The notes under the pieces were generated by a model. The model did not search any database and had not been told where the DNA came from. It was given only the letters and a program-made list of their open reading frames with translations. Shown here in pieces: positions 1-64,000 of a stretch of 64,000 nucleotides of DNA. The stretch's first letter is position 1, and the number at the start of each line of letters is the position of its first letter. This stretch comes from Caldisphaera lagunensis DSM 15908 (GTDB lineage Archaea > Thermoproteota > Thermoprotei_A > Sulfolobales > Acidilobaceae): the NCBI RefSeq assembly GCF_000317795.1, contig NC_019791.1, forward strand, positions 620,001 through 684,000, read 5' to 3'. A program made the translations under genes and the position numbers.

Positions 1-320
1 AAATTAAGGCCCAAGCATTATCTGGAGGGCAAAGAAAGATGCTTTCAATGGCTATGGCTTTGTTATCTAAACCAAAATTATTGATATTAGATGAACCATC
101 AGCAGGCCTATCACCATTAATGGTATCTAGGGTTGTAAAATATGTAAGTTTGTTAAAGGAGAATGGAATAACTATATTAATAGCAGAACAAAATCCATCT
201 TTTATAGATGTTGCAGATAAGGTAATGGTATTAGAATCTGGTGTAATAAAATTAATGGGTAATGCATCAGAAATAGCTAATAATAATGAGGTAAGAAAAA
301 CATTTTTCCAGGTATCATAA
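1..320 (+). CDS. livF: Branched-chain amino acid type ABC transporter ATPase, C-terminal part (cut by window edge)
   Basis: The open frame enters from the left edge (first full codon at position 3) and ends at 320. It encodes the back half of an ABC nucleotide-binding domain: signature LSGGQ at the edge, Walker B LLILDEPSAGLSP, then the switch His region replaced by IAEQN. The EPSAGLSP and AEQN forms are typical of LivF, the second ATPase of the hydrophobic amino acid uptake family. It faces the livM and livH permease genes tail to tail with a 5-bp gap, so it belongs to the same system but to another transcript. The companion ATPase LivG is not visible and may lie to the left. An internal ATG at 39 is not the start. 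Confidence 0.9.
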   Translation, partial: IKAQALSGGQRKMLSMAMALLSKPKLLILDEPSAGLSPLMVSRVVKYVSLLKENGITILIAEQNPSFIDVADKVMVLESGVIKLMGNASEIANNNEVRKTFFQVS

Positions 321-325
321 AATTT

Positions 326-1252
326 TTATGGTATATTCTTTTTAATGTATTTTTTGACAACTTGGGCTAATCCACCTGGTAAGAACAGTATCAAAAATAT
401 TAATAATATTCCAAAGAATAATTGAACATAATATGTATAAGATATGCTGAAATATTGATATATGCTATATAAAATTACTGTCCCTATTATAGGGCCTAAT
501 ATTGTTCCTAAACCACCAAAGAGTACAAATGCAATTATATATACCCCAAGGGTTAATGCAAAAACAGTTTCTGGATAGAAAAATGAAGAGTACCAGCCAT
601 ATAATGCACCAGCAACACTAGCTATTAATGCACTTATTATCCATGCAATCCCCCTAGTAACAGGAACGTTAACGCCATCTAGGTACGCTGATATAACGCT
701 ATCTTTAATTGCCCTTAGAGAAAGACCAAACCTACTTGACTTAATAAATGTTGTTAATAAAATAACAAAAACCAGAAATATTACTGATATTATGTAAGTA
801 AGATTAGGATTGTATATATTAACCAAGGAGGCGCCTAACGCTCCATTAGTATATTTAGATAGATCTGGAGATTGGATTAAATAATACATGCCTTCAAATC
901 CAGCAAGTGTAGCTATAGCAAAGTAATGAGATTTTAATCTAAATAATGGCAACAAGATTAATGCAATTATTAAATTTAAGACAAAACCAAACGCAAAAGC
1001 TTCCCATGGAACTAAACCAATTCTCATACCAATATAAACTCCATATGCCCCTGTACCAAAAAATAACATATAACCAAAAGGTAAATACCCTGTAAGCCCA
1101 TATATCAAATTTAAGCCTAATGCAACAGTAGTTATTATTATTAGATTAAAGAAGAACGCTTTGTTTGAATATATTTCAGGGCCTCCAAAGGCCAATACAA
1201 CCATTATTATTGATATTAATATAGCTGAAATATAATTTTTTTCAAACTTCAC
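326..1252 (-). CDS. livM: Branched-chain amino acid type ABC transporter permease LivM
   Basis: Integral membrane permease of the LivM class, about 309 residues, with roughly eight to ten hydrophobic segments. The middle carries the cytoplasmic coupling segment (SSRFGLSLRAIKDSVISA) typical of LivM/LivH, and the C-terminus has the family pattern GGLGTILGPIIG. It follows livH directly and overlaps its end. A strong GGAGGTG signal (1259-1265) lies 6 nt before GTG at 1252, so I prefer that start to the GTG at 1261, which is part of the signal itself. The transported substrate cannot be told from sequence; amino acids, amides or urea are all possible for this family. Confidence 0.9.
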   Translation of the reverse strand: MKFEKNYISAILISIIMVVLAFGGPEIYSNKAFFFNLIIITTVALGLNLIYGLTGYLPFGYMLFFGTGAYGVYIGMRIGLVPWEAFAFGFVLNLIIALILLPLFRLKSHYFAIATLAGFEGMYYLIQSPDLSKYTNGALGASLVNIYNPNLTYIISVIFLVFVILLTTFIKSSRFGLSLRAIKDSVISAYLDGVNVPVTRGIAWIISALIASVAGALYGWYSSFFYPETVFALTLGVYIIAFVLFGGLGTILGPIIGTVILYSIYQYFSISYTYYVQLFFGILLIFLILFLPGGLAQVVKKYIKKNIP

Positions 1253-2132
1253 GTTGTACACCTCCTAAAATCCCTCCAGGTCTGATAACAACGATTGCAA
1301 GTAATGCAAAAAATGTTATAGCAAGACTAAGTCCAGAGATATAGACTTGTAAAAGCTCGTAGAATACGCCAAAAACTAAGCCACCAATTATTGTGCTTAA
1401 TGGGTTACCTAGCGCTCCTATTATAACTATTGTAAATGCTAATATAGTAATAAAATCACCCATGCTCGGATAAATGGTACCTAATATATAAGGTCCAATA
1501 GCCCCAGCCATTCCAGCTACTCCAAATCCATAGGCAAAAGTAATTAGAGTGACCCATCTTGGATTAATTCCAAAGCTTATTGCTTGCTCTTTATTTTGCA
1601 TAAGGGCTTTTGTTGCCTTACCTAGCATTGTTTTATTTAAGTATAAATATGTTATAGCTAGTATTATAACAGATAATGCTGATATGGCAAGATAGATTTT
1701 AGGGGTTCTAAATCCAAATAATGTAAAGGATCCTCCTAATAAGGCACTATTTGGTAAAGCATGATAATAATTTCCAAATATTAAAAAGGATATAGCTTCA
1801 ATTGCCAAAGAAAGTCCAAAGAATGCAGTAAAGGAATTCATTTCTGGATCATTGCTTGATTCTAATTTTGGTACAAAAGCAAAGTAAATTAATATTCCTA
1901 ACAAGAAAAATATTGGAAAAGCTATTACAAAGCTTAACCCTACCTTTATGCTATAGTAAATTAAAAAATAATATGCCATGTATGAACCTAACATTACAAT
2001 ATCTCCATGAGACAAGTTTATCATTCTTACTACTCCAAAGACTAAATTTAGTCCCAATGCCATAAATGCATAATAAATTCCTAACAATAAGCCTATAGCT
2101 ATTGTATATGGCAATAGACTTGGCACAGCCAA
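1242..2132 (-). CDS. livH: Branched-chain amino acid type ABC transporter permease LivH
   Basis: Partner permease of LivM, about 297 residues and strongly hydrophobic. The N-terminal half shows the LivH pattern GLNLVFGVVRMINLSHGD; the central loop NPRWVTLITFAYGFGVAG and the ending VIRPGGILGG also fit. A GGTG at 2140-2143 sits 7 nt before TTG at 2132, which I take as the start; GTG at 2138 is the alternative. No gene of the system lies directly upstream, and the probable binding protein is about 6 kb away on the same strand at 8295-9596. That is a looser arrangement than the usual livK-H-M-G-F order. Confidence 0.9.
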   Translation of the reverse strand: MAVPSLLPYTIAIGLLLGIYYAFMALGLNLVFGVVRMINLSHGDIVMLGSYMAYYFLIYYSIKVGLSFVIAFPIFFLLGILIYFAFVPKLESSNDPEMNSFTAFFGLSLAIEAISFLIFGNYYHALPNSALLGGSFTLFGFRTPKIYLAISALSVIILAITYLYLNKTMLGKATKALMQNKEQAISFGINPRWVTLITFAYGFGVAGMAGAIGPYILGTIYPSMGDFITILAFTIVIIGALGNPLSTIIGGLVFGVFYELLQVYISGLSLAITFFALLAIVVIRPGGILGGVQREV

Positions 2133-2266
2133 ATGCACACACCTTTGTGTATCAAAGTTTACATATTGTGTTAGGATTAAAAACCTTTTTAATTGAATAT
2201 TTATGCATAGAAATTTTAGTCGTCAAATAAAATTATATATTTAGACTTTTTTTGACTTTAGTTTAA

Positions 2267-2545
2267 ATGATATGTGGGAACACTGAAGTGAAAAAAATGA
2301 GGGCTCATGACGCATTAAGGAAAACTTTTCTTAAGTTTAATGTTCAGGCAGATCCATATACATTAATGGAACTTGAAAGTTTTGTAATAATAAGCAGAAA
2401 TAAAGATAAAAATAACAAAAATTATCAAAGTCTAGTATCTAATTTGGAATTAGTTTTAACTAGACAGGAAATAGATAATGCTAAAGATATTTCAAAAAAG
2501 ATGGCTGATTTTATCTTAGATTTATGTAAAGATGGGTGCGAATAA
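2267..2545 (+). CDS. Small hypothetical protein upstream of DHH phosphoesterase
   Basis: A 92-residue, mostly helical, charged frame that I do not recognise. Its stop overlaps the next gene's start as TAATG, so the two are probably translated together. A TATA-like stretch (TTATATATT, 2232-2240) lies about 27 nt before ATG 2267, consistent with a leaderless start there. A second possibility is ATG 2297, preceded by AGTGAAAAAA, which resembles the start signal used elsewhere in this window. No signal peptide, membrane segment or cysteine motif is visible. Confidence 0.6.
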   Translation: MICGNTEVKKMRAHDALRKTFLKFNVQADPYTLMELESFVIISRNKDKNNKNYQSLVSNLELVLTRQEIDNAKDISKKMADFILDLCKDGCE

Positions 2546-3615
2546 TGCAGCTTGAAAATAAACAATTAATGAGACTTATATCAAATAGTAATCCATTAAT
2601 AATTCATCATTGGGACGCTGATGGGGTAATTTCAGCAACTACTTTAGCAAGCTACATAGGTCAAGGAATAGATTTTGAGTCTCCTCCTTTTAGGTATAGC
2701 CTAGATAAAAATTATCTCGAATTACTATCTTTAAGATCAGAAAATCATGATGTAGTCATTATAGTTGATCTTAATTTGCCATCAAAGGCATTAATGGAAA
2801 TTAGTGTATCAACAAATAAACCAGTTATTTCTATAGATCATCATACTACTAATGATATTCCAAAATCTTTATCTATAGTTTACTATAATCCAGCTAAGAA
2901 CGGTGATCCTGAAGGATTATGGCCAAGCGCTGCACATGTAATTGCTCTTTTAACTGGAACATATGATCCGCTACTTATTTCAACTAGTATAATAGGGGAT
3001 CTTGATAATGAGGCAAAAAACAATAGGATTTTTAAAAAGTACATGGATGAAATAGGATTGGATCCTGAAAATGATTTTAATATACCTAAAGAATGTGCAA
3101 TGCAAGTTTGGGGAGCAGAAGCATTAGGAAAAATAGATATCATAAAAAATTTGCCTACAGTATTAGCATATGGAGGCATAGATCCTTGCGCAGCATTAAT
3201 GAGAGATCCCGTATTAACAATGCTAAAAAATGAGGCAGAAGAAGAACTAAGTAATTTAATTAGCAAAGCCGATGCACAATTAGAAAAGGTATTTGATTAT
3301 TTTTATGCTGTTTTGATTAATGGTAATGGAAGATTAATTAGCAAAATCTCACGAACTCTTGCTTCTAAATATCCTGATAAATTGATTATGATTGGATATT
3401 TGGCAAAAAGTACAAACGATGCATCGATATATATAAGAACTAAAAGGAATGATATTAATTTTTCAGCAATTTCAGAAAAAATAAAAAAGTTAGGTTATCA
3501 AGTTGGAGGTAAAAATCAAGCAAATAATAACGTAATAGGAGTTGAAATTAAACCTGAATCTCTTAATGAAGCATATAATAATATTGTTGAAGTTATTAAG
3601 AAAGAACTAAGTTAA
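2545..3615 (+). CDS. DHH/DHHA1 family phosphoesterase
   Basis: About 356 residues. The DHH domain carries motif I as HHWDADG (residues 21-27), motif II VDLN (about 74-77), motif III DHH (98-100) and a downstream GDLDNEA that fits the fourth metal-binding Asp motif. A C-terminal GGKNQANNN matches the glycine-rich substrate loop of DHHA1. The metal ligands are present, so it should be an active Mn-dependent phosphodiesterase or exonuclease of the RecJ/NrnA/GdpP superfamily; which substrate is not clear. ATG 2545 has GGTG at 2535-2538 with 6-nt spacing; GTG 2536 is less likely. Its end overlaps the convergent reductase gene by 9 bp. Confidence 0.85.
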   Translation: MQLENKQLMRLISNSNPLIIHHWDADGVISATTLASYIGQGIDFESPPFRYSLDKNYLELLSLRSENHDVVIIVDLNLPSKALMEISVSTNKPVISIDHHTTNDIPKSLSIVYYNPAKNGDPEGLWPSAAHVIALLTGTYDPLLISTSIIGDLDNEAKNNRIFKKYMDEIGLDPENDFNIPKECAMQVWGAEALGKIDIIKNLPTVLAYGGIDPCAALMRDPVLTMLKNEAEEELSNLISKADAQLEKVFDYFYAVLINGNGRLISKISRTLASKYPDKLIMIGYLAKSTNDASIYIRTKRNDINFSAISEKIKKLGYQVGGKNQANNNVIGVEIKPESLNEAYNNIVEVIKKELS

Positions 3616-4749
3616 GAAGTCTTTTAATAAGTTGTTCCCTAATGTAAAAAATGCTTTTGGATTGTTTGCCATAAAATATAGAAGGAATTTATATGAATCC
3701 TTATTTTTAAAAGTTTTCGATATAATATCATTGTGTAAATCATAATCTATCTCTCCATTTAAATTTTTTAAGATATCAGTTCTTTTAGAGATTTCTATGA
3801 GCTCTCTAACAATTTCAGGATTTTTATGAAGATATATGGATAAATTGTTTGTTTTCTTAAGAATCCTTAAAACGTAGCTTATAGAAAATTCTAGAGAATC
3901 AAGTATATTAAATCCTTTATTTATTAATGAGTATGCAAGATATGCAGTTAATGAATTTGGAAATAGCCCTCCTCCAGTTAAAGGTTTTGTTAAGCCTATG
4001 TTATCCCCCATTGCAATCAATTTATTTTTTCTGAACTCTACCTTATTAATGCCTGATATAATTAATCCACCATAAGTATTACATGGTTTAGATTTGATAT
4101 TAAAATACTTTATAGCATTTTGTTGAGCAATAACAAGTCTCTTGGGATCTTCAGCACCAGTACCAACAATTACCTTATTCCCTAAAGGTACATACCATGA
4201 AAAGAAATTATGGGATGTTATGTTATCAAATACAACATCAAAATTGCTTTTATAATCATCTAAACAAAATTCTTGGTTAATACCATATATTAACCTACCA
4301 GAAAACCCAAGACCATATTTTTTATGAAGGAAGCCATTAACTCCATCAGAAATAATTATGGCATCATAATTTTTTTCATTGATATCATCTAAATTATAAA
4401 TTCTTGATTTCAAAAAGACCTTTCCTCCTTTATCAATAAAATTATTTAATAAATCATTTTCAAGCTTTACTCTATCTAGTTTAATTATAGGTTCCTTTGT
4501 GTATAATTTAGCAGAATTGCCATAACTTTTTATATTTACACCTTTAAATTCTTTTAAGATGTTTTTCTTTGATACATTACCAATTAATTTTGATGTTAGA
4601 CTTGAAACAATTCCAGTGCAATGCTCAGGTATTCCTGTTTTGCTATGTTCTTCATATAGATCTACATCTATATTTGCCTTAAGCATGTAATTAGAAATTA
4701 TTAATCCTGCAAATCCTGCTCCAATTACTGCAATCTTCAAATTGTTCAT
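3607..4749 (-). CDS. Geranylgeranyl reductase family FAD-dependent oxidoreductase
   Basis: A 380-residue flavoprotein. The dinucleotide-binding Rossmann motif VIGAGFAG is at residues 8-15, followed by the acidic strand end DLYEE. The segment PEHCTGIV and the later SWYVPLGNKVIVGTG correspond to the substrate-pocket signatures of geranylgeranyl reductases, and AMGDNIGLTKPLTGGG is the second FAD motif. This family saturates the isoprenoid chains of archaeal lipids or prenyl quinones. A paralogue lies at 20598-21653. TTG 4740, preceded by GGATG, is an alternative start that removes three residues. Confidence 0.85.
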   Translation of the reverse strand: MNNLKIAVIGAGFAGLIISNYMLKANIDVDLYEEHSKTGIPEHCTGIVSSLTSKLIGNVSKKNILKEFKGVNIKSYGNSAKLYTKEPIIKLDRVKLENDLLNNFIDKGGKVFLKSRIYNLDDINEKNYDAIIISDGVNGFLHKKYGLGFSGRLIYGINQEFCLDDYKSNFDVVFDNITSHNFFSWYVPLGNKVIVGTGAEDPKRLVIAQQNAIKYFNIKSKPCNTYGGLIISGINKVEFRKNKLIAMGDNIGLTKPLTGGGLFPNSLTAYLAYSLINKGFNILDSLEFSISYVLRILKKTNNLSIYLHKNPEIVRELIEISKRTDILKNLNGEIDYDLHNDIISKTFKNKDSYKFLLYFMANNPKAFFTLGNNLLKDFLT

Positions 4750-5059
4750 CCTTTGATTTTAGTGTTTTCTCCACTTTCTTAACTGGATGTTCAAAGTAGT
4801 TAATCATTTCTTCTTTATATTTATTTATGTTAGATAGTAATAAAATCATTTTAGTAATAAATCTAATTAGAAGTTTTTATAGTATGTGGAAATAACATTA
4901 ATATGTTCATTATATTTGTTTATTTTAAATTAAAATGATTTGTGTAAATTGCCTCGACTTTTCAAACTGATATCTTTACATTGCTATAATCTCTTGCTTC
5001 TTAGGATCTCGTTTTTTATTAACATAGATATTTTAAGGTTGAAATGATCAAAGTAATTC
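4750..5059. other. Intergenic, no gene supported
   Basis: AT-rich spacer between the reductase gene and the first 43-bp repeat. A 52-codon minus-strand frame (4691-4849) overlaps the reductase start; I found no support for it beyond being open. Confidence 0.5.
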
Positions 5060-5102
5060 ATCCTTCTCGCAAAAGACCCCGTCTGTGAAGGCGGGTAGTT
5101 TA
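5060..5102 (+). repeat. 43-bp direct repeat, copy 1 (before tRNA-Ser)
   Basis: Identical over 43 bp to 5470-5512. It contains a hairpin: CCCGTC (5079-5084) can pair with GGCGGG (5089-5094, with one G-T pair) across a 6-nt loop. Its GC content is far above the surroundings. The end of the repeat runs into a TATA-like stretch (about 5099-5108) placed about 30 nt before tRNA-Ser. The reverse complement, with CTACCCGCCTTCACAG, resembles hairpin ends associated with IS200/IS605-type tnpB elements; that link is from memory and unproven. Confidence 0.85.
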
Positions 5103-5136
5103 TATTAAGAGCCCCAGAAATATAGATTAAACAGGT

Positions 5137-5221
5137 GCCGGGGTGGCCGAGCGGTCTAAGGCGGCGGGCTCGAGACCCGTTGTCCAATAAGGACGCGTGG
5201 GTTCAAATCCCACCCCCGGCG
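5137..5221 (+). tRNA. tRNA-Ser (anticodon CGA)
   Basis: Acceptor GCCGGGG pairs with CCCCGGC, with discriminator G at 5221. The anticodon loop CTCGAGA gives anticodon CGA (codon UCG). A class II variable arm (GTCC...GGAC) and a T loop GTTCAAATC are present. No intron and no encoded CCA; a T-rich stretch follows at 5223-5229 and may end transcription. The gene sits between two identical 43-bp repeats together with tRNA-Pro. Confidence 0.95.
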
Positions 5222-5361
5222 TCTTTTTATTATTTTAAAAATAATTTAAAATTAAATATATTTTTATATTTAAATATTTTAAAAATGAGCAATAATTTAA
5301 CTATATATAAAAATAAATGTGGCATAAAACTTATTTACGCTTTGGAACAGGATTAATGCGA

Positions 5362-5435
5362 GGGGCCGTCGTCTAGCCTGGTAGGATGCGAGGCTTGGGC
5401 CCTCGTGGTCCGGGGTTCAAATCCCCGCGGCCCCA
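5362..5435 (+). tRNA. tRNA-Pro (anticodon TGG)
   Basis: Acceptor GGGGCCG pairs with CGGCCCC; discriminator A at 5435, followed by CC but not a full CCA. Anticodon stem CGAGG/CCTCG encloses CTTGGGC, giving anticodon TGG. The T arm is CGGGG TTCAAAT CCCCG. No intron. A run of T follows (5440-5443). It is the second tRNA inside the pair of 43-bp repeats. Confidence 0.95.
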
Positions 5436-5469
5436 CCGTTTTTCTAAATGGCTTTTGAAAATTCTGTTT

Positions 5470-5512
5470 ATCCTTCTCGCAAAAGACCCCGTCTGTGAAG
5501 GCGGGTAGTTTA
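5470..5512 (+). repeat. 43-bp direct repeat, copy 2 (after tRNA-Pro)
   Basis: Identical to 5060-5102 and in the same orientation, 410 bp downstream. Identity stops abruptly on both sides. This copy lies about 35 bp past tRNA-Pro and marks the left border of the decayed accessory region. Confidence 0.85.
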
Positions 5513-5963
5513 CTTCTTGCAGAGTATGTTATTTATATTAGTTGGAAATTTATATACCAAAACATAGCTCATATATAAATGAAGGTATGGATCTAGTAAC
5601 AATAAGCTAGGGATGAAGGATACCATATTATAGGAAACATAAATACATCTGTAATAGAGAAAGTTTAATAAAAATGAAGAAGGATAATTTTAAGAATTTT
5701 TATTTTTTCCCTTATTAATGTAATTATAATAAAAAAGTAGTTTACTTTTATTTTTAATTAAAAGGTAAATTTATCATAGATATATTTACTAAAAAGTTTA
5801 GTATTTAGCTATATTATTTAGTTATATTAATAGCATTTAAATTTGCATGGCTATTTAAAGAAATTAAAAAAATATTGAAACAAGGTAAAAGTTACAAATG
5901 AGAAAAATATGAGAAAAAAAGATAATGAAAATTTGCATCAATAAGGTTAAGATTTTTAATTGC
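5513..5963. other. Intergenic, no gene supported
   Basis: Very AT-rich stretch after the second 43-bp repeat. I see no open frame with a plausible start, no RNA fold and no tRNA 3'-end copy that would mark an attachment site. Confidence 0.5.
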
Positions 5964-5989
5964 AATTGTTAACCGGGGAGTTAACAATT
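5964..5989. repeat. 10-bp perfect inverted repeat with 6-nt loop
   Basis: AATTGTTAAC (5964-5973) is the exact reverse complement of GTTAACAATT (5980-5989), with CGGGGA between. It lies 22 bp before the remnant of an exported-protein gene. It could be a transcription-stop hairpin, an operator or part of a mobile-element end; nothing in the sequence decides. Confidence 0.6.
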
Positions 5990-6011
5990 AATTTAATTTT
6001 ATCTAATTTAA

Positions 6012-6497
6012 TGGGATAACCAAGCAGGCCAGCCAATACCAATATCTCTTTTTAATCAGACATGTCCAATACCAAATACACATGCACCTATTGATTGGCA
6101 GGATTATGAATATAACATTACTTTAAACAAAACAGTAGGTCCAGGAATTGAGGAGGTAGTAGGCTCTTATGTTAATTTTGAGGAAGGCAATATACAGCCA
6201 GAAATTGGCTCAGTATTAGATGTTGGCTCAGCATTAGCGTATACAACAGGAGTAGCATCTCTAGCATCAAGTATTGGAGCTCCATTAAGTGTTGTTGCCT
6301 TCACAGTTTCATCAATTTTAAACTCAGTTCAATTTAGCAGTTATTCAGTAGCTATTACAATTGCTCATATAGATGTAAACAATAACTTACCTGTTAGTAC
6401 ATCAGTATATATTTCTAACATGACACCACTATACATATCTTATGGAGTTGATAACTATACATTACCTAGGGAATTAGTATTGATAAATGCAACATAA
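6012..6497 (+). pseudogene. Headless fragment of an exported or cell-surface protein
   Basis: An open frame of 161 codons begins right after a TAA (6009-6011) and ends at TAA 6495-6497 without any start codon in its first 100 codons. The product is rich in Asn, Ser, Thr and small residues, has several N-glycosylation-like NxT/NxS sites (for example NIT, NQT, NAT), and a glycine/alanine/serine-rich stretch in the middle. These are features of archaeal extracellular proteins. There is no signal peptide because the 5' part is missing. I could not assign a family. It is best read as the C-terminal remnant of a larger gene. Confidence 0.5.
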
Positions 6498-6693
6498 TTA
6501 TATAACAAATAACAGAAGTAATTTATATGCTATCTTTTCCCGAATTTTATTTTTATGAATAAAAATATTTATTATCATTGTTTTATCACATTGTTAATAC
6601 CTTTTTCATATCTTAAATGTTTTTTTAAGAATTATTTTGTATAAAAAATTTTGGATCTACCATAGAAAGGGCAAGACTTGCCTTCTTTTTTTG

Positions 6694-6930
6694 TCAGAAT
6701 TGCTCATAATTAAGCTTCAAAGTCTCTAGCAATGCCTTTCTAACTCTTGGATTTTTTCTCCAAAACTCTAAGTCAGCCTCTAGGGACTCCCACAACCACT
6801 TGTCCCTTATCTCAAACCACTTCACACCGAGCCTCCTTACCATTTCAGCCTCCCATCTTGCATGGTGTATAATCTCCTCCAAATTCCTGCTCTTCTCATC
6901 CTCAAGCTCTTCTATGTAGTTCTCTACCAT
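6694..6930 (-). CDS. Small hypothetical protein downstream of nucleotidyltransferase remnant
   Basis: A 78-residue, highly charged and probably all-helical protein rich in Glu, Arg, Lys and Trp. GGTGATTTGGT precedes ATG 6930. It starts 24 bp after the end of the nucleotidyltransferase remnant on the same strand, so the two look like an old two-gene operon. Local GC content is clearly higher than in the neighbouring core genes, suggesting transfer. The pairing with an AbiEii-like nucleotidyltransferase would fit a toxin-antitoxin or defence pair, but I do not recognise the family, and the gene may no longer be functional. Confidence 0.5.
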   Translation of the reverse strand: MVENYIEELEDEKSRNLEEIIHHARWEAEMVRRLGVKWFEIRDKWLWESLEADLEFWRKNPRVRKALLETLKLNYEQF

Positions 6931-6954
6931 ACCAAATCACCTATTAAGCACATC

Positions 6955-7504
6955 TCAATCAACTCTTAGCCTCTCGCACCAGAGCTCCAACTCCTTCTGG
7001 TCTAATTGTTCTTTGAAAAGCGTGTACAGAAATATTGCATCACCTATATCCTTATCGGATCCTAAACGCAGCTTATATGATATCTGTAATTCTAGGGGGA
7101 TATCTTAAGTGTGTATTCTCTGTTCACAAAAACACTTATGCTGTTCTCAATAGCATACTTGTGTAGGTTGGTTGATGCCAGCTTAAATTCTATGTTAGGC
7201 AGAATTATGTCTTTGTAGATAAACCTGACCGCATGGCTTTTTGATAAATAATTCCTGTATAGGTGCTTCAAAGATTCTTCTGAATAAATATCACCTTGCA
7301 TAACTGTGAATCCGTTGCGTGATGCTTTTCTACACAACTCTAGAAATAACTTTTCATCAACCCCCTCAGCTATGAAATCTATATCATCACTTCTCTAGCT
7401 CTCCCGAAGAGTATTGCCACGTAATCAGCAACTATCGAATACTTTATATTAAGATCTTCAAGCACATTATCAAATGCTAGTGCCACAAGATCTTCCGGTG
7501 CCAA
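6955..7504 (-). pseudogene. Frameshifted nucleotidyltransferase (AbiEii-like family)
   Basis: Three minus-strand frames join into one recognisable protein. Part 1 (from about 7504, TTG) includes VADYVAILFGRAR; part 2 starts with RSDDIDFIAEG, the nucleotidyltransferase active-site motif (G-x-x-R-x-x-D-x-D), and runs to a TAG at 7092-7094; part 3 continues with KLRLGSDKDIGDAIFLY to the stop at 6955-6957. The joins need a shift near 7384-7396 and one at the G run 7095-7099 (five bases where six would keep frame). A 43-residue frame at 7477-7608 may be an upstream piece. Two breaks argue for true decay rather than one sequencing slip. Confidence 0.65.
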
Positions 7505-7653
7505 CTACTCTTATAGAGATGGATTGTCCTACGACTCTCATCAAATGTTATGCTCTGGTCATCCTTACTTTCTTCATGAGACGAATTTTCGTGGAAATCC
7601 TTAACCATATACGCCAAGCCTTCTACCACTATACTTGTTGTTAAGTTAGTTGC

Positions 7654-7819
7654 TTAATTCTTATTAGCTTCTCTTGAGCCTCGGCTACTTGGCTCAATCA
7701 ACCTCCCTTTTGGCTTACAGCTTTCACTCTTCTTCGAGGATCCCTTCATTCGCAAGCTCATTTCGGGTAGTGTCATCTACTAGCCGCTCGTGATGTATAT
7801 GTAGTGTTACACACTACCC
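7654..7819 (-). mobile_element. Possible transposon remnant: tnpB-tail-like frame and inverted repeat
   Basis: A 35-residue minus-strand frame (7654-7761) begins MSLRMKGSSKKS and ends with a Ser/Arg/Lys-rich tail, a composition I associate with the ends of some archaeal TnpB proteins. Just upstream in the same direction is a 9-bp perfect inverted repeat, GGGTAGTGT (7765-7773) and ACACTACCC (7811-7819). No catalytic part of a transposase can be read. The call rests on weak resemblance. Confidence 0.25.
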
Positions 7820-8294
7820 AACGCTTCGTTTATACCACTCGATCTTGCTATGCAAGATTTCCAACTCACTTTGGGCACATTACACAATACAAGGAAAGGA
7901 GCTTAGGAGATGCTTGACCTTACGATGCCGCTTTGCTTAATACGTAAGTGTTTAAATAATGTTTATGGAATGACTATTGAAGGGATATTTAACAATGAAG
8001 AGTTTTTAACAATATGCTTATATATAATACTAAAATTCATTTATATGGTAAAATGCCATAAGCCAAAAATACATCAAAAAATTGCCGGTATTTTTGGGGC
8101 AATATAATATCATAGATGAAAAACTAAAGGAAATAGGTTTGCATCTAAGCGAAAGATTGCTATAGAAATGCTATTTCCATATATAAAATTAAAAATCTTA
8201 GTCATGATAGGCTTGCAAGGGCTGATAGAATAAGAAAAAAAATTATCAGTAATCATACAAACACTTAAAAAAAAAACAATGGTTTAAATATAGA
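7820..8294. other. Intergenic, decayed sequence without a supported gene
   Basis: Short frames in several registers (one of 65 codons at 7910-8107, others of 20-40 codons) without start signals or recognisable motifs. The mixture looks like degraded coding sequence belonging to the accessory island. Confidence 0.4.
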
Positions 8295-9596
8295 TTAAGG
8301 TAAAGGTGGTTCTGGATAAACAGCAGTTCCATTTGCTAAATTTGATGGCCAGACTATAGTTAGTTTTGTTGTCATATTTGGATATATCCAAATCTGGGCT
8401 ATAGCAGGTGTTTCACCCAATTGTTCCCCATTTTGGGTTATTTCAAAGGGACCCGTTAACGTTACTATCTTACCACTTATATCATTTAGGACTGCCTGTT
8501 TTAATGCAGTCTGATTAGTAAAAGTGCCAGCATCTTGTATTGCAGCTTGTATAATTAATCCTGCATTGAATCCAGCTAATACGTTATAATTTATTGGAAC
8601 CCCGGGGTAAGTTGATTCAAAGAGACTCGCAAATTGCGTTAGATTAGGTCCATAATTAACCTTATATTCAACTATTGGCGGAAAAGCACCTGTAAATGTT
8701 CCATTCATATTACCTCCAACCCCAGAAACCAAATTTGGTAGCTGAAGTCCTGGATAGTTTGTATATATTAATGGAAAGCTTGCTTTTGATGATGCTAGCT
8801 GGTTCAAAAATGGTATATCATCTGTTGGATAACCGAATTCTATAACTGCCTGTGGCTTAAGGGATTCTAGGGTAGCAATATAGGATGAGAAATCTGATGT
8901 AGACGTTGGATAGCTTTCATTTAATATAGGTGTTATTCCATATTGCTTAAAATATGTACCTAATAAATAATCTTGATATGCGTTAAAATCATTTGAAGCA
9001 TATAATACAGCTACTTTTGATATATTCAGGCTGTGCAAAAATTCTGCTATTACAGAAACCCATGCACCAGAAACTGGTATTGAGGTATCTATAATGTAGG
9101 GATTATTAACAAAAAATGCATAAGAACTTCCTGTAACGTCCCATAATAAAATATGGCTTGCATTAGTTAATGATACTGCTGGAGCTGTTAATACTGAACC
9201 AAAATCAGCAACCAATATGTTAACATGGTTAACATTTAACAATTGTTGGTAATCACTTTGCGCGGTTGATGTTGAACTTAAATCATCATATGCTACAATT
9301 TTAACAGGAATCTTTTTACCATATTCTTTTACATAAATACCTCCGCTTTCATTAACCCACTTAGCCCATGTTTGTAAACCTTCATATTGTGACATAGATG
9401 AAGTAGCAAAGCTACCAGTTGATGCATACAATGTACCAATTAAAATATATGGTGGTGCTGAAACAGTAGATGTAGTAGTTGGTTTTCTAGTTGCATAATA
9501 TCCTCCAACAACTGCCCCTACGATTATTATTACGATAACTACGATTATTATTGCAATAGTTGTGCCCGAGACCGATCTATTCAGGGTTTTATTCAA
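8295..9596 (-). CDS. Membrane-anchored ABC substrate-binding protein (LivK-like)
   Basis: About 433 residues. A hydrophobic anchor (roughly residues 10-35, mostly Ile and Val) is followed by a Thr/Ser-rich linker, the usual layout of crenarchaeal binding proteins held at the membrane. The rest is a periplasmic-binding type I domain with the LivK family start ILIGTLYASTGSFA, a GLQTWAKWVNESGG segment, and many NxT/NxS sites. It is the likely receptor for LivH/LivM/LivF at the left end of the window. TTG 9596 is preceded by GAGAGGTG; GTG 9608 lies inside that signal. The ligand is unknown. Confidence 0.9.
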   Translation of the reverse strand: MNKTLNRSVSGTTIAIIIVVIVIIIVGAVVGGYYATRKPTTTSTVSAPPYILIGTLYASTGSFATSSMSQYEGLQTWAKWVNESGGIYVKEYGKKIPVKIVAYDDLSSTSTAQSDYQQLLNVNHVNILVADFGSVLTAPAVSLTNASHILLWDVTGSSYAFFVNNPYIIDTSIPVSGAWVSVIAEFLHSLNISKVAVLYASNDFNAYQDYLLGTYFKQYGITPILNESYPTSTSDFSSYIATLESLKPQAVIEFGYPTDDIPFLNQLASSKASFPLIYTNYPGLQLPNLVSGVGGNMNGTFTGAFPPIVEYKVNYGPNLTQFASLFESTYPGVPINYNVLAGFNAGLIIQAAIQDAGTFTNQTALKQAVLNDISGKIVTLTGPFEITQNGEQLGETPAIAQIWIYPNMTTKLTIVWPSNLANGTAVYPEPPLP

Positions 9597-9608
9597 TATT
9601 ATATACAC

Positions 9609-10140
9609 CTCTCTCTGGTTTTACTATAAGCACACAAGTTTATATAGTTTAACTAGTTTAATATTCAAATTTCCTTATATAAATGGTAGATTTTTATAGG
9701 AATGTTAGTATCAACAATATTAAAGTACATCTAATTCCTTTAATAGAACCAGAAGTAGTAGATTAAAAATAGTTATAAACTAATTCTTGATTATATACTA
9801 TATTTTTTAAATCAAGTGATCCACCTTTGCTTTTTTCTTCTTATTTACAATTGTAATTTTTACTCTTATAGTATCTCCTATACTGAGGATATGAATCTTA
9901 GATAATAATTCTATAAGAAATATAGGTTATCGTTATTCGAAGAAGCTAAGATTCCATCTTCATAAGCTTAGAATATTGATGATGCACTTAACGAGTCTTA
10001 TTCTAAATTAATAGTATTTGAATATATAACAATATTTTGTAATATTAAACAATTGAAGGAACCTGGGATAATAAGGTATTAGAACCTTTAGTGAAGATAT
10101 TGGTACCACAACTAAGAGAACATACAAATGGAATAAAAAA
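9609..10140. other. Intergenic, possible gene remnants only
   Basis: No gene that I can support. A 27-codon plus-strand frame (about 9683-9766) and a startless minus-strand frame of about 39 codons (about 9820-9940, with IGDTIRVKITIV) look like coding debris. Confidence 0.4.
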
Positions 10141-12834
10141 TTATTTGGTTTCTTTGTACAATTTTCTTAATACATAATGTAATATTCCTCCATGTTTATA
10201 GTATTCTACCTCAATTGGGGTATCTAGTCTAGCCTTGACTTTGAATTCTATTACTTTGCCATTTTCTTTTCTAGCTTTAACATTTAATATCTTATGAGGT
10301 GTTAGGTTTTCATCTATTCCAATTATATCATAAATTTCACTACCATCTAAACCTAATTCGTCAGGACCTTCATTTGGCATAAATTCTAATGGTAATATGC
10401 CCATGCCAACTAAATTGCTTCTATGAATTCTTTCATAGTTTTTAGCTATAACTGCTTTAATACCCAATAAATACGGTCCCTTTGCTGCCCAATCTCTACT
10501 GCTACCCATACCATATTGATTTCTTCCTAGAACTATTACAGGTATTTTTTCTTGTTTATATTTTGTTGATGCATCAAATATGTGCATTACTTCCTTTGTT
10601 GGCCAATAAATTGTGTATCCACCTTCTTTATCTTTTACCAAAAGGTTTCTGAATTTTGGATTATCAAAAGTACACCTCATCATAACTTCATGATTACCTC
10701 TTCTACTTCCACATGAGTTTAACTCGCTTTGTTTAACCCCTAATGATATTAAATATTGGCCAGCTTTTGAGTTTGGATTAATGTTTCCCGCTGGACTTAT
10801 ATGATCTGTTGTAGTCCTATCTGGTGCATATACCAAAACTCTTGCATTTTTAATATCATTTATTTTTTCTGGCAATTCTTTCAATCCTTCAAAGAATGGT
10901 GGTTTCTTTATGTAAGTGCTTTTTTCATCCCACTCAAATGTATCACTTTCTTTTACCTCGAGCTTATTCCATGCATCTGTTCCTTCAAATATGTCCTTAT
11001 ACTTTTCTTGATATACCTTTGGATCTAAGGCAACTTCTACAGCTTTTCTTAATTCTTCACTGCTAGGCCATATATCCTTTAGATATACAGGTTCTCCATT
11101 GGGATCATATCCAATAGGTTCGCTATTAAAATCTATATCAATTCTACCAGCTAATGCGTATGCAACAACTAATGGTGGGCTTGCTAAGAATGCTCCAGCT
11201 GCTAATGGATGAACTCTACCTGAGAAATTCCTATTACCACTTAGGACTGCCGCTGCATAAAGTCCCTCTTTCTTTAATACATCCTCAATTTCTTTTCTTA
11301 AGGGACCTGTATTACCTATACATACGGTACATCCATAACCTGTTATGTGGAAGCCTAATGCCTCTAAGTAAGGTAAAAGGTTTAATTTAGTTAAATATTC
11401 TGTAACAACCCTGCTTCCTGGAGCATTGCTTGTCTTTACCCATGGTTTTACCTTAAGTCCCCTTTCAACAGCTTTTTTGGCTAATAATCCGGCAGCTATC
11501 ATTACATTTGGATTGCTTGTATTTGTACAGCTTGTTATTGCTGCAATAATTAAACTTCCATCTTTTAGTTCAACTAGATCATTTCCTAGTTTTATTGTAA
11601 CAGATTTTCTCTCTCTTTTCTTTTCACTCAAATATTTATCTATTAAATTGTTTAAGGTATTTTTAGCATCCTTTAAAGGAATCCTATCTTCTGGATTAGC
11701 TGGGCCTGCTATTGCGGGTTCTACTTCTCCCAAATCTATTACCATCGTATCACTATATTTAGGCTCAGAAGTTTCATCATACCATAATCCTAAGATCTTT
11801 GCAGCTTCTGCAACTAATTGAACATGCTTTGGATCTCTTCCGGAACCTAATAGATATTGAATTGTTGCATCATCAATTGGGAAGAATCCCATAGTAGCTC
11901 CATATTCTGGTGCCATATTTGCTAGCGTTGCTCTATCTGGAACACTTAATTTTTTAATTCCTTCACCATAAAATTCTACGAATTTTCCGACAACACCCTT
12001 CTTTCTAAGCTTTTCTGTTATATACAAAACAAGGTCTGTAGTTGTAACGCCTTCCTTTAATTCTCCAACAAGTTTTACTCCAATAACTTCAGGTATGAGC
12101 ATGTAATATGGTTGTCCTAATATTACTGCCTCAGCTTCAATTCCTCCAACCCCCCAACCAAGAACTCCTAAACCATTAATCATTGTTGTATGGCTATCAG
12201 TTCCTAAAACACTATCAGGATATGCCATTAGACCCTTTTTATTTTGTCCTATCCATATAACTTTTGCTAAATATTCCAAATTTACTTGATGTATTATACC
12301 CTTTCCAGGGGGAACAACTCTAAAGTTCTGAAACGATTTTTGAGCCCATTTTAATAACATATATCTTTCAGAATTCCTTTCAAACTCCCTTTCCATATTT
12401 TTCTGTAATGCCAAAGATGTTCCATAATAATCTACTTGAACACTATGATCTATTATTAAATCAACAGGTATTTGTGGATTTACTGATTTTGGATCCTTCC
12501 CCATTTCTTTGAATGCATCCCTCATTGTAGCTAAATCTACAACTGCTGGTACTCCTGTAAAATCCTGCATTACAACTCTAGCAGGATGCAATGGTATTTC
12601 TACCTTTCCAGCATTAATCCTCCAATTTAATATATTTTCTATGTCTTCATCCCTTACCACATATCCATCATAATTTCTTATTAGGTTTTCAATAAGTATT
12701 CTCATAGAATAAGGAATCTCTTTTAATTTACCTAAACCTAATTTATCTAGATTGTTTAAATTAACGATAGAAGCCTTACCTTGATATGTATCTATTTGAT
12801 CAAATAATTTATCAATGTTTTCTTTCAATACCAA
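10141..12834 (-). CDS. acnA: Aconitate hydratase (AcnA/IRP1 type)
   Basis: About 897 residues, the normal length for AcnA. It interconverts citrate and isocitrate in the cytoplasmic citric acid cycle through a 4Fe-4S cluster. Cluster ligands are visible as SCTNTSNP (Cys about 437) and GCTVCIGN (Cys about 502 and 505). Other family landmarks are VLGTDSHTTM, GWGVGGIEAEAV, the Arg-rich SGNRNFSGR and, in the swivelling domain, NQYGMGSSRDWAAKG. TTG 12834 has GGTG with 6-nt spacing; the longer frame begins at the GTG of that signal. It is transcribed alone, divergent from the RFC genes. Confidence 0.96.
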   Translation of the reverse strand: MVLKENIDKLFDQIDTYQGKASIVNLNNLDKLGLGKLKEIPYSMRILIENLIRNYDGYVVRDEDIENILNWRINAGKVEIPLHPARVVMQDFTGVPAVVDLATMRDAFKEMGKDPKSVNPQIPVDLIIDHSVQVDYYGTSLALQKNMEREFERNSERYMLLKWAQKSFQNFRVVPPGKGIIHQVNLEYLAKVIWIGQNKKGLMAYPDSVLGTDSHTTMINGLGVLGWGVGGIEAEAVILGQPYYMLIPEVIGVKLVGELKEGVTTTDLVLYITEKLRKKGVVGKFVEFYGEGIKKLSVPDRATLANMAPEYGATMGFFPIDDATIQYLLGSGRDPKHVQLVAEAAKILGLWYDETSEPKYSDTMVIDLGEVEPAIAGPANPEDRIPLKDAKNTLNNLIDKYLSEKKRERKSVTIKLGNDLVELKDGSLIIAAITSCTNTSNPNVMIAAGLLAKKAVERGLKVKPWVKTSNAPGSRVVTEYLTKLNLLPYLEALGFHITGYGCTVCIGNTGPLRKEIEDVLKKEGLYAAAVLSGNRNFSGRVHPLAAGAFLASPPLVVAYALAGRIDIDFNSEPIGYDPNGEPVYLKDIWPSSEELRKAVEVALDPKVYQEKYKDIFEGTDAWNKLEVKESDTFEWDEKSTYIKKPPFFEGLKELPEKINDIKNARVLVYAPDRTTTDHISPAGNINPNSKAGQYLISLGVKQSELNSCGSRRGNHEVMMRCTFDNPKFRNLLVKDKEGGYTIYWPTKEVMHIFDASTKYKQEKIPVIVLGRNQYGMGSSRDWAAKGPYLLGIKAVIAKNYERIHRSNLVGMGILPLEFMPNEGPDELGLDGSEIYDIIGIDENLTPHKILNVKARKENGKVIEFKVKARLDTPIEVEYYKHGGILHYVLRKLYKETK

Positions 12835-13071
12835 TGCGTACACCCAAATTAATAGTTTAATATTAAGTTATTAAAGATTTAATATTAAATTATTAAAACA
12901 AAGTAATAATTAGATAATAATTTTCTATATCAATAATAATTAATTTAAGGGTATAACTTCTTTAATTGTTAAACTTCTTTGTAAAAAATCATATAAAATC
13001 ATTTAGGTATAAAGATTAATACTGGTGTTTAATTTATATTTTTGAATGTGCACTTAATAAATGGTGAAAAA

Positions 13072-14049
13072 ATGAGTTCAGTTACTGAACTTCTATGGAC
13101 AGAAAAATATAGGCCTAGAACACTAAAAGATATAATAAACCAACAAGATATAACAACAAGATTAATGAAATTCGTTCAAGAAAAAAATATGCCTCATTTA
13201 TTATTTGCTGGTCCACCAGGAACTGGAAAAACAACTGCTGCTCATGCATTAGCTCATGATTTATATGGAGAATCATATCAACAATTTATGTTAGAATTAA
13301 ATGCAAGCGATGAGAGGGGTATAGATACTATAAGAGAAAAGGTTAAGGAATTTGCAAGAAGCAAAACACCTCCAGAAATTCCATTTAAAATAGTTCTATT
13401 AGATGAAGCTGATAATATGACGAGTGATGCTCAACAGGCATTAAGAAGGCTTATGGAATTATACAGTGCATCAACAAGATTTATCTTAGCAGCAAATTAT
13501 CCATCAAAAATAATAGATCCCATACAAAGTAGGTGTGCATTCTTTAGATTCACATCATTAAAGAAGGAAGATGTTATAGATAGGTTAAAATATATTGCTG
13601 ATAAAGAAGGGGTTGATTATGAAGAAGATGCCTTAGATATAATATTTGAAATATCTGAAGGTGATATGAGAAAAGCAATAAATATTTTACAAGCATCAGC
13701 ATATTTAGGGAAAGTCACATCAGAATTAGTATTTAAAGTAGTTGGTATGGCAAGACCAAAAGATATAACTGATATGATAGAAACAGCATTAAAAGGAAAC
13801 TTCATTGAGGCTAGAGAAATTTTAAGGAAGGTTATGATTGAATATGGATTAAGCGGGGAGGATGTAGTTAAACAAATACATAGAGAAATTATGGGACCAG
13901 ATATAAAAATAAATGATGAATTAAGGGTATTAATAGCAGATTATTTAGGAGAAATACATTTTAGAATATCAGAAGGAAGTGATGAAGATATTCAATTAAG
14001 CGCATTTTTAGCTTGGCTTTCAATGATGGGCAAAAAATTGGGTGCGTGA
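13072..14049 (+). CDS. rfcS: Replication factor C small subunit
   Basis: About 325 residues, AAA+ clamp-loader ATPase that with RFC large opens and loads the PCNA ring. Walker A GPPGTGKTT, Walker B LLDEADNM, the SRC arginine-finger motif (QSRCAFFRF) and the C-terminal collar helices are present. No intein interrupts it. ATG 13072 follows GGTGAAAAA exactly in the local pattern; TTG 13042 would add ten residues. The large-subunit gene follows directly. Confidence 0.97.
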   Translation: MSSVTELLWTEKYRPRTLKDIINQQDITTRLMKFVQEKNMPHLLFAGPPGTGKTTAAHALAHDLYGESYQQFMLELNASDERGIDTIREKVKEFARSKTPPEIPFKIVLLDEADNMTSDAQQALRRLMELYSASTRFILAANYPSKIIDPIQSRCAFFRFTSLKKEDVIDRLKYIADKEGVDYEEDALDIIFEISEGDMRKAINILQASAYLGKVTSELVFKVVGMARPKDITDMIETALKGNFIEAREILRKVMIEYGLSGEDVVKQIHREIMGPDIKINDELRVLIADYLGEIHFRISEGSDEDIQLSAFLAWLSMMGKKLGA

Positions 14050-14051
14050 TT

Positions 14052-15467
14052 TTGTCAAATGAAGTAAAAATACCATGGATTATAAAATATAGACCGAAAA
14101 GAGTCGATGATATAATAAATCAGGAAGAAGCTAAGAGCCAAATGCTAACATGGATTCATTCTTGGCTCGAGGGTAAAAGACCTGAAAAGAAAGCCTTACT
14201 TTTATATGGTCCTCCTGGAGTGGGAAAAACAAGCCTTGTTGAAGCAATAGCAAATGAGTACGATTTGGAATTGTTAGAATTAAATGCAAGCGATTATAGG
14301 AGGACTCAAGATATAAAGAAAACTGTTGCTAATGCATCCCAGAAAAGGCCTTTATTTAAAAAGATGATATTGATTTTGATGGATGAAATTGATGGACTTA
14401 GTCCAAGAGGCGATATAGGAGGTGTAGACGAGTTAATAAAAATAATTCCTAATACTATGAATCCAATTATATTAACTGCAAACGATCCATGGAAGGATAA
14501 TTTAAGACCAATAAGGGAATATGTTTCCATGGTTGAATTTAAACCATTAACATTAAATCAGGTCATATCTGTTTTGCAAGGGATTTGTAATAAAGAAAAT
14601 CTAGAGTGCGAAAGAGAGGCTTTAAAATTCATAGCTGAAAAAAGCATGGGAGATTTGAGAGGAGCAATTAATGATTTGGAGGCGGTAGCAGAAGGTTATG
14701 GAAAGGTTACTTTTAATTTGGTATCAGTTATAGTAAAGGGAAGAGATAAAAGCGTTGATTTATGGAGAACACTAAATGGAGTTTTTTATGCGAAAGAAGC
14801 ATGGCAATCAAGAAGATCAGTTATGAATTCTGAAGAGGATTATGAAACACTGATTGCATGGTTTAATGATAATGTGCCTTTAAAATATGGAGATTATGAG
14901 GATTTATTCAGGGCTATGGATTCTTTATCAAGAGCTTCATTGTTCTTAAAAAGAGCTAAATCAGGAGATTGGGACATGTTATCATATGTTTTTGATTTAA
15001 TTGGTCCTGGAATTACATATGCAAGGAAAAATGGTGAAATTTTAAAGAATAGGTTTTCATATCCTCAAAAAATAAAGATTATGGGTCAAATGAAAAGTTT
15101 AAGAGAAACAAGAGATAGGATAGCTAAAATTTTATCTGAAAGAACACTTTCATCTCAAAGAGTAATAAAATCAGATGTTATACAATATTTAATTACGATA
15201 TTTAGAAATGGAAATATAGAAAGGGTTGCCATGATAGCAAGAGCTTATGGATTTAGTGAAGATGATTTGAAATATTTAGCTGGTAATAGATATAAAGACA
15301 TAGAAAAAGAAATGGATAGATTAAGAGAGGGTAAAAAAGAGGAAATTAATGCTAAGGAAAAAGAAGTAAAAAAACAGACTTCATTAGAATTTTTTGGGGT
15401 AAAATCTTCGCAAGTTAAAAAAACTGAAAAAGGAAAAAGAAAGTATTATAAAAAAGATAATAAATAA
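14052..15467 (+). CDS. rfcL: Replication factor C large subunit
   Basis: About 471 residues. Walker A YGPPGVGKTS, Walker B LMDEIDGL, and no SRC motif, as expected for the large subunit. The C-terminus is very lysine-rich and contains QTSLEFFGV, a good PCNA-interacting (PIP) box. The start is either TTG 14052, with GGTG (14041-14044) 7 nt upstream, or GTG 14046, which overlaps the rfcS stop as GTGA. Translational coupling with rfcS is likely in both cases. Confidence 0.95.
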   Translation: MSNEVKIPWIIKYRPKRVDDIINQEEAKSQMLTWIHSWLEGKRPEKKALLLYGPPGVGKTSLVEAIANEYDLELLELNASDYRRTQDIKKTVANASQKRPLFKKMILILMDEIDGLSPRGDIGGVDELIKIIPNTMNPIILTANDPWKDNLRPIREYVSMVEFKPLTLNQVISVLQGICNKENLECEREALKFIAEKSMGDLRGAINDLEAVAEGYGKVTFNLVSVIVKGRDKSVDLWRTLNGVFYAKEAWQSRRSVMNSEEDYETLIAWFNDNVPLKYGDYEDLFRAMDSLSRASLFLKRAKSGDWDMLSYVFDLIGPGITYARKNGEILKNRFSYPQKIKIMGQMKSLRETRDRIAKILSERTLSSQRVIKSDVIQYLITIFRNGNIERVAMIARAYGFSEDDLKYLAGNRYKDIEKEMDRLREGKKEEINAKEKEVKKQTSLEFFGVKSSQVKKTEKGKRKYYKKDNK

Positions 15468-15943
15468 TATTTATCAATCTTAAAAAATTATGGAAGAGGA
15501 ATATTATTATCTATGATTTAGATTTTCAAAATGATATCTTGATGTGAAAAAATCTTATAAATTACTAAAAGCCTTTGAGGATACGTGACTTGAGTTTTAT
15601 TAATTCCAATAATAATGTTATATGATGCTAATAATACATTCCATACTAGATTGATAAAATAAGATAGATGAGTAGATATAGCCAAGAGGTTCTCTCCAAT
15701 AGTCGATAAGAGATCAATCAGATAGGAGGAGTTCTCTGATCCTCTAGATTCCCTCTCATACAAGAAATGTGATCAGAATCATGAGGAGCCACTATTTATA
15801 GTGTTAGAATTTGGTTGTAGGATGTTAGATTATTTGCTATTTCCCACTTAAATTAAATCTCATTTTACATGTAAGATTCCCACGTATATATTATTTATAT
15901 TAAAAATTTATATACTATTGTTTTAAAATCATGATATCAGTTA
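15468..15943. other. Intergenic, no gene supported
   Basis: AT-rich. A minus-strand frame of 81 codons (15518-15763) has no start signal and no recognisable motif; it may be a transposase scrap. TATA-like TTATTTATA lies about 50 nt before the permease gene. Confidence 0.4.
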
Positions 15944-15953
15944 GGTGATGTTT

Positions 15954-17879
15954 TTGGGAGAGGAAAAATATATTAATAGAGCAGAAGAAACAGATAAACA
16001 GCTTAGAAAAGCATTGAATTTCTGGGATATAACATATTTAGTAGTTGGAGCTATGATAGGCTCAGGATGGTTATTCGGCGCATTATATGCAAGCTCTGTT
16101 GTCGGGCCAGGATCTATACTATCATGGATAGTAGCTGGTGTACTAATGTTTTTTATAGCGTTAGTTTTTGCGGAAATATCCGGTATGATACCAAAAACTG
16201 GTTCAATTGTTAGATATCCCCAATATTCTCATGGAAGCTTTGCCTCATTTATTCTTGCATGGTCATATCTATTAAGCGCTATAACCGTTGCACCTGCCGA
16301 GGCTGAAGCTGTTATAACATATATGAGTTCCTATGTGCCAGGCCTTACCACTACTGTAAGCGGTTTAACAGTATTAACAGGATTGGGTATTATAGTAGCT
16401 TTTATATTTCTTACCTTCTTCTTCTTGCTAAACTACTATGGAGTTCATGTAATGGGAAAAACAAATACAGGTGTAGGATGGTGGAAATTACTTGTCCCTC
16501 TTATAACAATAATATTACTTATTTCTCTCTTCTTCCACCCAAAGAATTTTGCTACACCTAGCTTTTTACCATATGGCTCATCACCCATATTGTTTGCAAT
16601 ACCAACAACTGGTATAGCATTCGCATATTTAGGTTTTAGACAAGGGTTGGAATATGCCGGTGAAGCTAAAAATCCAAAAAGAGATGTACCATTAGGAACA
16701 ATTCTTGGATTTATCATAGTTGTCGCTATATATGTTCTATTACAAGTAGCATTTATAGGAGGAGTAGATTGGGGTAAGGTATCAACAGCCTCAGGTGTTA
16801 CAATAGCCCCCGGTAATTGGACAGGATTAAGCTCATCAGTGCTTGCCAACGGACCATTTTATGAAATTCTAAAAATATCTGCGATACCAATCCTTGTAGG
16901 ATGGGGAATATTCCTTTTAATAGATGCTATAGTTTCACCTTCAGGTACAGGTTGGATTTATGAAGGAACAACAACGAGAGTTTTCTATGGAATGGCAGCT
17001 GATGGACATTTACCAGACCTATTTCTAAAATTAAACAAGCATAAAATACCAATATTTTCATTAATAGCGTCATGGTTAATAGGTGCTTTGTTTTTATTGC
17101 CATATCCGGCATGGGTTAAAATTGCTGGATTTATATCATCAACTACGGTGTTTACATATATGATAAGTGGTTCAGCCCTCGTTGTGCTTAGAAAAACTGC
17201 ACCTAATGCTCACAGACCATTAAAATTACCTGTTCCATGGATTTTAGGTGGAATTGCCTTTATAGCATCATTTTTAATAGTTTACTGGAGTACCTTTTCT
17301 ATCTTATGGGGAGTTGATGCATTAATATTAGCAGGTATACCAATATTTTATATTTATACAATGCCAAAGAGATTGGGAAGTAATTTAACATTAGGCATAG
17401 TATTAGGCGTTATATATTGGATAACATTGGCTGTAACAACAATCTACTTCTTAGATTATGGAATAGTAGCAAAGGTTGCAAGTTATTATACGATGGAACC
17501 TATACCTTCATTCAGTGTAATACTATCTCATACTGCTCCGAACTTTGTATTGTGGGTAGTAATAAATGTAATAACTACAGTTTTGTTTACCTATATACTT
17601 TATAGGGGTCTCCCTACAGCATATTCAAAATCTCAAATAAAGGCTGGATTTTGGGTCATTGCAACTATATTTGCTGGATTAATAGTTTCATACTTAAGTT
17701 CATTAGGACCATATATGCCAAACTATTCAATTATACCTTATCCATGGGATACCGTATTAGCAGTAGTAGTTGCTGCAGTATTATTTGTATATTCAGCATT
17801 AAGCGGTATATTAACTGATGACCTGGTAGCTGTTATGAAAGGTTTGGGAATAGATATTACTAAAGACAACAATAAGTAA
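15954..17879 (+). CDS. APC superfamily amino acid permease
   Basis: About 641 residues with 12 to 14 hydrophobic segments. The first helix contains GAMIGSGWLFG, the unwound glycine motif that binds the amino group and carboxylate in APC transporters, and FAEISGMIPKTGSIVRYP follows at helix 2, also typical. It should import amino acids or related amines by proton coupling; the substrate is not deducible. GGTG (15944-15947) is 6 nt before TTG 15954; ATG 15948 and GTG 15945 are alternatives. No partner genes surround it. Confidence 0.9.
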   Translation: MGEEKYINRAEETDKQLRKALNFWDITYLVVGAMIGSGWLFGALYASSVVGPGSILSWIVAGVLMFFIALVFAEISGMIPKTGSIVRYPQYSHGSFASFILAWSYLLSAITVAPAEAEAVITYMSSYVPGLTTTVSGLTVLTGLGIIVAFIFLTFFFLLNYYGVHVMGKTNTGVGWWKLLVPLITIILLISLFFHPKNFATPSFLPYGSSPILFAIPTTGIAFAYLGFRQGLEYAGEAKNPKRDVPLGTILGFIIVVAIYVLLQVAFIGGVDWGKVSTASGVTIAPGNWTGLSSSVLANGPFYEILKISAIPILVGWGIFLLIDAIVSPSGTGWIYEGTTTRVFYGMAADGHLPDLFLKLNKHKIPIFSLIASWLIGALFLLPYPAWVKIAGFISSTTVFTYMISGSALVVLRKTAPNAHRPLKLPVPWILGGIAFIASFLIVYWSTFSILWGVDALILAGIPIFYIYTMPKRLGSNLTLGIVLGVIYWITLAVTTIYFLDYGIVAKVASYYTMEPIPSFSVILSHTAPNFVLWVVINVITTVLFTYILYRGLPTAYSKSQIKAGFWVIATIFAGLIVSYLSSLGPYMPNYSIIPYPWDTVLAVVVAAVLFVYSALSGILTDDLVAVMKGLGIDITKDNNK

Positions 17880-18019
17880 TAATTTTTATTTTTTATCATA
17901 TTTTTAATTTTTAATTTAAATTACAAAATAGTCTATAGGTTATAATGATAGACAATTGTTATGAAACTTTAATATAACCTTAAATATTACAAATTCAGAA
18001 AATAAACTGGAGATAAATA

Positions 18020-18124
18020 ATGCCTAAAAATAAAACGAGAAGGAAAACTTTGCTAATAGTGTTTGCAATAATATTGATAGTAGTGTTTCTGATTCCAGTA
18101 ATTGGGACAATATTCTTACATTGA
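18020..18124 (+). CDS. 34-residue single-span membrane microprotein
   Basis: ATG 18020 with GGAG 7 nt upstream and a TGA at 18122-18124. The product has a basic N-terminus (PKNKTRRK) and one hydrophobic span of about 20 residues. The positive-inside arrangement and proper ribosome site suggest a real small membrane protein. I do not recognise it. It lies 140 bp after the permease gene on the same strand. Confidence 0.45.
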   Translation: MPKNKTRRKTLLIVFAIILIVVFLIPVIGTIFLH

Positions 18125-18532
18125 AAGTACTATTAAAAAGATTTAGTATGGAAATTTTTAGGATAAAGAATGTCTCTTATAAAAAGAATTTTTATATTTT
18201 CATAATAAGTATCAAATTATTGCAAATTGATATCAAGGTTCCAAATATGAGTTCTCTAAGTTATCATTTGCAAAAATAATAATATAATCTCAAATTGATA
18301 AGGTAAAATCTTATCTTTACAGATTAAAACAAGTCAGATAATTTTAGCCTGGACAACTAATTTTAAATATGTATATCATAACTTTTAAAATGTTTTATGC
18401 GTGTATGTATTTGTCTTAATTGTGTTAGATAATTAAAAATTTTTAATAAAAATTAATTCAATGCAATAATTAATTTTAATATGAGAAAAGATTAGTGTGA
18501 TTTTTAAGTCTCATTCTTAGTTACTATTATGG
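18125..18532. other. Intergenic, no gene supported
   Basis: AT-rich spacer. TTTTTAAG about 30 nt before tRNA-Gly could be its TATA element. Nothing else is visible. Confidence 0.5.
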
Positions 18533-18608
18533 GCGGCGGTAGTCTAGCCTGGATTAGGACGCTGGCCCCCCAAGCCAGAGGTCCCGGGTTCAAATCCCGG
18601 CCGCCGCA
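18533..18608 (+). tRNA. tRNA-Gly (anticodon CCC) with C at position 33
   Basis: Acceptor GCGGCGG pairs with CCGCCGC (first pair G-C); discriminator A at 18608. Anticodon stem CTGGC/GCCAG encloses the 7-nt loop CCCCCAA, so the anticodon reads CCC. Position 33, almost always T, is C here. T arm CCGGG TTCAAAT CCCGG is standard. No intron, no encoded CCA. Confidence 0.93.
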
Positions 18609-18790
18609 TTTTACTATATAAATTGAAACTATATCTAGTCTATAATATCAAAATACATTTTTTATTATAATGTAAAGGTTAACCTTTTTTGGTAAAGATA
18701 CCTAAAGGTTTCAGACATTAGTTAAATTCAATACACATAGAATTATAACTCTTAAATTTTATTTATATTAAATTATTATTGGAGAGAGGT

Positions 18791-19222
18791 ATGTTAAATA
18801 AATGCCCAGGTTACGAATTTTTAGATCACACAAGTGATGTGCTAATAAAGGCTATAGGAAATTCATTAAATGAGTCATTTGAACAGGCAGCGATTGCGGT
18901 TTATGAAGTTATAACAGATACCAATAAAGTTATGCCATTAAATGAAATAGAAATTGAAGTAGATGGATATGATATATACAATCTACTTTATCGATGGATT
19001 GAATCTCTTTTATATTATACGGATTCAGAAGGTTTAGTTTTTAGTAAGTTTGTAGTAAATATTGATGAAAAAAACACTAGACTAAAAGCGAAGATTTATG
19101 GAGAAAAATTTAATAATGAAATTCATGAGCATAGAACCATAGTTAAGGCTATGACATATTCCCAAATGGAAATAAAGAAAGAAGAAAATTGTTGGGTTAT
19201 TTATTTTGTTGTAGATATTTAG
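18791..19222 (+). CDS. Archease (RtcB cofactor)
   Basis: About 143 residues, full length for archease. The N-terminal YEFLDHTSDVLIKA carries the conserved metal-binding Asp, and the C-terminus shows the expected KAMTYSQMEI and a final VVDI. Archease speeds guanylylation of the RNA ligase RtcB, which joins tRNA exons; RtcB itself is at 33092-34534 in this window. GGAG (18781-18784) precedes ATG 18791 by 6 nt; TTG 18779 would add four residues. Confidence 0.93.
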   Translation: MLNKCPGYEFLDHTSDVLIKAIGNSLNESFEQAAIAVYEVITDTNKVMPLNEIEIEVDGYDIYNLLYRWIESLLYYTDSEGLVFSKFVVNIDEKNTRLKAKIYGEKFNNEIHEHRTIVKAMTYSQMEIKKEENCWVIYFVVDI

Positions 19223-19331
19223 GATTAACGTGAGAAATAATAGGACTAAAAGAAGGATTTTTAGATTAAGACAAAGCTGAATTAGATAAAATAGATTACA
19301 TAAAACTATTGAAAAAGAAAAGTCTATTAAA

Positions 19332-19457
19332 TTAACCGCCTGGAGCCCCATGGAATGGTGTTTCCATCCATATCATATACCATTCCATGTATAATTTTTC
19401 TTCTAAATCGAATGCTTCTTTTTTGTTATTAATATTATTATTGTTTTCGTTTTTCAT
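19332..19457 (-). CDS. 41-residue microprotein
   Basis: Minus-strand frame with ATG at 19457 preceded by GGTGGGAGTGAAGTAGGT and, further up, a TATA-like TTTATAA (about 19484-19490). The product has an Asn/Lys-rich head and a distinctive tail with MEWYMIWMETPFHGAPGG: four aromatic residues, three Met and a Gly/Pro end. The good promoter and ribosome site, and the unusual non-random tail, favour a real gene. Family unknown. Confidence 0.45.
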   Translation of the reverse strand: MKNENNNNINNKKEAFDLEEKLYMEWYMIWMETPFHGAPGG

Positions 19458-19669
19458 ACCTACTTCACTCCCACCAATCTAGTTATAAATAGAGTTTTTA
19501 AATTTTTTAGGATAATCTATTAATATATGTGTTTATATTTTCTTTATTATAATTTTTTGTTTATAATTGATAAGATAATCAAATGTTAAAAATAAATTAA
19601 TTTTTATATTTAAATTTATTTAGTAATATAGTAATAATTTTTAAACTAGATAGTATATTTATTTTTATT

Positions 19670-20377
19670 GTGAACGATATGTTATTAATAACATATTCGG
19701 AAATGATTCATGATACATTAATAGCTGTTATAATGATGCTTTGGGTTATATTTGTTACAATCTATTTAGCAAGATTAACTTATAATATAGCTATAAAAAG
19801 GGGTTGGAGTGATCACTCAGCAAAATATTTTTCTAGGAAAGTAATTCATATTTTAGCTGGTGGATTAGTAGCTTTTCTACTACCTTTTACTTTTAAAGAG
19901 CCGATATATCCATTGATCATGGCATTACTAATATCTATATTGACTTACTACCTCCATAAAACAGGAAAGCTTATGTATTGGTTTCAAGATCCAGAAAATG
20001 AATATGAGGTACATTTTGCTTTAATGTGGGGAATAGTTATCTTTCTTACGTGGTTTATTGATAAGAGCTTTTGGTTAGGTGTAATTCCCGCTTTGATGAT
20101 GTCATGGGGTGATGGAATAACTGGAATAATAAGAAACATTAGATATAAAAGGAGAGTAAAAGGTTGGGAAGGAAGTTTGGGTATGCTTGTTGTTAGCGTT
20201 ATTGTAGGTTTGAGATTTGGATTAGCTGGAATTATAGCAGCGGTATTTGCTACATTAGTTGAAAGATGGAATAAGATAGATGATAACATTACAGTCCCTT
20301 TGGTTTCTTTGTTTACTCTTTTAATTTTTGTTGAATTTTTCCCTAGTGTTACAAAATTATTTATGATACCATATTAA
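19670..20377 (+). CDS. Dolichol/phytol kinase-like CTP-dependent polyprenol kinase
   Basis: About 235 residues with around seven membrane spans. Family landmarks are FSRKVIHILAGG near residue 60, SWGDGITGIIRN and KGWEGSLGM in the C-terminal half, and ERWNKIDDNITVP, which together match the SEC59/DGK1/VTE5 group that phosphorylates polyprenols with CTP. In archaea it may supply dolichyl phosphate for glycosylation or salvage isoprenoid alcohols. The next gene is a geranylgeranyl reductase homologue, supporting an isoprenoid-lipid role. GTG 19670 or ATG 19679 may be the start. Confidence 0.85.
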   Translation: MNDMLLITYSEMIHDTLIAVIMMLWVIFVTIYLARLTYNIAIKRGWSDHSAKYFSRKVIHILAGGLVAFLLPFTFKEPIYPLIMALLISILTYYLHKTGKLMYWFQDPENEYEVHFALMWGIVIFLTWFIDKSFWLGVIPALMMSWGDGITGIIRNIRYKRRVKGWEGSLGMLVVSVIVGLRFGLAGIIAAVFATLVERWNKIDDNITVPLVSLFTLLIFVEFFPSVTKLFMIPY

Positions 20378-20597
20378 TTGATATCTTTACAAAAATCTCT
20401 GTCTTTATTATTGGAGATCATGTTGGTAAGGAAGATTATTTTATATCTATATTTTCAGTTATAAGATTGTTTTTGATCTTATCTTAACTAAAATAATGAA
20501 CTTGTATTTGATTAGATTTTGTATTATGGATAAAAGAGGATTGTTTTATATTAAAAAATTTTATTTTTAATTTTACCTTGCTATTTGGGAGAAAGAA

Positions 20598-21653
20598 TTG
20601 AAAGAAATTAATATAATAGGAGCAGGACCTGCTGGAGCTGCAGCAGCATATGCTTTATCTAAACATGGATATAAAGTCAAAATTTACGAAGCTAATAAAA
20701 GACTTGCAATGAAACCTTGCGGTCTTGGAATACCTTCTGTTAAGGATTTGCCATTTAAAATATCAAAGCAATTTGTATTAAAAACGGTTAATGGAGTAGA
20801 ATTATATGTGGATGAAAAAAAGGTACTAGATAAAGAAAACTTTTTAGAAGGATATATTATAGATAAAGAAAACTTTTTAGAATCATTAATAGCAGAATCG
20901 GGAGCTGAAATTTATAAAAATTCTGGCTATAATCCTCTAAGAAATACTGTAAGAGAAAATGGAAATATAAAGGAAGTGAAAGAAGGCATCATCGCAGGAG
21001 GTTTCTCATTTTATAATGGAGAAAAAATAAATGCAATCCAAACAATTGCCAAATCAAAAGACATAGAGGATTTAAGGAAACTTATTATATTTTTTGATAC
21101 AGAAATAATTGGATATTATTGGATATTTCCCACTGAAGATGGTGTTGAGGTTGGAGTTGGAGGTTATAGGAGTACTGAAGAGTTATCTACTCTTCTAAAT
21201 AAATTCATAAAAAGTAATGAGTTATTAGCTAATTCTACAACATATGATATTAAAGGTGCACAAATAGCGGTTGGAGGAGTTGATTTAAACTTTAATGATA
21301 ATTTAATAAAAATAGGAGAAGCAGCAGGTTTTGTTTTACCTTTGACTGGAGAAGGGATTAGACCTTCTTTAATTTCTGGCATTGAGGCTGCTAACGCGAT
21401 TAATGAAGGAAAAAATGTTAAAAATCATTTACATAATTTAAAAATTACAAACGCTATCAGGATTCAAAGAAGAATATTAGTGAGAGTAAAATCAATGGAT
21501 AGACAAAGAAGGAGAGAATTACTATCTAGCATGCCAGCAGAAGTTCATGCTGAGGTTGCATTAGGTAACATGAATAAACTTAAGATAATTAAAGCATTAG
21601 CTTCTAGACCAGATTTGGCTATAAAGCTAATTAATTATATGAGTAATGAATAG
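20598..21653 (+). CDS. Geranylgeranyl reductase family oxidoreductase (second paralogue)
   Basis: 351 residues. FAD motif IIGAGPAGAAAAYAL at residues 5-19, PCGLGIP near 41, the pocket motif YYWIFPTEDGVEVGVGG near 175, and the second FAD motif GEAAGFVLPLTGEG. These are the hallmark elements of archaeal digeranylgeranyl lipid reductases, and this copy fits the consensus better than the one at 3607-4749. TTG 20598 follows GGGAGAAAGAA. An 11-codon duplication sits inside it at 20827-20882. It is followed 26 bp later by an Lrp regulator on the same strand. Confidence 0.9.
   Translation: MKEINIIGAGPAGAAAAYALSKHGYKVKIYEANKRLAMKPCGLGIPSVKDLPFKISKQFVLKTVNGVELYVDEKKVLDKENFLEGYIIDKENFLESLIAESGAEIYKNSGYNPLRNTVRENGNIKEVKEGIIAGGFSFYNGEKINAIQTIAKSKDIEDLRKLIIFFDTEIIGYYWIFPTEDGVEVGVGGYRSTEELSTLLNKFIKSNELLANSTTYDIKGAQIAVGGVDLNFNDNLIKIGEAAGFVLPLTGEGIRPSLISGIEAANAINEGKNVKNHLHNLKITNAIRIQRRILVRVKSMDRQRRRELLSSMPAEVHAEVALGNMNKLKIIKALASRPDLAIKLINYMSNE
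20827..20882 (+). repeat. 33-bp-offset tandem duplication inside the reductase gene
   Basis: Two identical 23-bp stretches (20827-20849 and 20860-20882) start 33 bp apart, so the protein repeats DKENFLE after exactly 11 residues. The second copy occupies the place where the family normally has its G-x-x-x-D-R-x-x-F segment. The reading frame is kept. Confidence 0.85.
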
Positions 21654-21679
21654 AAAGTTCTTAGATGGGGGTAAGGATA

Positions 21680-22165
21680 ATGAAGCAAAAGACAATTGAT
21701 GATAAGGATATATTAATTATAAAAAATCTAGAAAAAGATTCAAGAAAACCTTGGAGGCAGCTTGCTAATGAATTAAATTTAAGTGAAGCCACAATATATT
21801 TGAGAATAAAGAAATTAGAAGAGAATGAAATAATCAAAGGCTTCACGGTAAAAGTGGATCCGTTAAAAATAGGACTTGCGATGACAGTTTTTCTATTAAT
21901 AAAAGTTAGGGCAGAAAATTTAATTCAAGTTAAAAAAGAGTTAGTAAGGTTGGATTATATTGTGGAATTACATGAAATAACAGGTTCTTATCAATTTTTA
22001 GCTAAATTGTATGCACCTTCTCAAAGAGAAGCATCTAAGGCTATAGAAGAAATAATGAAGATAGAAGGCATAGTTGAAGTAAATACATTGATTTCTTTAA
22101 GTTCTCTTAAATCTGAAGAGAATGTGATAGATGCTTTAGGATATTGGCTAAATTCTAAGGGTTGA
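21680..22165 (+). CDS. Lrp/AsnC family transcriptional regulator
   Basis: About 161 residues: an N-terminal helix-turn-helix (ILIIKNLEKDSRKPWRQLAN, then LNLSEATIYLRIKKLEE) and a C-terminal RAM/AsnC ligand-binding domain (MTVFLLIKVRAEN... ITGSYQFLAKLY). Such proteins form octamers and control amino acid or energy metabolism genes. ATG 21680 is preferred; ATG 21665 would add five residues. Its end overlaps the convergent archaemetzincin gene by 18 bp. Confidence 0.92.
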   Translation: MKQKTIDDKDILIIKNLEKDSRKPWRQLANELNLSEATIYLRIKKLEENEIIKGFTVKVDPLKIGLAMTVFLLIKVRAENLIQVKKELVRLDYIVELHEITGSYQFLAKLYAPSQREASKAIEEIMKIEGIVEVNTLISLSSLKSEENVIDALGYWLNSKG

Positions 22166-22699
22166 TTCATAAAATTGCATTATATCAAGTTTGCATCTAT
22201 CACAAAAATCTGGATTTTTATTGTCTACATCATCTACGCTATTGCTGAAATTCATAACACATTTATAAGTATTACAATGCTTTAGGCCGAATAAATGACC
22301 AATTTCATGTATACTTTCCTTTAATATTCTCTCTCTATATTTTAATTGATCAAAATTTTTTAATCTCTTTGTATAAATGGAAGCAACTTTCATTTCAATA
22401 TTTGCTAATCCAAAAACAAAATTTAAATTGAAATAATATCCGTCTAACATTGAAACGCCTAAAACAAAGTTACTTTTTTTCGATAAGAATTCTTTATATT
22501 TATCATATAAAAATTTATTTATAATCTCAGCATCATATTGCATTCTATTTATATTATAAGCATTAAATGGAGGTTGCAATGACCATAAATGAGGATAAAT
22601 TTTAATTTCAAATGGGAAATGATTAGGAATGTTTTGAATTATATAATCTACATCATCTAGGTTTATATCTCCAATTGGCTGCAAAAGTATTTCTATCAT
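22148..22699 (-). CDS. amzA: Archaemetzincin zinc metalloprotease
   Basis: About 183 residues. The signature HEIGHLFGLKHC gives the metzincin HExxHxxGxxH zinc site, followed by CxM (CVMNFSN, the Met-turn) and FCDRC for the second, structural zinc. That order is specific to archaemetzincins. It is a cytoplasmic peptidase of unknown substrate. GGGGATAATA precedes ATG 22699; ATG 22711 adds four residues. Confidence 0.92.
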   Translation of the reverse strand: MIEILLQPIGDINLDDVDYIIQNIPNHFPFEIKIYPHLWSLQPPFNAYNINRMQYDAEIINKFLYDKYKEFLSKKSNFVLGVSMLDGYYFNLNFVFGLANIEMKVASIYTKRLKNFDQLKYRERILKESIHEIGHLFGLKHCNTYKCVMNFSNSVDDVDNKNPDFCDRCKLDIMQFYESTLRI

Positions 22700-22849
22700 T
22701 ATTATCCCCATTCTTTATTGCAATTTAAAGTATTATTAACGTTTTCACGTTGATGCTTTTTAATTTTGTTTTATCAACATAATTAATAAGTTTCTATTTA
22801 ATATTATTAATTGATGTGCTGAAGCAAACCGAGTGAGGGTTTATACCCG

Positions 22850-23557
22850 ATGAACGAGAGCTCTCTATGCGAATTGGTGAAAATGTTGAACAGAATTAAA
22901 GGCAATGGGAAAGAAATTTATGAGGTGCTTGCTAAGAATTTAGAAATAAATGATAATGATTTTGCTCCAGTTGTAGCTATGAGCAAAAATAATAATCCAT
23001 TTTCTATTTTGGTTTCTATAATATTAAGCCAAAATACAACAGATAAAAATGCGATAAAGGCATTTAACAATCTTTATGAAAAAACAGGGCTTGATCCAGA
23101 AAAAATAGTTGATTTAGGTGTAGATAATGTATCAGAAATAATAAGAACTGCAGGCCTTCCAAAGCAAAAATCCCACTCAATAATAGAACTTGCAAAATTT
23201 GTAAAAGAAAAAGGAGAAAAATATTTGTTAGAAAAGGATCCTTTACAATTAAAGAATGAATTAATGAGAATTCCTGGAATTGGAGAAAAGACTAGTGATG
23301 TATTTTTATCTTTCACAAGGAATTATCCAGTATTTCCTGTTGATACACATATAAGAAGAATTGCATTGAGATGGGGGTTAAGTGATAAAAATTCTTATAA
23401 AAGTATATCTCAAGCATTAATTGAATTTTTTGGGCCTGATCTATCGAATAAAGCCCATAAGTTATTAATAACATTTGGGAGAATTTATTGTAAAGCAAAA
23501 AATCCGAGGTGTAAAGAATGCTTTCTAAAGGAGATTTGTCCCTCTGCCCAAATTTAA
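22850..23557 (+). CDS. nth: Endonuclease III family DNA glycosylase/AP lyase
   Basis: 235 residues. Helix-hairpin-helix LMRIPGIGEKTSDVFLSF with the catalytic Lys (in GEKTSD), catalytic Asp in PVDTHIRRI, and the 4Fe-4S loop C-x6-C-x2-C-x5-C at the C-terminus (CKAKNPRCKECFLKEIC). All elements for removing oxidised pyrimidines are intact. A small hairpin GGGT-TTAT-ACCC lies directly before ATG 22850. The following gene starts within its last 40 bp. Confidence 0.95.
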   Translation: MNESSLCELVKMLNRIKGNGKEIYEVLAKNLEINDNDFAPVVAMSKNNNPFSILVSIILSQNTTDKNAIKAFNNLYEKTGLDPEKIVDLGVDNVSEIIRTAGLPKQKSHSIIELAKFVKEKGEKYLLEKDPLQLKNELMRIPGIGEKTSDVFLSFTRNYPVFPVDTHIRRIALRWGLSDKNSYKSISQALIEFFGPDLSNKAHKLLITFGRIYCKAKNPRCKECFLKEICPSAQI

Positions 23558-24027
23558 TTGCCGTTTCATTACCAAACAAGAAATCATGGGCATTTGAAGA
23601 AATAAGCGATACAATATTCGAAAAAGATCCAAATGCTTATATATTAGAATCAAAATATAATGGTGTTTTCTTAATTTATTTAAAAGAAAATAATATAGAT
23701 GCAATTATGAAAAATGTCTTAGCCTATCAACATGCATTTCTAAGCAGAATTGTTCCAGTAAAATCATGTGGTAATGATTTAAAATATGTTATAGAAAATT
23801 CTTTGTTAATCTTACCTAAAGGCTTTATAAAATTAATAGTACATCTTAGGGAACCTTTAAAAAATGTAATAAAAGAAAATGAAATTTCAGATTTAATAAT
23901 AAGCTATGGATATAAATTAACAAAGAAATCAAGTAATGCTCTCATTTTAGAAAGCATAGATGAAATATTTGTTTCAACAAGCGGTATTATTAGAAAATGC
24001 GGCCCCTCATGCATAACTGTTTATTAG
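23518..24027 (+). CDS. THUMP-like RNA-binding protein
   Basis: About 169 residues overlapping nth by 40 bp. The middle (DTIFEKDPNAYILES, then NGVFLIYLKEN and FLSRIVPVKSC) has the strand and helix pattern of the N-terminal half of THUMP domains, which bind the tRNA acceptor end. It has no methyltransferase or deaminase partner domain. Start uncertain: ATG 23518, or TTG 23536, which follows AAGGAG. Assignment rests on pattern, not on clear motifs. Confidence 0.7.
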   Translation: MLSKGDLSLCPNLIAVSLPNKKSWAFEEISDTIFEKDPNAYILESKYNGVFLIYLKENNIDAIMKNVLAYQHAFLSRIVPVKSCGNDLKYVIENSLLILPKGFIKLIVHLREPLKNVIKENEISDLIISYGYKLTKKSSNALILESIDEIFVSTSGIIRKCGPSCITVY

Positions 24028-24146
24028 TAATAGCAAAAATTATATCAAGTTTAAAGAATACTTTCAGAAGTGAGAGTGAGATTAGTTAATGAGGTTACTG
24101 AAAGTGATTAATATGATTAAATATTCATTGCTGAAGGGGCTGAATC

Positions 24147-25391
24147 ATGTCTGGAAAAATATTTACTAATAGAGGAGTATTTGATGAAACATATATTCCA
24201 TCAACATTACTTGTTAGAGATTCTGAGGCAAATGTGTTAATAACAAGGTATTTATCAAGGCTTGGTGAAGGTTCCGGTTCTACTGATGTTACTGTTTTGT
24301 ATGGATCTATAGGTAAGGTAGGTATAGGAAAAACTACTTTAGCAAAATATGTTTCTAGGGTTTTATCTAAGAAGGCGGAAGATAAGGGTATAAATTTCAA
24401 GCCTGTTTATATAAACGTTTATGGTGCATCTAGCTTGCATCAAATACTTTCTAGAATAGTTTCTGAATTAGAGATGAACATACCTGTTAGAGGAAATGCA
24501 ACTATAGAAGTATTAAAAGCAATTTCGGATTTTCTTTATATAAAAGATGCGTATGCATTAATTATACTAGATGAATTCCAATCCTTGCTTATGTCTTCTA
24601 AGCTAAGCGATGATGAATTTTATCTTCTTCTTAGGGTCTATGAAGAAATTCCTCCAAAGGATAATATTAATAGGCTTAATTTCATGCTAGTTTCACAAGA
24701 CTTCAGGATTTTAAGTTATATGAAAGAAAGAATACCTCAAGTAGAATCTCAAATAGGTTTTAGGGTTCATCTAAGACCATATAGCAGCGATGAATTGAAG
24801 ACAATAATTGAGCAAAGGGCAATTGAGGGACTTTATGAGAATTCTTATAATCAAGATATTTTAAACATGATTGCAGATTATTATGGATATAATGATATAA
24901 AGGGAGGAGAGGGAAGTGCCAGAAAGGCTATACTTACTTTAAGGATGGCAGCGGAGATAGCTGATGCAGAAAATTCTGGTAGAATAGAAGAAAGGCATGT
25001 AAGAGAAGCTCTGAGTACTAATGCAGTTTCAAATATACCTTTAGATATAATAAGGGCATTAAGCTTACATGAGTTGCTTATATTGCAATCTATTTCTAAT
25101 TTATTGGTAGCTAAGGGGGGATGGCTAACTAGTGGGGAAGTTGAGGATGAATATTCTCACCTTTCTTATGCATATGGGGAAGAGCCTAGGAAACATACAC
25201 AGTTTTATGAATACATAAAGAATTTAAATAATATGGGTCTAATTGAAAGCAAGATATCAGGTAAAGGAATTAGAGGTAAAACAACTATTATAAGATTACC
25301 ATTAGATATACCAGCTGAGAGATTAAAAGAAGTTTTAGAATCTATATTATTAGATAGAATTGGAGGGCCTAAACCAGAACAAGGTAATTAA
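24147..25391 (+). CDS. cdc6: Orc1/Cdc6 replication initiator
   Basis: 414 residues. AAA+ ATPase with a Walker A GKVGIGKTT (about 56-64, with a short insertion before it), Walker B LIILDEFQ (138-145), and a C-terminal winged-helix domain (LLILQSISNLL... YEYIKNLNNMGLIESK). It binds origin DNA and loads the MCM helicase. Crenarchaeal cdc6 genes often lie beside an origin, and this one is close to gins23 and mcm. I did not find convincing origin-box repeats in the 119 bp upstream. A winged-helix gene follows after 2 bp. Confidence 0.95.
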   Translation: MSGKIFTNRGVFDETYIPSTLLVRDSEANVLITRYLSRLGEGSGSTDVTVLYGSIGKVGIGKTTLAKYVSRVLSKKAEDKGINFKPVYINVYGASSLHQILSRIVSELEMNIPVRGNATIEVLKAISDFLYIKDAYALIILDEFQSLLMSSKLSDDEFYLLLRVYEEIPPKDNINRLNFMLVSQDFRILSYMKERIPQVESQIGFRVHLRPYSSDELKTIIEQRAIEGLYENSYNQDILNMIADYYGYNDIKGGEGSARKAILTLRMAAEIADAENSGRIEERHVREALSTNAVSNIPLDIIRALSLHELLILQSISNLLVAKGGWLTSGEVEDEYSHLSYAYGEEPRKHTQFYEYIKNLNNMGLIESKISGKGIRGKTTIIRLPLDIPAERLKEVLESILLDRIGGPKPEQGN

Positions 25392-25393
25392 GA

Positions 25394-25657
25394 ATGGATA
25401 TTGAGAAGATTTTAGCAAGCAAAGGAAAAGTAAGGATATTGAAGGTATTAATGAAAGAAGGTCAAATTAATATATCTAGGCTTGCAAAGCTAACAGGCTT
25501 GCATCATGATGTCATAGTAAAAAATATGGAAGAGCTTAAGGAAATGGGAATTGTAGAGGAAAAAAGGTATGGTAGGCTTAGAATTTATATGATAGATTTA
25601 AGAGATCCTAAAATAAGCGGATTATATGAGATTTTTAAAGAAATTGAAAACCTTTAA
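25394..25657 (+). CDS. Small winged-helix transcriptional regulator
   Basis: 87 residues: helix-turn-helix (INISRLAKLTGLHHDVIVKN) and a wing (EKRYGRLRIYMI), ArsR-like without visible metal-binding cysteines. It starts 2 bp after cdc6, so it is almost surely co-transcribed with it and could control the replication genes. That role is inferred from position only. Confidence 0.85.
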   Translation: MDIEKILASKGKVRILKVLMKEGQINISRLAKLTGLHHDVIVKNMEELKEMGIVEEKRYGRLRIYMIDLRDPKISGLYEIFKEIENL

Positions 25658-25689
25658 GGTTAGAATGTATTATTTTATTGGGTGTAAAA

Positions 25690-26130
25690 ATGGCTCAGAT
25701 GGTTGATGTTACTAATAAACCAATTATTTATAGGGAGGCTGTAGCAAGTGGGGAAATAAAATTAAGGGAAGAAACTATAAAAAGAATATTAAATAAAGAA
25801 ATAGAAAAAGGTGATGTTGAGGCAGTGGCTTCTGTAGCATCTATTATGGCAGCTAAAGATGCATCAAAAATAATCCCATTAGCTCATCCATTACCTATAA
25901 CAGGTGTTAGTGTTAATTTTTCTTATGATAAAAATACTGTTAAAATAACTGTTAAGGTGAAAACTAAGGCTGAAACTGGTGTAGAAATGGATGCATTAGC
26001 TGGAGTTACTGCAGGTTTATTAGCTGTATGGGACATGGTTAAGCAATATGAGAAAGATTCCCTAGGAATGTATCCCAATACTATGATAACAAATGTAAAA
26101 GTTGAGAGTAAGATAAAGAAAGAAGATTAA
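25690..26130 (+). CDS. moaC: Cyclic pyranopterin monophosphate synthase MoaC
   Basis: About 146 residues. N-terminal MVDVTNKP, the PLAHPLPITG motif with catalytic His, and GVEMDALAGVTAGL are diagnostic. It makes cyclic pyranopterin monophosphate in molybdenum/tungsten cofactor synthesis. GGTGTAAAA precedes ATG 25690. Its place between a replication regulator and GINS looks unrelated in function. Confidence 0.96.
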   Translation: MAQMVDVTNKPIIYREAVASGEIKLREETIKRILNKEIEKGDVEAVASVASIMAAKDASKIIPLAHPLPITGVSVNFSYDKNTVKITVKVKTKAETGVEMDALAGVTAGLLAVWDMVKQYEKDSLGMYPNTMITNVKVESKIKKED

Positions 26131-26187
26131 AAGAGTTCAATCTTCCTTATACGTTTCCGTTTCTAATTATTAAATAGGGTAGTTAGG

Positions 26188-26757
26188 TTGAAATTTGAAA
26201 AAAGACTAAAGCTGCTAAGTTATGATTCAATGGTGAGGAGGACTAAGGTTTTAATGAAAAAAGACTATATTTTATCTCTTTCAGGTGGAACAATAAACGC
26301 AAAAAAAGGCGATGAAATAGATCTACCAAGATGGCAGGCACTGTATCTTAAGAGCATAGATGTTGCAGACATAAAAGAAGAAGAGGTTGATATAAATTAT
26401 TTGAATTCATATCATTTTAAGGAAAAAAGAAATCAAGCACCCAATCAACTATCTCCCCTACCCCAAGATTTTTATATCAAAATAAGTAGTTTTATAAAGA
26501 GCTTAGATAAAGCAATTTCTCAAAATCCTACTCATATGTTAATAAATGATAGGGAGGCGGCAGAGAAAAATTTTATTGAGCTTTCAGAAAGCAGATTGCT
26601 TAAATTAATTAGGCTATCTCAAACAAATGGAGATGATTTAAGGGATCGTATGACTCCAGAAGAATTCTTAATTTATTCTACAATAAAAAATATCATATTT
26701 TCATGGAGAAGTTACATATTAAATTTATCAAAGGGAGGGGTTAACAATGAGCAATGA
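26188..26757 (+). CDS. gins23: GINS complex subunit (Gins23 type)
   Basis: 189 residues, weakly conserved. The N-terminal part (SGGTINAKKGDEIDLPRWQALYL) fits the small B domain and the C-terminal helices the A domain, an order found in the Psf2/Psf3-like Gins23. The decisive support is position: its end overlaps mcm by 11 bp, the arrangement known from Sulfolobus. GINS binds MCM to form the active helicase. Start TTG 26188 follows a GGGTAG signal. Confidence 0.85.
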   Translation: MKFEKRLKLLSYDSMVRRTKVLMKKDYILSLSGGTINAKKGDEIDLPRWQALYLKSIDVADIKEEEVDINYLNSYHFKEKRNQAPNQLSPLPQDFYIKISSFIKSLDKAISQNPTHMLINDREAAEKNFIELSESRLLKLIRLSQTNGDDLRDRMTPEEFLIYSTIKNIIFSWRSYILNLSKGGVNNEQ

Positions 26758-28840
26758 AGTTTCTCAAGAAATAAGTTATGGAGAGAAATTTAAGGACTTT
26801 CTAAGGAATTTTAGAGATTCTACTGGGGCATTCAAATATGTTGAAAGGATACATAGAATGATGAATATGGATATGTCAAGTCTAAACGTTGATTATCCTG
26901 ATTTATATAGGTATAATACAAATTTAGCAGAAATATTAATAGATAATCCAGAGGAAATCTTAAATCAATTTGGGGAAGCATTAAAAGATATAGTTTCCAG
27001 TGAAGATCCAAGCTATGCTGAGAAGAAAAACAAATTCCATATAAGGATCTATGGTTTGTTCAATACAATAAAGATTAGAGATATTAGAACTAATCATGCT
27101 GGTAAACTCATACAAATAGAGGGTATAATTACTAGGATGCATCCAATTAGAAGTAAGATGATTAAGGCTACATTTAAACATGAAAAAGAAGGATGCAATG
27201 CGGAATTTTATTGGCCAGCTGAAGAAAATGAATATCTAGAAGATAAGATAGAAAAGCCTACTATTTGTCCTATATGCGGAGAAGCAGGGGGTAAATTTAC
27301 ATTAGTAAAAAATAAATCGCTTTATATTGATTGGCAAGAGCTAACAATCCAAGAAAAGCCTGAAGACGTTCCAGGAGGTCAAATGCCTAGAAGTATACCA
27401 GTACAGCTAATGGATGATTTAGTAGATATTGCAAGACCTGGAGATAGGGTAACAATTGTAGGAAGCGTTAAACTACAGCAAACTGGAAGCACATCATTAA
27501 GTCCATTGTTTGAATTGTATTTAGAAGCAAATAGTGTTAAAGTTTCAGAAAAGGTATTGGAAGAGATAAGTATAACAAGAGAAGATGAGGAAAAAATTTT
27601 AGATTTAAGTAAGGATCCATGGATTAGGGAAAAAATAATTTCTAGCATTGGAACAACAATTTTTGGTCATTGGGATCTCAAAGAAGCAATAGCTTTACAA
27701 TTATTTGGAGGTATTCCAAAGCAGGCTGCAGATGGAACAAGGATAAGAGGTGATATACATGTTTTATTTGTTGGAGACCCAGGTGTTGCAAAAAGTCAAT
27801 TATTGCAATCAGCATCAAGAGTTGCGCCTAGGGCAGTTTTTACAAGCGGTAAAGGTTCTACCGCGGCAGGATTAACTGCTACGGTTGTTAAAGATTCTAG
27901 GACTGGGGAATTTTATTTAGAAGCAGGAGCTCTTGTATTAGCAGATGGAGGTTTAGCAATTATAGATGAATTTGATAAGATGAGACCTGAAGATAGAATT
28001 TCTATACATGAAGCTATGGAACAGCAAACAATAAGTATTTCTAAAGCAGGTATTGTTGCAAGACTTAACGCTAGAGCAAGCGTTTTGGCAGCAGGAAATC
28101 CAAAATGGGGTATGTACGATATAAATAAGCCTTTTCCGGATAATGTAATTTTACCGCCAACAATATTATCAAGGTTTGATTTAATTTTTGTAGTAAGAGA
28201 CTTTATTCAGATGGAAAAAGATAGAAGATTAGCAAGGCATATATTAGATGTCCATAGCGATTATGATAAGTTTGCACCTGAAATAGATCCACAGCTATTA
28301 AAGAAATATATTATATATGCAAAAAGGTATGTAAAACCAAAGCTTACAGAAGAGGCAAAGAATTTAATAGAAACATTTTTCGTGGCATTGAGGGGTAGCG
28401 CATTAAGCAGTTCAAACCAAGAAGGAGGCCAAACTCCAGTACCAATAACAGCAAGACAATTAGAAGCTATAGTAAGGTTAGCAGAAGCTCATGCTAAGAT
28501 GTCATTGAAAAATGAAATAACAGAGGAAGACGCAGAAGAGGCTATAAGGCTTACTGTGTCTTTCTTAACAAGCGTTGGTCTTGATATAGAAACTAACACA
28601 ATAGATGCAAATATAATAACAACAGGGGCAAGTTTACAATCAAGAAAATTGATGTCAATCCTAGTTGATTCGCTTAAGCGTTTAACAGAAACTAAGCAGT
28701 GCGTTAGATCTGAAGATTTAGTTAATGATATAGTTAATAATCATAAGGTTGCAAAAGATAAGGTAATTGAGGCCCTTCAAAGAGCACATAGAGAAGGCAT
28801 GATTATAGAAATTAGAAATGGTTGCTATAAGCCAGCCTAG
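26747..28840 (+). CDS. mcm: Replicative minichromosome maintenance (MCM) helicase
   Basis: 697 residues. N-terminal domain with a zinc-binding cluster (Cys about 150, CPIC about 174-177), then AAA+ core: Walker A GDPGVAKSQ (343-351), Walker B LAIIDEFDKM (403-412), sensor 1 AAGNP (448-452), arginine finger LSRFD (474-478), and a C-terminal winged helix. All catalytic residues are present; no intein. The unwinding motor of the fork. Confidence 0.98.
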   Translation: MSNEVSQEISYGEKFKDFLRNFRDSTGAFKYVERIHRMMNMDMSSLNVDYPDLYRYNTNLAEILIDNPEEILNQFGEALKDIVSSEDPSYAEKKNKFHIRIYGLFNTIKIRDIRTNHAGKLIQIEGIITRMHPIRSKMIKATFKHEKEGCNAEFYWPAEENEYLEDKIEKPTICPICGEAGGKFTLVKNKSLYIDWQELTIQEKPEDVPGGQMPRSIPVQLMDDLVDIARPGDRVTIVGSVKLQQTGSTSLSPLFELYLEANSVKVSEKVLEEISITREDEEKILDLSKDPWIREKIISSIGTTIFGHWDLKEAIALQLFGGIPKQAADGTRIRGDIHVLFVGDPGVAKSQLLQSASRVAPRAVFTSGKGSTAAGLTATVVKDSRTGEFYLEAGALVLADGGLAIIDEFDKMRPEDRISIHEAMEQQTISISKAGIVARLNARASVLAAGNPKWGMYDINKPFPDNVILPPTILSRFDLIFVVRDFIQMEKDRRLARHILDVHSDYDKFAPEIDPQLLKKYIIYAKRYVKPKLTEEAKNLIETFFVALRGSALSSSNQEGGQTPVPITARQLEAIVRLAEAHAKMSLKNEITEEDAEEAIRLTVSFLTSVGLDIETNTIDANIITTGASLQSRKLMSILVDSLKRLTETKQCVRSEDLVNDIVNNHKVAKDKVIEALQRAHREGMIIEIRNGCYKPA

Positions 28841-29064
28841 ATGTAGTTTTTGTAGTTTTTTCAATACCACTTTATGAAATCAATTTAATTTGATTTTCTA
28901 TTCCTAATTTTGTGGTAGCTTGTTGATTATATATTTAACTTCCTCATGAGACAATTTAATAAAAAATGGTAAAGCAACTGTGAGCAACCTAAGGAATATC
29001 TTTTAAGGAAAGTTAAAACTTAGTATATAAAGCCTCTTAATAATGTAATAAGAAGGGATTAGAA

Positions 29065-31185
29065 TTGCCAAATGATATAACAAAAAAACTAATGGAATTG
29101 ATGGGCTATGAGTCATTATATCCACCTCAACAAATGGCATTAGAGAAAGACTTGGAAAATGGAAAAAGTTTATTAATTGCATCCCCCACAGCCTCTGGTA
29201 AAACATTTATTGCACTTGATGCAATCTTAAATTCATTAAACAAAAAGAAGAAAAGGGCCATATATACTGCCCCCCTTAGAAGCATAGCATCTCAAAAATA
29301 TAGAGAATTTAAAAGAGTTGAAGAAATGGGCTATAAAGTTAGGTTAAGCATTGGCGATTATGAGGAAGGCCCTCCAAAGTCGGATATTTTAATAACTACA
29401 TATGAAAGGCTTGATTCTATAATTAGGAACTCTCCAAACATTTTAAATGAAATAGGGAGTGTTGTAATAGATGAAGTACATTATGTAGATGATGAAAAAA
29501 GAGGTCCTGTATTAGAAACTTTGATATCAAAAATACTTTATAAAAACCCAGAATTGCAAATAGTAGCATTAAGTGCAACCGTTCCAAATGCAGAGGAAAT
29601 ATCTAAATGGATAAATTCTGACCTTGTATATTCTACATGGAGACCAGTTCCTCTATATGAAGGAGTTTACAAAGATGGACTAATAAAATTCATTGATGGT
29701 AAAACAAAAGAAATAGAAACTATAGCCAAGGAACCAAGCATTGATTTAATAATAGATGAGTCAAATCAAGGAGGACAATCATTAGTTTTTTCCCAATCTA
29801 GAAAGAGGGTAGTTCAATTAGCAAAGAAATCATCAAGTTTTTACCAATATTATAAATATGATAAAAATTTAGCAAAAAATTTCTCCAAAAAGATTTTATC
29901 AACAAATGGACCTAGGAGTTTAAGAGAAGAATTATCTCAATTGATTTTAAAAGGGGTTGCTTATCATCATGCAGGATTATCAAATGAGCAAAGAAGCATT
30001 GTTGAAGAAGCGTTTGAAAGAAATGCGATAACAGCCATTTTCGCAACACCAACCTTGGCTGCAGGAGTTAACTTGCCAGCAAGGAGGGTTATAGTTGAGG
30101 AGTATTATAGATTTGAAAGGGGTTATAGATCACCAATAAAAGTATCAGAATATAAGCAATTAGCAGGTAGGGCTGGTAGGCCTGGTCTAGATCCATATGG
30201 GGAAGCAATTATTGCCGCTAAAAAATCTGATGAATTTGAAGATTTGTTTCAAATATATATAAAAGGGAATTTAGAAAGGCTTGAAAGCAAATTATCCGGT
30301 CTTAAAGGGTTAAGGCATTCAGTATTAGGGGCCGTTGCATCTGGTATAGCAAATGATTATGAAAGCATATATGAATTACATAAGAAAACTTTATATTATA
30401 TACAAAGGGGTGAAAAGACTATTACGCAATTACTAAAAACAGCTATTAAACAATTAATTGATTGGGAACTAATTAATGAGGAGAACAAAAAATTAATTCC
30501 AACAAATCTTGGATATGTCACATCAAAAACTTATCTAGACCCTGAAAGCATACCAATTTTAAAGAATATATTAAATAAAATAAAGAAAATTAATGAGACA
30601 TTAATTTTATATATAATATCCTCAATGCCAGATATAAACCCCTTTATTGTAAATAAGTCTGAAGAAGACAAAATTATGGATAGGGTTATAGAGGATGCAC
30701 CAGAATTAATTGATATAATAGATTGGATGGGGCCGGATGAAGTTGAAATCATAAAAACAATGTTTGTATTAAAGGATTGGATAAATGAAGTTTCAGAAGA
30801 TAAGATTTCAGAAAATTATAATATAGGGCCTGGAGACCTAGCATCGTTAACAGATAATGCTAAGTGGGTAACAAGATCATTAGGAGAAATCTGTGAAGTA
30901 TTGGGTCTACCAAGTGATGTAGTTGGTCAATTTAAGCTATTAGAGAAAAGAATAGAAAATGGGGTAAAGACAGAACTATTAGAATTAGTTAACATACCTG
31001 AAGTAGGTCGTGTTAGGGCAAGAAAGCTTTACAATGCTGGGTATAAAAACTTAGCAAGTCTTGCTACGGCTAATCCAAAAGATTTATTAAAAATTAGCGG
31101 CATTGGATCATCTACAGTTTTAAAGATAATGGAATATTTTAATAGAGAAAGCGAAGTTAAGGATTTGAAAAAGGATGAAGAATAA
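29065..31185 (+). CDS. hel308: Hel308/Hjm DNA helicase
   Basis: 706 residues, superfamily 2. Walker A ASPTASGKT (39-47), DEVH box (136-139), SAT motif LSATVPN, motif VI QLAGRAGRPG (365-374), a winged-helix and ratchet region, and a C-terminal helix-hairpin-helix (VNIPEVGRVRARKLYNAGYK region, then ISGIGSSTV). It remodels stalled forks. TTG 29065 follows GGGATTAGAA. It ends 1 bp from a convergent gene. Confidence 0.96.
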   Translation: MPNDITKKLMELMGYESLYPPQQMALEKDLENGKSLLIASPTASGKTFIALDAILNSLNKKKKRAIYTAPLRSIASQKYREFKRVEEMGYKVRLSIGDYEEGPPKSDILITTYERLDSIIRNSPNILNEIGSVVIDEVHYVDDEKRGPVLETLISKILYKNPELQIVALSATVPNAEEISKWINSDLVYSTWRPVPLYEGVYKDGLIKFIDGKTKEIETIAKEPSIDLIIDESNQGGQSLVFSQSRKRVVQLAKKSSSFYQYYKYDKNLAKNFSKKILSTNGPRSLREELSQLILKGVAYHHAGLSNEQRSIVEEAFERNAITAIFATPTLAAGVNLPARRVIVEEYYRFERGYRSPIKVSEYKQLAGRAGRPGLDPYGEAIIAAKKSDEFEDLFQIYIKGNLERLESKLSGLKGLRHSVLGAVASGIANDYESIYELHKKTLYYIQRGEKTITQLLKTAIKQLIDWELINEENKKLIPTNLGYVTSKTYLDPESIPILKNILNKIKKINETLILYIISSMPDINPFIVNKSEEDKIMDRVIEDAPELIDIIDWMGPDEVEIIKTMFVLKDWINEVSEDKISENYNIGPGDLASLTDNAKWVTRSLGEICEVLGLPSDVVGQFKLLEKRIENGVKTELLELVNIPEVGRVRARKLYNAGYKNLASLATANPKDLLKISGIGSSTVLKIMEYFNRESEVKDLKKDEE

Positions 31186-31186
31186 A

Positions 31187-32293
31187 TTATTTTATAATTT
31201 CTTCTATTATTGGCATACCATCTTTCTTCATCATGTTAATTATATCTTCACCGGTATCTAATTCTCCAAGATATTCAGGATATAAAAGACCTGCTTTCTT
31301 CTTTATTTTTCCTTTTATAAATTCTATTCCAGCATACGATAAAAAGCTACCAGTAACCCTTGACATTGCTGTGAAATCATTTTCAGGTGTCGTTATCTGA
31401 GTAAATCTAATTCCCTTATCTTTATTTAAAGTTTCTACGACCAAAACAACAATATCATTTAGATTCGATTTATAAGATGCAATAACATTACTTAGGAATT
31501 CATCGGCATATATTTCCGCATCATTAATTTTAATCTTTTTATGGTCTAACAAGCCAAGTTTTTTAAGGCCTCTCATAAATTCTATGTGACCAGGCCATCT
31601 TAATGTGTATTCAGCAAGATAATCTAATTTGTTAAATGTATAAAGCAAAGATCTTAATCCATCTGTGGGAAAATATTCTAGTTCTCCAACTCCCTTCACA
31701 TATATTTTGCCAATTTCGCTGCTTAATGGATCCATTTCAATTACTTTACCATTAGATATTAATCTCGCTTTTCTTCTGTATTCATCTATTAAATCCATTG
31801 TATTCCAACTTGCTATTATTCCAAATGGAGGGTCTGGCATTTGCGTAATTCCGCCAACATAAATTCTTCCTCCATTAATTTTGCCCAACTTGTTCATACC
31901 ATATGAAATTAGCATATTAGATAATCCAGGAGCAACGCCCGCATCTAATAACACAGAAACCCCATTTTTTTCTGCAATTTCTCCTATATCTTTTGGATCT
32001 TCAGGGAAAAAAGAAACATCTACAACATTAATTCCTAATGAAACAATGTTTTTTAGTGCATTAAAAGCAATGCTTCCTGGTAATGAAGTTATTGCTAAAT
32101 CAATGTCTTTTAAAGAAAGACAAGATTGCATATCTAATACATTCACTTTTTTGTAACTCAAATTTAACTCATTTGATACCTTTTTTAAAGAATTTTCATT
32201 ATAATCAAATAGCGTTACATTGAATCCTTCATTTTTTAATAAATAAGCAGCTCTTTTTCCAACATTTCCAACTCCTATAATACCAATATTCAA
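31187..32293 (-). CDS. Saccharopine dehydrogenase-like oxidoreductase
   Basis: About 368 residues with an N-terminal NAD(P)-binding Rossmann fold (IGIIGVGNVGKRAA) and the catalytic middle GVSVLLDAGVAPGLSN, typical of the saccharopine dehydrogenase/LysDH/carboxynorspermidine dehydrogenase group. Candidate roles are lysine 6-dehydrogenase or a polyamine enzyme; sequence alone does not decide. GGTG followed by TTTAA and TTG 32293 is the best start; the frame could open at 32320. Confidence 0.85.
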   Translation of the reverse strand: MNIGIIGVGNVGKRAAYLLKNEGFNVTLFDYNENSLKKVSNELNLSYKKVNVLDMQSCLSLKDIDLAITSLPGSIAFNALKNIVSLGINVVDVSFFPEDPKDIGEIAEKNGVSVLLDAGVAPGLSNMLISYGMNKLGKINGGRIYVGGITQMPDPPFGIIASWNTMDLIDEYRRKARLISNGKVIEMDPLSSEIGKIYVKGVGELEYFPTDGLRSLLYTFNKLDYLAEYTLRWPGHIEFMRGLKKLGLLDHKKIKINDAEIYADEFLSNVIASYKSNLNDIVVLVVETLNKDKGIRFTQITTPENDFTAMSRVTGSFLSYAGIEFIKGKIKKKAGLLYPEYLGELDTGEDIINMMKKDGMPIIEEIIK

Positions 32294-32403
32294 ATTAAAC
32301 ACCAACCTCTGCAGTTCCAACTATCATCATATATCAGTCGACCCTCTTATTTGCTTCATTGGTTGGCGTTTATTATATTATAAAAATAAAATTTATATCT
32401 TGA

Positions 32404-32796
32404 TTATATCTTAATATTTGACCTAGTTTTATCGTTATATATTAAAGGTATATGAGGGTTATAGCCTAATGATAACCTCATTTTTTCTAAAAACTCTTCC
32501 AATCTTTTGCTGAAGTATTCAATACCAGAAACGTTAACTGTTTTCATCATCTCCATTCTAATCCTTAATGCTCTGCTTAAATCTGATAGCAATTTGGCTT
32601 CATAATTTATACCACTATAAGGTCTTTTTATGAATTCTTTTTGTTTATTATATTCTAAAAGAGAAGAAAGCTCATATAATGCATCTTCCATAGATTTATC
32701 TTCTATGGAATACGGTATTTTAAAATAAAGATCTTCTATTTCTATCACAACTTTAACAATCGCATTATTTATTATTTCTCCCATCATTTTAATCAT
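32404..32796 (-). CDS. Hypothetical protein next to tRNA-His
   Basis: About 130 residues, helical and charged, ending with PHIPLIYNDKTRSNIKI. I do not recognise it. The open frame runs back through the tRNA-His gene to 32973, but that part is an artefact of the tRNA. A TATA-like TTTATAG just before ATG 32796 leaves the start unclear; ATG 32787 or 32784 would also serve. Confidence 0.6.
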   Translation of the reverse strand: MIKMMGEIINNAIVKVVIEIEDLYFKIPYSIEDKSMEDALYELSSLLEYNKQKEFIKRPYSGINYEAKLLSDLSRALRIRMEMMKTVNVSGIEYFSKRLEEFLEKMRLSLGYNPHIPLIYNDKTRSNIKI

Positions 32797-32878
32797 ACTA
32801 TAAATTGCAATCAAACCCTTTAAGCTTACCGTCCAGCAGATAAATAAGATAAGTTTATTATGAAGTGTTCCATTAGAG

Positions 32879-32953
32879 GGCCCGGACCGGGATTCGAACC
32901 CGGGACTTCTCGGTCCACAGCCGAGCGCTCTAACCAGCTGAGCTATCCGGGCC
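32879..32953 (-). tRNA. tRNA-His (anticodon GTG), with encoded G-1
   Basis: Minus strand. Acceptor GCCCGGA pairs with TCCGGGC; discriminator C73 faces an encoded extra G at position -1 (32953), the identity element for histidyl-tRNA synthetase. Anticodon loop CTGTGGA gives GTG. T arm CCGGG TTCGAAT CCCGG. No intron. Confidence 0.95.
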
Positions 32954-33091
32954 ATGAATTTAACCGGGCCCATAAAATTTAGTGAGAACTAGGTTTATTA
33001 AATTGTTTTCTTTTAATATAATTTTTATAATATATAAAACAGAAATAATATTCTAAACCTTTATATAATACTTTGAAATTGGTGAATAAAA

Positions 33092-34534
33092 TTGCCAGGA
33101 ATAGAGCCCAAAAAAATTGGAGATCATACATGGATGATAGAGAAAACAGGATGCATGAAGGTTCCTTCTATAATTTATGCAGACGATGTTTTGATAGAAA
33201 AAATGAAGCAGGATATGACATTAAATCAATCAATTAATGTAGCATGCTTGCAAGGAATACAAAAGTATAGTTTAGTTATGCCTGATGGCCATCAAGGTTA
33301 CGGATTTCCAATAGGAGGAGTTGCCGCTATGGCTATAGATGAAAATGGTGTTATAAGTCCGGGAGGGGTAGGTTATGATATAAATTGTGGTGTTAGACTA
33401 ATAAGAACAAGTTTAAGTTTAAAAGATGTTTTGCCTAAGATAAAAGATCTCATAAACATAATTTATGATAATGTTCCAAGCGGTTTGGGAAGTACTGGTA
33501 AATTAAAGTTGACAAATGCTGAATTAGATAACATATTAAATTATGGAGCAAAATGGGCTGTTGAAAAAGGGTATGGTTGGGAAAAGGATATAGATTTTAT
33601 AGAAGAAAATGGAGCATGGAAATTAGCAGATGCATCTAAAGTAAGCAATGCAGCAAGAAAAAGAGGATCTAATGAATTAGGTACTTTAGGAAGCGGTAAT
33701 CATTTTCTGGAAGTACAATATGTTGATAAGGTATTTGATGAAAAGCTTGCAAAGGCATTTGGTATTTTTGAAAATCAAGTTACAATAATGATCCATACAG
33801 GTAGTAGAGGTTTAGGGCATCAGGTAGCAAGCGATTATTTGCAAATAATGGAAAGGGCTATGAGAAGATATAATACAATTCCTCCTGATAGAGAACTTGC
33901 AAGTATACCTTACAATTCTCCAGAGGCTCAAGATTATGTAAGAGCTATGGCGTCCGCAGCTAATTATGCATGGGCAAATAGGCAAATTATAATGCATTGG
34001 ACAAGAGAAAGTTTTGCTCAAGTATTTAAGACTGATCCAGAAAATCTAGGTATGGATTTAGTATATGACGTTGCTCATAATATAGCTAAGATTGAGGAAT
34101 ATGATATAGATGGTAAAAGGAAAAAAGTTGTTGTTCATAGAAAAGGTGCAACAAGAGCATTTCCTCCAGGGAATAAAGAAATACCGTCAAAATACAGAGA
34201 TTATGGTCAACCAGTTTTAATTCCTGGTAGCATGGGAACAGCAAGTTATATTTTGGCTGGAGTTGAAACCGGGGTTAAATCTTGGTTTACAGCACCTCAT
34301 GGTGCAGGTAGATGGATGAGTAGATCATCTGCTAAGAGGGAAAGATCTTATAAAGAAGTTGTTGATGAATTAAACAAAAAAGGAATTTATCTAAAGGCAA
34401 GTAATGTAGCGACAGTAATTGAAGAGATGCCAGAAGCATATAAAAATGTTGATAATGTAGCAGAAACGGCTGCAGCTGTAGGGATAGCAAAACTTGTTGC
34501 TAGAATGAGACCCATAGGCGTTACAAAGGGCTGA
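33092..34534 (+). CDS. rtcB: RNA-splicing ligase RtcB
   Basis: 480 residues. Metal and GMP-binding motifs are intact: MPDGHQGYGFPIGG (63-76), GVGYDINCGVR (92-102, metal Cys 99), GSGNHFLE near 201, HTGSRGLGH near 233, PGSMGTASY and PHGAGRWMSR with the His (about 402) that accepts GMP. It joins tRNA exon halves, so it acts on introns such as that in tRNA-Thr of this window. TTG 33092 follows GGTGAATAAAA. Archease, its activator, is at 18791. Confidence 0.97.
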   Translation: MPGIEPKKIGDHTWMIEKTGCMKVPSIIYADDVLIEKMKQDMTLNQSINVACLQGIQKYSLVMPDGHQGYGFPIGGVAAMAIDENGVISPGGVGYDINCGVRLIRTSLSLKDVLPKIKDLINIIYDNVPSGLGSTGKLKLTNAELDNILNYGAKWAVEKGYGWEKDIDFIEENGAWKLADASKVSNAARKRGSNELGTLGSGNHFLEVQYVDKVFDEKLAKAFGIFENQVTIMIHTGSRGLGHQVASDYLQIMERAMRRYNTIPPDRELASIPYNSPEAQDYVRAMASAANYAWANRQIIMHWTRESFAQVFKTDPENLGMDLVYDVAHNIAKIEEYDIDGKRKKVVVHRKGATRAFPPGNKEIPSKYRDYGQPVLIPGSMGTASYILAGVETGVKSWFTAPHGAGRWMSRSSAKRERSYKEVVDELNKKGIYLKASNVATVIEEMPEAYKNVDNVAETAAAVGIAKLVARMRPIGVTKG

Positions 34535-34642
34535 GAGAGTCTCATGGTATTTTATTGCTATAGTTAATTGAAATTTATTTCTAATTTTAAGTAAAGCTTT
34601 ATAAACTAACCAGATCCCTGCAAGATTGAAAAGGTGCTAGAG

Positions 34643-35680
34643 ATGGGGCATCGTAAAAAGTCAGCAGCACGTCGAGGTAGCTTAGGATTTTATCCAAGAC
34701 AAAGGGCAGTGGAATTTGTACCCAGAATAAAATCATGGCCAACACTATCAATTCAAGAACCTAAATTATTAGGATTTATAGGATATAAGGTTGGAATGAC
34801 TCATGTATTTATTATAGAGAATAGACAAGGATTACCAACGTATGGAAAAGAAGTTATGAGACCAGTAACAATAGTTGAAACGCCTCCTGTTTATGTATTA
34901 GCAGTTAGAGGATATGCATTCGATCTAAACAAAGGTTTGTATCCCCTAACAGAAGCTTGGAGTAAAATACCTAACGACTTGGAATTAGAGAGAAGGATAA
35001 GCACTTTAGGAGAATTTGATACAGAGGGTTCAATAAAAGAATTACAAAAGAGTGCAAATGAATTAAAGGAAATAAGGGTTTTGATAGCTTCACAACCAAA
35101 GTTAACTGGAGGATTAAGCAAGAAAAAACCTGATGTAATTGAAGTTAAGGTTAATGCACCATCAAATGATGTAAAGAAAGCATTAGATTTCGCAATAAAT
35201 AAATTGGGTCAACAAGTAACTGTAAAAGACGTTTTTCAACCAGGCCAAGTAATAGATGTATTAGCAGTATCAAAGGGTAAGGGTTGGCAAGGTGTTATAA
35301 AAAGAGCTGGAGCAAAGCAATTGCCAAGATGGACAAAGCATAGAAAAGGAAGTAGAAAGATTGGAGCAAGGAGTCATGGCTTAGGAACTTGGTGGGAAAA
35401 CCCATCACCAGGTCAATTAGGTTTTCACAGAAGAACAGATTATAATAAGAGGATATTAGATATAGGCGATGAAGGATATAAGGTAACACCTGCTGGAGGA
35501 TTTATCAACTATGGAATAGTTAAAAGTTCATATATAATGCTTGAAGGTTCAATACCGGGTGTAGTCAAAAGACCAATAGTATTAAGGTACCCAATAAGGC
35601 CTCCTGTATGGTATTTATCAATGGGCATAAAGAAGCCTCAAATCACTTATATTAGTTTATCTAGTAAACAGGGTGTGTAA
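34643..35680 (+). CDS. rpl3: 50S ribosomal protein L3 (uL3)
   Basis: About 345 residues beginning MGHRKKSAARRGSLG, the standard archaeal L3 start. GGTG (34633-34636) is 6 nt before ATG 34643. The central RWTKHRKGSRKIGARSHG region and KVTPAGGFINYG are conserved L3 elements that reach the peptidyl transferase area. First gene of a short L3-L4-L23 operon. Confidence 0.97.
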   Translation: MGHRKKSAARRGSLGFYPRQRAVEFVPRIKSWPTLSIQEPKLLGFIGYKVGMTHVFIIENRQGLPTYGKEVMRPVTIVETPPVYVLAVRGYAFDLNKGLYPLTEAWSKIPNDLELERRISTLGEFDTEGSIKELQKSANELKEIRVLIASQPKLTGGLSKKKPDVIEVKVNAPSNDVKKALDFAINKLGQQVTVKDVFQPGQVIDVLAVSKGKGWQGVIKRAGAKQLPRWTKHRKGSRKIGARSHGLGTWWENPSPGQLGFHRRTDYNKRILDIGDEGYKVTPAGGFINYGIVKSSYIMLEGSIPGVVKRPIVLRYPIRPPVWYLSMGIKKPQITYISLSSKQGV

Positions 35681-35682
35681 AC

Positions 35683-36504
35683 ATGGTAAGCATAAGTTCA
35701 TCAATGTTATTTTATTTATCTCCTAAGGTTTCAGTAATTAAATATAATTCAAAGGGAGAAGAAGAAGGAGAAATAGAGCTACCAGATGTATTCAGGATCC
35801 CAATAAGAAGGGATTTAATATTAAGGGCATTTTTAAGTGAATTTACTGCATCAATCCAACCAAAGGCTAGAGACCCTATGGCAGGGAAGAGAACTACGGC
35901 TAAAAGCCTTGGAATTGGCCATGGAGTTGCAAGGGTACCTAGAATAAAAGGAGGGATGAGGGCAGCATTTGTTCCTATGGTTAGAAAGGGAAGGGCAGCA
36001 TTTCCGCCAAGATTAGATGAAAAAATACATGAAGAAATAAACAAAAAAGAAAGGACTTTAGCTATAATGAGTTCTTTGGCTGCAACTGCAATACCTGATT
36101 TGGTTAAGGAAAGAGGTCATGAATTTGATTCAAAGACCGTTCCAATTATTATAAATTCTGATATATTAAATGAAATTAAGAAGGCAAAAGAGGCTAGAGA
36201 AATATTGGGCAAAATAGGTATTTATAAAGATATAGAAAGAGCAGCAGAAAGGATAAGGGTAAGATCAGGAAAGGGGAAGATGAGGGGAAGGACATATAAA
36301 AATGTTAATAGCATATTATTTATTGTAGAAAATCATAATTCACCTTTTGCTAGATCAGTAACGAATATGCCAGGGGTAGATGTAATAGAACCAAACCTAG
36401 TTAGTGTAACACATTTATCTCCAGGAGGAGTACCTGGAAGATTAACTGTTATAACTACTGAAGCATTAAATGCATTAAGTAAGAGGTTTAGTTTGGGTGA
36501 GTGA
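35683..36504 (+). CDS. rpl4: 50S ribosomal protein L4 (uL4)
   Basis: 273 residues. QPKARDPMAGKRTTAKSLG and the following GHGVARVPRIKG segment form the extended loop that lines the exit tunnel; SPFARSVTNMPGV near the end is also conserved. GGGTG in the end of the L3 gene lies 7 nt before ATG 35683. Confidence 0.97.
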   Translation: MVSISSSMLFYLSPKVSVIKYNSKGEEEGEIELPDVFRIPIRRDLILRAFLSEFTASIQPKARDPMAGKRTTAKSLGIGHGVARVPRIKGGMRAAFVPMVRKGRAAFPPRLDEKIHEEINKKERTLAIMSSLAATAIPDLVKERGHEFDSKTVPIIINSDILNEIKKAKEAREILGKIGIYKDIERAAERIRVRSGKGKMRGRTYKNVNSILFIVENHNSPFARSVTNMPGVDVIEPNLVSVTHLSPGGVPGRLTVITTEALNALSKRFSLGE

Positions 36505-36505
36505 A

Positions 36506-36757
36506 ATGGAAGTTATTTTAAGAATAGTTATGAGTGAAAAGGCATCTAGATTAATGGAAGAAAGCAATACTTTAACATTTATTGTATCAAGGGATGCAAA
36601 TAAGCAAAAAATAAAGGAAGCAATAGAATCTTTATATAACGTTAAAGTTGAATCAGTTAATACGCTAATTACGCCAAAAGGGGAAAAGAAGGCATATGTA
36701 AAATTATCAAAAGAATATAAAGCAGCAGATATTGCAACAAAATTCGGTCTATTGTAA
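36506..36757 (+). CDS. rpl23: 50S ribosomal protein L23 (uL23)
   Basis: 83 residues, VMSEKASRLMEE near the N-terminus and KVESVNTLITPKGEKKAYVKL at the centre are standard L23 elements. ATG 36506 follows GGGTGAGTGAA at the end of rpl4; the GTG of that signal is at 36497. Normally rpl2 would come next, but the strand changes 8 bp after the stop. Confidence 0.96.
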   Translation: MEVILRIVMSEKASRLMEESNTLTFIVSRDANKQKIKEAIESLYNVKVESVNTLITPKGEKKAYVKLSKEYKAADIATKFGLL

Positions 36758-36765
36758 ATTTTGCA

Positions 36766-37695
36766 TTATTTTTGCAAATTGTTTTCTTCTTTCTTGTTTG
36801 CCTTCTCTAAGACTTCTAAGAATTTTTTAGATATATCCATAAAAATCTTAGATGCTTCAAGTTCTGGATAATCTATGAAGAATGCAATACCGTTATCGTT
36901 GCTTTCCCTTATTTTTGGATCAATAGGTATTTTTCCTAAAAATGTTATGTTATATTCTTTAGATATTTCTTCTGCTGCACCTTTACCAAATATATAATAT
37001 ATTTTTCCATCGTCGCATTTGAAGTAGCTCATATTTTCTATTATTCCTAGAATTGGTACATTTATTTTTTGAGCAAAGTTAGCAGCTTTCTTAACAACAT
37101 ATTTTGATATTTCGCTAGGTATTGTTACCATAAGGAAACCTGTTAGATTTGGAATTATTTGTGCAATAGTTAATTGCTCATCTCCAGTTCCTGGGGGTAG
37201 GTCTATTAATAGGTATTCAATACCTTCCCAATCAGTATATGCTAATAATTGCCTAATTGCAGTTGTTTTTATTGATCCTCTCCAAATAACTGGGGTATCC
37301 TCTGTTGGTAGCATTAATCCTACAGAAACTACTTTAACTCCATGCCTGCTAACTGCTGGTATTATTGATCCATCATCTCTAGCTAATAAGCCTTTTGATA
37401 ATTCTATCCCAAGCATTTTAGGTATACTAGGTCCATGAAAATCTGCATCTAATACTGCAACATTTTTTCCCAAAGAGCTTAATGCTATTGCGAGATTAGA
37501 GGTAACAAAAGATTTACCTACTCCTCCTTTGCTGCTTAATATAGCTATTTTATAAGGTATTTTTTTCATTTTTTCTACTACTTTTCTTTGTTCATCTTGC
37601 AAGGCCCTCATTCTCTGTGCTTGTTCTTTATAGTCATATGCTGCGTTTTTTGATGATTTTTCTTTAAATTCCTCATTTTTAATTCTAAAGCTCAA
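36766..37695 (-). CDS. Mrp/ApbC (NBP35-like) ATPase
   Basis: About 309 residues, P-loop ATPase for iron-sulfur cluster carriage. Deviant Walker A SSKGGVGKS, LDADFHGPS and DLPPGTGDEQ are intact. The C-terminal CxxC that bridges a cluster between two subunits is missing: the usual place reads FKCDDGKIYYIFG and the whole protein has only one Cys. GGTG then TCAGAA then TTG 37695 is the best start. Cluster binding would have to be altered or lost. Confidence 0.9.
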   Translation of the reverse strand: MSFRIKNEEFKEKSSKNAAYDYKEQAQRMRALQDEQRKVVEKMKKIPYKIAILSSKGGVGKSFVTSNLAIALSSLGKNVAVLDADFHGPSIPKMLGIELSKGLLARDDGSIIPAVSRHGVKVVSVGLMLPTEDTPVIWRGSIKTTAIRQLLAYTDWEGIEYLLIDLPPGTGDEQLTIAQIIPNLTGFLMVTIPSEISKYVVKKAANFAQKINVPILGIIENMSYFKCDDGKIYYIFGKGAAEEISKEYNITFLGKIPIDPKIRESNDNGIAFFIDYPELEASKIFMDISKKFLEVLEKANKKEENNLQK

Positions 37696-37763
37696 TTCTG
37701 ACACCAATAAGTAAGTTAAAAAGAAAAGGAATTATATCCTTATATATAAAATATAAAAATGGG

Positions 37764-38351
37764 TTACAATTTGCCTATACTATCGGGTATCCTTATCCTT
37801 ATTGTCTGGAATCCTTCTCCCTTGTTAGCAGCAATTATGTCAAACTCTTCTGGTTTCGCTGGGTGTTCGTATAAGTATTTCAGATTAATGAATGCGTTGT
37901 AGATATGGGGAACATCTTTTCCAAGTCTATCATTAAATACTGAAACATATTCAACTATGCCTTCTGGATTTATTATTACAGTTCCTCTTCTCGTCATACC
38001 GCTGTTAGGGTTAAGGAATCCATAAGCGGTTGATATTTCTTTTTTAATATCATCAACTAATGGGAATTTTACATTTTTAACCCTTGGGCTTGTTTCTACC
38101 CAAACTTTATGTGAATATACTGAATCGGTGCTTATTCCTAAAACTTCTGCATTGTTTTCTTTGAACTTCTCATAATATGCTTGAAATGCCTCTAAATCAG
38201 TAGCGCATACAAATGTAAAGTCTCCTGGGTGGAATGTTAATATAACCCATTTGCCTTTATAATCGCTTAGTTTGATTTCTTTAACCTTATTCTCTGCAGG
38301 GAAATAAGCTCTCGATTTAAATTCAGGTGCTTGTACTCCAACATCTATCAT
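37764..38351 (-). CDS. Peroxiredoxin (single-cysteine)
   Basis: 195 residues of the AhpC/Prx family. Peroxidatic Cys in PGDFTFVCATDLE; the Arg of the site is in TRRGTVIINP. It is the only Cys in the protein, so the resolving thiol must come from another molecule, and FVCAT replaces the common FVCPT. Reduces hydrogen peroxide and organic peroxides. GGTGAATAAAT precedes ATG 38351. Confidence 0.93.
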   Translation of the reverse strand: MIDVGVQAPEFKSRAYFPAENKVKEIKLSDYKGKWVILTFHPGDFTFVCATDLEAFQAYYEKFKENNAEVLGISTDSVYSHKVWVETSPRVKNVKFPLVDDIKKEISTAYGFLNPNSGMTRRGTVIINPEGIVEYVSVFNDRLGKDVPHIYNAFINLKYLYEHPAKPEEFDIIAANKGEGFQTIRIRIPDSIGKL

Positions 38352-38414
38352 ATTTATTCACCAATATTATAAGTTATTTATTAGTATAAAAACCTTTCTA
38401 CATAAAAATTGTTT

Positions 38415-39650
38415 TTATCTAGTTTTTAAGTTAAGATATTCTTTAATTATATCTTCAGTTATTCTTAAAGCCATCTTTAAATCATTTATTTTAACATATT
38501 CATTATATGCATGGGCTAAAAATAGCTCTCCTGGCCCATAAATTATTGTTGGTATCCCTATGTTTCTTAAATATCTTCCATCGGTTGCACCAGTTTCTAT
38601 ATGTAGATCAGCATTTTTCCCCAAAATTTTTTCAATTGAATTTAAAGCTGTTTTCACTATTTTTTCATTTAGAGAAGTGAAATTTGCATTGCTAGTATCT
38701 ATAGGATATATTTCCGCAACATTGTTTAGTTTATTTTTTATGTAATTCCTAACATTTTCACATAAACAACCAGGAGGAATTCTCATATCTAATTCCAACT
38801 CACAATAATCTGGTACAACATTAATTTTAGTTCCTCCCCTTATTACTCCAGGATTGAATGATATTGTTTTTATTTGATTTTCTATATCAGCAACAGATAA
38901 ATTTAATTTCTTTTCTTTTATAATTGTTTCATAAGTATTAGCAGTTTCTTTTATTGCTATGCTAACATCTTCAGGAATTACAATTTTAGAATTAAGCTCC
39001 TCAACTCCTTCTTTAACTAAATTTATGGCCTTATACATCTTTAATATTGCATTATCCCCAAGTATAGGCATACTCCCATGAGATGGTAATCCTCTTGTTA
39101 CAATCTTTGTTTGGCAAAGGCCTTTTTCTCCAATTGAAACCCTATTATAACCTGAAGGCTCTGCTATAAGGGCTGCATCACCTTTTATTAAGTTGTTTTC
39201 AACTAAACCTTGCATGCCAGCATGCCCTCCAACTTCTTCATCTGCAGAGGCGATGAAAACTAATGAGCCATTATTCTTTTCTATAAGATCTGACAATTCT
39301 AATGTAGAAACTAATATTGTTGCTAGGCCTCCTTTCATATCTGTTGCTCCTCTTCCAAATATTTTATCATCAACAATTTTTCCTGAAAAAGGTGGGTAAA
39401 TCCATTTACTTTCATCCCCTGGGGGAACTACATCCATATGGCCATTTAATATAAGCGTTGGTGAGCCATTACCTATCTTTGCGATTAGATTTGGTTTATT
39501 CGCTTCAAATTCATGGATTTCATATTTTATTCCATGAATTGATAAGAGATCTTTAATGTAATTTACAACTTCATTTGTATGGCCTGGAGGGTTTTGAGAA
39601 TTAATTTTTATTAAATCAGATGTAACTTTTACAACAAAATCTTCGTTCAT
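38415..39650 (-). CDS. M20 family metallohydrolase (ArgE/DapE-like)
   Basis: About 411 residues. Zinc ligands appear in order: NGHMDVVPPG, GRGATDMKGG, ADEEVGG with the catalytic Glu, and GELFLAHAYNEY near the end. Deacylates or deamidates N-acylated amino acids or dipeptides; the exact substrate (acetylornithine, succinyl-diaminopimelate, LysW-lysine type) cannot be fixed here. GGTGAGTAAT precedes ATG 39650. Confidence 0.9.
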   Translation of the reverse strand: MNEDFVVKVTSDLIKINSQNPPGHTNEVVNYIKDLLSIHGIKYEIHEFEANKPNLIAKIGNGSPTLILNGHMDVVPPGDESKWIYPPFSGKIVDDKIFGRGATDMKGGLATILVSTLELSDLIEKNNGSLVFIASADEEVGGHAGMQGLVENNLIKGDAALIAEPSGYNRVSIGEKGLCQTKIVTRGLPSHGSMPILGDNAILKMYKAINLVKEGVEELNSKIVIPEDVSIAIKETANTYETIIKEKKLNLSVADIENQIKTISFNPGVIRGGTKINVVPDYCELELDMRIPPGCLCENVRNYIKNKLNNVAEIYPIDTSNANFTSLNEKIVKTALNSIEKILGKNADLHIETGATDGRYLRNIGIPTIIYGPGELFLAHAYNEYVKINDLKMALRITEDIIKEYLNLKTR

Positions 39651-39750
39651 ATTACTCACCTATAAAAAAATATTTATCTTAAATTTATAAATATATGCCT
39701 TATTTTGGATTAAAATTTTTAAACTTGATTAGATAAGAAAGGATTGGTGA

Positions 39751-41061
<1,311 letters not shown>

Positions 41062-41222
41062 TTTTTTATAAAAGCTTTATATCTAGGGTATTGTTATATT
41101 TAGGAAATATGTTTTTCTATTAGATTTTATATGAACAGGATTATTAAACATATTGAAAAACATATATAATGTTTCCTCTTTACATTGTATAGATATATTA
41201 TAATATTGATTATTTTGTAACA

Positions 41223-41432
41223 TTATCTTAAACGTGTATTTACAACTCTTGCTGTATAAATACTCTTATTATTATAAAATGTTATAAATGTTGGATCTTT
41301 ACAGATATGAACTTCACCTGAAACATTGACTTCTCTTATTATTGGTTTGCTTATATTATAAGTTAGATACAATGAAGAAATTGCTACTATTGTAATCGAT
41401 AATATTATAATAATTTTAATAACTATTTTCAT
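41223..41432 (-). CDS. Small secreted or membrane-anchored hypothetical protein
   Basis: 69 residues: an N-terminal hydrophobic span (KIVIKIIIILSITIVAISSLYL) and a short outer part with one Cys and two NxS/NxT sites. ATG 41432 has GAAGAGA just before it. Family unknown; it lies between trpB2 and the 23S end. Confidence 0.45.
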   Translation of the reverse strand: MKIVIKIIIILSITIVAISSLYLTYNISKPIIREVNVSGEVHICKDPTFITFYNNKSIYTARVVNTRLR

Positions 41433-41604
41433 TCTCTTCGTGGATAATGATTAAAGCAGCGATAAGAGATTATAAAGTTAATGAAGAAGCGATGAATAGA
41501 CCTAAGGAATCTTACCTTAATTCGATAATATAATAAATAGCGCCACCCTTTACCTGCTGATCAGATTTATCCTCCACACCCAGCCCATCCAGGAGCCAAC
41601 TAGC

Positions 41605-44703
<3,099 letters not shown>

Positions 44704-44761
44704 GTTGGTACCCCTGGGCAGGCTGGATGTGGATTTGGACATCCAACCAGCCAGGTTTTAC

Positions 44762-44771
44762 AGGGTGGCGC
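44762..44771 (-). other. 23S processing stem, 5' arm (3' arm at 41540-41549)
   Basis: In RNA sense GCGCCACCCT here is exactly complementary to AGGGTGGCGC at 41540-41549 on the other side of 23S. A second helix, ACCTG with CAGGT, follows inwards after short internal bulges, resembling the bulge-helix-bulge sites cut in archaeal pre-rRNA. Confidence 0.85.
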
Positions 44772-44840
44772 TCATTGGAAGTTCAATGAACCTCCTAACG
44801 CCCTTCACTCACAAGATTATCTTGTGAGTTGCATATGGCA

Positions 44841-44881
44841 AAGGGTTTTGATCAGCAGAGACTTTCACGTGCTAAGGTGCT
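44841..44881 (-). other. 16S processing stem, 3' arm (5' arm at about 46422-46462)
   Basis: In RNA order this arm has AGCACCTTAGC, CGTG and a long CTGCTGATCAAAACCCTT. The leader before 16S carries the complement: AAGGGTTTTGGTCAGCAG, CACG and GCTAAGGTGCT. The arms bracket 16S and are followed by the 16S-23S spacer, which holds no tRNA. Confidence 0.85.
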
Positions 44882-44890
44882 TATCGCCGC

Positions 44891-46393
<1,503 letters not shown>

Positions 46394-46550
46394 TACGGTC
46401 GCAAGGGACCGTAGGCGATGGAGCACCTTAGCTCTTCGTGGTCCCTGCTGACCAAAACCCTTGTCAGATCAAAGCTTCCCTAAGATACCTTTCTTAGGGT
46501 TTGCTTAGATCTCCATCCTTAATTGCTCACCGACTCAGTTTTCGCTGAGT

Positions 46551-46590
46551 CGCATTTATTCTTATAGCTATAGCAGGGTATTTAACACTT
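46551..46590 (-). promoter_or_regulatory. Likely rRNA operon promoter and start of leader
   Basis: TTAAATA (46579-46585) lies about 27 nt before AATGCG (46551-46556), which resembles the start of other crenarchaeal rRNA transcripts as I remember them. The leader then opens with a perfect 7-bp hairpin, GACTCAG and CTGAGTC (46532-46551), and a second one, CCCTAAGA with TCTTAGGG, near 46479-46500. Confidence 0.5.
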
Positions 46591-46638
46591 ACGCTACGGT
46601 GTTACTAAATAATCCTATATGACTTTCTAAATAAATTG

Positions 46639-46720
46639 CACCCGCAGCCTGAGGCTGTATCTTCATCCCGGGAAATACTTCCCTGTTGGTACAGCGCCGC
46701 CGGGCAAAAGGCTGCGGGCT
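46639..46720 (-). ncRNA. Candidate structured RNA upstream of 16S
   Basis: An isolated GC-rich island of about 80 nt between a protein gene and the rRNA leader. It folds in three nested helices: CCCGCAGCCT with AGGCTGCGGG (46709-46718 and 46641-46650, 10 perfect pairs), GCTGTA with TACAGC (46690-46695 and 46654-46659), and GGGAA-GTAT-TTCCC (46679-46683 and 46670-46674). A TATA-like TTTAATAG (46743-46750) is well placed for a start near 46721. It does not match SRP RNA, RNase P RNA, 5S or a tRNA. The strand is assumed from the promoter; the fold is nearly symmetrical. Confidence 0.5.
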
Positions 46721-46763
46721 AATTATATTATATAAGGGAAAACTATTAAATCAATAACAATTT

Positions 46764-48143
46764 TTATAAATTTGTACATTTTTCTATATTATCAGCATTT
46801 AACAAAATCTCAAAATATGGGTTTACCTTTAAAATTAATCTTATAGGTGTTATTTTAACAAATCTTCCATTAGGTGTAGATATAGGCTCTGCATATATTA
46901 TGTTATCATAGAAGTTAATTAATGGTAATTGGTTTATTTCCTCTTTAACACCTTTAGTAGAGTAAAAGCCTGTTATTCCATTAACTGCCATTTTTATCAA
47001 ACTATTATATTGCGCATTAATGAATCCCCTTTTATCTGATAAATCATATAATGTCTCAAGCCCTTCAACAACTACAGTATCTGCTTTTATCTCAGATTCC
47101 ATTTTGCTGATCATATAATATAGTTCATCTATTGAATAACGAGTTGGGTTAATTGAAAAAGTTTTAACTAAATCAAAAATTTCATTTGCTTTTTCTTGAG
47201 AAAATAAATTATTTACACATATTTTAAACCTATCCCTTATTGTGTTCTCTCCATGCAAATATGATCTATAAAATACTTTACGCTTTTCTGAAATTATTAT
47301 ATCAACCCCTAAAGCTGTTAATAATATTAAAGGATCTATGCTAGGATGTATAACAAATAGGGTTTGAGATCCTTTTTGAAATTCTAATTTATAATTGCTA
47401 TCCTTAAATTTCAATTCTATTATGCCTTCAGGATTAACTGCTGAAGGCATTCCAAATGGACTTTCTGGCTTAATAATTGCGATTCCTTCATCAGGAGCTA
47501 TTACAAATGGTACTTCTCCAATGCTTATTTCATTCCCCCTCATCTTCCTTATTTCCATTAATCTAATGATTTTTCTCTTAACAATTTTAATTTTTAAAAT
47601 AATAACACCATCAACAATGAATTCCTCAACACCATATCCAACGCTTTTCTTACCATATGGTAATTCAGCAATCAAAAATGTTGTAACTTCTTTTAATTTA
47701 GGGCCTAAATAAAAGAAGTTATGTAATAATTCCCTTATTTTACCTAAATTTTGTTCACCCAATTGCATTATAGCGCTAATTGAATCTATAACCAACCTTT
47801 TTGCATTCATTTTATCAATTAAATCTAGCAATTCTTGCAATAAGTCAGATAATGCATTAATATCTGTAATTGTTATTGCTTCAATATATTTAAATTTACC
47901 TTGTTTTTCATAATATTCAAAATCTATTCCTAAATTTAACATGTTCCTATAAAAATCCTTTTTTGTTTCTGTAAAATTTAAATAAATTGAATTTTCATCA
48001 TTTTTTAAACCTTCATAAAGAAATTTAGATCCAAGAGTTGTTTTACCTGTTCCTGGATTTCCTGCTATTAATATTATTGAGCCTCTGTATATTTTGCTGA
48101 AAATTTCATCGAGTCCTTTGATACCAATCTTTGTTAAAGACAA
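46764..48143 (-). CDS. KaiC-like RecA superfamily ATPase
   Basis: 459 residues. N-terminal KaiC/RAD55 domain: GIKGLDEIF, Walker A AGNPGTGKTT (27-36), Walker B RLVIDSIS (about 115-122). The C-terminal half has no second Walker A and is divergent. Crenarchaea have many such single-domain KaiC homologues of unknown, possibly signalling, function. TTG 48143 follows GGGATAATAA. Confidence 0.85.
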   Translation of the reverse strand: MSLTKIGIKGLDEIFSKIYRGSIILIAGNPGTGKTTLGSKFLYEGLKNDENSIYLNFTETKKDFYRNMLNLGIDFEYYEKQGKFKYIEAITITDINALSDLLQELLDLIDKMNAKRLVIDSISAIMQLGEQNLGKIRELLHNFFYLGPKLKEVTTFLIAELPYGKKSVGYGVEEFIVDGVIILKIKIVKRKIIRLMEIRKMRGNEISIGEVPFVIAPDEGIAIIKPESPFGMPSAVNPEGIIELKFKDSNYKLEFQKGSQTLFVIHPSIDPLILLTALGVDIIISEKRKVFYRSYLHGENTIRDRFKICVNNLFSQEKANEIFDLVKTFSINPTRYSIDELYYMISKMESEIKADTVVVEGLETLYDLSDKRGFINAQYNSLIKMAVNGITGFYSTKGVKEEINQLPLINFYDNIIYAEPISTPNGRFVKITPIRLILKVNPYFEILLNADNIEKCTNL

Positions 48144-48272
48144 TTATTATCCCTATTTTTTATGAAATTTGGAAGTTAAAAAAATTTTGGGCTCAGACCT
48201 GCGTGGGTATTTCATCTTTTATCAATCCTTTCAAGCTTCTTCACTGCCTCAATTCTTATATAATAAATATAA

Positions 48273-49082
48273 TTAATATTTTTCAATGCAATCATAAAGA
48301 GAATTATAAGCATTTCTTATCTCAATATCATTTTTATTTTTCTCCAATTCTTTTAAAACATCTTCTTTATTTTTCTCCAATTCTTTTAAAACATTTATAT
48401 AATTTTTTAAAGTATTTTTAACCCTTTTATTGCTTAATATGTAATTTGCAAAATCTGGTATATCATTATATATGGATAAGTAATGATTCTTTAAATATTT
48501 AAATGTGGTTCCTGATAAGTTTTCTATCATTTTTTTATCATAACTGTTTAACATTTTATTTATTGATATACCTATAATATAAGATAGACCAATAGTTATG
48601 CTAATTAATTCATCATGAGTTTTATAGTTTACATAAAATACTTTAAAGCCCATATTTGAAAAAATATCTTCCAAAATCTTTGAACCATCATTTTCTTTTA
48701 AAGGAATTATTGCAATATAATGCTTGCTTGGATCTTTAATTCCTGGCCCAAATAAAGGATGTATGCTACCTATCATAACTTTATCTGAAAACTTGCTATA
48801 ATAATGAATTATATCATCTTTAAATGTAGATATATCAAATATAAGTTTTCCATCCAAATATCCCAGCTTAGAAATGTTTATAAGTCTATTAATTACCCTT
48901 TTCAAATTATTAGGAGAAACTGATATCATTATGTAATCGCTTTTTTTAATAAAATTTTTAAATTTTTCATGTTTTAATTTCGTATCATATATTATAACAT
49001 TGTAACCATGTTTTTGAAATAAATTTGAAAAAACTTGGCCCATTTTACCATATCCTATTATTCCAACTCTCATTGCTTTCAT
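48273..49082 (-). CDS. tyrA: Prephenate dehydrogenase
   Basis: 269 residues. Rossmann motif GIIGYGKMGQ, then MIGSIHPLFGPG, the family signature with the catalytic His region, and a helical dimerisation part. Forms 4-hydroxyphenylpyruvate from prephenate. Last gene of the aroQ-aminotransferase-tyrA operon, overlapping the previous gene by 4 bp. The C-terminus has an 11-residue duplication at 48333-48394. ATG 49073 is another possible start. Confidence 0.88.
   Translation of the reverse strand: MKAMRVGIIGYGKMGQVFSNLFQKHGYNVIIYDTKLKHEKFKNFIKKSDYIMISVSPNNLKRVINRLINISKLGYLDGKLIFDISTFKDDIIHYYSKFSDKVMIGSIHPLFGPGIKDPSKHYIAIIPLKENDGSKILEDIFSNMGFKVFYVNYKTHDELISITIGLSYIIGISINKMLNSYDKKMIENLSGTTFKYLKNHYLSIYNDIPDFANYILSNKRVKNTLKNYINVLKELEKNKEDVLKELEKNKNDIEIRNAYNSLYDCIEKY
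48333..48394 (-). repeat. 33-bp-offset tandem duplication inside tyrA
   Basis: Two identical 29-bp stretches (48333-48361 and 48366-48394) 33 bp apart, giving a repeated VLKELEKNK motif in a predicted helix. Same period as the duplication in the reductase gene at 20827. Confidence 0.85.
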
Positions 49083-50137
49083 CTCATAATTTCATCAACT
49101 GTTTCATTAATTAATTTTGTTGCTTCCTTTATGTTTTTCTCATTCGTTGTTAATGAAACCCTAATGAAATTTGTGTAATCTTCTCCAAAAGCTTCTCCAG
49201 GGAAAATGCCTAGTCCTTTCCTCGCTAAAGCATATGCTAATTTTGTTCCTGAAACATTTTCTCTAAGCCTTAAGAATACATAAAATGTTCCAGAAGGTTT
49301 CATATAATCGAACTTTTTCTTATCTATGTTATTTAAAAAAATTTCTAGTCTGTTATAATAAATATTTTTTACATAGCTTGCTATATTATCCCAATTCTCA
49401 ATTGCTTTTATTGCGGCCTTTTGTGAAAATTTTGGAACGGAAGTTATATTGGCCTTAATAAACTCTCCCATTTTATTTATTAGATTTTTGTCTCCAACAG
49501 CATATCCGAGCCTTAATCCTGGTAGGGAAAAAGTTTTTGAAAAGCTAAATATTGAGACAGAATTTTCTATAATATAATCAGTAATTTTGAACTTTGGTCC
49601 TTCAAATAATATATCTCTATAAGCTTCATCGGAAATTATTTTTACATTCCTATCCATAGATATATCTATTAATTTTTTTATTTCATTATTATTTATAATT
49701 TTTCCCGTAGGATTATTGGGATAATTTATTATTAGAGTTGAATCCCTTTCTATGTTATCAAAGTTTGGGGCCCAATTTTCTTCTAGATTTGTTTTTATAA
49801 CAAAAATTTTTTTGTTAAATAGATTTGCTGAGAATTCATAACCAGACCAATAGGGTGATATCAAATTAACTTTATCTGAAAACAAAATAAGTGAAGAGAT
49901 GGCAGCCTTAGATCCGGGGGTTATTATTACATTGTTTATATCAACCTTGTGATAATCAGCTATAATTTCCCTTAATTCGTCTAAACCTTTATATGGGGCA
50001 TAACCAAGGTCTCTTATATTGTTAATTAATTCCTTGATTATAATTTCATTTGGCTTTATATCTGGATCTCCTGCATCCATCCTTATTTTTACGTTATTTT
50101 TGCTAAGTTCGCTGAAAAATTCATAAATATCAAACAT
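49079..50137 (-). CDS. Class I/II aminotransferase (aromatic or prephenate type)
   Basis: 352 residues. NYPNNPTG (substrate Asn), DEAYRDILF, PLP Lys in SFSKTFSLPGLRLGY, and Arg in NFIRVSL. Lies between chorismate mutase and prephenate dehydrogenase, overlapping both (8 and 4 bp), so it probably transaminates phenylpyruvate, hydroxyphenylpyruvate or prephenate. Substrate preference is inferred from the operon. Confidence 0.88.
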   Translation of the reverse strand: MFDIYEFFSELSKNNVKIRMDAGDPDIKPNEIIIKELINNIRDLGYAPYKGLDELREIIADYHKVDINNVIITPGSKAAISSLILFSDKVNLISPYWSGYEFSANLFNKKIFVIKTNLEENWAPNFDNIERDSTLIINYPNNPTGKIINNNEIKKLIDISMDRNVKIISDEAYRDILFEGPKFKITDYIIENSVSIFSFSKTFSLPGLRLGYAVGDKNLINKMGEFIKANITSVPKFSQKAAIKAIENWDNIASYVKNIYYNRLEIFLNNIDKKKFDYMKPSGTFYVFLRLRENVSGTKLAYALARKGLGIFPGEAFGEDYTNFIRVSLTTNEKNIKEATKLINETVDEIMR

Positions 50138-50384
50138 AAATATCCCCTTGTGTTTTCTTGCAAGTCTCTATTATTTCAATGTAAATGTCTTTAAAATTGC
50201 CTGCTTTTTGTAATATTTCATTTTCTCTTTCTTTATCTTCTATATTAATTCTGTTTTTTCTCTTAATTTTCCCTATTTCTTTGCAAATTGAAATTCTTAC
50301 ATTTAATAGGTTTATTATTTGATCGTCTAATTCATTTATTTTTTCTCTTAAAATTTTAATTTCTTTTATTGTTTCATCTTCCAT
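50130..50384 (-). CDS. aroQ: Chorismate mutase (AroQ type)
   Basis: About 84 residues, all helical. LREKINELDDQIINLLNVR with the catalytic Arg, then EIGKIKRKN and DKERENEIL match AroQ. Converts chorismate to prephenate; first gene of the aromatic operon. GGGTGATTCTA precedes ATG 50384; GTG 50393 lies in that signal. Confidence 0.9.
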   Translation of the reverse strand: MEDETIKEIKILREKINELDDQIINLLNVRISICKEIGKIKRKNRINIEDKERENEILQKAGNFKDIYIEIIETCKKTQGDIYV

Positions 50385-50564
50385 TAGAATCACCCAATAT
50401 AAAAGATAACATAATTTCTGAGAAGAAGACTAGAATAACACTTCTTTCCTTAATTAGTATTGGTATTCCATCACATCTCCCCAGATTTATCTTTTATAGT
50501 CCCATATTTAAATTTTCCTATCAATTTCCCACGAGAATCAAATATAAAAGCTAGGGAATAAAAG

Positions 50565-50625
50565 AAAATCAGGGATGTCCGTCTAAGCTATCTGAAAAAT
50601 GATGATAGTCTGGAGCAGGGAACCA
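50565..50625 (+). ncRNA. Weak candidate C/D-box sRNA
   Basis: Contains CTGA (50592-50595), 3 nt, then ATGATGA (50599-50605), the spacing of D' and C' boxes, and a TATA-like AATATAAAAG (50541-50550) about 25 nt before the expected start. The outer C and D boxes are not convincing, and I found no clear rRNA target. Confidence 0.2.
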
Positions 50626-51837
50626 TTATTTCATCATTTCTTTAGCAGTTTCCCCAATTATTTTAATTCCTTCCCTTAGTTTGTCAATGCTTGGATAACT
50701 AAAGTTAATCCTCATAGCATTTCCACCACTACCATCTGCAAAGAAGTTTCTACCTGGAACATATGCAACACCTTTGTTTATAGCAGTTGGTAGCATTTCT
50801 GTTGTATCAACACCTTTTGGTAAATAAACAAATGCAAACAAACCTCCCTTAGGTTTATACCATTCAGAACCTTTTGGCATGTATTCTTCTAATGCCTCTA
50901 TTAATACATCTCTTTTCTTTCTATAAACTTTTCTTGCATTCTCTATTGTTTCATCAACAACCCCTTCCTTTATTGCATACATTGCAATAAATTGAGAAAG
51001 AGTTGAAGAATGTAGATCAACTATTTGTTTTCCTAGCTCTACAGTTCTTGTGAACTGTCTAGGAGCTATCATATATCCTAGCCTTAATCCTGGTGCAAGT
51101 ATTTTACTAAATGTACCCATGTAGATTACTCTACCTTCAGTATCTAACGTCTTAAGGCTAGTAAATCTCTTATCTGTATCAAACACAAAGAAACCATATG
51201 GATCATCTTCAATTATTAGCAAATCATATTTATTTGCTATTTCTATTAAATGTTTCCTCCTTTCATCATTCATTATAACTCCTGTGGGATTATGACTTGT
51301 TGCAACTGTATAGATTGCTTTAATTTTTTTACCTGATTCTATACCTTTTTTAATTTCATTTTCTATCATTTCTACTTTCATACCATCTTCATCTAAAGGT
51401 ATTGAAATGAAGTTTGCACCAAAAAACCTAAATGCATTTAATGCTGCAAGATAAGTTGGTGCTTCTACTATTATATTATCCCCGGGGTCTATTAATGAAA
51501 GCCCTATTAAATATATCGCCTCTTGGCTTCCTGTTGTAACTGCAACTCTATCGTCTTCATTTACTTTAATTCCTTTTGATGATGCAAAAGACATTATAGC
51601 ATTTCTAAAAGGAGTAACTCCAAGAGTGGGGGAGTATTGTAACGCCTCTTCTCCTAAATCTTCTAATACTCTTTTTGCAATATCTGCTAGTTGCTGTTTT
51701 GGAAAAACTTCAGGGCCTGGTAAACCACCAGCTAGGCTTATTATGTTTTTCCCTTCTGTTAAAGAAAGAATTTCTCTGATTTCTGAAGGCCTTAATGATT
51801 GTGATCTATAAGATATCCTACTTGAATAATCAATCAT
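50626..51837 (-). CDS. PLP-dependent aminotransferase (LysN/2-aminoadipate type)
   Basis: 403 residues. N-terminal ISLAGGLPGPEVFP, YSPTLGVTPFR, SHNPTGV, PLP Lys in GTFSKILAPGLRLGY, and MRINFSYP with substrate Arg. These fit the archaeal 2-aminoadipate/aromatic aminotransferases of fold type I. It may serve lysine or aromatic amino acid metabolism. GGTGCAGAAGT precedes ATG 51837. Confidence 0.9.
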   Translation of the reverse strand: MIDYSSRISYRSQSLRPSEIREILSLTEGKNIISLAGGLPGPEVFPKQQLADIAKRVLEDLGEEALQYSPTLGVTPFRNAIMSFASSKGIKVNEDDRVAVTTGSQEAIYLIGLSLIDPGDNIIVEAPTYLAALNAFRFFGANFISIPLDEDGMKVEMIENEIKKGIESGKKIKAIYTVATSHNPTGVIMNDERRKHLIEIANKYDLLIIEDDPYGFFVFDTDKRFTSLKTLDTEGRVIYMGTFSKILAPGLRLGYMIAPRQFTRTVELGKQIVDLHSSTLSQFIAMYAIKEGVVDETIENARKVYRKKRDVLIEALEEYMPKGSEWYKPKGGLFAFVYLPKGVDTTEMLPTAINKGVAYVPGRNFFADGSGGNAMRINFSYPSIDKLREGIKIIGETAKEMMK

Positions 51838-52027
51838 ACTTCTGCACCAAACTTAATAGATAAGAAAAGATTTAAATCTATTAATGATTAGTCAAACTTT
51901 TTATAAACATTAATATTAATGAACACCTGGTGGGATACAAAACTTTGTTCTACATTGTAATTATTTTTCTAATTAAGAAAGAGGCATAGTAAAAAATTAA
52001 AGGGATCAATAAATCAAATCATAACGG

Positions 52028-52127
52028 GCCGCCGTAGCTCAGTAGGTAGAGCGCTGGCCTCGTATGTAAAATAAACCGAAATCGCTGAGAAAGCCAGCGG
52101 TCGCGGGTTCAAGTCCCGCCGGCGGCT
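52028..52127 (+). tRNA. tRNA-Thr (anticodon CGT) with 27-nt intron
   Basis: Acceptor GCCGCCG pairs with CGGCGGC; discriminator T at 52127 as usual for archaeal tRNA-Thr. Anticodon stem CTGGC/GCCAG. The loop is split after position 37 by an intron at 52065-52091. CTCG can pair with TGAG to give a 4-pair central helix with 3-nt bulges TAT and AAA, cut after the second base of each, the standard bulge-helix-bulge. Spliced loop CTCGTAA gives anticodon CGT. Confidence 0.93.
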
Positions 52128-52177
52128 TTATAAAGATTTTTATTTTTTATTTTTAGCTAAAGAATAGAGGTAAGAAA

Positions 52178-52900
52178 ATGGCAACTAAACTGTTATTTCA
52201 ATTGGATTCATATTTGAAAGAATTCGAAGGGAAAGTTATAAAAATTGATGGAAATAAAATTTATTTGGATCAGACGGCATTTCATCCAGGCCCATTTGGT
52301 GGTTTAGCAGCGGATAGCGGATACATAGAAGTAAATGGTAGCAAAGTTAATGTGATTGATGTTAAAATGGAAGAAAATGATGAAGTTGCTCATTATGTTG
52401 AAAAACCTAATTTATTCTCTATAGGAGATATAGTTAAAGGATACATAGATTGGGAAAAAAGATATGCTATGATGAAACTTCATACTGCAAGCCATGCTCT
52501 CTCTTCAGTTATGTATAATAAATATGGAGCAAAAATAACTGGAGGGCATATAGATCATAACTCTGCAAAGGATGATTTTGATTTAACAAATGTAAGCGAT
52601 TGGAGGAAGGCATTATTAGATGCTGTTGATGATACAAATAAATTATTAAAAAGGTGCGCTAATGTAAAAGTTTATTGGCTTTCTAAAGAAGAGGCATTAA
52701 AAATACAAGGAATTGTAAAGCTTGCTGAAAAGTTTCCTCCAAATGTTGAAAAACTTAGAATAGTTGAAATAGAAGGAATAGATATACAAGCAGACGGAGG
52801 TCCCCATGTTAAGAACACTTGTGAAATAGGGGAGATAAAAGTTATTAATGTAGAAAACAGGGGTAAAACCAAGAAGAGGATATACTATACAATAGGATGA
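52178..52900 (+). CDS. alaX: Alanyl-tRNA editing protein AlaX
   Basis: 240 residues, the medium-length AlaX. Removes serine or glycine from mischarged tRNA-Ala. Zinc ligands His102 and His106 in HTASHAL. The second site reads QADGGPHVKNTCEIG, where the usual form is C-x-G-T-H: the Cys ligand is replaced by Asp (shifted) and Thr by Pro. The His is kept. GAGGTAAGAAA precedes ATG 52178. Confidence 0.9.
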   Translation: MATKLLFQLDSYLKEFEGKVIKIDGNKIYLDQTAFHPGPFGGLAADSGYIEVNGSKVNVIDVKMEENDEVAHYVEKPNLFSIGDIVKGYIDWEKRYAMMKLHTASHALSSVMYNKYGAKITGGHIDHNSAKDDFDLTNVSDWRKALLDAVDDTNKLLKRCANVKVYWLSKEEALKIQGIVKLAEKFPPNVEKLRIVEIEGIDIQADGGPHVKNTCEIGEIKVINVENRGKTKKRIYYTIG

Positions 52901-52906
52901 AGGATT

Positions 52907-53692
52907 ATGCTATCATTAAGGAAAGAGCAAAATGATGTAGAGTGGGCATCAAAGTTAATTGACGAGTGTATAATGAATTATAAAAATGGTAATGGGATGA
53001 ATGGATATTTACCATCATGTTTAAGTAATTTAAAAGAGCAGTTGAATAAAGGTACTAAAAAAGAAAATTTAATAAATTATATATTAAATTTTAAGAAAAT
53101 AGCAGATGATTTATTTGGAAAATTAGTTAGCGATTACAATTTGGAATATCAATTACCATCAAATGTTGATCCTAAGGATGTAGCAGTTTACGTATGGCCT
53201 TCTTTATTATCAGATGGAAACAGCCTTAATTTATATTCATTAACATTATATAATTGGTTTTCATTTTCATTTAAGAAAGGAGATGGAAAAAGTGAACTTG
53301 AACCTATAACATTTTTATTTAATAAAGAAAAAGATACATATAAGTTAATTATGGCATATGCAAGGGTCCATTATGATCTTTGTGAATACAATATAGAAAA
53401 AATAAAAGGAATTAAGGTAATATTTGCTAGGTATGGGCATACACCATATATTTTGGGAGAAAATTATGTTAGGGTTAAATGTCCAAAAGTAAAGCATAGT
53501 AATTCTAGAACAGGAAGAAAATATTGGGATAGAATGTGGCTTGCTGCTGGAAATATATTTACTAGGATTACAGGTATTAGAAAAGTTCAATTTAAATTTA
53601 AGAATAATATCAAGGTATATATATTAGGTTGTCTACCTAAAACTAACAATAATCCATTTAAGAGTCCTATATATCCATTGCAATTCTTTTAA
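52907..53692 (+). CDS. Hypothetical protein between AlaX and glycogen synthase
   Basis: 261 residues; I do not recognise it. Helical N-terminal 100 residues, then a mixed domain with many aromatic residues and conserved-looking ARYGHTPYILG and GRKYWDRMWLAAG. It begins 6 bp after alaX and ends 33 bp before the glycogen synthase gene, so it may belong to either. Confidence 0.75.
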   Translation: MLSLRKEQNDVEWASKLIDECIMNYKNGNGMNGYLPSCLSNLKEQLNKGTKKENLINYILNFKKIADDLFGKLVSDYNLEYQLPSNVDPKDVAVYVWPSLLSDGNSLNLYSLTLYNWFSFSFKKGDGKSELEPITFLFNKEKDTYKLIMAYARVHYDLCEYNIEKIKGIKVIFARYGHTPYILGENYVRVKCPKVKHSNSRTGRKYWDRMWLAAGNIFTRITGIRKVQFKFKNNIKVYILGCLPKTNNNPFKSPIYPLQFF

Positions 53693-53725
53693 ACACCTTA
53701 TTTATCTTAAATACAGGGGTAAAAA

Positions 53726-55318
53726 TTGCAAAATTATAAATTGATTACACCTTCAAAGATCAGAAGAGTTTGGTTTATAACGTTTGAATATTCACCAATT
53801 GCAAAGGTTGGTGGATTAGGAGAAGCTGTTTACCAGTTTGCAAAATCACTTTATAAAGATGGAATAGATGTAACAGTTATAATGCCATCTCATGGAAGGC
53901 ACTTAGACTTGTCAATTAGATCTAGGTATAATTTAACACCCCTAAATATTACATCATGTGGTGAAAGAACTGGGTTAGATGGAAAAAAATACAGCTATTG
54001 CATAGGAGCAGAAGAAGCTATTATTGATGGGATCAAAATAATAATGTTCAAGGGCTTGGATTACTCTACGGGAATAATTTTTGATTCATGGAATATATAC
54101 TCTAATATTGAAGAAAAATCTGCTTTGTTGACTAGGGCAATGAGAATTTTAGCATGGCATGAAAACCCTCCTGATTTGATTCACATAAATGATTGGCATA
54201 CAGTTTTACCAGGTATTGCTTTAAGGGATGAATTTGAAAAAAGAGGCCTTTCTATTCCTTTAGTTTATACAATTCATCTTTCAGGTTCCCCTAATTTCCC
54301 TTGGCATTATGCATCAGAAAAATGGGCTGGGCTAGATAATGATATTCATAAAATTTGGAAGGTAATAAGGCATGAGCCAATTTATTATGAAAATCTATGG
54401 AATCAATTAAATGGTAATATAGAATCATTTGGCGTATATGTTTCTGACTACATATCTACAGTTAGCAAATCATATTTAAATGAAGAGTTATTTTCAAAAT
54501 ATGGTAATTGGATTGAAGGGAAATCTTGTGTTATATATAACACAACAGATTGGGATGTTAAGAAAGTAGAAAAATGGATTCAAGAAAGATATGGTATAGT
54601 TTCAAAAGAAATTATTTGGGATATAATTAAGGATTATGTAAAGAACAACAGCTGGTCTGAGTATAATATTAATGATTCATCAAAAAGCATTATGCTTGTT
54701 GTTGGAAGGCTTACATCTCAAAAAGGTATAGATTTAGCTATTAGAGCAATAGACTATGCACCTTCAGTTAATCTATTAATATTAGGGGTTTCTGTAGGTG
54801 ATTATGGTTATGAACAATATATTAGGCATTTATTAGATGAAAGAAAGGGGAGAGTTATAATTACAACGGCAAAGATTCCAGAAGACCCATATAAGGCTTT
54901 GTTTAGGTTATCATCATCTTTAGTGATGCCATCTAGATGGGAACCCTTTGGATTAGTTGCTATTGAATCTTTATCTCAAGGCACACCAGTTATTGCAAAT
55001 TATATAGGTGGATTAAAAGAGATAATCGATGATATTAGAACAGGAAAAGGAAACGGATTATTTGTAAGACCAGAAGATGTTTATGAGCTAGGAATTTCAA
55101 TGGAAAGCATGTCAGAATTAATGTGGTTTGAGAATTTTGAAAAAATTCCAATAGATCAAATTAGGGATATGGCATCGAAAAATAACCTCCTACCTCAAGA
55201 AATTAGGTTAAATGCAATTAATAAGGTTAATAATAATTTCAGAAGTGAAAATCAAATAAATCAGCTAAAATCATGTTATGAAAAAGCTAGAATTATGGCA
55301 TATTATAGGTCATTGTAA
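53726..55318 (+). CDS. glgA: Glycogen/starch synthase (GT5)
   Basis: 530 residues. Donor-binding KVGGLGE (27-33), IHINDWHT, VVGRLTSQKGID, and in the C-terminal domain SRWEPFGLVAIESLSQGTP with the E-x7-E pair. Extends alpha-1,4-glucan from UDP- or ADP-glucose. TTG 53726 follows GGGGTAAAAA. Followed by a GH57 gene. Confidence 0.93.
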   Translation: MQNYKLITPSKIRRVWFITFEYSPIAKVGGLGEAVYQFAKSLYKDGIDVTVIMPSHGRHLDLSIRSRYNLTPLNITSCGERTGLDGKKYSYCIGAEEAIIDGIKIIMFKGLDYSTGIIFDSWNIYSNIEEKSALLTRAMRILAWHENPPDLIHINDWHTVLPGIALRDEFEKRGLSIPLVYTIHLSGSPNFPWHYASEKWAGLDNDIHKIWKVIRHEPIYYENLWNQLNGNIESFGVYVSDYISTVSKSYLNEELFSKYGNWIEGKSCVIYNTTDWDVKKVEKWIQERYGIVSKEIIWDIIKDYVKNNSWSEYNINDSSKSIMLVVGRLTSQKGIDLAIRAIDYAPSVNLLILGVSVGDYGYEQYIRHLLDERKGRVIITTAKIPEDPYKALFRLSSSLVMPSRWEPFGLVAIESLSQGTPVIANYIGGLKEIIDDIRTGKGNGLFVRPEDVYELGISMESMSELMWFENFEKIPIDQIRDMASKNNLLPQEIRLNAINKVNNNFRSENQINQLKSCYEKARIMAYYRSL

Positions 55319-55369
55319 AATGTTATAGAATTTTAATTTTTATGCCTAAAATAATATAAGGTGAAAAAA

Positions 55370-56785
55370 TTGGAAATAGCATTACTTTTTGAAATGCATC
55401 AGCCAGCTAGATTAAAGAAATTAAGTGAATTCCCACCAACATCGATTCCGGAGAATTTAGATGAAATATTTGATAATTATACTGATAAGATTATATTAGA
55501 TAGGGTTACAGAAAGGACTTATAGACATGCTACAAAAATTTTAAAAAATAACATAGAAAAATACAAGGATTTTAAAATAAACTTTAGCATTTCTGGTATT
55601 TTATTAGAGCAATTAAATAAGAATTATAAGGATGTCATAAAGCTTTTCCAAGATTTAGCAAATACTGAAAGGGTTGAGTTTTTGTCTCAAACATATTATC
55701 ATTCATTAGCTTGGTTTATTGATAAGAGAGAGTTCTATGATCAAATTAAGATGCAATCTGAATTAGTTGAAGATATTATAGGTTATAAACCAAAATCTGC
55801 TGAAAATACTGAATTTATTTATAATAATGATATAGGTTGTTTTTTAAAAGAAATGGGGTTTGACGTTGTTGTAACAGAGGGCGTTGACTATATATTAAAT
55901 GGAAGGTCTCCAAACAAAATCTACAAGAATCCTTTATGTAATAATAAGGTAGTTTTAAGAAATTACAGATTAAGTGATGATATCGGATTTAGATTCAGCA
56001 ATAGGAATTGGGAAGAATATCCATTAACAGCTGATAAATATGCATATTGGATTAATGTAACCCCTGGAGATTTCTTGCTAATTGCTATTGATTATGAAAC
56101 ATTTGGAGAACATCACAATCCATCAACGGGAATTTATGAGTTTTTAGACTATCTGCCAAAGGAAATTTTAAAATTCAAGAATTTGAGATTTTCAAATATA
56201 AATGAAGCAGGGCCTCCAGGAGATTACTATGATGTACCACCTTTTAAAACGATTAGCTGGGCTGATGAAAGGGATTTAAGTGCATGGCTTGGTAATCCCT
56301 TGCAAAAAGATGCCTTTAATACATTAAGGAAGTTATATTATTATGCAAGATATTTAGGAAAGGATATTTTGGAATCTTATAGAAAATTAACAATTAGTGA
56401 TCATTTATATTATATGGCAACAAAATATGGCTCCATGAATGAAGTACACACTTATTTTAACCCAATGGGAGGTTATGAAAAAGCCTTCCATTCATTTATT
56501 ATTGCTACAACTATTTTATCTCAAAAATTAAGACAAAAGATAAATGAGAACATGTGTGAATTCTTAAGAAATTTTGAATTGCCTGATGATTTATGCTTCT
56601 ATTTTAATTATAGAGGAAATATAAGCAAAGCGTGCTCTATTGAACAGCTTTTGAGAAAAATTAAGGAATTTCCAAAAGATTATTTGGATAGCATTAATGA
56701 GTATGTAAATCAATGGCTATCTCAGTTATTTATGATAAAAGATATTAATGAAATATCAAAAAGGTGTCCGGATCTTTATATATAA
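55370..56785 (+). CDS. Glycoside hydrolase family 57
   Basis: About 471 residues. Family motifs: FEMHQPAR at the N-terminus, SQTYYHSL, AENTEFIYNND in the region that carries the catalytic Glu, and DYETFGEHH with a catalytic Asp. Likely an alpha-amylase or 4-alpha-glucanotransferase working on glycogen with GlgA just upstream. GGTGAAAAAA precedes TTG 55370; GTG 55361 is inside it. Confidence 0.9.
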   Translation: MEIALLFEMHQPARLKKLSEFPPTSIPENLDEIFDNYTDKIILDRVTERTYRHATKILKNNIEKYKDFKINFSISGILLEQLNKNYKDVIKLFQDLANTERVEFLSQTYYHSLAWFIDKREFYDQIKMQSELVEDIIGYKPKSAENTEFIYNNDIGCFLKEMGFDVVVTEGVDYILNGRSPNKIYKNPLCNNKVVLRNYRLSDDIGFRFSNRNWEEYPLTADKYAYWINVTPGDFLLIAIDYETFGEHHNPSTGIYEFLDYLPKEILKFKNLRFSNINEAGPPGDYYDVPPFKTISWADERDLSAWLGNPLQKDAFNTLRKLYYYARYLGKDILESYRKLTISDHLYYMATKYGSMNEVHTYFNPMGGYEKAFHSFIIATTILSQKLRQKINENMCEFLRNFELPDDLCFYFNYRGNISKACSIEQLLRKIKEFPKDYLDSINEYVNQWLSQLFMIKDINEISKRCPDLYI

Positions 56786-56929
56786 AAGCCAGATTAAACT
56801 TATGATGTAAAAATCATTTAATTTAACATTTTTATTAATATTGTTTTATTATTTATATTAATGATTTATTAATAGATATATATTAAATTATAATATAACA
56901 AAATAATAAAGGTAAGCAAGGGTTTTAGA

Positions 56930-57646
56930 ATGAAATGGACAGAAATTAATGTTGAAGTAAAAAATACAGATCAAGAAGAAATAAAAAAGATTTTCTCAAA
57001 ATTAATTTACTACTTGGTTAAAGAATTTAAAGAAATGACAAATAAGAGAGGGTCTTGGCATTTCCTTTGGGAATCAACTCCATGGCCGAATACATTAAAA
57101 ATAAGATTTTATGGCAGTGAAAATGCCATAGATCAAATCAAAAAGAAATTTGAAGAGGAGTATAACAATTTTAAGGAAGATAATAAAGAAATCCTAGGAG
57201 AATTCATTTATGGAAATAATGGAGTTAATGGTGAAGAATATGAAGGAGAAATTATTTATTATGGCGTAAAAGGTTGGAAATTGGTTATGAAGATGCTAGA
57301 ATTTGGTTCAGAGATCGCGTTAGAGCTAATACGTAATAAGGATCTATTGGAAAGCGATGAATATTCAGCTCAATATCCTGGAAGTATAGACTTATATGCT
57401 GATAGATATGTTCATTTATTTTTAAATCAACTTTCTTATTTTATAAAAGAAAGTGAATTTTTAATGAAACAACTTCCTTTCAGGTATTATGTTGAAAAAT
57501 ATGGGAATGCACCACAAGAAGCATATTTAATAGAAACTGATATAATGCTTAAAACTTATCTAGAAAAAATTAGTAGTAAGTATTCTCAAGGTAAAAATCA
57601 AAATAAGGGATTACGTTTGAAAAACTTTAATGGTCAAGATGCTTAA
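56930..57646 (+). CDS. Hypothetical protein
   Basis: 238 residues, soluble. A ferredoxin-like first half is suggested by alternating strands and helices (WPNTLKIRFYGSENAIDQIKKK); the second half is helical with DLYADRYVHLFLNQL. I do not know the family. Start ATG 56930 follows AGGGTTTTAGA. It lies just before the NifX-like gene on the same strand, separated by 106 bp. Confidence 0.75.
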   Translation: MKWTEINVEVKNTDQEEIKKIFSKLIYYLVKEFKEMTNKRGSWHFLWESTPWPNTLKIRFYGSENAIDQIKKKFEEEYNNFKEDNKEILGEFIYGNNGVNGEEYEGEIIYYGVKGWKLVMKMLEFGSEIALELIRNKDLLESDEYSAQYPGSIDLYADRYVHLFLNQLSYFIKESEFLMKQLPFRYYVEKYGNAPQEAYLIETDIMLKTYLEKISSKYSQGKNQNKGLRLKNFNGQDA

Positions 57647-57752
57647 TATATTTTTAAAGTAAATATTTATCAAATTTTTGCATAAAAATAATATTGGTGT
57701 AAATACTAATTTTTAATACCCTTTAGATAAATAATTTATATAGGTGAAAGGA

Positions 57753-58151
57753 TTGAGTGAAAATAAAATAATAAAGATAGCCATACCATCTGATGATGGA
57801 GAATCTATGTCAGATCATTTTGGGAGAAGTCTAGGATTTATAGTATACTATGTTGACTTAACTGATAAAAAAGTTTTAAACAAAGAATTTAGAAAAAGAA
57901 GTATAGTAGAAAATAATGAAGAACATCATCATGAACATCACCATCATGAAGATAACGAAACGAGCGTTGAAGAGGCAAGAAGACACCTTGATATTTTAAA
58001 TACAATCAAAGATGTTGACATAATAATAACTGCTGGAATTGGTCCTAGGATGTTGTCAGCATTTAGATCTTTAAATAAACAAGTTATTATAGGATACGAT
58101 ATTAATCCAGATAATTTGGTAAAAGAATTTATGGATCAAAATTTAAGTTAA
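57753..58151 (+). CDS. NifX/NifB-C family protein with His-rich loop
   Basis: About 132 residues. Starts with KIAIPSDDGESMSDHFGRS, the family hallmark, and has TAGIGPRMLSAF near the end. A His/Glu-rich insertion (HHHEHHHHED around residue 60) interrupts it, absent in the nitrogenase-cofactor members. Outside nitrogen fixers these proteins are thought to bind metals or metal clusters. GGTGAAAGGA precedes TTG 57753. Converges with the ABC permease gene, overlapping by 4 bp. Confidence 0.88.
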   Translation: MSENKIIKIAIPSDDGESMSDHFGRSLGFIVYYVDLTDKKVLNKEFRKRSIVENNEEHHHEHHHHEDNETSVEEARRHLDILNTIKDVDIIITAGIGPRMLSAFRSLNKQVIIGYDINPDNLVKEFMDQNLS

Positions 58152-59785
58152 GCAGCGAATATGCCTTCTTCCATAACATATTTTTCTTTTGCAAGTTCCA
58201 TCATTTTTCTGGTAAATAGGATCGCAAATATAACAACAATAATTCCAAAAATAAATGATGCCCAACCTGCTAATGCTATATTTCCTTCTGCAGTAGAAAT
58301 ATCAAGCAATTTCATTAATCCATGCCTTACCTCAATATTATGGCCATCTAAATTTATCCAATATTCACCAATCATTAATCCCCCCCAAGCGCTATTTATT
58401 GTTGAAGTCAATCCACTTATTGTATATGGGAAAGTTGATGGTAGTATTATATATCTCATTTTTTGCCAATAATTCATATTAAAGTTGTTCATAACCTCCC
58501 AATATTCTTGAGGAATTGCTTTAATTCCAAGCCAAACGGCATAAAATATGTAATAAAATGTACTAAGGAATCCTAGCAATAACACATAAAATTCTATTGA
58601 TAGGCCTCCGAAAAATCTTTCTATTATTGCAAACGTTGCTGCAAAGATTAACGGAAAATATATAGGTGGAGGATAAGCTGCTATTATTTGTATAATAGGT
58701 ATAAATATAGATTCAATCTTCTTATGTGTCGCTAAATAATATGATAAAGTCATAGCAATTGAAAATGATATTAATGCTATAATTGCAACTCTTATGTAAT
58801 CATAGGCTAAATTAATTAAAATATACCAAGTATTGTTTAATAAATAAATCCATAATTTATAGGTAGTTGATGATAAAATATTGTAAATTCCATAAATTAA
58901 TAATGCCAGAATTGAAATTCCAATTATACTCCCAATTATTCTATATATTAATCCTGATACTTCTTTTTCTTTCTCTTTTTCTTCTAATTTTCTTAATCTT
59001 ACTGTTTTTCTCATAGGATTTGATAGATATTTTTTCGTAAAGGTGTTAATTATTCTTCTAGGTGTTGTTAAAGGAGAATAAAGTCTTGCAACATATCTTA
59101 ATCTATTATATCTTTGCAATGGAATTTCACTTTCTAAGGCATATTTAGCTATAGAGTAATTTGCAAATTCTCTCAATCCTAGAATGCTTATAGCAATTAT
59201 AATTCCTAAGACTAATAGAGAAAAGTAAACTAAATTCCATAAATTATTATTTATTAAATTAACAATTAAGTACCCTATTCCAAATACATGAAAAGATGTT
59301 AGTCCTACAGTAAAAACTTCACTAACTGTTATGTAGAAGAATGCATCTGTAAATGATGGTATAAGATTTGCAGCAATTCTGGGCATAGAAAAAGGAATAT
59401 ATAGATATCTAAGCTTATCAAATGTTTTCATTCTAAGATTTTCCATTGCTTCTACCATAGGTAATGGAATAGTTTTAAAGGCTTGATAAATGCCCATCCA
59501 TATGTTCCATACAACTGCTGTAAGTATTAAGAAATCAGCTGCTAGTTCTGCACCTAAATAACCTCCTATATGGTATACGAAAAAGATTAAAACAATGGGA
59601 AAAAATGTAATAACAGGAACAGATTCTAATACCTCATTAAGACTTATATAAATATTTTCAAATATCTTGCTATTTATTGAAATATATCCAAATAACCACC
59701 CTGTTATAATGGATAGCAATATCAATCCAAATACTCTTGCTGTTGATGCTAAGGTTGCCAATACAACTAAAGCATAAAAATTCAT
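58148..59785 (-). CDS. ABC transporter permease with two fused membrane domains
   Basis: 545 residues carrying two copies of the binding-protein-dependent permease domain. Each has a coupling loop: MVEAMENLRMKTFDKLRYLYIP in the first half and YWEVMNNFNMNYWQKMRYIILP in the second. A charged cytoplasmic linker with KLEEKEKEKE joins them. It resembles NitT/TauT type permeases, normally a homodimer of single domains. The ATPase gene is 5 bp upstream. No binding protein is nearby, so the substrate is unknown. Confidence 0.88.
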   Translation of the reverse strand: MNFYALVVLATLASTARVFGLILLSIITGWLFGYISINSKIFENIYISLNEVLESVPVITFFPIVLIFFVYHIGGYLGAELAADFLILTAVVWNIWMGIYQAFKTIPLPMVEAMENLRMKTFDKLRYLYIPFSMPRIAANLIPSFTDAFFYITVSEVFTVGLTSFHVFGIGYLIVNLINNNLWNLVYFSLLVLGIIIAISILGLREFANYSIAKYALESEIPLQRYNRLRYVARLYSPLTTPRRIINTFTKKYLSNPMRKTVRLRKLEEKEKEKEVSGLIYRIIGSIIGISILALLIYGIYNILSSTTYKLWIYLLNNTWYILINLAYDYIRVAIIALISFSIAMTLSYYLATHKKIESIFIPIIQIIAAYPPPIYFPLIFAATFAIIERFFGGLSIEFYVLLLGFLSTFYYIFYAVWLGIKAIPQEYWEVMNNFNMNYWQKMRYIILPSTFPYTISGLTSTINSAWGGLMIGEYWINLDGHNIEVRHGLMKLLDISTAEGNIALAGWASFIFGIIVVIFAILFTRKMMELAKEKYVMEEGIFAA

Positions 59786-59790
59786 GATCC

Positions 59791-60544
59791 CTACCTTGCT
59801 GGTATCGTATAATCATAGAGTATATCAGTATATTCGAAAAATTTGGGATCTCTTGGATTTCTAGGTCTTTCTAAATCTATTTTAACTTTTCCAACAACTG
59901 TTGCAGGATGACCGTTAATAATGTAAACGAAATCAGACAATTCAACAACCTCATTTAAGTTATGGGAAACCAAAACAACACCCTTAAGGGTTGTATTTAC
60001 ATTAAATAAGATATCATAAAGCTCTTTTCTTAATGATTCTGCTGTTAATTCATCTAGATGCGCAAATGGTTCATCCATTAATAATAATAATGGGTCTGCA
60101 GCCAAAGCTCTTGCAATAGCAACTCTTTGTCTCATACCTCCGCTTAACTCTTTTGGATAGAAGTTTTCGAATCCTTCAAGACCAACAGTCTCAAGCATTT
60201 GCTTTGCTATTTCTTTCATAGTATTTTTTGGTAGATTTCTATGCTTTAATCCAAGCATAACATTTTCAAGAGCTGTCATCCAAGGAAAAGTAACTATTGA
60301 TTGATGGACAAGCATTATTTTTGGGGTAGGTCTTGTTATTTTTTGTCCTAATAAATAAACACTACCTTGGGTTGGCTTTAAAAAACCCCCTAAAACTCTT
60401 AGTAGTGTAGATTTTCCTACACCAGAAGGTCCAATTATTGAAACTATTTGATTTTCTCTTACTTCCAAGTTTATATGCTCAAATATGCTTCTATTATTGT
60501 ATGCAAATGCTATATCGATGGCCTCTAAAACTGTTCCAACTCAT
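59791..60544 (-). CDS. ABC transporter ATPase (NitT/TauT type), N-terminus apparently frameshifted
   Basis: Walker A GPSGVGKST, signature LSGGMRQR, Walker B LLLLMDEPFAHLD, and switch His VSHN are intact. The intact frame starts only at TTG 60468, which would remove the first strands. Upstream the same frame continues with a normal ABC N-terminus (LEAIDIAFAYNNRSIFEHINL) back to a TGA at 60541-60543, without start codon. ATG 60544, after GGGGCGG, leads into it only if one T is removed from the TTTT run (60527-60530). It is either a real frameshift or a base-call error. Confidence 0.85.
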
Positions 60545-60715
60545 CCGCCCCTTATTTGCTTGCTTTTTAAATAACGAAAATATTTGAGTTTAAATTTCTT
60601 TCTTAAAGAGATATTGATGGTAATTTCCACATTAAAGTTTCCTTATGTAGATAATTGTTATCACATAAATAATTTTTAAAGGGTTTTTCAAAAAGATTAT
60701 AAAGATATAAAGAGA

Positions 60716-61888
60716 TTAATCAGCATTTAATTTTCCTTCTTTAAATAAATCAATTACCTTCTTTTCATCTTTTTCAGAAGTATGATATACTTCTATACCA
60801 TATGCTTTTAATGATAATAATTTCTCTTTTCCAGCATAAATTATGGCATTTACACCTTTTTCTTTAAGCATACTGGAAATGATACTCATATTTCCTTGTT
60901 TCAAATTTATATCATTAATTATAGATTCTATATTTTTATTTTGTGTGTCTAATATTTTAATTTTTTTAACTTTACTTATCTCGTCAGCAAGCGAATCATT
61001 TTCATCCTCAAGCAGGGCCAGCTTCCATTTACCAGTATAAGATCCGGGCTCAACATGGATTGAAACATATAATAAAGATGGAAGTGCACGTCTTAACTTT
61101 TCTTCTACTATATCAGCCAATTTATCAGCATCTTTAACACTTAAAGCAGGGGGTGCTTCTAAGTGCATAGATGCAAAATAAAATGGTCCAGCTTTCCTTA
61201 CTTTAATTTCATGAACCCCTATAACACCTTCTATATTTGAGACAATGTTTTTTATGTTTTCCATCATTTTCTCATCGCCCATATCTAAAAGTGTTAATAT
61301 CGAATCTCTTCCAATTTGATAAGATTGATATAATATATAAACACCAATACCAATACCAATTATTAATGGGAGATATTTAATACTAAACCATTCTCCTAAT
61401 ACACCAATTATAACGGCTATACTTGTTAATGCATCTTGAAATGCATGTACTCCTTCAGCATTTATTGCATCTAATTTAATTCCTGGAGTTGATATAAGAT
61501 ACCTAGTTAGCCAATAAGTTACTATTGCTGATATTAATTCTATAGTTATTAAGAGAAAAGGCATAAATATCTTTCCTTGTTTTGAAAATAGAAATTCCAT
61601 GATAATCTCGTATCCAGCATATGCTATTGCAAAGGCGATAAAAAGGGAGGCTAGATTTTCGGCTTTGTATAATCCAAAAGGGAACTTCTCAGAGGGGTAT
61701 TTTTCAGCAAAAAACAATCCAATATATACAGCAAAACCTGTTAAGATATCAGCAATGTTATGTATACCATCGGCTACGATTACTAAACTTGAGAACTTAT
61801 AGCCTAAACTTATTTTAAATAGAGACAATATCATGTACATAAATGAAGCAATTAGAGATCTTTTCTTTCCTTCACTAAAATTTACCAA
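60716..61888 (-). CDS. CDF family cation efflux transporter with C-terminal NifX-like domain
   Basis: 390 residues. Six membrane spans; metal sites ADGIHNIAD in span 2 and EGVHAFQD in span 5. Then the cytoplasmic CDF domain (HEIKVRKAGPFYFASMHLE) and a C-terminal extension from about residue 285 whose ending (GVNAIIYAGKEKLLSLKAYGIEVYHT) resembles the NifX/NifB-C fold. Expels Zn, Fe, Co or similar ions. A free NifX-like protein lies 2.6 kb away. TTG 61888 follows GAGGGCCGACCA. Confidence 0.9.
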   Translation of the reverse strand: MVNFSEGKKRSLIASFMYMILSLFKISLGYKFSSLVIVADGIHNIADILTGFAVYIGLFFAEKYPSEKFPFGLYKAENLASLFIAFAIAYAGYEIIMEFLFSKQGKIFMPFLLITIELISAIVTYWLTRYLISTPGIKLDAINAEGVHAFQDALTSIAVIIGVLGEWFSIKYLPLIIGIGIGVYILYQSYQIGRDSILTLLDMGDEKMMENIKNIVSNIEGVIGVHEIKVRKAGPFYFASMHLEAPPALSVKDADKLADIVEEKLRRALPSLLYVSIHVEPGSYTGKWKLALLEDENDSLADEISKVKKIKILDTQNKNIESIINDINLKQGNMSIISSMLKEKGVNAIIYAGKEKLLSLKAYGIEVYHTSEKDEKKVIDLFKEGKLNAD

Positions 61889-62038
61889 TGGTCGGCCCTC
61901 TTAATCTAATTCTTATCAAGCATTTAAGATTAAATATAAAAATAGACTTTTAAATTATAATATTTTTAGTATCACTTAAAATTTATAAAAAATCAAAACC
62001 CAAGAAGAATACAATTATAGTAAAATATTGTGTCCTTA

Positions 62039-62419
62039 TTATGATAGAATGAAGTTGTTATTAAATGAAAAAGCATGTTTTAAAATTTTTTTAACGTTGC
62101 TATATGTATCTATTTTATCTATTTCTTCTCTTTTAAACCATTTGCCATTAATTAATGTTCCCCCTTTAAGCTTAACTAGGAATATTAAATCATAATGTAT
62201 GTGAGTTTCATTGGGATATTTGACGATTTCATTCATAATTGCTAATGGTTTTGGTTCTTCTGTTGCTTCGTCTGTCGATAAATTGTTTTTCTCCCCATAA
62301 ACTTCTACGTCAAGACCCGTTTCTTCTTTAAATTCTCTAATGGCAGCTTCCCTTGGTGTTTCATTAATTTCTACATGGCCACCTGGATATAACCACTTTT
62401 TTAATTTTTCATGATACAC
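62039..62419 (-). CDS. Nudix hydrolase, N-terminal start unclear
   Basis: 126 residues from GTG 62419. The Nudix box GGHVEINETPREAAIREF-KEETG is complete. The first beta strands are missing from this frame but are encoded just upstream in the same frame (CIVAGGILIVNEEVLLV) back to a TAA at 62480-62482, again without ATG, GTG or TTG. Either a rarer start such as ATT is used or a frameshift separates the true start. Substrate unknown. Confidence 0.8.
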   Translation of the reverse strand: MYHEKLKKWLYPGGHVEINETPREAAIREFKEETGLDVEVYGEKNNLSTDEATEEPKPLAIMNEIVKYPNETHIHYDLIFLVKLKGGTLINGKWFKREEIDKIDTYSNVKKILKHAFSFNNNFILS

Positions 62420-62676
62420 AAGAAGTACCTCTTCGTTAACTATTAATATTCCTCCTGCAACAATACACTTCTTCGTTTCTTATCGCCAAATGTTTTTAAT
62501 GAAAATAAATTTTTATGCTTTATGGAAATTATATCTTATTTAATTAGAATAATTTTCAACTAAAAAATTCTTAACAAAAAGGTTAAATTGAAAATCATAT
62601 TTAATAAAAGATCTTATTACGAGTCCTATAAATAAAAGATTTTAATCCTTACTTTTAAGTGTTTTTTGGAGTAAAG

Positions 62677-63852
62677 ATGTTAAGCGAGGTTATTTTAGCA
62701 CTATTAGAAATATCATTATTAGTATTGTTTGCTGCATTAATGGGAAGCGTCGCTATTAGATTTAAATTCCCTAAGGTAGTCGGGGATTTATTGATAGGAA
62801 TAATATTATCTCCATTTTTAATTGGAGGTTTTATAAACAAAATTATAGATGTAAATTTGTTCAGCATAAACAATTATTTGCTTTTGTTTTCAGAATTTTC
62901 AGTAATTCTGCTTATCTATTCTATTGGGTTGGAGTCAGGTGTATCAGCTTTAAGATCATCAGGAATTTCAGGAATAATGGGAGCAATTTTTGGTGCAACG
63001 ATTCCTTTCATATTTGGAGCAATATTAATTAGATTTTTTGTTTCTTTTAGTGCTGCTTTAATCATTGGATCGGCCTTGGGCGCAACTAGTTTAGCTGTAG
63101 CTTCTTCTTTAATTAAGGAGACAAATTTAAAGGGTAATGGAGTTAATTTTATTTTAACTGCAGGATCTTTTGATGATGTCGTTTCTTTAATAATTTTATC
63201 TGTAGCTATAGCCATGAGCACTTTGAAAACTATAAGTTATGCTGATATATTAAGAACTATATTTTTCTATGGCATAGCATGGTTTATTATATTTGCAACA
63301 TCAGTTTTTATAATTCCAAAAATTTTTAATAATATTATAAAAGAAAAATATGTGTTTGAAGGATCATTAGTAATAATTTTTGCACTGACAGCTATTATGA
63401 CAACTCTTGGTTTTTCCCCAATTATAGCGGCATATATAGCTGGTGTAGCTATGGCTGAAAGTAATAAGGCCGCTAAATTAAGAGAAAATACAAACGCTTT
63501 GCTAGCTCTTTTTGGATCTATATTTTTTGTTACGATGGGGGCCCAAGTTAATTTAATAAAATTATCTTATTTCGGATTAATTTTTAGCTTATTTATAACA
63601 GCAATAGCAATAATTTTTAAAATATTAGGAATATATCCTTTCTCTTATTTAGCAACGAGAAGTCATAAATCAAGCTTAGCTATATCTATAGGTATGATCC
63701 CAAGAGGCGAAATAGGGCTAGCTGTTGCAAACATAGGTTTAACATATTCCATTATTAATGATGTAGAATTTTCATCTATAGTAATTATGTCCCTTTTGAC
63801 AACTATTTTAGGAGCCCTAATTTTTGGGAAAATATATCATTATATTAAATAA
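62677..63852 (+). CDS. CPA2 family cation/proton antiporter
   Basis: About 391 residues with around 12 membrane spans. The paired Asp motif in TAGSFDDVVSLIIL, typical of electrogenic Na+/H+ exchangers of the NapA/KefB group, and SIGLESG and IPRGEIGLAVANIG are present. No regulatory TrkA-N domain follows. GGAG precedes ATG 62677; GTG 62659 would add six residues. Confidence 0.9.
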   Translation: MLSEVILALLEISLLVLFAALMGSVAIRFKFPKVVGDLLIGIILSPFLIGGFINKIIDVNLFSINNYLLLFSEFSVILLIYSIGLESGVSALRSSGISGIMGAIFGATIPFIFGAILIRFFVSFSAALIIGSALGATSLAVASSLIKETNLKGNGVNFILTAGSFDDVVSLIILSVAIAMSTLKTISYADILRTIFFYGIAWFIIFATSVFIIPKIFNNIIKEKYVFEGSLVIIFALTAIMTTLGFSPIIAAYIAGVAMAESNKAAKLRENTNALLALFGSIFFVTMGAQVNLIKLSYFGLIFSLFITAIAIIFKILGIYPFSYLATRSHKSSLAISIGMIPRGEIGLAVANIGLTYSIINDVEFSSIVIMSLLTTILGALIFGKIYHYIK

Positions 63853-64000
63853 GAATTAGACATATTAAAATAAGAGTTCAAGTTTTGGTTATTATTAATT
63901 ATTTGTAAAATATATCATTATAAAATAAATGGAATTGTTATATTAAATTCTGTAAGATTTTGAAATATCAAGTATTCTTTCTATTATTTCTGAAAATGTA

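Follow-up and report, generated by a model that had tools for sequence, protein, structure and literature searches.

A probable box H/ACA-type small RNA gene ahead of the 16S rRNA gene in Caldisphaera lagunensis and other Thermoproteota

The locus and its assignment

A short GC-rich segment ahead of the rRNA operon of Caldisphaera lagunensis DSM 15908 raises the question of which RNA it encodes and in which direction it is read. The window (the whole stretch of DNA that was analyzed, 64,000 nucleotides of contig NC_019791.1 from position 620,001 to 684,000) carries the operon on its minus strand, with the 16S rRNA gene at 44893-46393 and the 23S rRNA gene at 41618-44688. The island at 46640-46719 is 62% GC, versus 15-31% in segments towards the protein gene, and none of its shuffled versions folds equally well (minimum free energy z = -5.0 for the plus and -3.3 for the minus strand), in agreement with a preliminary description, made from the letters of the sequence, which held that in so AT-rich a genome a GC island outside known genes usually marks a structured RNA; the 10-bp outer helix, the middle helix and the apical hairpin that it listed are all present. 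The element occurs as one copy in its own genome of 1,546,846 bases. None of the 4227 families of Rfam 15 scored above the gathering threshold for the element in the window or for its distant homologs, and the matches with weak E-values are chance. The earlier reader, who saw no match to a known family, was right that this is a structured RNA outside the families of Rfam but overlooked the H/ACA class despite the K-turn, the pocket and the box ANA.

The element is assigned with high confidence as an archaeal box H/ACA-type sRNA gene of the single-hairpin kind, co-directional with the rRNA operon; its pocket would most likely pair with 16S rRNA. The H/ACA-type identity of the RNA is very likely. 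The features of the locus are as follows.

46763..46770, minus strand: TATA-like box upstream of the RNA (TTTATAAA), by motif score
46635..46720, minus strand: predicted H/ACA-type sRNA (about 85 nt), 5' end of the sense strand near 46720, matched by covariance models R1 and R2
46709..46719, minus strand: lower stem P1, 5' strand, pairing with 46640-46650
46696..46708, minus strand: 5' pocket strand (UUUGCCCGGCGGC), its GGCGGY portion near-invariant
46689..46695, minus strand: upper stem, 5' strand, pairing with 46654-46661 (helix 2 of the covariation test)
46685..46688, minus strand: K-turn, non-bulged strand CAAC (1n A and the next C invariant or nearly so)
46670..46683, minus strand: apical hairpin (helix 5 of the covariation test)
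46662..46668, minus strand: K-turn, bulged strand GGAUGAA (a bulge of 3 nt, the last being U, followed by GA; U-G invariant, A nearly so)
46654..46661, minus strand: upper stem, 3' strand, with one bulged A (covarying)
46651..46653, minus strand: 3' pocket strand CUC (CUCC in most homologs)
46640..46650, minus strand: lower stem P1, 3' strand (covarying)
46637..46639, minus strand: box position, GCA in the window
46579..46586, minus strand: TATA-like box between the RNA and 16S (GTTAAATA), likely rRNA promoter, by motif score
44893..46393, minus strand: 16S rRNA gene (Rfam RF01959), likely substrate

The minus-strand RNA runs from 46720 to 46635, in the same sense as the rRNA operon, and was matched by R1 and R2 at G000:C1:666635-666720 and 666637-666719, respectively, both on the minus strand. 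The span of 46639-46720 given in the preliminary description does contain the element but falls short of its end, as the RNA reaches about 46635 and the box occupies 46637-46639; the plus-strand reading that these coordinates implied is replaced by the minus strand as the functional one, on the evidence of the 3' box, the K-turn and the G-U pairs in relatives.

Structure, covariation and H/ACA features

The 74 non-redundant copies are all parsed alike: a lower stem (about 10 bp) leads into the 5' strand of the pocket and then into an upper stem that contains a K-turn, after which come the 3' strand of the pocket, 10 nt and the box. The lower stem, which covaries in these 74 homologs, has 10-11 bp (about 7-9 bp, or a functional equivalent, is expected of an H/ACA RNA); its sequence varies among lineages while its pairing is kept, with 713 of 740 cells paired versus 593 in the best of 500 shuffles. 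Over the whole structure, both partners change in 19 of the 22 pairs; all of the 500 shuffles fall short on each of the five measures, and the fit collapses when the register is slid. Conservation of the helices in relatives, which the preliminary description had wished to see examined by covariance models and by alignment upstream of 16S, is borne out by these compensatory changes.

The box is ANA, directly 3' of the lower stem, in 68 of 70 homologs, and GCA in the window itself. The distance from the box to the pocket-closing pair is 14 nt in every parsed copy (14-16 nt in H/ACA RNAs), and 10 layers were counted in the window from the pocket-closing pair to the second sheared pair; productive archaeal H/ACA RNAs have a 10-layer GA stem and 14 nt from box to pocket (PMC4652768). 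Archaeal H/ACA RNAs carry a K-turn or K-loop in the upper stem, with a GA stem of about 10; the K-turn found here consists of a 3-nt bulge that ends in U and is followed by GA, which stands opposite RA. The A of this opposing strand precedes a C, and apart from R the letters are invariant or nearly so; position 2n is A in the window and G in many homologs. UGG replaces UGA in the copies L205 and L200 (family f7) and L184 and L187 (family f6), a departure from the usual G.A pair. The pocket motifs GGCGGY and CUCC are near-invariant throughout the phylum, while the sequence of P1 changes; the 3' motif is CUCA or CUCU in the closest kin of the window.

By analogy with known archaeal particles, the predicted transcript would fold into the lower stem, the two-strand pocket and the upper stem with its K-turn; L7Ae would bind the K-turn, Cbf5 would bind the box and the pocket, and Nop10 and Gar1 would be the remaining proteins of the particle. 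GGCGGY and CUCC, the conserved strands of the pocket, would base-pair with a second RNA, for which 16S rRNA during assembly of the small subunit is the likeliest candidate.

The canonical archaeal box H/ACA sRNAs (Pab21, Pab35, Pab40, Pab91 and Pab105 of Pyrococcus; sR201/sR202 of Pyrobaculum) likewise have one hairpin, a lower stem, a two-strand pocket, a K-turn in the upper stem, the ANA box, the 14-nt spacing and the 10-layer GA stem (PMC4652768). The new RNA differs from them in its 3' pocket strand of 3-4 nt (5-6 nt in known productive guides), its lower stem of 10-11 bp, its 5' pocket strand of up to about 14 nt, its want of a target at standard spacing, its fixed place beside 16S and its absence from Rfam; known productive guides fold as 10/5/9 or 10/6/9, whereas the new RNA folds as approximately 10/4/10. 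The H/ACA-like RNAs sR203-sR210 of Pyrobaculum share the K-turn hairpin, and degenerate NCA boxes like the GCA of the window occur among them (PMC4652768), but they have no lower stem, which in the new RNA is long and covarying. The RNA is a new member of the known H/ACA class, and what is unusual about it is its phylum-wide link to the rRNA operon and its pocket. To our knowledge, H/ACA guides are sparsely catalogued in Thermoproteota; no description of an H/ACA RNA upstream of 16S was found in an incomplete search of the literature, so an earlier description is possible.

Homologs and their distribution

Comparison with relatives by BLAST gave four convincing homologs, which all precede 16S and are oriented alike with respect to it; in the rRNA sense, their outer helices show paired changes, GCCCGGCGGCGCUG and CUC are conserved, and an internal loop resembles a K-turn. 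The first covariance model, R1, matched 68 of 214 genomes of the order; two of its weak matches, in G048 and G177, were set aside as seemingly unrelated. The second model, R2, built from 34 diverse members, found homologs in 106 of 211 genomes within the order and, phylum-wide, in 176 of 398. Genomes with no match include several drafts with an incomplete 16S region and the Sulfolobaceae-like family f11 (L132-L138), in which no homolog was found upstream of 16S or by covariance model. A Sulfolobaceae counterpart sought with the pattern CCAGGCG...CTCC...ACA was rejected, the only matches being unrelated sequences or 16S itself; m1acp3-pseudouridine is nevertheless known in Saccharolobus, and a diverged or different guide is expected in f11. 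A pattern scan of named organisms gave mainly chance bacterial matches, together with matches in Acidilobaceae, Pyrodictiaceae, Desulfurococcales and a Bathyarchaeota contig (JAPWUR010000004.1). The RNA family probably extends over more than one class, and its covariance model allows wide annotation of the gene. The 16S genes of genomes of family f2 (L101, L210) are split by introns that seemingly encode homing-endonuclease-like proteins.

Candidate targets and functions

The target search returned three candidate uridines within the 16S rRNA gene.

45914: U480 (E. coli 518, in the 530 loop)
45536: U858 (E. coli 891)
45461: U933 (E. coli 966)

Within the order, U933 ranked first in 14 of 21 operons, and in many lineages its 5' pairing amounts to 7-10 bp; phylum-wide, U480 ranked top in 25 of 41 operons, followed by U933 and then U858. 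All three depart from the rule of two unpaired target nucleotides (UN), the best sites needing 3-4 unpaired, and the best mean score of a reversed-rRNA control was 25.7, versus 28.1, 24.9 and 23.7 for U480, U933 and U858, respectively. Because the three sites break the two-nucleotide rule and the control scores close to them, no target is claimed. A search for a standard-geometry target throughout the C. lagunensis genome gave no rRNA match, and U2604 of 23S rRNA (E. coli 2457) was rejected, having just 3+5 bp and a low rank after genomes were added. Synteny and the pocket matches make it likely that the RNA acts on 16S, the leading candidate places of action being the 530 loop and, in E. coli numbering, U966, and the existence of three candidate sites makes the function directly testable.

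A further reading of function, possible but less likely than not, is that of an ancient, phylum-wide H/ACA particle, the RNA of which would be the first element of the rRNA operon and act in trans on 16S through a non-standard pocket, where it would either keep the 530 loop and h31 open as the subunit assembles or, in a relaxed geometry, form the pseudouridine of m1acp3-pseudouridine 966.

It is possible, if somewhat unlikely, that the RNA is a plain pseudouridine guide for U933, the product of Cbf5 then being converted to m1acp3-pseudouridine by Nep1 and Tsr3; CUC(C) would pair with the GGAG just before U933, and (UU)CCCGGCG with the CGCCGGG(AA) after it. Yeast snR35 guides pseudouridylation of the 18S counterpart of E. 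coli U966, which later becomes m1acp3-pseudouridine, and the new RNA would act at the equivalent site should the U966 reading hold; unlike snR35, it is a one-hairpin archaeal unit with a K-turn and non-standard spacing, and its modification of the site is putative. The first rank of U933 within the order accords with a plain guide, as do matched changes of guide and target in g57 (CCUGGCG with CGCCAGG), G214 and G350, but mismatches occur in g25, g15, G130, G213, G330, G400, G237, G251, G384 and G347. The target U-C-A-A would be left unpaired (4 nt, not 2) with 2 or 5 guide nucleotides to spare, and a third unpaired residue is already reported to be unfavorable (PMC4652768). Copies of family f6 that are distant from 16S retain UUCCCGGCG, and S. 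solfataricus has m1acp3-pseudouridine 930, at the site of U933 and E. coli 966 (PMC11698992), but no homolog was found in the Sulfolobaceae, which carry the modification. P. abyssi has been modelled with m1-pseudouridine at the E. coli 966 position (PMC7005279), and the literature that was found names no guide for the hypermodified P-site uridine in archaea.

Unlikely, too, is a non-modifying RNA of H/ACA fold that would hold open 16S at the GCCGCC of the 530 loop and/or at h31, a chaperone like snR30/U17 but unrelated to it. GGCGGY fits 16S positions 521-526, with 6-8 bp directly beneath the upper stem, and its final Y suits a G partner, but a U.U mismatch lies on the 3' side, the copies of family f6 are mismatched at this site (GACGGC), and the universal sequence of the 530 loop places the pairing beyond a covariation test. 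The top score of the 530-loop site phylum-wide must be set against that of the reversed-rRNA control (28.1 versus 25.7); a chaperone would also be consistent with the gene adjoining 16S and with the finding of no standard modification target. Eukaryotic snR30 is an H/ACA RNA with atypical pre-rRNA pairing (PMC7991803); snR30/U17 and the new RNA are alike in having an H/ACA fold and atypical complementarity to small-subunit rRNA; they differ in rRNA site and in pocket motifs, and the processing role that belongs to snR30/U17 is putative for the new RNA.

Position relative to 16S and transcription

The start of 16S lies at most 1 kb downstream, on the same strand, in 73 of the 79 inspected loci; two of the other six are near a contig edge and four have no 16S in that position. 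The retention of the gene next to 16S in different classes, together with a pocket that hardly changes, points to a core role in assembling the small subunit. One free-standing copy (L046, in G018) is located amid protein genes at a distance from 16S and retains an intact pocket and box; two copies of family f6 (L184, L187) are likewise separated from 16S, and L200 (in G170), a divergent copy, is directed away from it. As these relocated copies keep the pocket, the RNA is predicted to act in trans.

By motif score, loci whose spacer to 16S is at most 151 nt have a TATA-like box ahead of the RNA and in most cases lack one in the spacer, while spacers of at least 172 nt usually hold a TATA-like box; the window has the long-spacer layout, with such a box on both sides of the RNA. 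In compact operons the only good TATA box is upstream of the RNA, and therefore the RNA probably begins the pre-rRNA, forming a single transcript with the rRNA, which suggests that one promoter serves the rRNA and one of its assembly RNAs in many lineages. The preliminary description had offered a free small RNA or an upstream part of the rRNA transcript as alternatives, and each holds in places: the former where copies moved away from 16S keep the pocket, the latter in compact operons, where the RNA shares the rRNA promoter as judged by motif scores. Its distance of about 80 nt to the likely rRNA promoter was an overestimate, the TATA-like box starting about 50 nt downstream of the RNA.

That the RNA is not independent but a cis-acting signal for processing or transcription within the pre-rRNA leader is very improbable: the position is nearly always directly upstream of 16S, and the promoter is probably common to both in compact operons, but a TATA-like box separates the RNA from the rRNA in many lineages, that of the window included, the free-standing L046, L184 and L187 and the divergent L200 retain pocket and box, and the box, K-turn and spacing match those of H/ACA RNAs. 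A structured RNA of unknown class on the plus strand is scarcely credible, for despite its lower folding energy (z = -5.0) the ANA box and the K-turn letters are found on the minus strand only, G-U pairs outnumber A-C mismatches in P1 of the homologs when read as the minus strand, and the orientation relative to 16S is constant. Two further classes were tried and rejected, namely RNase P RNA or a split S domain of it, prompted by CAACAG/GUGAAG (a normal RNase P RNA is present at G000:C1:1383244-1383554, with 187 bits), and a tRNA or split tRNA (ARAGORN recognizes no cloverleaf at the locus).

Other features of the window

The protein gene at 46764-48143 (minus strand), which resembles a RecA/KaiC-type ATPase with the Walker A motif GNPGTGKT, ends about 44 nt before the RNA, with a stop codon that shares nucleotides with the upstream TATA-like box. 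At 52028-52127 (plus strand, 100 nt), Rfam identifies a tRNA that apparently contains an intron and is missing from the ARAGORN list. A second conserved hairpin, GGAGAUCUAAGC...GAUCUGACAAGGG, lies at 46440-46515 (minus strand) between the H/ACA RNA and 16S; it is found at the same place in nearly all loci (for example, L239 and L247), with the consensus GGRCCUAA...UUAGGUCUGAC, and is probably a portion of the 16S processing leader.
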